This document shows positions 1 to 32,333 of a DNA stretch of 32,333 nt, piece after piece. Position 1 is the stretch's first letter; every line of letters begins with the position of its first letter. A model generated the notes under the pieces. It had not been told where the DNA came from. It saw only the letters and a list, made by a program, of their open reading frames with translations, and did no database searches. Made by a program: the position numbers and the translations under genes. The stretch comes from a virus. Where the stretch lies: positions 1 through 32,333 of IMG/VR virus record IMGVR_UViG_3300032174_000018. The stretch is one strand, 5' to 3'.

Positions 1-158
1 TCCGCGCACTCCGCCGCGCTCCTCGCCGCGCTCGCCGCGCTCCACGCCGCGCTCTCCGCGCTCCACGCCGCGCTCTCCGCGCTCTCCGCGCTCTCCGCCG
101 CGCTCCTCGCCGCGCTCTCCGCGCTCCTCGCCGCGCTCTCCGCGCTCTCCGCGCTCTG
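1..158. repeat. Imperfect 9/12-bp tandem repeat coding for the SAE/SAAR tract
   Basis: The plus strand is built from units such as TCCGCGCTC (9 bp) and GCCGCGCTCCTC or GCCGCGCTCCAC (12 bp) in irregular order. Read on the minus strand in the frame of the flanking gene they give SAE, SAAR, SAAW and SAAE. The tract is GC-rich and prone to slippage, but every unit keeps the frame. It is coding, not a CRISPR array: there are no unique spacers. Confidence 0.85.
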
Positions 159-581
159 ATCAACCGGAAGACCCTTGGTTAGAGGCACCAGCACATCGGC
201 GCATTGCTTCACCGCAGCAGCAACGGTGGGATGGTCACGACCCGCAAGCTCCTCGGTCAGCAGCCAGTGCAGGAACTTCCAGTGAACGGTCGATAGATCT
301 GCCCCAGGTTTGATAGCAGCAAGAAAGCGCGTCGGGAAGGTTTTGGACTTGCCGTTCGACTGTCCCTCAAAGAGGGTGTCCTCAAGGCGCGCGAGAGCTA
401 AAGGGATACCCAGTTCTGTCTCGTACGCATTGTGTTCACCGCTGTGGATGGTGCAGCCGACGGCACAGCCCTTGCCGTTCTCCCAGTACTTACCGTGGAT
501 GATTTCATCGGCCTTGGCGTGGGCGCGAACACGGCGCAGGTACTTGGCTTTGATCTTGGGGTTATTGTGATATGCGAGCAT
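1..581 (-). CDS. Phage protein with C-terminal Ser-Ala-Glu repeat tract (partial, runs off left edge)
   Basis: The minus strand is open from the ATG at 581 to position 1 with no stop, giving at least 193 residues. A GGAGG ribosome site (590-586) lies four bases before the start. The first 140 or so residues are an ordinary globular sequence beginning MLAYHNNPKIKAKYL, with GKGCAVGCTIHSG near residue 37. This N-terminus resembles a family of phage proteins of unknown function that I recall having alanine-rich tails. From about residue 141 the protein becomes a repeat of SAE, SAAR, SAAE and SAAW units. All repeat units are multiples of three bases, so copy-number change would not break the frame. 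An in-frame ATG at 599 is an alternative start without a ribosome site. Function unknown; the C-terminus lies outside the window. Confidence 0.75.
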   Translation of the reverse strand, partial: MLAYHNNPKIKAKYLRRVRAHAKADEIIHGKYWENGKGCAVGCTIHSGEHNAYETELGIPLALARLEDTLFEGQSNGKSKTFPTRFLAAIKPGADLSTVHWKFLHWLLTEELAGRDHPTVAAAVKQCADVLVPLTKGLPVDQSAESAESAARSAESAARSAAESAESAESAAWSAESAAWSAASAARSAAECA

Positions 582-605
582 GGGGCCTCCGTTGAACATG
601 GCGCT

Positions 606-635
606 ACTGTAAAGCAACTGATTGCCGCTTGTCAA
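606..635 (-). promoter_or_regulatory. Leftward sigma-70-type promoter for the minus-strand gene
   Basis: On the minus strand a perfect TTGACA (635-630) is followed after 18 bases by TACAGT (611-606). Transcription would begin near 600, about 18 bases upstream of the ATG at 581, leaving room for the GGAGG site. The -35 box lies inside the palindrome at 626-638. Confidence 0.6.
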
Positions 636-638
636 GCG
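626..638. promoter_or_regulatory. 13-bp palindromic operator candidate
   Basis: CGCTTG-T-CAAGCG is a perfect odd-length palindrome centred on 632. It contains both -35 boxes of the divergent promoters. A dimeric repressor bound here would block both directions; the HTH protein encoded at 665 is the obvious candidate ligand. The symmetry is seen directly; the binding is inference. Confidence 0.5.
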
Positions 639-657
639 CCTTGAATGACGTTATATT
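629..657 (+). promoter_or_regulatory. Rightward sigma-70-type promoter for the early operon
   Basis: TTGTCA (629-634) and TATATT (652-657) are separated by 17 bases, a near-consensus pair. The predicted start of transcription, A662 or A665, is at or within three bases of the ATG of the HTH gene at 665, so the message would be leaderless. The -35 box overlaps that of the leftward promoter. Confidence 0.65.
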
Positions 658-664
658 ACGCACC

Positions 665-889
665 ATGACAAATCCATTTGATCTATTGGGAACAAGGCTA
701 GAGTCGCAGTCAGCGAGCGAAATTGCCAGAGAAATAGGTATTTCTCGCCAATATTTACATCAAGTGGTTAATCGGCACAGGCCAATGGGCCCAAAGATTT
801 TGGAATGGCTGGGTGTTGAGAAAGAGGTCACGTTTCGGAAAGTCAATGGATCGGCAAACGCAAAACGAGCGCGCAATGGTCGTACGTGA
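665..889 (+). CDS. Small HTH transcriptional regulator (Cro/CI-like)
   Basis: A 74-residue protein beginning MTNPFDLLGTRLE. Residues about 17-48 form a helix-turn-helix: EIAREIGISRQYLHQVVNRH is the turn and recognition helix, followed by PKILEWLGVEK. This is the pattern of small phage early regulators that bind DNA as dimers. There is no Shine-Dalgarno sequence before the ATG, while a strong promoter places the transcription start at or just before it, so I chose 665 rather than the upstream TTG at 629, which lies in the -35 box. It is the first gene of the rightward early operon and probably binds the palindrome at 626-638. Cro-like versus CI-like cannot be decided from sequence; it is too short to carry a cleavage domain. 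Confidence 0.8.
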   Translation: MTNPFDLLGTRLESQSASEIAREIGISRQYLHQVVNRHRPMGPKILEWLGVEKEVTFRKVNGSANAKRARNGRT

Positions 890-995
890 CGGAGAAGTAC
901 TCGCAATCATGGACGATGGCGCACTGACCGTAGCGGAGCTCCATTGTGAGGAATTTGCGATTGTGGGCTATGCGCTGTTGGCGTCAGCAGAATGA
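846..995 (+). CDS. Small acidic phage protein, unknown function
   Basis: A 49-residue reading frame, MDRQTQNERAMVV..., overlapping the last 44 bases of the HTH gene and ending in an ATGA overlap with the next gene. GGAAAG lies upstream of the ATG at 846. A second in-frame ATG at 876 would give 39 residues. The C-terminal half (VLAIMDDGALTVAEL...) is acidic and looks like a genuine small domain rather than a frame shadow. The stop/start coupling on its 3' side supports its being translated. No family recognised. Confidence 0.5.
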   Translation: MDRQTQNERAMVVRDGEVLAIMDDGALTVAELHCEEFAIVGYALLASAE

Positions 996-1174
996 AACAC
1001 GTATGGCGATTACAGGCCAGGACATTTGAGGTTTCTCGCTGGCAATGCCGAACATGTGGGATGACGAAATTGACCAAATCCAACCGCTTAACTGGACGTT
1101 TCCCGACGACTTCCTATACGGCTAACGGCAAGACTACCGAAGGCGGCAAAGCGCCAGCGTGCGGCGGGGCTTGA
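992..1174 (+). CDS. Small CxxC protein, zinc-finger-like
   Basis: A 60-residue basic protein starting MKHVWRLQARTFEVSRWQC. The pattern WQCRTCG near residue 20 supplies a CxxC knuckle typical of small phage early proteins. Another cysteine occurs near the C-terminus, so metal binding is possible but only one clear CxxC pair is visible. It starts in an ATGA overlap with the upstream frame, suggesting coupled translation. Molecular role unknown. Confidence 0.6.
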   Translation: MKHVWRLQARTFEVSRWQCRTCGMTKLTKSNRLTGRFPTTSYTANGKTTEGGKAPACGGA

Positions 1175-1240
1175 ATGCGTCAGTTAACAGGTGTGAAGGA
1201 GTGCAGAGAGTGAGCGTGAACAGGCTGTGCTAACATGTTC

Positions 1241-1267
1241 CATTCTCACTTAGTCTGTGCGAGAATG
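1241..1267. promoter_or_regulatory. Inverted repeat before the ribbon-helix-helix gene
   Basis: CATTCTC (1241-1247) and GAGAATG (1261-1267) are perfect inverted copies separated by 13 bases, with an inner CAC/GTG that could extend the stem past one bulged base. The right arm ends five bases before the ATG at 1272 and contains the only purine-rich stretch that could serve as its ribosome site. It may be a DNA operator for the RHH protein or an RNA hairpin that hides the ribosome site. AACATGTT (1232-1239) just upstream is a further short palindrome. The 97-bp gap 1175-1271 holds nothing else convincing. Confidence 0.4.
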
Positions 1268-1271
1268 TCTT

Positions 1272-1457
1272 ATGTCAGACAGATACAGAATAACCATTTA
1301 CCTCGACGCCGAGCTGGCAAACGACGTGAAAGAAGCGGCCTATCTAGAAAGCCGTTCGGTTGCCAATTACCTGGAAGTGGTCCTATTAGGATCGGAGAAA
1401 CTCGAAGAGGACATTCGCAGCCTTCGTTATCGTCGAGAGCAAGCCGCGAAGGCATGA
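1272..1457 (+). CDS. Ribbon-helix-helix (Arc/CopG-type) protein
   Basis: A 61-residue protein, MSDRYRITIYLDAELANDVK..., with a short N-terminal beta strand (YRITIYLD) followed by two helices separated by a Ser-rich turn (ESRSVANYLEVVLLG). This is the RHH fold used by Arc, CopG and many phage repressors, which bind DNA through the strand as dimers. The usual alternating pattern RITIYL is present. A GTG at 1257 could add five residues, but the ATG at 1272 fits the family. It ends in an ATGA overlap with the replication-associated gene, so it may set expression of that gene. The inverted repeat directly upstream could be its own operator. Confidence 0.7.
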   Translation: MSDRYRITIYLDAELANDVKEAAYLESRSVANYLEVVLLGSEKLEEDIRSLRYRREQAAKA

Positions 1458-2008
1458 GCGGGTACACTCCCGTATTCGATACCGTATTCCAGGGAACTCT
1501 CTGCGGTAAATGGCCGACGCTCCCTATCTGGCTGACAATTCTACCACTTGCAGACAAGAATGGCCGCATAGACATGACGCCAGAAGCCATTGGATTGCTG
1601 ACCGGATGGCCGCTTGAAATCCTAATCAAGGGACTGACAGAACTTTGCCAGCCAGACCCGCGAAGCCGGTCAAAAGCAGAAGGTGGAGCTAGGCTCAAGC
1701 TTATAGACCAAGATCGAGATTGGGGCTGGCAGGTGGTCAACCATGGACAATATCGGGAAAAAGCCAGATTGATGGCTAAGGACTCAGCGCGCACCGCTTC
1801 CGGTCAAGACGCAGAGCGCAAACGTGCTTCTAGGGACGTCCCCCGCTCTCCCCCGATTTCCCCCTCTCATACTCAGACGCATACTCAAACATATAAAGAT
1901 CAGAGAGCGTTAAAAACGCTTTCTTCGGAAAAACCCCAAGAGTCAGCAGCGGAAAGAACCCAAGCAAAAGACGCGGTAGCAAGAATCCGCGAGAGGATCG
2001 GAAAATGA
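1454..2008 (+). CDS. Phage replication-associated protein (helix-rich N-terminal domain)
   Basis: A 184-residue protein starting MSGYTPVFDTVFQGTLCGKW. Residues 1-115 match a domain I recall from many proteobacterial phages in the replication position, with the conserved blocks WPTLPIWLTILPLADKNG, IDMTPEAIGLLTGWP and WGWQVVNHGQYREKARL. It is probably a winged-helix-like DNA-binding domain acting in replication, but the biochemical role is not established here. The remaining third is polar, with a THTQTHTQT run and a charged tail, probably disordered. The frame stays open upstream to 1235, but that stretch is the out-of-frame copy of the RHH gene; the ATG at 1454, overlapping the RHH stop, is the natural start. 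Confidence 0.65.
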   Translation: MSGYTPVFDTVFQGTLCGKWPTLPIWLTILPLADKNGRIDMTPEAIGLLTGWPLEILIKGLTELCQPDPRSRSKAEGGARLKLIDQDRDWGWQVVNHGQYREKARLMAKDSARTASGQDAERKRASRDVPRSPPISPSHTQTHTQTYKDQRALKTLSSEKPQESAAERTQAKDAVARIRERIGK

Positions 2009-2166
2009 AAGAAACCAACTCGCCTTACACTAAAGGCCTATCTGGCGCAGTTCACTGGCAGCGAGGACAATCGCTTCCTCAACCGAGTGAGCATTACACC
2101 GAATCTCAGGTTCGTGACTGGGTGAGAGGATGGAATGCGGGAGTAGCCAGTGGCAGCCAAGCCTAA
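2005..2166 (+). CDS. Small RMF-like protein
   Basis: A 53-residue frame beginning MKETNSPYTKGLSGAV in an ATGA overlap with the preceding gene. The arrangement of an early glycine-containing helix (YTKGLSGAVHWQRG) and a late WVRGWNAGVASG helix resembles ribosome modulation factor and its short phage relatives. The length also fits (E. coli RMF is 55 residues). The likeness is in pattern only, so a function in ribosome or RNA binding is inference. It overlaps the next gene by 17 bases. Confidence 0.55.
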   Translation: MKETNSPYTKGLSGAVHWQRGQSLPQPSEHYTESQVRDWVRGWNAGVASGSQA

Positions 2167-2467
2167 GCGCCGTCACGGCAAATCTCGTCTTGAATCCTTA
2201 CTCGAGCGCTCTATAGCGCAGGAACTGAAGCTCAAAGCTTTGCGCAAGGAATTGTGCGTGCTGTCGGCTAGGATTGGGCAAATTGAGCATTGTCCAGCCA
2301 TTGAGAGCGATATCCCTGGTCCGTGGCGTTCAGATTCCAGCGAAGTATGGCCTTGGCAGCCGATCTTTCGCTCTGGCGGAAATGATATGGGTCAAGAACC
2401 ATTGACGCATGAGAATCGAGGAGGGATCGGTCCATCGCCGCAATCTGATGGAGGTTCCAAACCATGA
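2150..2467 (+). CDS. Hypothetical early protein with basic coiled N-terminus
   Basis: A 105-residue frame from a GTG at 2150, with GGGAG seven or so bases upstream. The first 45 residues are basic and predicted helical (RRHGKSRLESLLERSIAQEL...LRKEL). The rest is Pro/Gly/Ser/Trp-rich and probably flexible. No in-frame ATG occurs before residue 80, so GTG is the only reasonable start. It ends in an ATGA overlap with a 12-codon frame (2464-2502). No family recognised. Confidence 0.45.
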   Translation: MAAKPKRRHGKSRLESLLERSIAQELKLKALRKELCVLSARIGQIEHCPAIESDIPGPWRSDSSEVWPWQPIFRSGGNDMGQEPLTHENRGGIGPSPQSDGGSKP

Positions 2468-2502
2468 GCCTGCCAGGGGTAGATCCTAGGAACAAGCCGT
2501 GA
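2464..2502 (+). other. 12-codon linking reading frame
   Basis: ATGA at 2464 opens MSLPGVDPRNKP, whose stop overlaps the GTG start at 2499. It would carry ribosomes from the upstream gene across to the next. It may be a translational relay rather than a peptide with its own role; chance is also possible in so short a frame. Confidence 0.25.
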
Positions 2503-2693
2503 TCTTTCACTGCACCGCGCCAATGGAGTACAGATGCGCTCCTTATAGCATCCACTGGACTACGCGCGGTTGGGAACTTTGGAACATGACAAGAAAGCAC
2601 AGAGCTTGCTTGGGGCGTGAACTGTCGATGAGCCAGGCAATTGCGCTTGCTGAGCAGGATGAGCGAAATGCGCTACAAGCTCCGCAAGGATGA
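2499..2693 (+). CDS. Small early phage protein, unknown function
   Basis: A 64-residue frame from a GTG at 2499, preceded by AGGA at a good distance. It begins MIFHCTAPMEYRC, contains SIHWTTRGWELWN, and ends with SMSQAIALAEQDERNALQ. The tail, a short helix with ALAEQDE, is familiar from small phage early proteins, but I cannot name a family. Three cysteines and several aromatic residues suggest a compact fold. It overlaps the start of the nuclease gene by 26 bases. Confidence 0.5.
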   Translation: MIFHCTAPMEYRCAPYSIHWTTRGWELWNMTRKHRACLGRELSMSQAIALAEQDERNALQAPQG

Positions 2694-2985
2694 GCGCCAC
2701 GGGCAAATTATGGCTGAACTTCAAGATTGCGGCTTTTCTGTTGCTGATCTTAGTCGCGTCGGGTCCGGTTTTCCTGATCTGGCGATTGCACGCAACAATG
2801 TCTGCGCTCTGGTCGAGATTAAGACCCCAAGGGGGCGTAAAACCGCATTAGAGCGTCGTGGGCCGGCGCAAATAGAATTCGCAAGGGTGTGGAAGGGGCC
2901 TATCATCGTGGCGTATAACGCCTCCCAAATCGTTTACGACTTCAATCTGTTGATCAAGCGCCGAGAGGCCTACGCAGTAACGTAA
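2668..2985 (+). CDS. VRR-NUC-like nuclease
   Basis: A 105-residue protein from the ATG at 2668, which has AGGA eight bases upstream; an ATG at 2659 would add three residues. It carries the PD-(D/E)XK signature: GFPDLAI (D37), then VEIKTP (E50, K52) and a later glutamine in the helix following ERRGPAQIEF. This is the VRR-NUC or Holliday-resolvase-like fold found as a stand-alone small domain in phages. The likely role is structure-specific DNA cleavage during replication or recombination; substrate cannot be deduced. Its place between replication genes and the late regulator fits. Confidence 0.75.
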   Translation: MRYKLRKDERHGQIMAELQDCGFSVADLSRVGSGFPDLAIARNNVCALVEIKTPRGRKTALERRGPAQIEFARVWKGPIIVAYNASQIVYDFNLLIKRREAYAVT

Positions 2986-2998
2986 AAGGGGTAGATCT

Positions 2999-3145
2999 AT
3001 GGATTACGATGAGGATTACGTGATTCCGCTCACCCGGATCGAATTCGACAAGCGCCAGCGCAAGAACTTGAAGATCGGGTTTATCTGGCTGGGAGCGTGC
3101 GGATTGATGGGAATATGGGTCGTCGTTTGGTTTTTCTCTACATGA
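2999..3145 (+). CDS. Small single-pass membrane protein
   Basis: A 48-residue frame with AGGGG upstream of the ATG at 2999. The N-terminal half is charged (MDYDEDYVIPLTRIEFDKRQ). Residues about 27-47 are a hydrophobic helix rich in Trp, Phe and Val (IGFIWLGACGLMGIWVVVWF). The positive residues before the helix suggest an N-in orientation. It ends in an ATGA overlap with the next gene. Function unknown. Confidence 0.55.
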   Translation: MDYDEDYVIPLTRIEFDKRQRKNLKIGFIWLGACGLMGIWVVVWFFST

Positions 3146-3516
3146 TTCCGATGAGCACTCACGCACTTCTGGTGGCGTGGGGCCGCTGGGGCGCCATCGA
3201 GAACATCGGATATCCTCGATATTCGCCCATGTTCGGCGAACGTGCGTTGAAAACACCGCTATTTGCCGTGGGGTATATTCCAGCAGATGTGCTCGATATC
3301 GAGAATGCCACCAAGCTCATTGAGCCATACGAGCGGCAGTTAGTTATCCACAAGTACCAGTGGCGCATGAGTTTGAAGGAGATTGGTGAGAGAATGGGTT
3401 GTACCAAATGGTCGGCGCGGCGAAAGGTTGAGGATGCCGAGTATGCGGTGCACGTTGCGTACTGTTCTTTAGGTCAGGCTACCTACAGAAAAGAGCTTGC
3501 CATGGTTCCAATTTAG
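3142..3516 (+). CDS. Q-like late gene regulator (sigma-region-4-like HTH)
   Basis: A 124-residue protein starting MIPMSTHALLVAWGRWGAIE. The block LLVAWGRWGAIENIGYP followed by a C-terminal helix-turn-helix (SLKEIGERMGCTKWSARRKV) matches a group of phage proteins in the position of antiterminator Q. These join a DNA-binding HTH of the sigma region 4 type to a polymerase-contacting N-terminus. It is the last early gene, and the terminator at 3563-3585 lies just downstream, ahead of the virion genes. I infer that it lets polymerase read into the late genes; direct sequence proof is lacking. The start overlaps the stop of the membrane protein gene. Confidence 0.6.
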   Translation: MIPMSTHALLVAWGRWGAIENIGYPRYSPMFGERALKTPLFAVGYIPADVLDIENATKLIEPYERQLVIHKYQWRMSLKEIGERMGCTKWSARRKVEDAEYAVHVAYCSLGQATYRKELAMVPI

Positions 3517-3562
3517 GCACGGACATGGTAGAACGTGATTTGATAGAGAAACTGTCACCAAG

Positions 3563-3585
3563 GCCCGCTGTTTGCGGGCTTTTTT
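3563..3585 (+). terminator. Rho-independent terminator between early and late regions
   Basis: GCCCGC (3563-3568), loop TGTTT, GCGGGC (3574-3579), then six T residues. A six-pair all-GC stem with a U tract is a strong intrinsic terminator. It separates the early operon from the first virion gene at 3601, the place where a Q-type antiterminator would act. Confidence 0.85.
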
Positions 3586-3600
3586 ATTTATGGAGGCTTG

Positions 3601-4080
3601 ATGTCAGTAGGCCAAACCCACGTGAGTGCCAAGTTCGTCTCGAACATGACCTTGACCGGTTTAGCCTCACTGTGGGCTTCAGATACCATCAAAATGGCCA
3701 TTATCACCAATGCCCAGACCCCAGGAATCACTGATTCAGATCCTCGCTGGGGCGCTGGTGGTACACAGAATTATTCGACTGCTGAGGTTACACCGGGAGG
3801 TAACTACTCTGCCGGTGGCGTGACACTTTCCGGTACTACTTCGACGCTTTCAGGAGCTGTGACATCTTTGAATGCCACGAGCCCGATTACGATCGCGGCG
3901 AATGCGAGTAATCCAACCGGGGCTTTTTGGGCGATTTTCTACGACTCCACGGACGCAGGCAAACACGTATTTGGTTTCATGGATCTCGCTGGATCCTTAT
4001 CGCTCGTCCCTGGCCTTCAGATCAATATCAACGGCGTCTCTTCTGGTACCCAGCCTATCTTCCAAGGGACAGCCACATAA
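3601..4080 (+). CDS. Virion-associated protein, probably surface or tail-related
   Basis: A 159-residue protein from the ATG at 3601 with GGAGG five bases upstream. It is rich in Gly, Ser, Thr and Ala with alternating beta pattern (VTLSGTTSTLSGAVTSLNAT). The segment GAFWAIFYDSTDAG...VFGFMDLAG is typical of a small beta-sandwich seen in phage surface proteins. It has no charged catalytic motif. It opens the late region and is followed by three proteins of similar composition. Specific role unknown. Confidence 0.55.
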   Translation: MSVGQTHVSAKFVSNMTLTGLASLWASDTIKMAIITNAQTPGITDSDPRWGAGGTQNYSTAEVTPGGNYSAGGVTLSGTTSTLSGAVTSLNATSPITIAANASNPTGAFWAIFYDSTDAGKHVFGFMDLAGSLSLVPGLQININGVSSGTQPIFQGTAT

Positions 4081-4090
4081 TGGATCACAC

Positions 4091-4357
4091 ATGGCTATTG
4101 TTACGCGCAACGGAGCCAATTATGGCCCCGCTGTCACCATTTCAGTGGGAGCATCTCCTTTCACCTTCACCAATCCTGAAACTGTCCCGATCAATGTCAT
4201 GGTCTCAGGTGGCACCGTGACAGCGATTTCACTTGCGCCAGATGGTGTGAATTTCACTGCCATCGGATTGCTTGGCGGTCAGTTTCATTTGAATCCAGGC
4301 CAGTCCTTGCAGGCAACTTATGCGCTTGCACCGAACATGGTTTATCTGCCTATTTAG
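4091..4357 (+). CDS. Small beta-rich virion protein
   Basis: An 88-residue protein starting MAIVTRNGANYGPAVTI, composed of short beta strands with the pattern VPINVMVSGGTVTAISLAPDG. It looks like a compact beta-sandwich used as a decoration or fibre-base protein. The ribosome site is weak (GGAT before the ATG at 4091), so it may depend on reinitiation from the upstream gene that ends eleven bases earlier. Confidence 0.5.
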   Translation: MAIVTRNGANYGPAVTISVGASPFTFTNPETVPINVMVSGGTVTAISLAPDGVNFTAIGLLGGQFHLNPGQSLQATYALAPNMVYLPI

Positions 4358-4367
4358 GAGCGTGTAA

Positions 4368-4970
4368 GTGGCATCTCAAAGTTGGGGCCAAGTCATTGCG
4401 AGCCTTCCGAAGGCTGGAACACTCTATAATACTTATACGACTGCGAAGTCGATGCTCACTAGTGCCACTGTTACGGAAGCTTCGGCGGCTGCAAAGATTC
4501 TGCCCAGCGGTTTTTTCCAGCGCAAAGGGGTACTTGAAATTGATTTTACCGCTGGGATCAGCAACCGTATCACAGGACCAGATACGTTCACCATTCAGGT
4601 GATGGTCGGCGCGGCAATCGCCTTCACCACAGGCGCAATTAATTTGACGACGACCGCTCATACGACTATCCCGTGTGTGGGGAAAATTATTCTTACCTGC
4701 GATGTTGAAGGGACCGGAACGACCGCAGTACTTAGGGGTCAAGCGATGCTTTGGGGGCAGATGATCGCAATGGCGGCTTCTTTGGCCGATGGGGCGGCAA
4801 ATACCGGTTGGGCGATGTGTCCGAATACAGCTCCTGCGGTGGGCGCTGGCTTCGATTCTACCATCGCTAATACGCTTGATTTCTTCGTTGCTCAGTCGGT
4901 CAGTAATGCCGGCAATGGTTTTCAACTTCAGCAATACGTAGTGAAGAGCTGGGGAAACACGGCGGATTAA
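4368..4970 (+). CDS. Virion protein, beta-rich, unknown role
   Basis: A 200-residue protein from a GTG at 4368 with TAGGAG upstream. It begins MASQSWGQVIASLPKAGTLY, and the middle part (GVLEIDFTAGISNRITGPDTFTI cut into strands) is consistent with a jelly-roll-like head or fibre domain. The C-terminus ends in QYVVKSWGNTAD. A 16-residue frame immediately downstream repeats this ending in diverged form. No enzymatic motif is visible. Confidence 0.5.
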   Translation: MASQSWGQVIASLPKAGTLYNTYTTAKSMLTSATVTEASAAAKILPSGFFQRKGVLEIDFTAGISNRITGPDTFTIQVMVGAAIAFTTGAINLTTTAHTTIPCVGKIILTCDVEGTGTTAVLRGQAMLWGQMIAMAASLADGAANTGWAMCPNTAPAVGAGFDSTIANTLDFFVAQSVSNAGNGFQLQQYVVKSWGNTAD

Positions 4971-4974
4971 AAGC

Positions 4975-5025
4975 ATGCAACTAAACCAGTATCGTGTATT
5001 TACCTGGGGAAATACCGCAGCTTGA
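4975..5025 (+). pseudogene. Diverged copy of the preceding gene's C-terminus
   Basis: A 16-codon frame, MQLNQYRVFTWGNTAA, aligns residue for residue with the end of the upstream protein (FQLQQYVVKSWGNTAD). Identical or similar codons in 10 of 16 positions make chance unlikely. I read it as the surviving tail of a deleted paralogue. Confidence 0.5.
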
Positions 5026-5045
5026 TCAACGCCACGGGGTGATCT

Positions 5046-5099
5046 GTGGCGATTGTCAATAATACGAATGCTGGGGCGATACTGGGGCATAGGCCATGA
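5046..5099 (+). other. 17-codon frame coupled to the next gene, possibly the head of a deleted gene
   Basis: A GTG-initiated frame MAIVNNTNAGAILGHRP ends in an ATGA overlap with the gene at 5096. Its start resembles the N-terminus of the 4091 protein (MAIV...). It may be an N-terminal remnant, a translational relay, or chance. Confidence 0.25.
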
Positions 5100-6640
5100 C
5101 GGCTCCGGTTCAAAGCAATAGCGTATTGGTGTCCGGCGTCTCGAGCGGCTCCATTGCTTTGCCCGGAAATGCCACTCTTGGCAATCTACTCACACTCACG
5201 GTAAGTTGGATTGATGGCGCTTCGGTAGCGGCAGAAACGCTATCGGTTCCAACCGATGCCAATGGCACTTGGCTGGTAGCCAAAAATCCACTCTCTGCCT
5301 TTAATTCCGGCGCAGTCGGGGCCGCGATTTTCTATGAGCAAGTGGCCTCTGCCACTACTCATAATTCGACAGTCTCGCCACCCACCGCCGGCGCTAATCT
5401 TTTCGCGCTAATTACGATTGCCGAGTGGCCTCCTGGGACATTGGATGTAGTTCAGAGTAATCTGAATAATTCGGCAGCCAGCATCACGTCGCTTAATTCA
5501 GGCGCGACCGGCGCGGTTGCATCGAGTAGTGATTTCTCGGTGGCATGCTGTGCTTTGAATTGCGGCACAGGCACGAGCAATTCAGGTATTTCAGACCCGG
5601 CTGTTGGATACACTGCCAGTCTTGGTGTCTCTCAGGATAACAGTGTCACGGTCGGAGCCGAAAGTTCGTATCTTTCAGCAACAGGGACCGGCGCGCAGAC
5701 AGCGACCTGGAATTGCACCGCAAACGCCACTATGCTGTGCTATCAGGCAGCGATTGCGACCTTTCAGCCTACCAGGGTTTTATCCGCGCCCATAGCACGT
5801 GGATTTACGCCAGGTAGAAGCCCAGGTAAGACAGGTGCGCGCTTTGAGAGATTGATATTAAGCACCACTGTCCTTGGCGGCGCCACGATCAATGCCTCAA
5901 TCGGCACTTACTCTTGGGTCGGCACGACCTCAAATGCCTCAGGCCTCATAAACGAGGCGATAGGCTCATATACCTGGGCTGGCACGACAGCGACGATAAA
6001 CGATGTCATCAACGCCACCGTTGCTGGTTACTCGTGGTCAGGCACGACTGCGGTCAATTCTGGACTGATCAATGGCATCGTAGGGTCCTATAGCTGGGCA
6101 GGGACTACCTCCACGCTGATTGAGAATATCTCTCAATCGATCGGCGCTTATTCTTGGGCCGGGGCCATTGCGAGTCTCTCTCAGCTCATCAATGCTGGTA
6201 TCGGGGCTTACGCTTGGTCGGCTACCACAGGGACATTAGGAAATCCCATTATTGGGATACCAGGTACTTTTACCTGGAGCGGGACTAATTCTGATGTCCC
6301 GATACAGATTTCGAGTGATCCGACCTTCGGATTTATATGGTCTGGCACGAATAGCAACCTCATTGTTGCCACGGGCGACACTCACGATGGCGGCACCCAG
6401 GTAGTCCGTGAGAGCCATTATCGAAAGAAGCTGCGATTACCTAAAAAGGCTCTTCAGCGCCAGGATTTGATCGATGAGGAAATAGCCCGCCTCATTGCTG
6501 AGAAACCCGTCTCTTTGCAGAAAGTAGTCGATGATGATGAGGCGATTACCGTCTATTTGGCGGTAGAATCGAGTGAAATCGATGAATTAACTCACCTTGC
6601 GGGCGAATTGGTCTCGCACTTAACCAAAGGAGTTCGATGA
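5096..6640 (+). CDS. Large repeat-containing virion protein
   Basis: A 514-residue protein. Residues 1-225 form a beta-rich domain (MTAPVQSNSVLVSGVSSGS...) resembling the N-terminal domain of phage surface proteins. Residues about 265-423 are eight 20-residue repeats with the core G-[ST]-[YF]-x-W-x-G-T. The last 85 residues change character: basic then acidic helices (SHYRKKLRLPKKALQRQDL, DDDEAITVYLAVESSE). Such tandem beta repeats occur in head or tail decoration proteins of many phages. The position just before the terminase genes suggests a structural component. It ends in an ATGA overlap with the next gene. Confidence 0.6.
   Translation: MTAPVQSNSVLVSGVSSGSIALPGNATLGNLLTLTVSWIDGASVAAETLSVPTDANGTWLVAKNPLSAFNSGAVGAAIFYEQVASATTHNSTVSPPTAGANLFALITIAEWPPGTLDVVQSNLNNSAASITSLNSGATGAVASSSDFSVACCALNCGTGTSNSGISDPAVGYTASLGVSQDNSVTVGAESSYLSATGTGAQTATWNCTANATMLCYQAAIATFQPTRVLSAPIARGFTPGRSPGKTGARFERLILSTTVLGGATINASIGTYSWVGTTSNASGLINEAIGSYTWAGTTATINDVINATVAGYSWSGTTAVNSGLINGIVGSYSWAGTTSTLIENISQSIGAYSWAGAIASLSQLINAGIGAYAWSATTGTLGNPIIGIPGTFTWSGTNSDVPIQISSDPTFGFIWSGTNSNLIVATGDTHDGGTQVVRESHYRKKLRLPKKALQRQDLIDEEIARLIAEKPVSLQKVVDDDEAITVYLAVESSEIDELTHLAGELVSHLTKGVR
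5888..6364 (+). repeat. Eight 60-bp (20-residue) coding repeats
   Basis: Units start at residues 265, 285, 305, 325, 345, 365, 385 and 404 of the 5096 protein. Each begins with INxxIG or a variant and carries [ST]YxWxGTT. The protein pattern is well kept, while the DNA copies have diverged, so the array is old or under selection at protein level. Confidence 0.8.
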
Positions 6641-7083
6641 TGCCTGCCAAGTTCTACGATGGCGCCTCGATAAAAGCGACGCGCACCACCTCTCAATTGG
6701 GTAAGTCACCCCCCGTACAAAGGAATTCCATGAAAGGTCTACCCGGATTTATCAAGACAGGTCAAGACGCCTCTAGCGGAGGGTTGACTAATTCTGCTGG
6801 AATTGGGCCAAAACGTGAGGGGCCGATCGGTAAGCGCGGTGCTTCAGGGTCCCCTAACATGGATTCAGGCAAGTTTCGAGGCTCCTCGGATAAGTCATAC
6901 CGTGCTACCTCAACCGGCCCTGGCGGAACGATTCAATCGAATAAGGGCCAGCCACAATCCAGAGGGAAGTCCGAGCGTGAGGGGCCAGCAAGAGGCAAGC
7001 CCACTTCAGGATTTCATCAATCAACCCACCGAGGAAAAATGGAGTCCTTGCGTGGCCGTGCCAAAACTAGCTGGGAGCGTTAG
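6637..7083 (+). CDS. Basic, disordered Gly/Ser/Arg-rich protein
   Basis: A 148-residue frame starting MMPAKFYDGASIKATRTTSQ with AGGAG upstream of the tandem ATGs at 6637 and 6640. It has almost no hydrophobic core: Gly, Ser, Lys and Arg dominate (KREGPIGKRGASGS, SRGKSEREGPARGKP). The short phrase EREGPARGKP echoes KREGPIGKRG, an internal repetition. It could bind DNA or act as a flexible virion linker. No family recognised; the coupling with both neighbours argues that it is translated. Confidence 0.5.
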   Translation: MMPAKFYDGASIKATRTTSQLGKSPPVQRNSMKGLPGFIKTGQDASSGGLTNSAGIGPKREGPIGKRGASGSPNMDSGKFRGSSDKSYRATSTGPGGTIQSNKGQPQSRGKSEREGPARGKPTSGFHQSTHRGKMESLRGRAKTSWER

Positions 7084-7086
7084 ATT

Positions 7087-7494
7087 ATGCCTTCACGATC
7101 TGCCCTTGTCGGAAATCCGATCAACACAGCCAATGCCGTACTCGGCTATGTCACCGCTGTAAGTCTCATCACCGCTGCCGCTGGTACCTCCCAGGGCGGC
7201 TATAAAATGCCCACTGATATGGTGGTGGTTACTGCTGCGAATGGTTCCAATACCGCTGTTACCCTGCCTGATCCATTTTTGCAGAACTGGAATGTGGGGG
7301 ATTATTACGAAGTGGTCAATGGCACTTCCCAAGCCCTTGTTGTCTTCCCTCCCACGGGAGGGGTGATTAACGGAGCTTCAGCCAATGCCTCCGTTGCACT
7401 CCCGGCAGCCACCACTACCAACAATGCTGCAGCGCGCTTCTACATCACGGTCGTGGCTAGCGGCGCATCCGTGTTTACGTTCACGGCTGGCTGA
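7087..7494 (+). CDS. Beta-rich virion protein
   Basis: A 135-residue protein starting MPSRSALVGNPINTANAVLG, with GGGAG about ten bases upstream of the ATG at 7087. It contains TDMVVVTAANGSNTAVTLPD and a C-terminal AARFYITVVASGASVFTFTAG, alternating strands that suggest a small trimer-forming fibre or decoration domain. It sits between the basic protein and the terminase small subunit. Exact role unknown. Confidence 0.5.
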   Translation: MPSRSALVGNPINTANAVLGYVTAVSLITAAAGTSQGGYKMPTDMVVVTAANGSNTAVTLPDPFLQNWNVGDYYEVVNGTSQALVVFPPTGGVINGASANASVALPAATTTNNAAARFYITVVASGASVFTFTAG

Positions 7495-7495
7495 A

Positions 7496-7798
7496 ATGGG
7501 CCGCCCTAAAGGCATCTGGACGCCTGAGATTGTGCGTAAACGCATCAAGACAGGCTTACTCGCTCAACGCCTACAGAATCATGGACTTGGTAAAGTCGAA
7601 ATGACCCAGACGCAAGTGACTGCTGCGCTTGGACTTTTACGCAAAACCTTGCCTGATTTGAGCCAGACAGACTTGAACATCGAGGGTGAACTTGGAATCT
7701 CCGATATCTCCGATAAGCCCCTCAGCGCTGATGAATGGGCAGCCAGCGCGCAGGATCATCTGGCGCCCGCAAGCGGGACCGCAAAAGCTCCTCATTGA
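7496..7798 (+). CDS. Terminase small subunit (putative)
   Basis: A 100-residue protein from the ATG at 7496. It starts MGRPKGIWTPEIVRKRIKTG and has the phrase QTQVTAALGLLRKTLPDLSQ. I recall this pattern from small terminase subunits of podophages with this genome order: an N-terminal basic DNA-contacting part, a helix, LRKxLPDL, then a tail with DKPLSADEWA. Its place immediately before, and overlapping, the large subunit supports the call. It would recognise the packaging site and load the motor. The overlap with the large subunit is 68 bases with the start chosen here, 113 with the alternative. Confidence 0.65.
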   Translation: MGRPKGIWTPEIVRKRIKTGLLAQRLQNHGLGKVEMTQTQVTAALGLLRKTLPDLSQTDLNIEGELGISDISDKPLSADEWAASAQDHLAPASGTAKAPH

Positions 7799-9167
7799 CT
7801 GCCCCATCGGTGAGATATTCTTTGGTGGCGCTCGAGGTGGCGGGAAGACAGACGGGGTATTGGGCAAGTTTGCTCTGAAGGCTCGTCGGTACGGTAAGGC
7901 TTTCAATGCGGTGTTCTTCCGCAAGGAGATGCCACAGCAGGACGATTTAGTTGAGCGGGCCAAGGAGATTTACTGTCCCTTAGGCGCTAAGTGGCGTGAG
8001 CAGCACAAGATGTTCAACATGCCACAAGGTGGGCGTGTCCGTTTCAGGCCCCTTGAGAGCATTCAGGATGCTGAGAAGTACCAAGGGCAGAGCATCAGTG
8101 ATGCAGCGGTTGAGGAAGCTGGAAACTATCCTATGCCTGCGCCTATTGATCGATTGAATGGTGTGCTGCGCAGTGCCAAGGGTGTTCCGACACAGCTTAT
8201 CCTGACCGGTAATCCGGGTGGACCTGGGCAGGGATGGATTAAGGATCGGTACATTGATCCATCGCCATTGGGACTAAAGATACTGGAACGTAAGCTTCCG
8301 AATGGGTCGATACATCGGTATGTGTTCATCCCGTCTAAGCTTCAGAACAACCTGATTCTCTTACGTAATGACCCAGGCTACTTAGATCGTCTCTACCTGG
8401 TCGGTTCCCCGCAGCTCGTGAGGGCATGGCTGGAGGGCGATTGGAACGCGATTGAAGGGGCATTCTTCCCTGAGTTCTCGACTGAGAAACACGTGGTTAC
8501 CCCAAGAGAGCTGCCGGCTCATTGGGTGCGCTTTAGGGCAATGGACTGGGGATCAGCTAAACCCTTTTCGGTCGGTTGGTATGCGGTATCGGAAGGCGAT
8601 GGGGATTTCCCTCGCAATGCCATCATCAAGTACCGTGAATGGTATGGATCAACAGGTCAACCAAATGTGGGACTTAAACTCACTGCTGAAGAAGTTGCAT
8701 TAGGAATTGTTTCCCGTGAAACCAAAGGTGAATGCAAGTACGGGGTGATTGATCCTGCGGCCTATACGGCTGATGGCGGCCCTTCGATTGCCGAGAGAAT
8801 GGCTAAGGCTGGGGCGATGTTCTATCGGGCGGATAACAAGCGGGTGGCTCAGGCAGGGGCTATTGGCGGCTGGGATCAACTCAGGGCTCGATTGAAGGGC
8901 GAGGAGAAGCCGATGATCTACTTCTTCTCGACCTGTAAGGACACCATTCGTACCTTACCTATGCTTCAGCACGATCGGGTAAAGGCTGAGGATGTGGACT
9001 CGGACGGTGAGGACCATGCGGCGGATGAAACCCGCTATGCCTGCATGTCTAGGCCTTATATGTCCCGCAAGGCGACGACTAAAGAGCCCAGGTTCCTAGA
9101 CCAAATGACCGCGGATGAGATGTTCTGGCCGAAAGATCGCAACAAGGTACGACAGGAGAGGATTTAA
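7731..9167 (+). CDS. terL: Terminase large subunit
   Basis: A 478-residue protein from the ATG at 7731 (GTG at 7686 would add 15 residues). The ATPase domain has Walker A GGARGGGKT (residues 32-40), a Walker B region ISDAAVEEAG ending near E128/E129, and the coupling motif LILTGNPGG (157-165). The C-terminal RNase H-like nuclease has candidate metal ligands at MDWG (D272), VIDPAAY (D341) and GEDHAADE (D428/D432). It pumps DNA into the prohead through the portal and cuts concatemers. The start was chosen because homologues I recall begin shortly before the WRPQxGPQ block; neither start has a good ribosome site, consistent with coupling to the small subunit. Confidence 0.95.
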   Translation: MNGQPARRIIWRPQAGPQKLLIDCPIGEIFFGGARGGGKTDGVLGKFALKARRYGKAFNAVFFRKEMPQQDDLVERAKEIYCPLGAKWREQHKMFNMPQGGRVRFRPLESIQDAEKYQGQSISDAAVEEAGNYPMPAPIDRLNGVLRSAKGVPTQLILTGNPGGPGQGWIKDRYIDPSPLGLKILERKLPNGSIHRYVFIPSKLQNNLILLRNDPGYLDRLYLVGSPQLVRAWLEGDWNAIEGAFFPEFSTEKHVVTPRELPAHWVRFRAMDWGSAKPFSVGWYAVSEGDGDFPRNAIIKYREWYGSTGQPNVGLKLTAEEVALGIVSRETKGECKYGVIDPAAYTADGGPSIAERMAKAGAMFYRADNKRVAQAGAIGGWDQLRARLKGEEKPMIYFFSTCKDTIRTLPMLQHDRVKAEDVDSDGEDHAADETRYACMSRPYMSRKATTKEPRFLDQMTADEMFWPKDRNKVRQERI

Positions 9168-9168
9168 G

Positions 9169-9522
9169 ATGGGTATTGGTAATGTTGAAATTGGCATTCC
9201 AGTTAATCTAACGAGCAGTGGTGTGGTGGCTGGCGGAACTGCCATGGCTCGTACCTATCCAGGTGGTGGGAATGATCCCGGAAGCCAAGCCGAAACGACT
9301 TCCATTGAAGGTGTTATGTTGGGATTTTTCCTAAACAGTCACTCCTCTGGGACTTTAGCTCTTGCTACCAACAATGGAGGTTCTGCTGGAACAGCTATCG
9401 GCGGCACAATTACTTTTGTCGCTGGTGCCAATGGATGGTTTGCGCTTCCAATAGCTAGTCCAGGCGGCATTTTTGCAACTATCGGTGGGACTGCGAATAT
9501 TACGTTTGTAGTAGTAAAATAA
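9169..9522 (+). CDS. Small Gly/Ala/Thr-rich virion protein
   Basis: A 117-residue protein, MGIGNVEIGIPVNLTSSG..., preceded by AGGAGAGGA. It is almost free of charge and made of alternating small and hydrophobic residues (TITFVAGANGWFALP, TANITFVVVK), indicating a beta-sandwich. Inserted between the large terminase and the portal, it is likely a head decoration or accessory protein. No specific family recognised. Confidence 0.5.
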   Translation: MGIGNVEIGIPVNLTSSGVVAGGTAMARTYPGGGNDPGSQAETTSIEGVMLGFFLNSHSSGTLALATNNGGSAGTAIGGTITFVAGANGWFALPIASPGGIFATIGGTANITFVVVK

Positions 9523-9525
9523 CTA

Positions 9526-12189
9526 ATGACCATCGAACTAGCCACGCCAACGGTGGCTTTCTGGAAGAACGAGATTCAGCTCTACGAGCGCACAGCGGAT
9601 AAGTGGCTGAAGCGTGGTCGGAAGATCATGAAGCGCTACAAGGATGTGCGATCGCCACGAGAAGATGCGGTCACTCGTCTTAATATCCTATGGTCGAACG
9701 TGCAGACCAGAATGCCGGCTCTTTATGCACGGGATCCCAAGCCTGAGTGTGAGCGGCGCTTCAAGGACAAAGACCCGGTAGGGCGTCAGGTAGCCGAGGT
9801 TTTAGAGCGGTGCTTGGACTATACGATTCAGTGCACCAATCCTTTTGGCGCAATCCTTCGTCAGGCTGTGCTTGATTATGAGCTTCCCGGCAGAGCTACG
9901 GTGTGGGTGCGCTATGTGCCGCACTTTCATAAGCCTGAACTCATCAATGAGTCGGATCCTAATGCCGATGAGCGTACCGAAGGTGAGGAAGTCACCAATG
10001 ACGCTGAAGATGAGGTAGATGAGCAGCGCATCAAGTACGAGGAAACCCTGCTTGATTATGTGTACTGGGAGGACTTCGGCCATACCTGGGCAAGGACCTG
10101 GGAGGAAGTCCGGGCAGTCTGGCGAATCGTCTATCTGACCCGTGAGGAAGGCGTAAAGCGCTTTGGCAAGGAGTTCAATGATGTACCCTTAGACTGGCAG
10201 CCCAAGACCTTGAAGGACGCCCAGGTCAAGCAGGACAACCGGGAGCAGAAGAAAGCCATCATCTACGAGATTTGGGACAAGCAGGAACACCAAGTCATCT
10301 GGCTTTGCAAGAATCATCCTAGAACGCTCGATGAGAAGGAAGATCCATTAGGCCTGGAGAACTTCTTTCCCTGCCCGCCGCCGATGTTTGCGAACCTTAC
10401 CTCTGAGGAACTAGTTCCGACACCCAATTTCACTTTCTATCAAGATCAGGCCAATGAGATAGACGAACTCTCGAGCCGTATTACCGCGATCGGCAAAGCT
10501 CTCAAAGTCGCCGGCGTGCGGGATAGTTCTGCTGAAGGGCTTGATCGGTTGCTATCCGAGGGTACGGAAAATGCTCTAGTGCCGGTGGACGGGTGGATAG
10601 CGCTCAAGGAGAAGGGCGGGCTGGCTGGTGTGATGGAGCTTCTGCCCTTAAAGGAGATTGCGGAGGCTTTAGGATTCTTGCGCGAACAGCGCCAGATGAT
10701 GATTGATGATGTGTACCAGATCACGGGACTCTCTGACATCATCCGCGGGCTATCGGAACCGAATGAAACGGCCACCGCCCAGCAGATCAAGGGTCAGTTT
10801 GCGGTATTGCGCATTTCAGACTCGCAGCGCGAGGTGCAGCGCTTTTGCCGGGACATCATCCGCATCATGGCCGAGGTCATTGCGGACTATGATATCGAGA
10901 CGATCAAGAAGATTTCGGGTGTCAAGTTACTCACCCAAGCCGAGAAGCAGGCGATCAATGGACAAATTGCTGCCGCACAAAATCCTATGCCCACGATGCC
11001 AGGAGGTTTACCTGGAAGTGCAGGGTCCCCATCTGGTCCCGGAGCATCGGGTGCTGCGCAGTCACCAGGGGCGGGCCCCGGAAATGCTCCCATGCCTTCC
11101 CAAGCCGGTCCCGCTCCTCAACCGCAGGGAAGTGCTGGAAGCCCATCTCCCCCGGCGCCCGGTGCTTCGCCCGGAATAGACCTAACGCTTCTTAAAGAGC
11201 CGAGCTGGGAAGAGGTTGCGGCCTTACTTGAAAACCCTGTCCTTCGGGAATTTCGTATCGATGTGGAGACCGACTCCACCATACGGCTCGATGAGGATAA
11301 TGAACGCGAAGCTAGGATGAATTTCATCGAGGCCGTATCCAAACTGATAGGAGAGGCCTCGAACGTACCGCAGATGATGATTCCGGCTGCTGGGGAACTC
11401 ATCATGTTCGGTATTCGGGGCTTTAAGGTGGCCAGAAGCTTAGAGAGGGTGTTTGAGGATGCGATCGATAAGCTCTCGAAAGCCCCGCCTAAGCCTGATC
11501 CTGAGATGCTGAAAGAGCAGGCGAAGGCTCAAGCTACCCAACAAGCCGCTCAGATCAAAGCGCAGGCAGATATTCAGATCGCCCAGGCCCAGCAGCAAGC
11601 GCAAGCCCAGGAAGATAGGCTAAGAACTCAGTTCGAAGCGCAGCGAAACCAGCAGGACATGGCAGCCAAGGCCCAGCATGAGCAAGCGCTCGCTGAAATC
11701 AACAATCGGTTCGAGGCTGAGAAGGCGCAGTTCGAGGAAGCGGCCAAGGAGAAGATTGCGGCGGCTAAGAATGCGACCGATATTCAGATTGCGAAGATGC
11801 AGCACGATCATGAGAAGGCGTTGGATGGTGCTAAACAGGCCCACGAGCAGAAAATCACGCAGATGACTCAAGATCACGAAGGCCGCATGGCACAGCACGA
11901 AAGGGAGACCCAAGTTGGCGTCGAATCCTTGAAGGCCGACAAGGCTAAGGAAATCGAGGGCGTCAAGGGCAAGCAGGCCAAAGAGATTGAGGGTGTACGG
12001 GGTGAGAACGCCGAGAAAGTCGCGAAGCTTAAACCCCAAGTGAAGGCTGAGGCTAAATCGAACGGTAAGGCCAAGGAACAGGAGCCAACGGTAAAGGCTA
12101 TATCAGAGCTCACCGCGGCCTTAAAAGAGGCCAGAAAGCCTCGTAAGGTCGTCAGGGATGAGAAAGGCCAGATAGCGGGGATCCAGTGA
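9526..12189 (+). CDS. Portal protein
   Basis: An 887-residue protein from the ATG at 9526. The N-terminal 480 residues are the conserved portal body (RLNILWSNVQTRMPALYARD; later YQITGLSDIIRG and the ATAQQIKGQF helix), which I recall from large P22-size podophage portals. Residues about 482-552 are a Pro/Gly/Ser-rich linker, followed by the conserved block WEEVAALLENP...FRIDVETDSTIR. From about residue 658 to 830 the chain is a long Gln/Ala/Lys/Glu coiled coil with a repeated KEIEGVKG/KEIEGVRG, comparable with the helical barrel of the P22 portal. Twelve copies form the DNA gate and connect head and tail. It is followed by a one-base overlap with the next gene. Confidence 0.9.
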   Translation: MTIELATPTVAFWKNEIQLYERTADKWLKRGRKIMKRYKDVRSPREDAVTRLNILWSNVQTRMPALYARDPKPECERRFKDKDPVGRQVAEVLERCLDYTIQCTNPFGAILRQAVLDYELPGRATVWVRYVPHFHKPELINESDPNADERTEGEEVTNDAEDEVDEQRIKYEETLLDYVYWEDFGHTWARTWEEVRAVWRIVYLTREEGVKRFGKEFNDVPLDWQPKTLKDAQVKQDNREQKKAIIYEIWDKQEHQVIWLCKNHPRTLDEKEDPLGLENFFPCPPPMFANLTSEELVPTPNFTFYQDQANEIDELSSRITAIGKALKVAGVRDSSAEGLDRLLSEGTENALVPVDGWIALKEKGGLAGVMELLPLKEIAEALGFLREQRQMMIDDVYQITGLSDIIRGLSEPNETATAQQIKGQFAVLRISDSQREVQRFCRDIIRIMAEVIADYDIETIKKISGVKLLTQAEKQAINGQIAAAQNPMPTMPGGLPGSAGSPSGPGASGAAQSPGAGPGNAPMPSQAGPAPQPQGSAGSPSPPAPGASPGIDLTLLKEPSWEEVAALLENPVLREFRIDVETDSTIRLDEDNEREARMNFIEAVSKLIGEASNVPQMMIPAAGELIMFGIRGFKVARSLERVFEDAIDKLSKAPPKPDPEMLKEQAKAQATQQAAQIKAQADIQIAQAQQQAQAQEDRLRTQFEAQRNQQDMAAKAQHEQALAEINNRFEAEKAQFEEAAKEKIAAAKNATDIQIAKMQHDHEKALDGAKQAHEQKITQMTQDHEGRMAQHERETQVGVESLKADKAKEIEGVKGKQAKEIEGVRGENAEKVAKLKPQVKAEAKSNGKAKEQEPTVKAISELTAALKEARKPRKVVRDEKGQIAGIQ

Positions 12190-12485
12190 TGGACCGCATG
12201 ACAACCTTGGAAGTCGCTCGATCATCTCTTCCATGTAGATGGATACGTGAGGGTCATTACGATGAGCTTGAGAAAACTCTGTTCGCCCAGGAACAGGATC
12301 GCATCAGAGAACGGGTGAGATTACAGGAACTAGAAACCGTGAACCGTCAGATCATCCAGGAACTGACCCAATTGAGGACGCCTAATCCTGATATGACATT
12401 GAAACCCGGTAAGTGCGATTGCGCCATCAAAGCAGCGGTTTTGCGTTGCGATCATTGCGGGAGGGCCATTGGCTCAGTTCCCTAA
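12189..12485 (+). CDS. Small zinc-ribbon-like protein with coiled middle
   Basis: A 98-residue protein from the ATG at 12189, whose first base is the last base of the portal stop. The middle (EKTLFAQEQDRIRERVRLQE...) is a charged helix probably forming a coiled coil. The C-terminus has CDCAIKAAVLRCDHCG, two cysteine pairs suited to one zinc ion. Role unknown; linked to portal translation. Confidence 0.5.
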   Translation: MDRMTTLEVARSSLPCRWIREGHYDELEKTLFAQEQDRIRERVRLQELETVNRQIIQELTQLRTPNPDMTLKPGKCDCAIKAAVLRCDHCGRAIGSVP

Positions 12486-14085
12486 CGATCCAAATGATTT
12501 GGGCACCTGGCCGACGAATCACATTCCTGGTGTGTTTCTTACTTCAACACTTCCCGTCATATCGAACTTACGTGCGGGTGTTGAGGCTTACACGAGCGAT
12601 GGCGGCCCGCAGGTTTGGAACGGCAGCTCATGGGTATCAACTGGCGCAGCTTCAGGTTATTTGCCCCCATTCACCGGCTCAGTCCTAACCTCGATCGCAG
12701 CGAAGCTCGCGCAAACGGTGAGCGTGCTGGACTTCGCAGGGGTTGATCCAAGTGGTGCGACAGATTCGACGGCAGGCATGATTGCCGCTCATGCCACAGG
12801 TAAAATGATCTATTACCCGGCTGGCAACTACCATTTTAATTCTGATGCTGGATCAATACCAATTCCTGGCGGTCCTGGTGGATTTTTCGGGGCAGGAATA
12901 ATTGGAGACGGCGCTTATCAGACGTTTCTAACAGATACCGGCGTGGGCTCGAATGACTGTTTCAACTACACCGGATCGGTAGCTGGAAGGTTTGAGAACT
13001 TCCAACTTAGACCATTTACAAGCAAGACAGGCGGATACGGTATACGAATAGGTCCAGCCTCCGGCGAAGTAAGCGCCATGCGCGTGTTCCAGATCGTTAT
13101 TAATAGTCTACCGAATGGAATAAATTTCTCCGCAGCTTCCCGCTGGTCAGTTATCGCGTCTCAGTTCTATAGTCCGAGCGGCGATGCGATCACCGTCAAC
13201 AATACGAACGTAGCTGATAGCGGAGATTCGTCAATTACGAACTGCGACTTTGAGAACAATAGTCCAGGCTCAAATTTATTGAGTAACGGCATTAGGCAAA
13301 TTGCCTCTGGCGGCCTGAAAATCACTGCCAATAAGTTTAATAACCTCAACATCGGATACCTGTTGGATCTTGGATTGTCTAGCACCTCGGATTTACTCAT
13401 TACCGGGAATAGCTTCGAGAACTCTCACACTACCGCAATTCAGTTGCAGCGTACATCTGGCTCAGCAGTTTTCAGCCACGCCGTAATCACCGGCAATGAG
13501 ATTTTAGTCAGTAGTACGACCACCAATTCAATCGGCGTACTATGCAACAACGGGGCAGCTTTTTTAAGCCGGATGATAGTCAATGGAAACGTGTTCAACG
13601 TCGCCGATACCGGAACATCTATAGCCATCTCTATTGACTGGGTTACCGATCCGTTGATAGATGCAAACGTGATTCGTGGCCCTGCATCAGGCACAACCTC
13701 GCAAGCTATCGTTCTCGGGACGCATAACACCAGGGCCAAGGTAGGTATCAACCAAGCATCAGGCTTTGCGCAGCGCCAGATGAACTGGCCAGCCGGAACC
13801 AACTACATTGCCAGCGATTTCCAATCTGGCACTACTAGTGTCAGCACATCGAGTGCTTTAGGTTCAATTTTTTCAGGCACGACCACAATCACTTTCCCGC
13901 AAAGCTTCAGCACCAATGCGCCGCCCACCTTACAAAATTGCAGCGCTAGCGTCACGAGCGTAACTGGAGGCGGCATTGCCTCTGAAGTGGTTAGCGTTAC
14001 CGCAACGCAGTTGGTGATAAATGTCATTGGCGTTACTAATGGCGGATCAGTTCCCATTCAGTGGTCGGCGGGAGGTGTATTTTGA
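12469..14085 (+). CDS. Tailspike with parallel beta-helix fold
   Basis: A 538-residue protein started by TTG at 12469 with GGGAGGG at the correct distance. The first in-frame ATG would remove the conserved N-terminus, so TTG is preferred. Residues 1-60 (LPVISNLRAGVEAYTSDGGPQVWN when read in pieces) are a head-binding-like domain. From residue 85 (SVLDFAGVDPSGATDSTAGM, YYPAGNYHF) it has the pectate-lyase-type start of a right-handed beta-helix. It continues with repeated ITGN, ITNCDFEN and ITANKFNN rungs to about residue 430, then a beta-rich C-terminal domain. It is likely to bind, and perhaps depolymerise, host surface polysaccharide. Catalytic residues cannot be assigned by eye. Confidence 0.8.
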   Translation: MAQFPNDPNDLGTWPTNHIPGVFLTSTLPVISNLRAGVEAYTSDGGPQVWNGSSWVSTGAASGYLPPFTGSVLTSIAAKLAQTVSVLDFAGVDPSGATDSTAGMIAAHATGKMIYYPAGNYHFNSDAGSIPIPGGPGGFFGAGIIGDGAYQTFLTDTGVGSNDCFNYTGSVAGRFENFQLRPFTSKTGGYGIRIGPASGEVSAMRVFQIVINSLPNGINFSAASRWSVIASQFYSPSGDAITVNNTNVADSGDSSITNCDFENNSPGSNLLSNGIRQIASGGLKITANKFNNLNIGYLLDLGLSSTSDLLITGNSFENSHTTAIQLQRTSGSAVFSHAVITGNEILVSSTTTNSIGVLCNNGAAFLSRMIVNGNVFNVADTGTSIAISIDWVTDPLIDANVIRGPASGTTSQAIVLGTHNTRAKVGINQASGFAQRQMNWPAGTNYIASDFQSGTTSVSTSSALGSIFSGTTTITFPQSFSTNAPPTLQNCSASVTSVTGGGIASEVVSVTATQLVINVIGVTNGGSVPIQWSAGGVF

Positions 14086-14165
14086 CCCTCGCTAAAGAAG
14101 GCGAACCAGGATGGTACCGGCAGTGGCCGCCATTCAGAGTGCCGCAGAAGCCTGCACCAAAATGA
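14082..14165 (+). CDS. 27-residue TTG-started peptide
   Basis: A TTGA overlap with the tailspike stop opens a frame MTLAKEGEPGWYRQWPPF..., 27 residues, with GGGAGG seven bases upstream. The ribosome site is among the best in the region. The peptide is Trp/Pro-rich. It ends in an ATGA overlap with another short frame. It could be a genuine small protein or a coupling device. Confidence 0.4.
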   Translation: MTLAKEGEPGWYRQWPPFRVPQKPAPK

Positions 14166-14212
14166 GCTTCCACTACCTCACCGAAGACGGCAGCGTGGCG
14201 TATTTTCTATGA
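14162..14212 (+). CDS. 16-residue linking peptide
   Basis: ATGA at 14162 opens MSFHYLTEDGSVAYFL, whose stop overlaps the ATG at 14209. There is no separate ribosome site. It most likely hands ribosomes from the 27-residue frame to the zinc-ribbon gene. Confidence 0.3.
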   Translation: MSFHYLTEDGSVAYFL

Positions 14213-14553
14213 TTTACGAATACGAATGCCCGCGTTGCGGCGAGACAGGCCAAATCGTGGGTACGGTGAAGGATCATAAACCCACCCTTCCTTGTCGGTG
14301 CGGTGGTAGACAGGTGCAGCAGTTAGGTGCTTCCTATGTGACCCCTGATCTTGCCCCCTATAAAGCGGTGGCAGGAGATCTGGCAGGAGAGTGGATCAGT
14401 TCACGCAAGGAACACAGAGAATTCTTAAAGCGCAATCGGTTTATTGAGGTGGGCAATGAACCCATCAAGCCGATACGCAATGATTTTCGCCCTAAGAAGG
14501 GCGAAGTGGCTCAAGAACTAAAGAGAGTGCTAAATGGCAGTTCCAGAAAGTGA
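14209..14553 (+). CDS. FmdB-like zinc-ribbon protein
   Basis: A 114-residue protein starting MIYEYECPRCGETGQ. CPRCG near residue 7 and PCRCGG near residue 28 form the two knuckles of an FmdB-type zinc ribbon. The remaining 80 residues are charged and helical (ISSRKEHREFLKRNRFIEVG). Similar proteins are common beside phage scaffold genes. Role unknown. There is no ribosome site of its own; the start overlaps the short frame before it. It overlaps the scaffold gene by 20 bases. Confidence 0.65.
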   Translation: MIYEYECPRCGETGQIVGTVKDHKPTLPCRCGGRQVQQLGASYVTPDLAPYKAVAGDLAGEWISSRKEHREFLKRNRFIEVGNEPIKPIRNDFRPKKGEVAQELKRVLNGSSRK

Positions 14554-15559
14554 AGTCATCCCAGAGCGCAGTATCCGTGAGGAATTGATTGCGGCACGGG
14601 ATGAAATCGAGGCTAGAGAGCCAGAAGTTAAGGTCGAACAGCCAAAAGAAACGCCCCAGATTGCTCCAGCATCGGGCGAAGAGGAGCCTTCCGAGCGTCC
14701 TCGCGATGAGAAGGGCAAGTTCGCACCCAAGGAGCAACCCGAAACTCCCCCCGTTACTGCTGCTCCTTCTTTTACACCAGCTCCAAACAGTTGGTCAGCA
14801 CAAGCCAAGGCCAAATGGGCCGCCATAGACCCGGAGATTCGAGCGGAAATCGCCAAGCGCGAAGGGGACATGGAACGGGGCGTGAGAAAGATCGATGAGG
14901 AACGCTCCTTTGCCAAGGAGATGCAAAAGATCGTTGCTCCTTATGAGGCGACTATCCGGGCTGCGGGGACGACCGTTCCTGCCGCCGTTCAGTCGGTCTT
15001 AAACACCGCCTATATCTTACAGACAGCCGATCCTGTGACGAAAGCTCGCGCTATTGCACAGGTGATTCAGAATTACGGTATCGATTTGAGTTTGATCGGT
15101 CAGCCGCAGGAAGTTAACCCCCAGGTCTCCGCTCTGCAACAACGGATCGCACAGCTTGAGGGGATGACCCAGCAGCAGACTAGCCTTCAGCGTCAAGCTG
15201 AGGAGCAAAAGGTGATGGAGGCCATTCAGGCCTTTGGCGCAGACCCGAAAAATAAGTATTTCCAAGCAGTACAGGCCGATATGGGCAAGCTGATTGGAAG
15301 TGGTTATGCCGGCACCCTGCAGGAGGCGTATGAAGCGGCCATTTGGGCACGTCCTGACATTCGCGCACAGCAACTGTCTGATCAACAGGCCGAAGCGAAA
15401 GCGAAACAAGATGCGGCGCTAAAAGTACAGCGGGCACGAACCAAGGGTTTAAGCGTGCGTGGAGGTCCAGGCGGATCACCCGCACCAGCAATAAATCCTA
15501 ACTCAAGCGTTCGTGAGGACCTCGAGGCGGCCTTTGCCGAAGCTCGGGGACGTATCTAA
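14534..15559 (+). CDS. Capsid scaffolding protein
   Basis: A 341-residue protein from the ATG at 14534. The N-terminal 95 residues are Pro/Glu-rich and disordered, with the phrase PRDEKGKFAPK common in podophage scaffolds. From residue 95 to 310 it is Gln/Ala/Glu-rich and helical (WSAQAKAKWAAIDPEIRAEI, LQQRIAQLEGMTQQQ). The C-terminus (SVREDLEAAFAEARGRI) is a short helix, the usual coat-binding element. Its place directly before the major capsid gene fits. It would guide coat assembly and leave the prohead during maturation. Confidence 0.8.
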   Translation: MAVPESEVIPERSIREELIAARDEIEAREPEVKVEQPKETPQIAPASGEEEPSERPRDEKGKFAPKEQPETPPVTAAPSFTPAPNSWSAQAKAKWAAIDPEIRAEIAKREGDMERGVRKIDEERSFAKEMQKIVAPYEATIRAAGTTVPAAVQSVLNTAYILQTADPVTKARAIAQVIQNYGIDLSLIGQPQEVNPQVSALQQRIAQLEGMTQQQTSLQRQAEEQKVMEAIQAFGADPKNKYFQAVQADMGKLIGSGYAGTLQEAYEAAIWARPDIRAQQLSDQQAEAKAKQDAALKVQRARTKGLSVRGGPGGSPAPAINPNSSVREDLEAAFAEARGRI

Positions 15560-15576
15560 CAATTTAGGAGTCGATC

Positions 15577-15790
15577 ATGGCACTCGTAGGTCCGTCAACC
15601 GCGTTGACGGAAATCGTAACGACCACGCTCAGGAACCGCACCGGTAAACTGGCGGATAACGTTACAAAAAATAATGCGCTGCTCTATCGGTTGCGCGCAA
15701 AAGGGAAGGTAAAACCGGTAAGTGGTGGACGCACAATTGTCCAAGAGCTGAATTATCAGGAGAACGGGACTTTCAAACGGTACTCTGGGT
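15577..15790 (+). CDS. Major capsid protein, exon 1
   Basis: First exon of the coat gene, from the ATG at 15577 with AGGAG upstream, to T15790. It encodes MALVGPSTALTEIVTTTL through NGTFKRYSG plus the first base of a tyrosine codon. Joined to exon 2 at 16634 it gives 984 bases and a 327-residue protein reading FKRYSGYEALNISPSDVF, the expected coat sequence without gap or shift. Without splicing the frame runs only 13 codons further and stops at 15820-15822, leaving 81 residues. The split gene is therefore not a pseudogene. Confidence 0.9.
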
Positions 15791-15801
15791 TGATGTCTAC
15801 T

Positions 15802-16404
15802 TCAGCCCTCCTTGCTGCCTAATCCTGCAAGGAAAAGCGGTCTATCAACATAGGCCATTTTCCACAAGTTGCAGGTACGGCAGAGTGTTTGAGCGTTAGA
15901 GCGCACATTCACTCCGCCGCATGAAACAGGAATGATGTGATCGAGGATCAGATCCTCAAGTGTTTTACACCATAGACAAGCCGAGTCTTTCCACTCGCGG
16001 CGTTGTAAAGGCGTGAAGTTGCGGCGATAGCGCTGTTCTTCACGAGGTTTTATAGATCGTAGGTGCTCAAGATTTTTGAGCATTTCAGCACGGTTATTGA
16101 GCCATCTTTCACGCAATGCGATGGTGATTTTAGCTTTGGCTTCTGGGGTGTGTTTGTAGCCCTTTGGTGGGCCAGTTCCTTTAGGTGGACTGGCTCTACG
16201 ACCGGCGCGGATGCGAACGCGAGTTTCCTCATCGTGAATCTTTCCCCAAAATGGATTGTGTTCGCCTTGAAATGATTTGCTTTTGCACTCAGAGGCTCCG
16301 CACGTAATCCGCTTGTGCCCTCGCAAGAGATAAGCAGCGGTTTTATAGACGAGTTTTCCGCAAACTACGCACGCGATTTCATGACCTGTTTTATGGTTTG
16401 GCAT
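15802..16404 (-). CDS. HNH homing endonuclease, antisense within the intron
   Basis: A 200-residue minus-strand protein from the ATG at 16404. The N-terminus has CVVCGK and TCGASECK, a four-cysteine zinc knuckle. The middle (EAKAKITIALRERW) is a NUMOD-like helical stretch, a DNA-reading element. The C-terminus has CLWCK, then the HNH core ILDHIIPVSCGGVNVRSNAQ and TLCRTCNLW, with structural cysteines. It would cut intronless copies of the capsid gene to promote intron homing. It is unusual in lying opposite to the intron and host gene. Its stop codon (15804-15802) falls inside the P1/P10 guide strand. No good ribosome site is visible, but an antisense promoter lies upstream. Confidence 0.88.
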   Translation of the reverse strand: MPNHKTGHEIACVVCGKLVYKTAAYLLRGHKRITCGASECKSKSFQGEHNPFWGKIHDEETRVRIRAGRRASPPKGTGPPKGYKHTPEAKAKITIALRERWLNNRAEMLKNLEHLRSIKPREEQRYRRNFTPLQRREWKDSACLWCKTLEDLILDHIIPVSCGGVNVRSNAQTLCRTCNLWKMAYVDRPLFLAGLGSKEG

Positions 16405-16439
16405 AAGGCTAACATGGGGTTAATTCGGTGGACAACTCC

Positions 16440-16467
16440 TTTATACGCTTTTGGTAGAAGGAGTCAA
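16440..16467 (-). promoter_or_regulatory. Antisense promoter for the HNH gene, inside the ribozyme core
   Basis: On the minus strand TTGACT (16467-16462) and TATAAA (16445-16440) are separated by 16 bases, a good sigma-70 match. The predicted start near 16433 gives a leader of about 30 bases before the HNH ATG. The elements sit in the P5 stem and loop of the intron, so one DNA segment serves as a ribozyme helix on one strand and a promoter on the other. Confidence 0.55.
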
Positions 16468-16633
16468 TACCGAGCCAATCCACAGACCTAAAATGCTGTG
16501 GCCGGTGTAACGACTAGGGCGTGACGAAAGAATAATCGCCCCACGAATGCCCCACCCGAAAGGGAAGATATAGTCTGAACTGCATGGTGACATGCAGATG
16601 CGAGGGATAAAGAGCCCACGCGATAACAATTTG

Positions 16634-17403
16634 ATGAAGCACTTAACATCAGTCCTTCCGATGTCTTCACGGGAGCTGAGTTCAACTACGCGCAGGCTGC
16701 GGTTGCAGTCTCTATCTCAGGCTTGGAGATGCTGCAAAACTCAGGTGAGAATGCGATCATCGATTTGCTCGAAGGTCGCATCGAGAATGCGGAGCAGACG
16801 CTCACCAACAACATTGCCCTGGATACTTACTCCAACGGCACGGCTGATGGTGGACGGCAGATCGGTGGAATTCAGCTGCTGATTGGCACCACGAATAACA
16901 GTGGTGTGATCGGCGGCATCGATTCCTCGATTTGGAGCTTCTGGCGCAATGTTGCGTTCTCAGGTGTCACCAATGGTGGTGGCGCCACGAGTACGGCGAA
17001 CATCCAGAGCTATATGAACCGGGTGTACCTGCAGCTTGTCCGAGGAGCTGATGCACCGGACTTGATTGTGGCGGATAATAACTACTATCGCTTCTATCTT
17101 GAATCCTTGCAGGCGATTCAGCGTATTACCTCGGATGAGATGGCCGAAGTCGGCTTTCAGTCCTTGAAGTACATGAACGCCGATGTGGTTCTCGATGGTG
17201 GCTTTGGTGGTGGAGCGCCCGCCTCTACGATGTACTTCTTGAACACCAAGTACATTTTCTTCAGGCCTCATGCCGATCGGAACTTCGCTCCGTTGGGTGA
17301 TGAGCGGTTTGCGGTGAATCAGGACGCGATGGTGAAGCTCATCGGCTTTGCAGGAAACCTTACATTGAGCAACCGCTTCTTGCAGGGGGTCCTGTCGGCG
17401 TAA
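16634..17403 (+). CDS. Major capsid protein, exon 2
   Basis: Second exon, starting with AT that completes the tyrosine codon, then EALNISPSDVFTGAEFN... through the stop at 17401-17403. It carries the core of the coat fold: AAVAVSISGLEMLQNSGE, IIDLLEGRIENAE, then the beta-rich domains and the C-terminal LSNRFLQGVLSA. The frame is closed by TAA at 16624 just upstream, so translation can only enter through splicing; a TTG at 16723 would make a fragment without the conserved region and is not credible. Many copies form the icosahedral head with the scaffold at 14534 and the decoration-like protein at 17420. Confidence 0.9.
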
Positions 17404-17419
17404 GCCACAGGGATACAAT

Positions 17420-18073
17420 ATGGCTAAAATTTCATTCGCAAGTCCGCAGGTTAACGCTGCGGTGACCTATAACTGGAGTGCCTTCACTCCTCTGATTGGG
17501 GATTTGGATATCGGGGTGGTCTCGACCGATGCGCCGGGTGTAGGACCGGGATCGGGTATCAATACCATCACGACTTCCATTGCTCCGCGTCCCATCTTCC
17601 AACCTTGCTTGGGCCAGATTGTGGCCGGTTGGGAGCCGACGTTGGGATATGGTGAGTTCATCTATCTTGCTGTGCCGACTTCTACCGCGGTTCCATTAGG
17701 AACGCTGGTGACCTGGTTTACCGGGTCGCTCGCTAACTATACGGTCGCGGTGATGCCGACCACGGCGAAGGGTGGTGAGCCTGGAGCGGTATGCATCTCC
17801 AACACCTCCGGTACGACAGGGGGTATCACGAGCAATGCGAACTCCATTCAATACGCCTGGTTCCAACTGGTGGGTATCGCGCAGACTCTAAAGACTGCCG
17901 TTATTCACACCTTGAATGGTCGTGTATTCGTCTCCGGTACTGCCGGGCGGGTCATGGTCACCTCGGCGGTTGGAACGGCACTGATTGGTGCGCGTTTTGC
18001 CTCATCCAACAGTGCAACGATTAGTTGTGCGTTGGTGTGGTATGACCGCCCCAATAAGATTACGGCCATCTAA
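17420..18073 (+). CDS. Capsid-associated beta-rich protein (decoration or head fibre)
   Basis: A 217-residue protein starting MAKISFASPQVNAAVTYNWS, with a weak GGAT site upstream of the ATG at 17420. It is low in charge and rich in Thr, Gly, Val and Ala, with beta-type segments (LGTLVTWFTGSLANYTVAVM, GRVMVTSAVGTALIG). Position immediately after the coat gene is usual for decoration or head-fibre proteins. Its stop overlaps the start of the sugar-enzyme fusion by one base, so the two are likely made together. Confidence 0.55.
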   Translation: MAKISFASPQVNAAVTYNWSAFTPLIGDLDIGVVSTDAPGVGPGSGINTITTSIAPRPIFQPCLGQIVAGWEPTLGYGEFIYLAVPTSTAVPLGTLVTWFTGSLANYTVAVMPTTAKGGEPGAVCISNTSGTTGGITSNANSIQYAWFQLVGIAQTLKTAVIHTLNGRVFVSGTAGRVMVTSAVGTALIGARFASSNSATISCALVWYDRPNKITAI

Positions 18074-20010
18074 TGCTCAATATCTGCTGCCTCTGCGTCG
18101 ATGCCCGTCATTACATGGATGGACGGGCCGTGGAGGCGGTGGAGATTTTGTATTCGATGATACGGCGCAATCTACCCGCAGGGCTTCGGGGACGCTTCAC
18201 GGTGTTCACGGACAACCCTGCGGATTTCAAAGATATGGCGGGAGTTCAGGCGAAACTTCTACCGGAAGGTTTGGAAGGCTGGTGGAACAAGATCTATTTG
18301 TTCAGCGAACACGCTTTCCCGAAAGGTGAGCGGGTACTCTATTTCGATTTAGACACGGTAATAACCGGTCCCTTGGACGATATTGCCGCTTATTCTGGTC
18401 CTTTTGCAATCCTTCGAGACGTGTATCGACCGGACGGACTTCAGTCCTCCGTGATGGCGTGGGAGGCTGGGACTTTAACTGATTTGTGGGCTGGGTTCGT
18501 TCAGGCTGGGTATCCTGAACTCGAAGGCGGTGATCAAGCTTGGATCGAACAGTTCCAAGAGCCAGACATTTGGCAAAAGCTCTATCCAGGGCTTCTCCGC
18601 TCCTACAAGGTGGACTGTCAGCAGTTCGTGCCGAAAGGCACTTCAGTCGTATTCTTCCATGGTTTTCCACGGCCTCATCAGTGCTTTAACTGGGTGAAGG
18701 ATGTGTGGAAGGTCTCGAATGAAACCATGTTCTTTGCCATGAACACCAAGGAGGATGAGGTAAGGCGCAACATCCGTCATGCCCTTACCAAGCCTAAGTG
18801 GATCGAGATGCGCGATGGAACGCCTCATAGCGCAATCATTGTCGGCGGTGGTCCATCTCTCGAAGATGATATCTGGCGCATCAAGGGCTGGCAGCTTTCA
18901 GGCTCCGTCGTCTTTGCGACGAACAACACCTTTGAGTTCCTGCTAGAAAGAGGTGTTACACCTGATGCGCATGTGATGCACGATGCACGAGAGGCGAATT
19001 TAAGCTTCGTGCCTAAGATTAAGACGATTTGCTATTACGCCTCGCAGTGCCATCCTGAAATCTTGGATGCCGCGGGCGAGAGATTGGTTTGCTGGCATCC
19101 TCACAGTGAGACCTGTCTTGATGAGATCGGGAATAATGCCAAAGGCCCTACGATGGTCTCAGGCGGGTCAACGGCTGGGCTTAATGCCATTTCCTTGGCC
19201 TACATCTTGGGCCATCGTCAGTTCCTCCTATTCGGTTTTGACTCATCCTACGAGGATGAACATCATGCCTACCCGCAAAGCTTAAATGACGGGGAACTAG
19301 TATTAGACGTTCAGGCACATGGCAAGAATTTTAAATGTGCCCCGTGGATGATTCAGCAGAGCGAGCAGTTCTTAAGTCTGGCGAAACAGCTCACGACTTT
19401 AGGGTGTGAGTTGACCGTCTACGGACGGGGGTTGATCCCTACCTTAGCGCAGCACATTGAACCGACTTCTTGTGCGGCTGATTTGCGGGCTAAAAGCTTG
19501 CTCACCTGGCTTGAGGGTATGGATAATCCTGTGGGTGCGGAGATAGGGGTGTTCGCCGGCGAGCTTTCAAGGCGTCTTTTAAGCCGTGCGGACCTCACTT
19601 TATATCTGGTGGATTCATGGTCTGCGAGTCCTTCGAAAAGCTATGCTGAATCCGGAGATTTTCATTCAAAACTCACCCAAGATCAGCAAGAGCGTTACTT
19701 TCGCATGACGCATCACATGATCTATTTCGCAGGCCCCAGGGCGAAGATTTTGCGAAAAGACTCTAAAGAGGCCGCGAAGGATATTCCAGATGCCTCACTT
19801 GATTTCGTCTTCATCGATGCCGATCACTCCTATGAAGGATGTAAGGCCGATATTGAAGCTTGGAAGCCAAAGATCAAAAAGGGCGGCTTTATCTCAGGCC
19901 ATGACTATGAGAATACGGAGTTTCCATGCTGGGGCGTGAAGAAGGCCGTACAGGAAGCTTTTGGTAAACCTGAATTGGGCGATAACTACACGTGGAAGGT
20001 CAACTTATGA
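18073..20010 (+). CDS. Trifunctional fusion: glycosyltransferase, MptE-like domain, methyltransferase
   Basis: A 645-residue protein with three domains. Residues 1-225: GT-A glycosyltransferase fold, with RVLYFDLDTVITGPLDD (DxD at 92-94), GGDQAW (152-157) and FFHGFPRPH (194-202). Residues 250-465: MptE/DUF115-like domain, AIIVGGGPSLEDDI (254-267), VFATNNTFEFLLERG, DAHVMHD and LLFGFDSSYEDEHH (385-398); relatives of this domain occur in flagellin glycosylation (Maf-type) and pterin enzymes. Residues 480-640: class I SAM methyltransferase, GAEIGVFAGELS (488-499), LVDSW (512-516), FVFIDADHSYEG (578-589). Together they suggest transfer and methylation of a sugar. Location directly after coat and decoration genes points to virion glycosylation, but host surface modification is equally possible. 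The substrate is unknown. Confidence 0.75.
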   Translation: MLNICCLCVDARHYMDGRAVEAVEILYSMIRRNLPAGLRGRFTVFTDNPADFKDMAGVQAKLLPEGLEGWWNKIYLFSEHAFPKGERVLYFDLDTVITGPLDDIAAYSGPFAILRDVYRPDGLQSSVMAWEAGTLTDLWAGFVQAGYPELEGGDQAWIEQFQEPDIWQKLYPGLLRSYKVDCQQFVPKGTSVVFFHGFPRPHQCFNWVKDVWKVSNETMFFAMNTKEDEVRRNIRHALTKPKWIEMRDGTPHSAIIVGGGPSLEDDIWRIKGWQLSGSVVFATNNTFEFLLERGVTPDAHVMHDAREANLSFVPKIKTICYYASQCHPEILDAAGERLVCWHPHSETCLDEIGNNAKGPTMVSGGSTAGLNAISLAYILGHRQFLLFGFDSSYEDEHHAYPQSLNDGELVLDVQAHGKNFKCAPWMIQQSEQFLSLAKQLTTLGCELTVYGRGLIPTLAQHIEPTSCAADLRAKSLLTWLEGMDNPVGAEIGVFAGELSRRLLSRADLTLYLVDSWSASPSKSYAESGDFHSKLTQDQQERYFRMTHHMIYFAGPRAKILRKDSKEAAKDIPDASLDFVFIDADHSYEGCKADIEAWKPKIKKGGFISGHDYENTEFPCWGVKKAVQEAFGKPELGDNYTWKVNL

Positions 20011-20660
20011 GCGAGTTTGCAGCACCGCAGAACATCGGTACCGGTGGGAAGGTCATCTATGGCACTGAAAAAGGACTTCTGGTGCGCTTCTATGCGAAAC
20101 CAGTGCTGATGGAAGCGATTTCCAAGGACCAAGGATACCCATATTACGAGGATCGGGTGTACGTCAATATTGTCTCACCAGGAAATACCAAGACAGTGTG
20201 GGACATGCTCGCCAGAGGTGTGAATCCTAAGTACAAGGAAATCTCCAAGGACGAGTACGAACAGGATGGCTGGGAAATCGATGAAACCGAAGGGGAAGCC
20301 GATCCCATCAAGTACCCTGAAGCTTGGGCGCTTTTCTTAAAGAAAGGCGAGAAAGGCCATAAGGGCTGGGATATCTCCGAATGGGGTGCTATCACCCGAT
20401 CGTTTGCCGAGAGTTTAAAGGCTTTGAATGTTCCTACCGTGGAAGCACTGGCCGGACTTTCGGATTCAGCCGCAGCCAATATCATGGGCGGCAGGAAATT
20501 TCGGGACTTGGCGAAAGCTGCACTAGAGGAACAGGAGCTATTGAGTCTTGCGAGTGCTGAACAGGAGAAAGCCTCCAAAGCAGAGGAGCGCGTTAAGACA
20601 CTTGAGAAGCAATTGGAAGGCTTGCAGGCCCAGATTAATTCGATGAAGAAGAAAGAGTGA
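20007..20660 (+). CDS. Virion protein with C-terminal coiled coil
   Basis: A 217-residue protein starting MSEFAAPQNIGTGGKVIYGT in an ATGA overlap with the fusion enzyme. Residues 30-130 (FYAKPVLMEAISKDQGYPYY, VYVNIVSPGNTKTVWDMLAR) form a conserved-looking globular part. The region SLKALNVPTVEALAGLSDSA looks like a helix-hairpin-helix element. The last 45 residues are a coiled coil (EEQELLSLASAEQEKASK, EERVKTLEKQLEGLQ). It resembles conserved head-region proteins of podophages but I cannot name it. It overlaps the next gene by a GTGA. Confidence 0.55.
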   Translation: MSEFAAPQNIGTGGKVIYGTEKGLLVRFYAKPVLMEAISKDQGYPYYEDRVYVNIVSPGNTKTVWDMLARGVNPKYKEISKDEYEQDGWEIDETEGEADPIKYPEAWALFLKKGEKGHKGWDISEWGAITRSFAESLKALNVPTVEALAGLSDSAAANIMGGRKFRDLAKAALEEQELLSLASAEQEKASKAEERVKTLEKQLEGLQAQINSMKKKE

Positions 20661-21601
20661 GCCTAGCCACTATCTGTACCCAGGCCCTATCAGAAATAGG
20701 GCTACCGTCCCTCACTACCTATGTGGGTAATCCTGACCCACAAGCCCAGCAGGCTTTGAGTCTTGCTAACAGGGCTGGTAAGGAGATGGCGGAGGATCCA
20801 AGGGCCGCAGGATATTGGCAGCAACTACGCAAGCAATACACGTTTCAAACCTCTGGGGTGGGGCCCTATACCTGCACGATCACCCCGCAATCGACCACGC
20901 TTACGAATCTCTCTAGTACGGCAGGTATTACGGTCGGTCAGAATGTCTATGCGGTGGGGTTGGTGAATGACACGCTTGTTACCGCTCCTCCTGTGGGTAG
21001 TTCTGTATCAATATCACAAGCTCCCACCGCAACCGTTGCCTTATCCGGTCAATCGGTGACCTTTGCGACCGAGAATTATCCGCTGCCAGCGGATTTGGCA
21101 TACCTTATCGTGCAGACAGAATGGGATAGAAATTTCAGATGGCAGCTTCTTGGGCCATTGGATGCTCAGGAATGGCAGGTCATCAAATCAGGTATTTCAC
21201 CAGTCGGACCGCGCATGCGCTTTCGCATCATGCAGGGGCAGTTCTACATCAATCCGGTAGGATCTGCTTCAACGCTTTTCATCGACACGATCGCCTTTGA
21301 ATATGTATCGAGCTTTTGGACCGCTTCTGCTATGGCTCCCACGGTGGGAGTTAGTAATAGCTGGCAGAACGATACCGATGTGTCGCTCATCTCTGAGGAT
21401 TTGATGATCTTGAGTTTGAAGTGGCGATTCTTGAAAGCTAAGGGGCTTGATTGGGAGCAGGAATTCAAGGACTACAACACCAAGTTTGATCTGGTGAAGG
21501 GCCGCAATGCCTCGGCTAGAAATCTGCCATTGAATGCACGAGCATCAGGTATTCGATTGCTCAATTCACAAAATGTGCCTGATACTGGGTTTGGTAGTTG
21601 A
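20657..21601 (+). CDS. Head-tail connector (P22 gp4-like or tubular-A-like adaptor)
   Basis: A 314-residue protein from a GTG at 20657 in a GTGA overlap. It opens MSLATICTQALSEIGLPSLT, with ALSLANRAGKEMAEDP and WQQLRKQYTF, the helical start typical of podophage adaptor proteins that dock under the portal. The middle is a beta-rich insertion (TITPQSTTLTNLSSTAGITV). The end returns to helices (DLMILSLKWRFLKAKGLDWE, YNTKFDLVKGRNA). It would extend the portal channel and seat the tail hub encoded next. Confidence 0.65.
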   Translation: MSLATICTQALSEIGLPSLTTYVGNPDPQAQQALSLANRAGKEMAEDPRAAGYWQQLRKQYTFQTSGVGPYTCTITPQSTTLTNLSSTAGITVGQNVYAVGLVNDTLVTAPPVGSSVSISQAPTATVALSGQSVTFATENYPLPADLAYLIVQTEWDRNFRWQLLGPLDAQEWQVIKSGISPVGPRMRFRIMQGQFYINPVGSASTLFIDTIAFEYVSSFWTASAMAPTVGVSNSWQNDTDVSLISEDLMILSLKWRFLKAKGLDWEQEFKDYNTKFDLVKGRNASARNLPLNARASGIRLLNSQNVPDTGFGS

Positions 21602-23103
21602 AATCCATCACGACTTCTGTTCCTTCTCCTGTCGGAGGAGTTAACGCCAGAGATAGTTTGGCCGCCATGCCGCCGACCGATGCGGTGGTTATGGATAACT
21701 GGTTTCCACAACCCTCCTATGTGAGCTTGCGCAATGGCACGCAGTTATGGGCATCGGGCTTACCCACGCATGTTAATACGGTGATGGCTTATAACGGTCT
21801 TACCGGACGCAAGCTATTTGGTGCTTCAGGTACCGCGATATACGACATCAGCGCACAGGGAGCCGTGGGAGCAGCATCGGTAACGGGATTGACGACCGAT
21901 AAACTACAGCATGCAATGTTTAATGCCGGTGGTGGTAATTTTTTGATCTGGGTCAACGGGCTTGATCCTCCGCAATATTTCGATGGAACAAATTGGAATG
22001 TAACGACTATCAGCGGCGCTGGGTTAGCGGCGGCTAATCTCATCACGATCACTGTTCATCAACAGCGTTGCTGGTATATCGAAAACAATACCTTGAATGT
22101 CTGGTATGCCTCCATCTTAGGATTTCAGGGAGTTTTGACCAAACTGCCTTTAGGCACTTTGTTTAAATTAGGCGGCACCTTGATGCAGATGGCTTCGTGG
22201 ACAATCCAGAACGTTGCTGGAATAAACGATTACGCGGCCTTTATTACGAGTGAGGGGGAAGTAGCGCTTTATCAAGGGTATGATCCTTCCCAAGTTGCCA
22301 CTTGGCAGCTTGTCGGAATATTCAGGATCGGCAGACCTATCGGCAGGCGGTGCTATACGAAACTCGCCTCCGATATTGTCGTGATTACGGCAGATGGATT
22401 GACCTCCTTGAATGCGGCGGTTTTGACCGATCGGGTTGGAGCGGATAAGGAACTGACCTACAAAATATTGAACGCCATCAATGCGGACGTTCAGAACTTC
22501 AATGCCAATTTCGGCTGGCAGGTCATAGACTATCCAATAGGCAATAAGGTCATTGTCAATGTGCCTGACGTGACTAATTCAGTGATGCATCAGTGGGTGC
22601 AAAATTCCATCTCTAAGGCATGGTGTAGGTTTAAAGCTTGGAATGCCAACTGCTGGGAGTTGCAGCAGGATTCGCTTTACTACGGAGAAAATACCAAGGT
22701 GTTTCTAGCCGATCAAGGTACCTCAGATGCCGGTATGGCCATCATCGAGGACTGTAAACCGGCGTTCTCTTATTTCAACAAGCCTGGACAAATCAAGCGC
22801 TTTGTCATGGCGCGTCCGATCTTTCAGAGCAATTCGTATTTAGTACCCACGGTTACTTTAAATACGGATTTTCAGGACGTGCAAAGGGCGCCTGTGACGG
22901 TTAATTCAGCGCTCGGTTCTCCTTGGAACACTTCTGCCTGGAATACCTCTCCTTGGGCAACTGGAAACACCTTCATACAAAACTGGCAAGGCATATCAGG
23001 AATAGGCTATGTCGCTTCAGGAAGGATTACCCTACAAACCAATGGTGTTGCTGCCAACTGGTTCTCGACTGACTACATGTATGAGCCAGGAGGGCCTATC
23101 TGA
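21598..23103 (+). CDS. Tail hub / DNA-stabilisation protein (P22 gp10-like)
   Basis: A 501-residue protein from TTG at 21598 in a TTGA overlap with the adaptor. It starts MKSITTSVPSPVGGVNARDS and continues with DAVVMDNWFPQPSYVSLRNG, a phrase shared by hub or stabilisation proteins of podophages as I recall them. The body is beta-propeller-like, with repeated short strands and aromatic residues (LFGASGTAIYDISAQG, IWVNGLDPPQYFDGTNW). The C-terminus has WNTSAWNTSPWATG. Its position after the adaptor fits a hub closing the channel and carrying fibres. The alternative is the T7 gp12-like nozzle. Confidence 0.65.
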   Translation: MKSITTSVPSPVGGVNARDSLAAMPPTDAVVMDNWFPQPSYVSLRNGTQLWASGLPTHVNTVMAYNGLTGRKLFGASGTAIYDISAQGAVGAASVTGLTTDKLQHAMFNAGGGNFLIWVNGLDPPQYFDGTNWNVTTISGAGLAAANLITITVHQQRCWYIENNTLNVWYASILGFQGVLTKLPLGTLFKLGGTLMQMASWTIQNVAGINDYAAFITSEGEVALYQGYDPSQVATWQLVGIFRIGRPIGRRCYTKLASDIVVITADGLTSLNAAVLTDRVGADKELTYKILNAINADVQNFNANFGWQVIDYPIGNKVIVNVPDVTNSVMHQWVQNSISKAWCRFKAWNANCWELQQDSLYYGENTKVFLADQGTSDAGMAIIEDCKPAFSYFNKPGQIKRFVMARPIFQSNSYLVPTVTLNTDFQDVQRAPVTVNSALGSPWNTSAWNTSPWATGNTFIQNWQGISGIGYVASGRITLQTNGVAANWFSTDYMYEPGGPI

Positions 23104-23497
23104 ACTTATCTTCGATGCTGAACTAGTTTGTGAGTGGGTGGAAAAGCAGATCGGTTATGGATTAGGACGACCAGCAACCGCGATAGGATTTGCTCGAGAT
23201 GGAAAGCTCATCGCCGGGGTGATGTACACCAACTATAGCGATGAGGGCAGCATCTGTGCTCACATTGCTGGGGTTGGGTTTTGGCTTAAGCCATTATTTT
23301 TAAATGCCATGTTTCGCTATCCCTTCAAGCAATTGAGGGTGCGTCGAATCACCTGCTATGTGGCATCGAAGAACTTAAAGTCTCGAAAGCTCTGCGGACA
23401 CCTAGGCTTTACTTACGAAAGCACCATGGCGCGCGCCATGAAGGACGATGATGTGTTGATCTATCGATTATTCAAAGAGGATTGCCGCTATGGGTAA
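23081..23497 (+). CDS. GNAT-fold acetyltransferase-like protein
   Basis: A 138-residue protein from the ATG at 23081, overlapping the hub gene by 23 bases; CAGGAGG lies inside its own codons. It begins MSQEGLSELIFDAELVCEWV. The strand pair TAIGFARDGKLIAGVMYTNY and the later ITCYVASKNLKSRKLCGHLG with GFTYE are the GNAT core: beta4, the acetyl-CoA binding turn (here SKNLKSRKLCGHLG), and the final strand. Related proteins are common among podophage tail genes. It may acetylate a virion or host protein; the target is unknown. Confidence 0.65.
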   Translation: MSQEGLSELIFDAELVCEWVEKQIGYGLGRPATAIGFARDGKLIAGVMYTNYSDEGSICAHIAGVGFWLKPLFLNAMFRYPFKQLRVRRITCYVASKNLKSRKLCGHLGFTYESTMARAMKDDDVLIYRLFKEDCRYG

Positions 23498-24260
23498 GAG
23501 CAGTAACACGCCTCCTCCGGTTGATCCGTATCAAGCGGCCGGTGCACAGTTGGGCTTGAATGAAGGCACGGCAAATTATAATGCGGCATTGAGCCGCACC
23601 AGCAATTCCAATGCATTGGGAAACAGTAGTTGGAAACAGACTGGAACAGATCCTAATACTGGAGCCCCTTTATATGGCTTTTCCACGCAGCTCGCGCCGC
23701 AGTTTCAAAGCGCCATCTCTACACCGCTTGATACCTCGCAAGTGTTCGGCGGTGGCCAGGGAAGCCAAAGCGTGGGGATGGGCAATCAGAACGTGGCCAA
23801 CGCACTATTTAATGAACAGATGGGCTATTTAGCCCCGCAGTACCAGCAGCAGCAGACCTCGCAGAATGCTCAGCTTGCCGCAGAAGGGGCGACGCCTGGT
23901 TCTGAAGCATGGAACAATGCCCAAGGGAATCTCGCGCGCAATCAGACCTTCGGTGAGAATCAGGCGGCTAATTCGGCGATCACCGGCGCGACCGCACAGG
24001 AAGGGCAGTTACAGAACATGGCGATGCAGGGCCTAAATGCCCAGCAGCTATCGCAGCAGGAGCCGATCAGTCTTTTCAACGCGCTCTCCGGCAACGGTGC
24101 GACGGGAGGGGCGGCCTCGCCTGATATCATGAGTGCGTTCAACAATCAGTATCAGGGCGAGCTTAATTCCGCGAATGCCTCGAACGCCGCTAACAATCAG
24201 GCGGTAGGCGGGGCATCGAGTTTAGCTGCGATGCTTGCCATGTACGCGATGATGGCTTAA
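23490..24260 (+). CDS. Gln/Asn/Ala-rich internal virion protein
   Basis: A 256-residue protein from the ATG at 23490, overlapping the GNAT gene by eight bases. The N-terminus (MGKSSNTPPPVDPYQAAGAQ, LNEGTANYNAALSRTSNSN) and the Gln-rich middle (MGYLAPQYQQQQTSQNAQLA) are typical of the first protein of a podophage internal/ejection cluster. The end is a short Ala/Met helix (SSLAAMLAMYAMMA) that could insert in a membrane. It probably leaves the head with DNA, but this is by position and composition. Confidence 0.55.
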   Translation: MGKSSNTPPPVDPYQAAGAQLGLNEGTANYNAALSRTSNSNALGNSSWKQTGTDPNTGAPLYGFSTQLAPQFQSAISTPLDTSQVFGGGQGSQSVGMGNQNVANALFNEQMGYLAPQYQQQQTSQNAQLAAEGATPGSEAWNNAQGNLARNQTFGENQAANSAITGATAQEGQLQNMAMQGLNAQQLSQQEPISLFNALSGNGATGGAASPDIMSAFNNQYQGELNSANASNAANNQAVGGASSLAAMLAMYAMMA

Positions 24261-24271
24261 AGGAGAAATGA

Positions 24272-24502
24272 ATGTCTATGGACCCACAGATGTTAGCCGC
24301 CATGCTCATGCAGCAACAGCAGCCCCAAATGCAAGGCGGTGTCGTGCCCAAGCAGGGTATTGCTGGCGGGGCCGCGCAGGGTGGAAGTGATTTCCTGAAG
24401 ATGATGATGCTTCGCCAAATGATGCAGAAGCAGAATCCGCAAGCGCCTCCTAATATGCCGCAAGATACCGCTCCTCAGATGCCGCAAATTCCGCAGCAAT
24501 AA
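24272..24502 (+). CDS. Small Met/Gln-rich protein of the ejection cluster
   Basis: A 76-residue protein, MSMDPQMLAAMLMQQQQPQM..., with AAAGGAG upstream of the ATG at 24272. Methionine and glutamine make up much of it (FLKMMMLRQMMQKQNP), with a Pro-rich tail. It is a low-complexity amphipathic sequence that could pair with the following proteins, which share MLMQ and QMPQ phrases. The stop overlaps the next start (TAATG). Confidence 0.5.
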   Translation: MSMDPQMLAAMLMQQQQPQMQGGVVPKQGIAGGAAQGGSDFLKMMMLRQMMQKQNPQAPPNMPQDTAPQMPQIPQQ

Positions 24503-26079
24503 TGGCCGATCAAACGCAGCCACCGTATCTAGACCCATCGGCCTATCCCGATTATCTAGACATGCAGCGCAAGCAGATGCTTGCCTCTATGCTGATGCAG
24601 AATACGCAACAGAGCAATCAGACGCCTGAGAATTGGAACAGCATGAAGCTGGTGCCGCGCCGTTCTGCTTTGTCTGGACTTTCTACCCTTGCCTCTGCAT
24701 TGATGGCCGGCAAAGCCATGCAGGGCTCACAGCAGGCGCAGCAGAAGTATTTTCAGAATATCTATGGTGGCACACCCCAAATGCCGCAGAACACTGCGCC
24801 AGGACAGCAGCAGCCATCGCCAAATGCTGCGCAACAACAGAATCCTCTCATTCCCCAAGGTATGGGCCAAGGAACCGCACAGCAAGTTCTAGGCATGATG
24901 GGGCCTGAGAAGTATGCAGAGAGCTTCATTGCGCCAAACTTCAAGCCTGCGGAGATTCAGGCGCAGTTAAGGGCTGCTGGCATTGATCCTAATTCAGCCA
25001 TCGGCAGACAGATAGCGCAGCGCAGTTTGGCTAAGGCCAACTATGTGGCGCCGGTAGAGCAGAGACCCGGAGCGGTTGAGCGTGACCCTTTCACCAATGA
25101 GGTGATCGGTCAGAATCCATCGCTTCCTCAGGGTGCGGTGAATACTTACGATAATCAAGGGCGCCTTGCAGGTTCCGGCATGGTTCCTGGTGCTGCTGAA
25201 GCCATCGCACAATCCACGGGCGCATCAACTGCGGGTAAGGTATCGAACGAATACACGACGCTGCCGACCCAAGGGGGCGGCAGTGCTGTGGTGGGAGGAC
25301 CGCATACTGGGTTACCGGCTTCACAGCAGAAAAGCTATTTTCCCACTGCGACCTCGTTGCCTAACTCGCAGGCTCCTAAGCCACCAGATAGCGGTCCCTG
25401 GGCAAGCATTCCGAAGCTTCCGATATCGAGTGCGATTGGTGCGCCGGATGAATTTACGAAGAACGTGCTTAAAGGCGCGGCGGATAAGCATCAAGAATTG
25501 GTGACGAAGTATGGCTCTGAGGCGGACTTGGCTGATCAGAAAATGAACTACAACAGCGAAGCCTTGAAGGCTCTACCGACTGCAGAGGTTGGGCCGTTGA
25601 GTCATTTCTTCACTGAGAATCGGGCCAAGATGCAGGAATGGGGAGTGAGTCCTAAGCTCATTCCGGGTAGTGGAACAGTTACACCGACCTTTGAGCTAAA
25701 TAAGAACTTGCTCAATTCCGCCCTCCAGGGTGCAAAGCAGACCTACGGCGCTAGGATGACAGGCAATGAGGTGATGCTGCAAAAGAACGAGGCGAGTCCT
25801 TCTGTTGCGACCTCACGTCAGGCGATTCAAAGTCTCATTCAACAAGATAATGCGCGAAATTCGTACTTCAAGCAGCGTTCTGCCGACTACGGGAAATATG
25901 TATCGCAAGGTGGGGATCCGAATCGCTTCGAGAGTTGGTATTCCAATAAGTTTCCGCTTCAGCAGTTTGCGCAGAAATACTCAACCCCTCCTCAGGCTGT
26001 GGCGGAGTTGAAGGCTAATCCTTCCTTAGCACCTGCTTTCAAGAAAAAATTCGGATGGTTGCCCGATGCCGGAGAGTAA
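24502..26079 (+). CDS. Internal/ejection virion protein, 525 residues
   Basis: Starts MADQTQPPYLDPSAYPDYLD at the TAATG junction. Residues 1-130 are Gln/Met/Pro-rich (LASMLMQNTQQSNQTPENW, GTPQMPQNTAPGQQQ), sharing wording with the small protein before it. The central part is flexible. The last 200 residues are helical (EFTKNVLKGAADKHQELVTK, RQAIQSLIQQDNARNSYF), and the C-terminus ends in AFKKKFGWLPDAGE. Composition and position match podophage ejection proteins. No lytic enzyme motif visible. Confidence 0.55.
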   Translation: MADQTQPPYLDPSAYPDYLDMQRKQMLASMLMQNTQQSNQTPENWNSMKLVPRRSALSGLSTLASALMAGKAMQGSQQAQQKYFQNIYGGTPQMPQNTAPGQQQPSPNAAQQQNPLIPQGMGQGTAQQVLGMMGPEKYAESFIAPNFKPAEIQAQLRAAGIDPNSAIGRQIAQRSLAKANYVAPVEQRPGAVERDPFTNEVIGQNPSLPQGAVNTYDNQGRLAGSGMVPGAAEAIAQSTGASTAGKVSNEYTTLPTQGGGSAVVGGPHTGLPASQQKSYFPTATSLPNSQAPKPPDSGPWASIPKLPISSAIGAPDEFTKNVLKGAADKHQELVTKYGSEADLADQKMNYNSEALKALPTAEVGPLSHFFTENRAKMQEWGVSPKLIPGSGTVTPTFELNKNLLNSALQGAKQTYGARMTGNEVMLQKNEASPSVATSRQAIQSLIQQDNARNSYFKQRSADYGKYVSQGGDPNRFESWYSNKFPLQQFAQKYSTPPQAVAELKANPSLAPAFKKKFGWLPDAGE

Positions 26080-27781
26080 CTATTTCGACAAGTACGATAA
26101 CGTACCGACTCAAGCACCTGCTCAAGATCCTACCGACAACTATTTCGATAAGTACGACCCACCAGAGGCTAAAACTAAGCCCGTGACAGCGGTGAACCGC
26201 GCCCATGCCTTAGAAGGCGGAATTCTTGGCGGTACCGCATATCTTGCGGCCCTTCCGGCGGATACGGTCGCCAATCTTTTCAATCTAGGCAAAGCCGGGT
26301 TAGGTGCTGGCTATCAGGCCATCACCGGAAAGCCAGGCTGGGATGTAGGAGGTCCATCACCTGTGGGTAAGTGGCTTACTCAGCAAATGGATAAAAATCC
26401 CGTGACATCGACGCAGCCTGAGCGGCCAGATGATCCAGTATCGCGCTATCTCGCGACCGCAGGAAGCGTTGTGCCAGGCGTTCTATCTGGGGGTGGAGGA
26501 ATGCCTGCCACCGCAAGAGGACTGGCTGTAGCGGCTCCTGCGGCGATGGCAGGACAGGCGGTAGGCGAGGCTAAACCCTTCGATAGCGATTGGGCCAATA
26601 ATGCAGCCTCAATCGCAACCCAAGCCTTGGGAACAGCTGCTGGTGGCAAGATAGTAAAACCCGCTGGTGCGCTGTTGCCTGAAAATCAGATCAAAAACGA
26701 TGCTGTCACGGCAGGACAGGCTAAGGGCTATCAATTCCCACCTGCGACTACGAATCCGACGACCGCCAATATCACCCGCGAAACGATCGCCGGTAAGACC
26801 AACGTTGCTCAGCACATGGCCATCAACAATCAGGAAGTGACCAATCAAGGTGCACGCAGTGATATGGGATTACCTCCAGCCAAAGGTCCGATCACTGATT
26901 TGGATATTGCGAATGCAAAAGCCGCAGCGGCCCCTGGATATGATGCGCTTCGCGGTGCAGGCCAGATTCAAGCCCCATCGGATATGGTGCCGAAACTCAC
27001 CGCAGCGCTAGCCAAGCAATCTGGTGCTGGCAAGATTTCAGCGAAGTTAGCTGATCCTGAACTTGCCGGGATTGTTGATGATATCAAGCGCAAAGCTTCT
27101 CAAGGACCGGGGACTTTTGATGCGAGCGATGCCATGGATGCGATCGCCGCACTTCGGGATAAAGCAAGCGCGGCATATCGAACCGGCAATGCTCAAGCAG
27201 GGCAGGCATACAAAGGCGTCTCCAAGGTTTTAGAGGACGCGATCGAACAGGACCTCTCTTCTCGCGGCGGTACTGCGGCGGACATGGTGAAAAACTTTCA
27301 GGATTCCCGCAGGAAGTTTGCCATCATTCATTCGGTGGAGGATAACCGCAATGCAACCACCGGCAATGTGTTGGCTCCGAAACTAGCAGCCGCTTTGAAG
27401 AATGATGATTATCTATCCGGCAATCTTGAGATTGCAGCTCGCGCAGCCGGTCAAGCTGAGAAGTCTGGGGCTTTTACCGAACCCACTAAGACGGCCGGCA
27501 ATCATCTAGGGATGGCTGGGGCGTTATTAGGGGGTGGTGCGCTCGCTGAAATGATTCCAGAGCCTTTGAAGAACATGGGTGTAGCGGGTTTGGCGGCTGC
27601 GGCTGCTTATCCAGCAGGTAGGTATGGGATGAGGAAGTACATCCAAGGACCTGGACAGGGGAATGCGTTGCCTAAAGGCACGACGCCGATTTTAACTCCG
27701 CAGAATGTCGGTGGGTTTCTTAGTTCATCGCCCTTGAGTGAGCGTCAAAGAATGCTTGCTGAAAAGCTACAAGGTCAGTGA
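26066..27781 (+). CDS. Internal/ejection virion protein, 571 residues
   Basis: From the ATG at 26066, overlapping the previous gene by 14 bases. The N-terminus carries NYFDKYD twice (residues about 5-11 and 25-31), a short linear motif often seen at the start of such proteins. Ala/Gly-rich helical stretches follow (GGILGGTAYLAALPADTVAN, RGLAVAAPAAMAGQAVGEAK), then a long helical body (SDAMDAIAALRDKASAAYRT, KGVSKVLEDAIEQDL). A hydrophobic segment near residues 480-520 (HLGMAGALLGGGALAEMIPE, VAGLAAAAAYPAG) may cross or insert into a membrane. Likely the largest ejected protein, forming part of a channel for DNA entry. Confidence 0.6.
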   Translation: MPESNYFDKYDNVPTQAPAQDPTDNYFDKYDPPEAKTKPVTAVNRAHALEGGILGGTAYLAALPADTVANLFNLGKAGLGAGYQAITGKPGWDVGGPSPVGKWLTQQMDKNPVTSTQPERPDDPVSRYLATAGSVVPGVLSGGGGMPATARGLAVAAPAAMAGQAVGEAKPFDSDWANNAASIATQALGTAAGGKIVKPAGALLPENQIKNDAVTAGQAKGYQFPPATTNPTTANITRETIAGKTNVAQHMAINNQEVTNQGARSDMGLPPAKGPITDLDIANAKAAAAPGYDALRGAGQIQAPSDMVPKLTAALAKQSGAGKISAKLADPELAGIVDDIKRKASQGPGTFDASDAMDAIAALRDKASAAYRTGNAQAGQAYKGVSKVLEDAIEQDLSSRGGTAADMVKNFQDSRRKFAIIHSVEDNRNATTGNVLAPKLAAALKNDDYLSGNLEIAARAAGQAEKSGAFTEPTKTAGNHLGMAGALLGGGALAEMIPEPLKNMGVAGLAAAAAYPAGRYGMRKYIQGPGQGNALPKGTTPILTPQNVGGFLSSSPLSERQRMLAEKLQGQ

Positions 27782-27888
27782 AAGATGTCGCGAAGCAATT
27801 GCGATGCTGCCCAGAAAAGCACCACTCCTGCAATGATCGAAGGGATAGAGATGAGAAAGACCAAAAACAAGTTACCCAGCAATATCAT
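27775..27888 (-). CDS. Candidate antisense small membrane protein
   Basis: The only gap in this part of the late region (27782-27901) holds a minus-strand frame of 37 residues, MILLGNLFLVFLISIPSIIA..., highly hydrophobic with a tail LLRDIFH. The plus strand of the same gap encodes a 38-residue polar frame (27785-27901, MSRSNCDAAQKSTTPAMIEG...). I favour the minus reading because of its membrane-helix character, but neither has a strong ribosome site; the AAGGA at about 27889 serves the tail fibre start at 27902. Confidence 0.3.
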   Translation of the reverse strand: MILLGNLFLVFLISIPSIIAGVVLFWAASQLLRDIFH

Positions 27889-27901
27889 AAGGACTACCTA
27901 A

Positions 27902-28753
27902 ATGGCTTTTGATGGAAATGGCAACTTCGTCAGATCTTACTCCTGGGTGCAGGATGCTAACAACAATATTGACATAACGGCCTCGCGTGTTGACACAGAA
28001 GACAATGGATTTGCGACCGGGCTCTCACTTTGCGTCACCCGTGACGGCCAGGGAAAGATGACTTCTGACTTTCTGCCTAATAGCTCAGGTGCTTATAACT
28101 TAGGTACGGCCATTCGTTCATGGCTCAATATTACGGCTCTATCAGGGACTATTGGGCCGCCCTCTAGTGGTGTTGCTTGGTCTGTCAATGGCGTCGCCAA
28201 TTCAAATGCGATCGCTGTAATTTCTCCGAATACAGCCGGCCAATCCTTCGGCATGGCCATCGTTGCCGGTACGAATGCGAGTGATTATTGTGCGCGATTT
28301 TTGAATGCCGGATCGGTCGATATTTTAAGGATATTCGGCGATGGCGGCGTAACGATAGGGGCACCCGCCGGCGGCAGTTTTGGTGGCGGCACCATAAACG
28401 TGCAGAGCGATATCATATTAAATGGTGTACAAATCTATGCTGGCATACCCTTAAACAATCAGAGCAGCAACTATGTGCTGGCATTGGGAGATGCAAGTAA
28501 ATGCGTGGCTCAGGCCAATGCAGCCGGTACAGTGACCATTCCGACCAATGCCTCGGTGGCTTTCCCGATCGGGACCGTTATTTCGATCTACAATGACACC
28601 AGCGGTAATATCACCATTCCGACAGCGGGCGACACGGTGCGCTTCGGCTCGACCGGCGCATCTGGCACGCGCACCCTTGCGCAGAATGGTCTCGCCACGA
28701 TCCTGAAGCTCAAAACCACCACGTGGGTCATATCGGGTTCAGGTCTCTCGTGA
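27902..28753 (+). CDS. Tail fibre protein
   Basis: A 283-residue protein starting MAFDGNGNFVRSYSWVQDAN, with AAGGA upstream of the ATG at 27902. The block SYSWVQDANNNIDITASRVD followed by TEDNGFATGLSLCVTRDG is the conserved N-terminus of a large group of proteobacterial phage tail fibres, which attaches to the tail. The rest is beta-rich with Gly/Thr/Asn. The C-terminal segment ANAAGTVTIPTNASVAFPIG to WVISGSGLS is a repeated fibre domain of the type common in such proteins. Receptor unknown. It ends in a GTGA overlap. Confidence 0.8.
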   Translation: MAFDGNGNFVRSYSWVQDANNNIDITASRVDTEDNGFATGLSLCVTRDGQGKMTSDFLPNSSGAYNLGTAIRSWLNITALSGTIGPPSSGVAWSVNGVANSNAIAVISPNTAGQSFGMAIVAGTNASDYCARFLNAGSVDILRIFGDGGVTIGAPAGGSFGGGTINVQSDIILNGVQIYAGIPLNNQSSNYVLALGDASKCVAQANAAGTVTIPTNASVAFPIGTVISIYNDTSGNITIPTAGDTVRFGSTGASGTRTLAQNGLATILKLKTTTWVISGSGLS

Positions 28754-29328
28754 GTATCCAGCAGATCTTGTTGGCAGGTAGCGCGATCGCACCGATCCTT
28801 ATCACCCATATAACCCCTGGATCATTTACCGAAACGATCCCTGCCGGTGCGCAGAACGTACTCATAGAAGCTTGGGGGCCATCGAGCGCTGGCGGCAATG
28901 GATTAGGAACCGGATGTTCTGCCTCACAAGGTGGGGGCGGTGGAGCAGGTGGATACTGTCGCACCTCTTTACCTGTTACGGCTGGGCTTACTTTCAGTTA
29001 TACAGTGGGGGCAGCGAATGGAGCTAATTCAAGCGTCTCAAGCGGTACGCAAACGCTCACCACCATGACGGCAAACGGTGGGGCGGTAGGGGGAAATGCA
29101 CCTGGTGGCATTGGAGGAGCCGGAGGTACTGCAACAGGCGGAACTCTCGCCAACACAACAGGGGGTAATGGACAGAATGGTCAGGGTGGAGTTATACCGA
29201 ATGGTGGCGGTGCGATTGCCGGGATCAATGCGAATCTAGGCAATAACGGCGGTCAGGGAGGATTTGGCGTGGCTAATACGGGTAAGACGGGTGGTGGAGT
29301 AGGCGGAATCGCTTTCTACTACACATGA
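28750..29328 (+). CDS. Glycine-rich tail tip protein
   Basis: A 192-residue protein from a GTG at 28750 in the GTGA overlap; the upstream ATG at 28723 would run inside the fibre gene. It begins MSIQQILLAGSAIAPILITH and has a short beta domain (SFTETIPAGAQNVLIEAWGP). Long glycine runs follow (GGGGGAGGYCR, GGIGGAGGTATGG, NGGQGGFGVANTG). Glycine-rich sequences like this form polyglycine II-type helices in phage adhesins, for example in T4-like gp38. It probably binds the receptor or caps the fibre. Confidence 0.65.
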   Translation: MSIQQILLAGSAIAPILITHITPGSFTETIPAGAQNVLIEAWGPSSAGGNGLGTGCSASQGGGGGAGGYCRTSLPVTAGLTFSYTVGAANGANSSVSSGTQTLTTMTANGGAVGGNAPGGIGGAGGTATGGTLANTTGGNGQNGQGGVIPNGGGAIAGINANLGNNGGQGGFGVANTGKTGGGVGGIAFYYT

Positions 29329-29636
29329 GATTCGCATGGTATCAATCGGGTGATCTATTCGGGATCAGGTACTGGCTGGCCTATGGGGAGAAAATCCCAG
29401 TACACGCTCACCAGGCAGAATTTGAACACAACATCATCGTCGTTTATGGGACAGTGAGGCTTGATCTTGAAAATCAAGATGTGCTTTTAACCGGAACCGT
29501 GCATGATTTTAATGGCAAGCAGTCTCACTCGATCACTTGCATGTCAAACAGTGCTGAAACCTTGCATTTATTTTTGCATGGCATTCCGCCAGGATATGCA
29601 GATTTACCAGAATCAGAACGCTCAGGAACACTATGA
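29325..29636 (+). CDS. Cupin-like protein
   Basis: A 103-residue protein in an ATGA overlap with the tip protein. GEKIPVHAHQAEFEHN near residues 21-36 matches cupin motif 1, G(X)5HXH(X)3-4E: H27, H29 and E32 or E34 are candidate metal ligands. The second motif is weaker (GTVHDFNGKQSHSI). A single-domain cupin could bind a metal or sugar. Among tail fibre genes it may act on a fibre or receptor sugar, but its role cannot be told from sequence. Confidence 0.65.
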   Translation: MRFAWYQSGDLFGIRYWLAYGEKIPVHAHQAEFEHNIIVVYGTVRLDLENQDVLLTGTVHDFNGKQSHSITCMSNSAETLHLFLHGIPPGYADLPESERSGTL

Positions 29637-29986
29637 TGTGGCTGTTATTTGCACTCATTCAGATCATCAATATACCGTTGATGGTGATGGGCTGGTTTAT
29701 CTGCCTTTCTCCCACACTCGCTAAAGCCTCGTATCTGTGGTGGAACTCGGATGATGGGGCAGTTGGAAGCACCTGGCTTGCAAAGTACATCTGGCTGGCA
29801 TGGAGAAATCCTGTAGCAAATTTACGTCGTGTTTCGGGTGTTTCTGGATCTGGCAGACCGCTTATTTATCGCTGGTGGACAAAAACACCGGATAATTTCA
29901 AATCAGGCTATTACGTAAAAGTAGGCTGGGAAGTAGGTCCTCCATACTACCCTGTCCTATCCGCTGGCGGCGGTCGCGGTTACTAG
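29633..29986 (+). CDS. Membrane-associated phage protein (DUF7338-like)
   Basis: A 117-residue protein from the ATG pair at 29633/29636, overlapping the cupin gene. Residues 1-30 are hydrophobic (MMWLLFALIQIINIPLMVMG then WFICL), a membrane helix. Then SYLWWNSDDGAVGSTWLAK, WLAWRNPVANLRRVSGVSG and GWEVGPPYYPVLSAGGGRGY, blocks that I recall together in a conserved phage family without known function. The many Trp residues suggest a membrane-surface position. It lies ahead of the lysis genes. Confidence 0.65.
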   Translation: MMWLLFALIQIINIPLMVMGWFICLSPTLAKASYLWWNSDDGAVGSTWLAKYIWLAWRNPVANLRRVSGVSGSGRPLIYRWWTKTPDNFKSGYYVKVGWEVGPPYYPVLSAGGGRGY

Positions 29987-29988
29987 CC

Positions 29989-30285
29989 ATGCCTGACGCC
30001 TCACACCAGCACCCCTTGAGCCGCCCCGCCGTCAGCACTCCTGAGGATATCTACGAATGGGGGCAGATGCTTGATCGCAGATTCGAGCGCGAAAGGAAGT
30101 TCAACGGCATGGGATCGAACAACACCTTCAACGGCTCGACCAAGCTCATCAGTTGGCTCTTAGGTATCAATGCACTATTGATCGCTGCGGCCATCAGCGG
30201 CGGCATTCAGTTTGCGGTCTCATCGAGTCAGCGCTTGGCCTCCGTTGAGGCGAAGGTGGAAGTGGTCATGGCGAGGCTCAAATGA
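29989..30285 (+). CDS. Small single-pass membrane protein
   Basis: A 98-residue protein, MPDASHQHPLSRPAVSTPED..., with a charged N-terminus (LDRRFERERKFNG), one membrane helix at about residues 53-75 (LISWLLGINALLIAAAISGG) and a short coiled C-terminus (RLASVEAKVEVVMARLK). Likely N-in with the coil outside, as in lysis accessory proteins. Overlaps the next gene by an ATGA. Confidence 0.55.
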   Translation: MPDASHQHPLSRPAVSTPEDIYEWGQMLDRRFERERKFNGMGSNNTFNGSTKLISWLLGINALLIAAAISGGIQFAVSSSQRLASVEAKVEVVMARLK

Positions 30286-30581
30286 GCGAGCAGGAGAATC
30301 GCGACGAATCGGTGAATCAGCGCGAGGGCAGCATCAGCCAGAGTACCAAGGTAGAGCTTTCAGAGCGTACCTTATCGCTACTCGCTTTGGTGTTCGCGGT
30401 GGCCGCATTCATGATGGGCATCTGGGCTATATTTGATGCGGAACGTTCTGCGCGAGAGACGCGGGTGCTACAACAATTGATCATGGATCATGATGCACTC
30501 TTGATTCGCGAAGGACTGAAGCAGCCAGGGGATGAATCGAAAGGTCCGGCTGCCAATTTGGACTACAAACCACGGAGATAG
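30282..30581 (+). CDS. Small single-pass membrane protein
   Basis: A 99-residue protein from the ATGA at 30282. A polar N-terminus (MSEQENRDESVNQREGSISQ), a membrane helix at about residues 31-50 (LSLLALVFAVAAFMMGIWAI), then a charged helix (DAERSARETRVLQQLIMDHD) and a polar tail. The topology of one helix with a long helical domain recalls inner-membrane spanins, though no outer-membrane partner with a lipobox is evident. Role unknown. Confidence 0.5.
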   Translation: MSEQENRDESVNQREGSISQSTKVELSERTLSLLALVFAVAAFMMGIWAIFDAERSARETRVLQQLIMDHDALLIREGLKQPGDESKGPAANLDYKPRR

Positions 30582-30583
30582 AA

Positions 30584-30763
30584 ATGACTACGAAGGTAAC
30601 GGTGAAGAATGAAAACCAGGGTGAACCCTATGCTAGCTGGGACGTTGAATTGGTGAACCCAGACGGCACCATAGAGAAGACCTTAAAGCCTGGCGAATCC
30701 GGCGAGGTTTACCTATGGCATGACGGCAAAGCGTTGTCGGTGCGCGAAAAGCCTAAGGCTTAA
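30584..30763 (+). CDS. Small beta-rich protein, unknown function
   Basis: A 59-residue frame, MTTKVTVKNENQGEPYASWD..., starting two bases after the previous stop, with GGAGA upstream. Regular alternating strands (TKVTVKNEN, VELVNPDGTIEKTLKPGE, EVYLWHDGKALSVRE) make a small beta-sandwich or SH3-like fold likely. Its even spacing with neighbours argues that it is real. Confidence 0.6.
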   Translation: MTTKVTVKNENQGEPYASWDVELVNPDGTIEKTLKPGESGEVYLWHDGKALSVREKPKA

Positions 30764-30773
30764 GGGGAAGACT

Positions 30774-31001
30774 ATGGGCGGGATCGTCTGTCAAATCCTT
30801 CATAACGCCGTGGTCACCGATCCGACCTCGGATGCGCAGTGGCGATCACTCTTCGCACAAGAGGACATCGCTCAGGCGGTGGCGAATGAAACAGGGAGTG
30901 CCGATATGCTCTGTAAGCTTCTCGCCAAGCCTGCCTTCAGCGCGGCCGATAAGGCATGGTTTCAGCAGCTCGTCCAATCGCTCTGGTCAGGCTATTCGTG
31001 A
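30774..31001 (+). CDS. Small helical protein, unknown function
   Basis: A 75-residue protein, MGGIVCQILHNAVVTDPTSD..., with AGGGGAAG before the ATG at 30774. Mostly helical, with two cysteines and a C-terminal FSAADKAWFQQLVQSLWSGY. No membrane segment is convincing. Ends in a GTGA overlap with the next gene. No family recognised. Confidence 0.5.
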   Translation: MGGIVCQILHNAVVTDPTSDAQWRSLFAQEDIAQAVANETGSADMLCKLLAKPAFSAADKAWFQQLVQSLWSGYS

Positions 31002-31252
31002 ATGCGCGCGACTTCATCGAAATCCTTATCGGGCTGCTCACGGTCGGAGGCTCCGTTTCGGGGGCTTTCTTCGGCGCCAAGATATCGATCGCACGGCTCG
31101 AGGAGCGGGTACGCCAGTCAGAGGAGTTCATCTTGGAGCTACGCAAGATGAAGCATTTGCGGGTTGATCCTTACCTAGGATCTGCTGACAGCAATCGGCC
31201 CAACACGATCGATGATCTGGAAGCTAGAATCAGGAAATTGGAGAAATCATGA
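30998..31252 (+). CDS. Membrane protein of the lysis region (holin-accessory or spanin-like)
   Basis: An 84-residue protein from a GTG at 30998 in a GTGA overlap. A hydrophobic N-terminal helix (FIEILIGLLTVGGSVSGAFF, residues about 5-24) is followed by a long charged helix (ARLEERVRQSEEFILELRKM, LEARIRKLEKS). This is the shape of an inner-membrane spanin or a small XhlA-like lysis protein. It is coupled by ATGA to the endolysin gene. Confidence 0.5.
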   Translation: MNARDFIEILIGLLTVGGSVSGAFFGAKISIARLEERVRQSEEFILELRKMKHLRVDPYLGSADSNRPNTIDDLEARIRKLEKS

Positions 31253-31593
31253 GCAAGTTACAGGAAGAATTTGCGCAAGCTGCCGCCAAGCTCATCGAGC
31301 AGGCGACGAGCTTTGGCTACACAGTCACATTGGGTGAGGCGTGGCGCACTCCACAACAGGCGCAGTGGAACGCCGATCATGGCTTAGGCATTGCGCATAG
31401 CCTGCATATAGAGCGTCTGGCCATTGACCTGAACTGTTTCAAGAACGGCGCACTCATCACCGATGGCTCGCAGCTAAAAGACTTGGGAGAATGGTGGAAA
31501 ACCCTAGGTCCCAACTATCGATGGGGCGGTGACTTCACTCACTTACCTGATGGAAATCACTTCAGTTTGTCACCGGATGGGCACATCGCTTAA
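31249..31593 (+). CDS. Endolysin, M15-type peptidase
   Basis: A 114-residue protein, MSKLQEEFAQAAAKLIEQAT.... It carries GEAWRTPQQA (residues about 25-34), then AHSLHIERLAIDLNCFKNG with the zinc ligands H and D of the HxxxxxxD motif (H51 or H54 with D61), and GNHFSL near the C-terminus supplying the second histidine. This is the M15 (VanY-like) fold of phage L-alanyl-D-glutamate or D,D-carboxypeptidases that cut peptidoglycan cross-links. There is no signal peptide, so export would need a holin, probably the gene at 32112. Confidence 0.8.
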   Translation: MSKLQEEFAQAAAKLIEQATSFGYTVTLGEAWRTPQQAQWNADHGLGIAHSLHIERLAIDLNCFKNGALITDGSQLKDLGEWWKTLGPNYRWGGDFTHLPDGNHFSLSPDGHIA

Positions 31594-31606
31594 ACGAAGA
31601 TACAGT

Positions 31607-32113
31607 TTAGTGGGGTTTGTTTTTACGTGAGTTACTGCGATTAAATGCTTGTTCTCTATAGGTGGCCCACCGAACATTTCCTGGTTCGTATCCTCTATCA
31701 TTATCAATGCGTTCGAGGGTGAGATGTGGATGAGGTTTTTTCCCGATATGTGCAATAAATGCGCCGAAATCCTTTCGCCATTCTTTGCACATAGCGATTC
31801 CTCTGGCTCCATATCGATGGAAGTTGTGACGTCTAGAATCGGTACAGCGCCTTTTTGCATTATTCCATGCCTGATATTCAGAAGACTGACGTTGCTTTGT
31901 GTATCCGTGAGTGACACGGCCCTTGCGATTTTTGTATTGCTGACATCCGCAACTCTTTGTATGTCCGCATCGCAAAGTATTTCCAGACCACAGACCTTTA
32001 GTGCCGCATGAGCAAACGCAAAACCAGAGTTGAAATCCGTGCGGAGATTTATGGGCCTTCTTTAGGACTGTTAAATCTCCATACTTTTCTCCGATCAAAT
32101 CGAGAGATGTCAT
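31607..32113 (-). CDS. AP2/HNH-like endonuclease or DNA-binding protein, free-standing
   Basis: A 168-residue minus-strand protein from the ATG at 32113 (an ATG at 32125 would add four residues). Residues 1-70 hold a cysteine-rich knuckle (CVCSCGTKGLWSG, LRCGHTKSCGC). The C-terminal part has EYQAWNNAKRRC, YGARGIAMCKEW and TLERIDNDRGYEPGNVRWAT, a pattern I recall from phage-encoded HNH/AP2-like mobile endonucleases. The endonuclease call is by family likeness; the usual HNH histidine pair is not obvious. It faces the lysis genes from the other strand and starts two bases inside the holin-like gene. Confidence 0.65.
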   Translation of the reverse strand: MTSLDLIGEKYGDLTVLKKAHKSPHGFQLWFCVCSCGTKGLWSGNTLRCGHTKSCGCQQYKNRKGRVTHGYTKQRQSSEYQAWNNAKRRCTDSRRHNFHRYGARGIAMCKEWRKDFGAFIAHIGKKPHPHLTLERIDNDRGYEPGNVRWATYREQAFNRSNSRKNKPH

Positions 32114-32333
32114 GATGAAATCCATACAAACTTTTTTCCATAATCACGCTACCAAAGTTATTGGATTTTGTACAGCAGCCATCGGAGCCTTGGCGCTCCT
32201 TGATCACGAGACCTTAGATCTGATCGGGCAGGTATTCGGACCTAAAGGCGGTCCTATCGTTACGCGCGGAATCTTAATTATTTCAGGGCTCGCCACGGCG
32301 TATCGTGGCTATGAAAATTCACAACCAAAGGCA
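32112..32333 (+). CDS. Holin-like membrane protein (partial, cut by right edge)
   Basis: From the ATG pair at 32112/32115 the frame is open to the window end, giving 74 residues: MMKSIQTFFHNHATKVIGFC.... Two hydrophobic segments are present, VIGFCTAAIGALALL (about residues 16-30) and GILIISGLATAYRG (about 53-66). Small phage holin-type proteins I recall share the order of short basic start, FFxxHATKxIG, helix, spacer, helix, YRG. It would release the M15 endolysin at 31249. The ATG overlaps the start of the opposing endonuclease gene at the CATG. Confidence 0.6.
   Translation, partial: MMKSIQTFFHNHATKVIGFCTAAIGALALLDHETLDLIGQVFGPKGGPIVTRGILIISGLATAYRGYENSQPKA

Follow-up and report, generated by a model that had tools for sequence, protein, structure and literature searches.

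The major capsid gene of the virus IMGVR_UViG_3300032174_000018 is interrupted by an intron which, judged from its sequence and covariation, is a group I ribozyme predicted to excise itself from the capsid pre-mRNA, and which carries on its opposite strand a homing-endonuclease gene (HEG) of the HNH type. The window (i.e., the whole stretch of DNA that was analysed) comprises all 32,333 nucleotides of the record. Comparison with relatives indicates that this antisense layout is an old, selectively maintained arrangement. The explanation that is strongly favoured for the whole is that of a mobile group I intron of the capsid gene, with an antisense NUMOD3-HNH HEG that has its own promoter in P5 and that homes into intronless alleles. 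What is probably new, on the sequence comparisons presented here, is the depth to which the antisense orientation has been conserved, together with the probable promoter inside the ribozyme.

The plus strand of this IMG/VR virus record carries genes for terminase, portal and major head proteins. There, the major capsid gene comprises a 5′ exon (15577–15790), a group I intron of 843 nucleotides (15791–16633), and a 3′ exon (16634–17403; phrog_9953, 1.9e-98). The extent of the intron follows from the match to RF00028 on the plus strand (54 bits, against a curated cut-off of 50; E 3e-11), from the spliced reading frame, and from relatives. Joining U15790 to A16634 yields an uninterrupted capsid protein (...FKRYSG-Y-EALNISPSD...), which is collinear with intronless capsid proteins; the codon split by the intron is that of the tyrosine (T/AT). 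The end rules of group I introns are obeyed: the 5′ exon ends in a U that pairs with a G of the guide, and the last nucleotide of the intron is G. Downstream of the capsid gene lies a gene for a 645-aa protein (18073–20010, plus strand), which by eye resembles a fusion of a glycosyltransferase-like and a methyltransferase-like part.

At the 5′ end of the intron, P1 (15787–15793/15802–15808) contains the splice-site pair U15790·G15805 and the pairing of exon GGGU with the guide GCCC (15805–15808), a guide that varies with the exon in relatives. P1 is followed by the P2 hairpin TCCTTGC/GCAAGGA (15809–15815/15827–15833), the two forming neighbouring hairpins in the fold of 15784–15836 (z −5.25). 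The catalytic core, P3 to P9 (16415–16597), was folded as a consensus of 8 members, with P3 at 16415–16420/16549–16554 and P7, seen as GACTA/TAGTC, at 16512–16516/16571–16575. In the alignment of eight lineages, 33 of the 55 core pairs have compensatory (two-sided) changes, and these cover P3, P4, P5, P6, P8, and P9. In the frame of the 5′ exon, a TAA stop codon (15819–15821) lies in the loop of P2, 10 codons into the intron; in all relatives with a readable junction, the capsid frame meets a stop at most 10 codons past the 5′ splice site.

The HEG is read from the minus strand, from the ATG at 16404 to the TGA ending at 15802, and encodes 200 amino acids. The sequence-only reading of this DNA had placed it opposite both its own intron and the capsid gene, in the P2–P3 region, and this holds in every particular: the coordinates are exact, the open reading frame, Pfam and RF00028 agree, P1 and P2 fold as hairpins, and P3 starts at 16415. 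The HEG occupies the P2–P3 gap: 10 nt separate its start from P3, and its stop codon overlaps the 3′ strand of P1. Three Pfam families match the protein above their cut-offs (NUMOD3, 1.3e-10; HNH_5, 3.9e-9; HNH, 5e-7). The NUMOD3 DNA-binding motif comprises residues 42–65 (16210–16281, minus strand), and the HNH domain (CxxC...DH...N...CxxCN) comprises residues 143–190 (15835–15978, minus strand), of which the catalytic and zinc residues C143, C146, D155, H156, N170, C175, C178, N179, and K182 are invariant in 10 members. The AlphaFold model of the protein has low overall confidence (pLDDT 72, pTM 0.41), so only the match of its HNH domain was used. The closest solved relative of that domain is an HNH nicking endonuclease from Geobacter metallireducens (PDB 4h9d), by sequence (E 1e-9) and as the top Foldseek match, which spans only about 64 residues; this nuclease is not known to be intron-encoded. 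The same phage has a second HNH gene (31607–32125, minus strand; phrog_374, E 1.5e-53), which lies amid plus-strand phage genes and has no Rfam intron around it.

Relatives of the HEG were gathered from viral contigs, searched with proteins and with patterns, and from one genome contig. Between lineages, pS is 0.64–0.88 (i.e., synonymous sites are saturated) and pN is 0.26–0.43; the differences are concentrated at third codon positions, and the proteins of the relatives have retained 43–61% identity despite the saturated synonymous change. A decaying frame in relatives, which would have spoken against the sequence-only reading, is not what these values and the invariant catalytic residues describe. 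Judged from this pattern of substitution, the antisense frame greatly exceeds chance expectation and the HEG is under strong purifying selection for the function of its protein.

The sequence-only reading had also proposed a search for other phage introns with minus-strand HNH genes, and such relatives do exist. The HEG lies opposite the same capsid gene in all 19 of the lineages in which both genes were found, with relatives down to about 30% identity, and no family member with a HEG in sense orientation was found among the relatives searched. The HEGs of the family are placed between capsid exons by tblastn, and in 14 of the 19 lineages Rfam also detects the ribozyme on the capsid strand. 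The P7 signature is present in L012 and L373; the weakest members are L449, L450, and L452, which are without an Rfam match and have a P7-like signature of another type. Searching phage and plasmid records with the HEG by tblastn gave partial HNH matches only. In the search for intron cores, P7 was made a second requirement besides the 14-base pattern CAATACCGAGCCAA, because the pattern alone pulls in chance matches. A first survey of 127 intron cores revealed Pfam HEG families frequently in sense ORFs, the single antisense match lying outside its intron; an antisense HNH gene near an intron core in L043 was rejected, as a tRNA gene lies between the two. The congruence of the HEG and capsid trees (r 0.14) was spoiled by truncated domain matches.

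Several of the relatives have features of their own. The antisense HEG frames of L001 (4001–4684) and L002 (2623–3306) meet no stop codon within the intron; they continue across P1 and past the 5′ splice site and enter the strand opposite capsid exon 1. The capsid region of L001 resembles a hot spot for homing genes, with two more HNH-like genes in sense direction after the capsid gene (2082–2855 and 844–1572). The capsid insertion of L337 (1147 nt) seems to carry, at 2640–2905 (minus strand) and 5′ of its antisense HEG, one more P7 signature of group I type, ACGACTgagcg...GACAGTC, which is unrecognised by Rfam; perhaps this insertion is a twin-ribozyme. The capsid genes of L438 and L445 are apparently split by several introns (tblastn pieces at residues 10–44, 45–67, 70–124, and 118–318 in L438, and at residues 3–29, 28–68, and 70–327 in L445), and each of the two has more than one Rfam intron match.

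Occupancy of the insertion site is sporadic, which fits a mobile intron spread by homing, as far as can be read from these sequences. A profile of exon 2 found 80 capsid relatives, 79 of them informative at the intron site, and in 78 of the 79 the site is empty, the nearest empty one being 83% amino-acid identical; the sole intron-bearing relative is L373, again with an antisense HNH gene. The site is empty in L357 (74% nt identical), and the annotated Bradyrhizobium phage ppBjS10J-1 has an uninterrupted capsid gene. Alleles with and without the intron are both seen at the same site, as in an optional intron. Two points of insertion, separated by nine nucleotides, are in use: RYSG-Y/ in IMGVR_UViG_3300032174_000018, L001, L012, L338, and L337, and R-Y/ in L003, L274, and L373 (where the slash marks the insertion). 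The automatic choice of splice sites was unreliable at the upstream insertion site, and the junctions of L003, L274, and L373 were set by hand. On inspection of the sequences, the guide tracks the site (GCCC for GGGU, GCCUC for GAGGU, GCCGC for GCGGU), L003 being less clear.

Consensus matching makes it likely that the HEG is driven by a minus-strand sigma-70-like promoter in the P5 stem-loop. The −35-like element TTGACT (16462–16467, minus strand) lies opposite the P5 3′ strand and J5/4; the −10-like element TATAAA (16440–16445, minus strand) lies opposite the P5 5′ strand and L5, with a 16-nt spacer between the two and 35 nt from there to the ATG. This site scores 10/12 against a sigma-70-like consensus. 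In all nine loci first examined (eight lineages), the top −35/−10 pair of the 450 nt that precede the HEG start is at the same spot in P5; across the eight lineages, the P5 promoter-like sites lie 35–71 nt upstream of the HEG start and have TTGACT or a variant as their −35 element. Since the −35 element shares positions with sequence that is conserved in the ribozyme, it served as the anchor of a test in which 87 other phage introns were the controls: at the anchored P5 site, 11/14 introns of the family score at least 9/12, against 4.6% among the controls. The members of the family are related, so the promoter p values are optimistic, both for the −10 element alone (family against the 87 control introns, p 1.5e-5) and for the 100 nt upstream of the start (11/19 in the family against 3/190 same-strand control windows; p 0.003 for members outside the discovery set alone, shuffle-based combined p 3e-4). 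Family members have a longer P4–P5 segment between their P4 strands (median 34 against 16.5 nt; p 5e-6, optimistic for the same reason). A stock promoter scan returned 0 sites because it demanded T at position 6 of the −10 element, and a plain 12-position score was used in its place. The P5 promoter-like sites of L438, L439, and L445 are weak, and L447–L452 would need another promoter site. Extended −10-like sites are seen between the core and the HEG start in L449 (TGGTAGAAT) and L452 (TGCTATACT).

Antisense HEGs are established in the Didymium nuclear rDNA introns Dir.S956-2 and Dsq.L2066 (PMC9548176, PMC3679873). The statement in the sequence-only reading that such genes come from eukaryotic nuclear introns is correct as to these cases; as a restriction it fails, because there is a phage precedent in the capsid intron of mycobacteriophage LittleE (JF937101), for which splicing was demonstrated by RT-PCR and in which the homing-type gene gp14 lies on the opposite strand, at 9064–9597 (Pope 2013, PMC3706429). 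The Didymium introns differ from the present one in being nuclear rDNA introns, with a His-Cys nuclease, the HEG in P9, and spliceosomal introns within the HEG. LittleE is likewise a phage with a group I intron in the major capsid gene and an antisense homing-type gene. However, gp14, although annotated as HNH, is LAGLIDADG_3-like by Pfam, has no similarity to the HEG described here, and finds a full-length match in LittleE itself only; its gene lies 3′ of the core, whereas the HEG of the intron at 15791–16633 is of another type and lies between P2 and P3. Thus, the two antisense arrangements look independent. The T4 td intron with I-TevI and the SPO1 intron with I-HmuI likewise combine a group I ribozyme with an HNH or GIY-YIG nuclease, but in these the nuclease gene is in the sense direction. 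I-TevI has its own promoter within its intron. The hidden HNH insertions of the ShiLan type (PMC11855218) are not equivalent, as they are on the sense strand and non-intron. No discussion of antisense intron HEGs was found in reviews of bacterial and phage introns.

Under the favoured explanation, the plus-strand ribozyme would excise itself from the capsid pre-mRNA, and on mRNA that is still unspliced the early in-frame stop would halt ribosomes ahead of the HEG region and the core. The HEG would be transcribed leftward from the predicted sigma-70-like promoter that lies within the P5 stem-loop. In a mixed infection, its protein, to judge from its family and the distribution of the intron, may cut or nick capsid alleles that lack the intron, at the RYSGY codons or close to them, and repair would then copy the intron into the cut allele. 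Were the HEG in sense orientation, its translation would compete with folding of the same RNA, a conflict that the antisense layout may avoid by keeping translation of the HEG off the RNA that needs the ribozyme fold; the nuclease could also be made without, and possibly ahead of, late capsid transcription. The sequence-only reading had held that the arrangement frees expression of the HEG from capsid transcription, and the promoter-like element inside P5 argues, by inference, on its side. We lean, by a narrow measure, towards seeing here a family in which a single stretch of DNA does three jobs, with the ribozyme core on one strand and the HEG plus a bacterial-type promoter in P5 on the other; P5 would have been lengthened for the −35/−10 spacing, and nuclease expression thereby uncoupled from the late capsid operon.

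The orientation could also be a historical accident without functional meaning, an HNH gene having once entered the intron backwards. This is a serious contender, if the less probable one: all members are homologous, such that the orientation may have been fixed once, and the unrelated antisense LAGLIDADG gene of LittleE sits 3′ of its core. Against it, the orientation has been kept in 19/19 lineages, together with the lengthened P5 and the promoter-like site. Such an accident is compatible with a working mobile intron. It is rather unlikely that the HEG lacks its own promoter and is reached by read-through minus-strand transcription only, or is hardly expressed, like segD of T4, which lies between genes 23 and 24, opposite capsid genes (PMC2988022). 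The empty standard scan and the absence of a Shine-Dalgarno sequence before the HEG start of IMGVR_UViG_3300032174_000018 would agree with that; but the strong purifying selection on the protein, the recurrence of the promoter-like site at one position across the family, and the Shine-Dalgarno-like GGAGG or GAGG preceding the HEG start in L003, L274, and L373 do not.

That the HEG and an antisense transcript regulate capsid expression, e.g. by masking the intron or the capsid pre-mRNA, is improbable. An mRNA of the HEG would be able to pair with P1, with the guide and with the 5′ splice site, and in L001 the frame extends even further, opposite exon 1; however, constraint at the level of the protein explains the conservation by itself. 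Least probable is a free-standing or defective HNH gene unrelated to homing: HNH genes are frequent in phages, and the second one of this phage is outside the intron, but the HEG lies inside an intron that is found in one site region of the capsid gene only and with sporadic occupancy.

What the family shows is that the antisense placement of a homing gene within a phage intron is no peculiarity of LittleE, but a stable arrangement that has lasted through large sequence divergence. The predicted embedded promoter suggests a concrete route for the expression of an antisense homing gene, and makes it testable how intron nucleases may escape the conflict between translation and ribozyme folding, and whether homing may precede transcription of the host gene.
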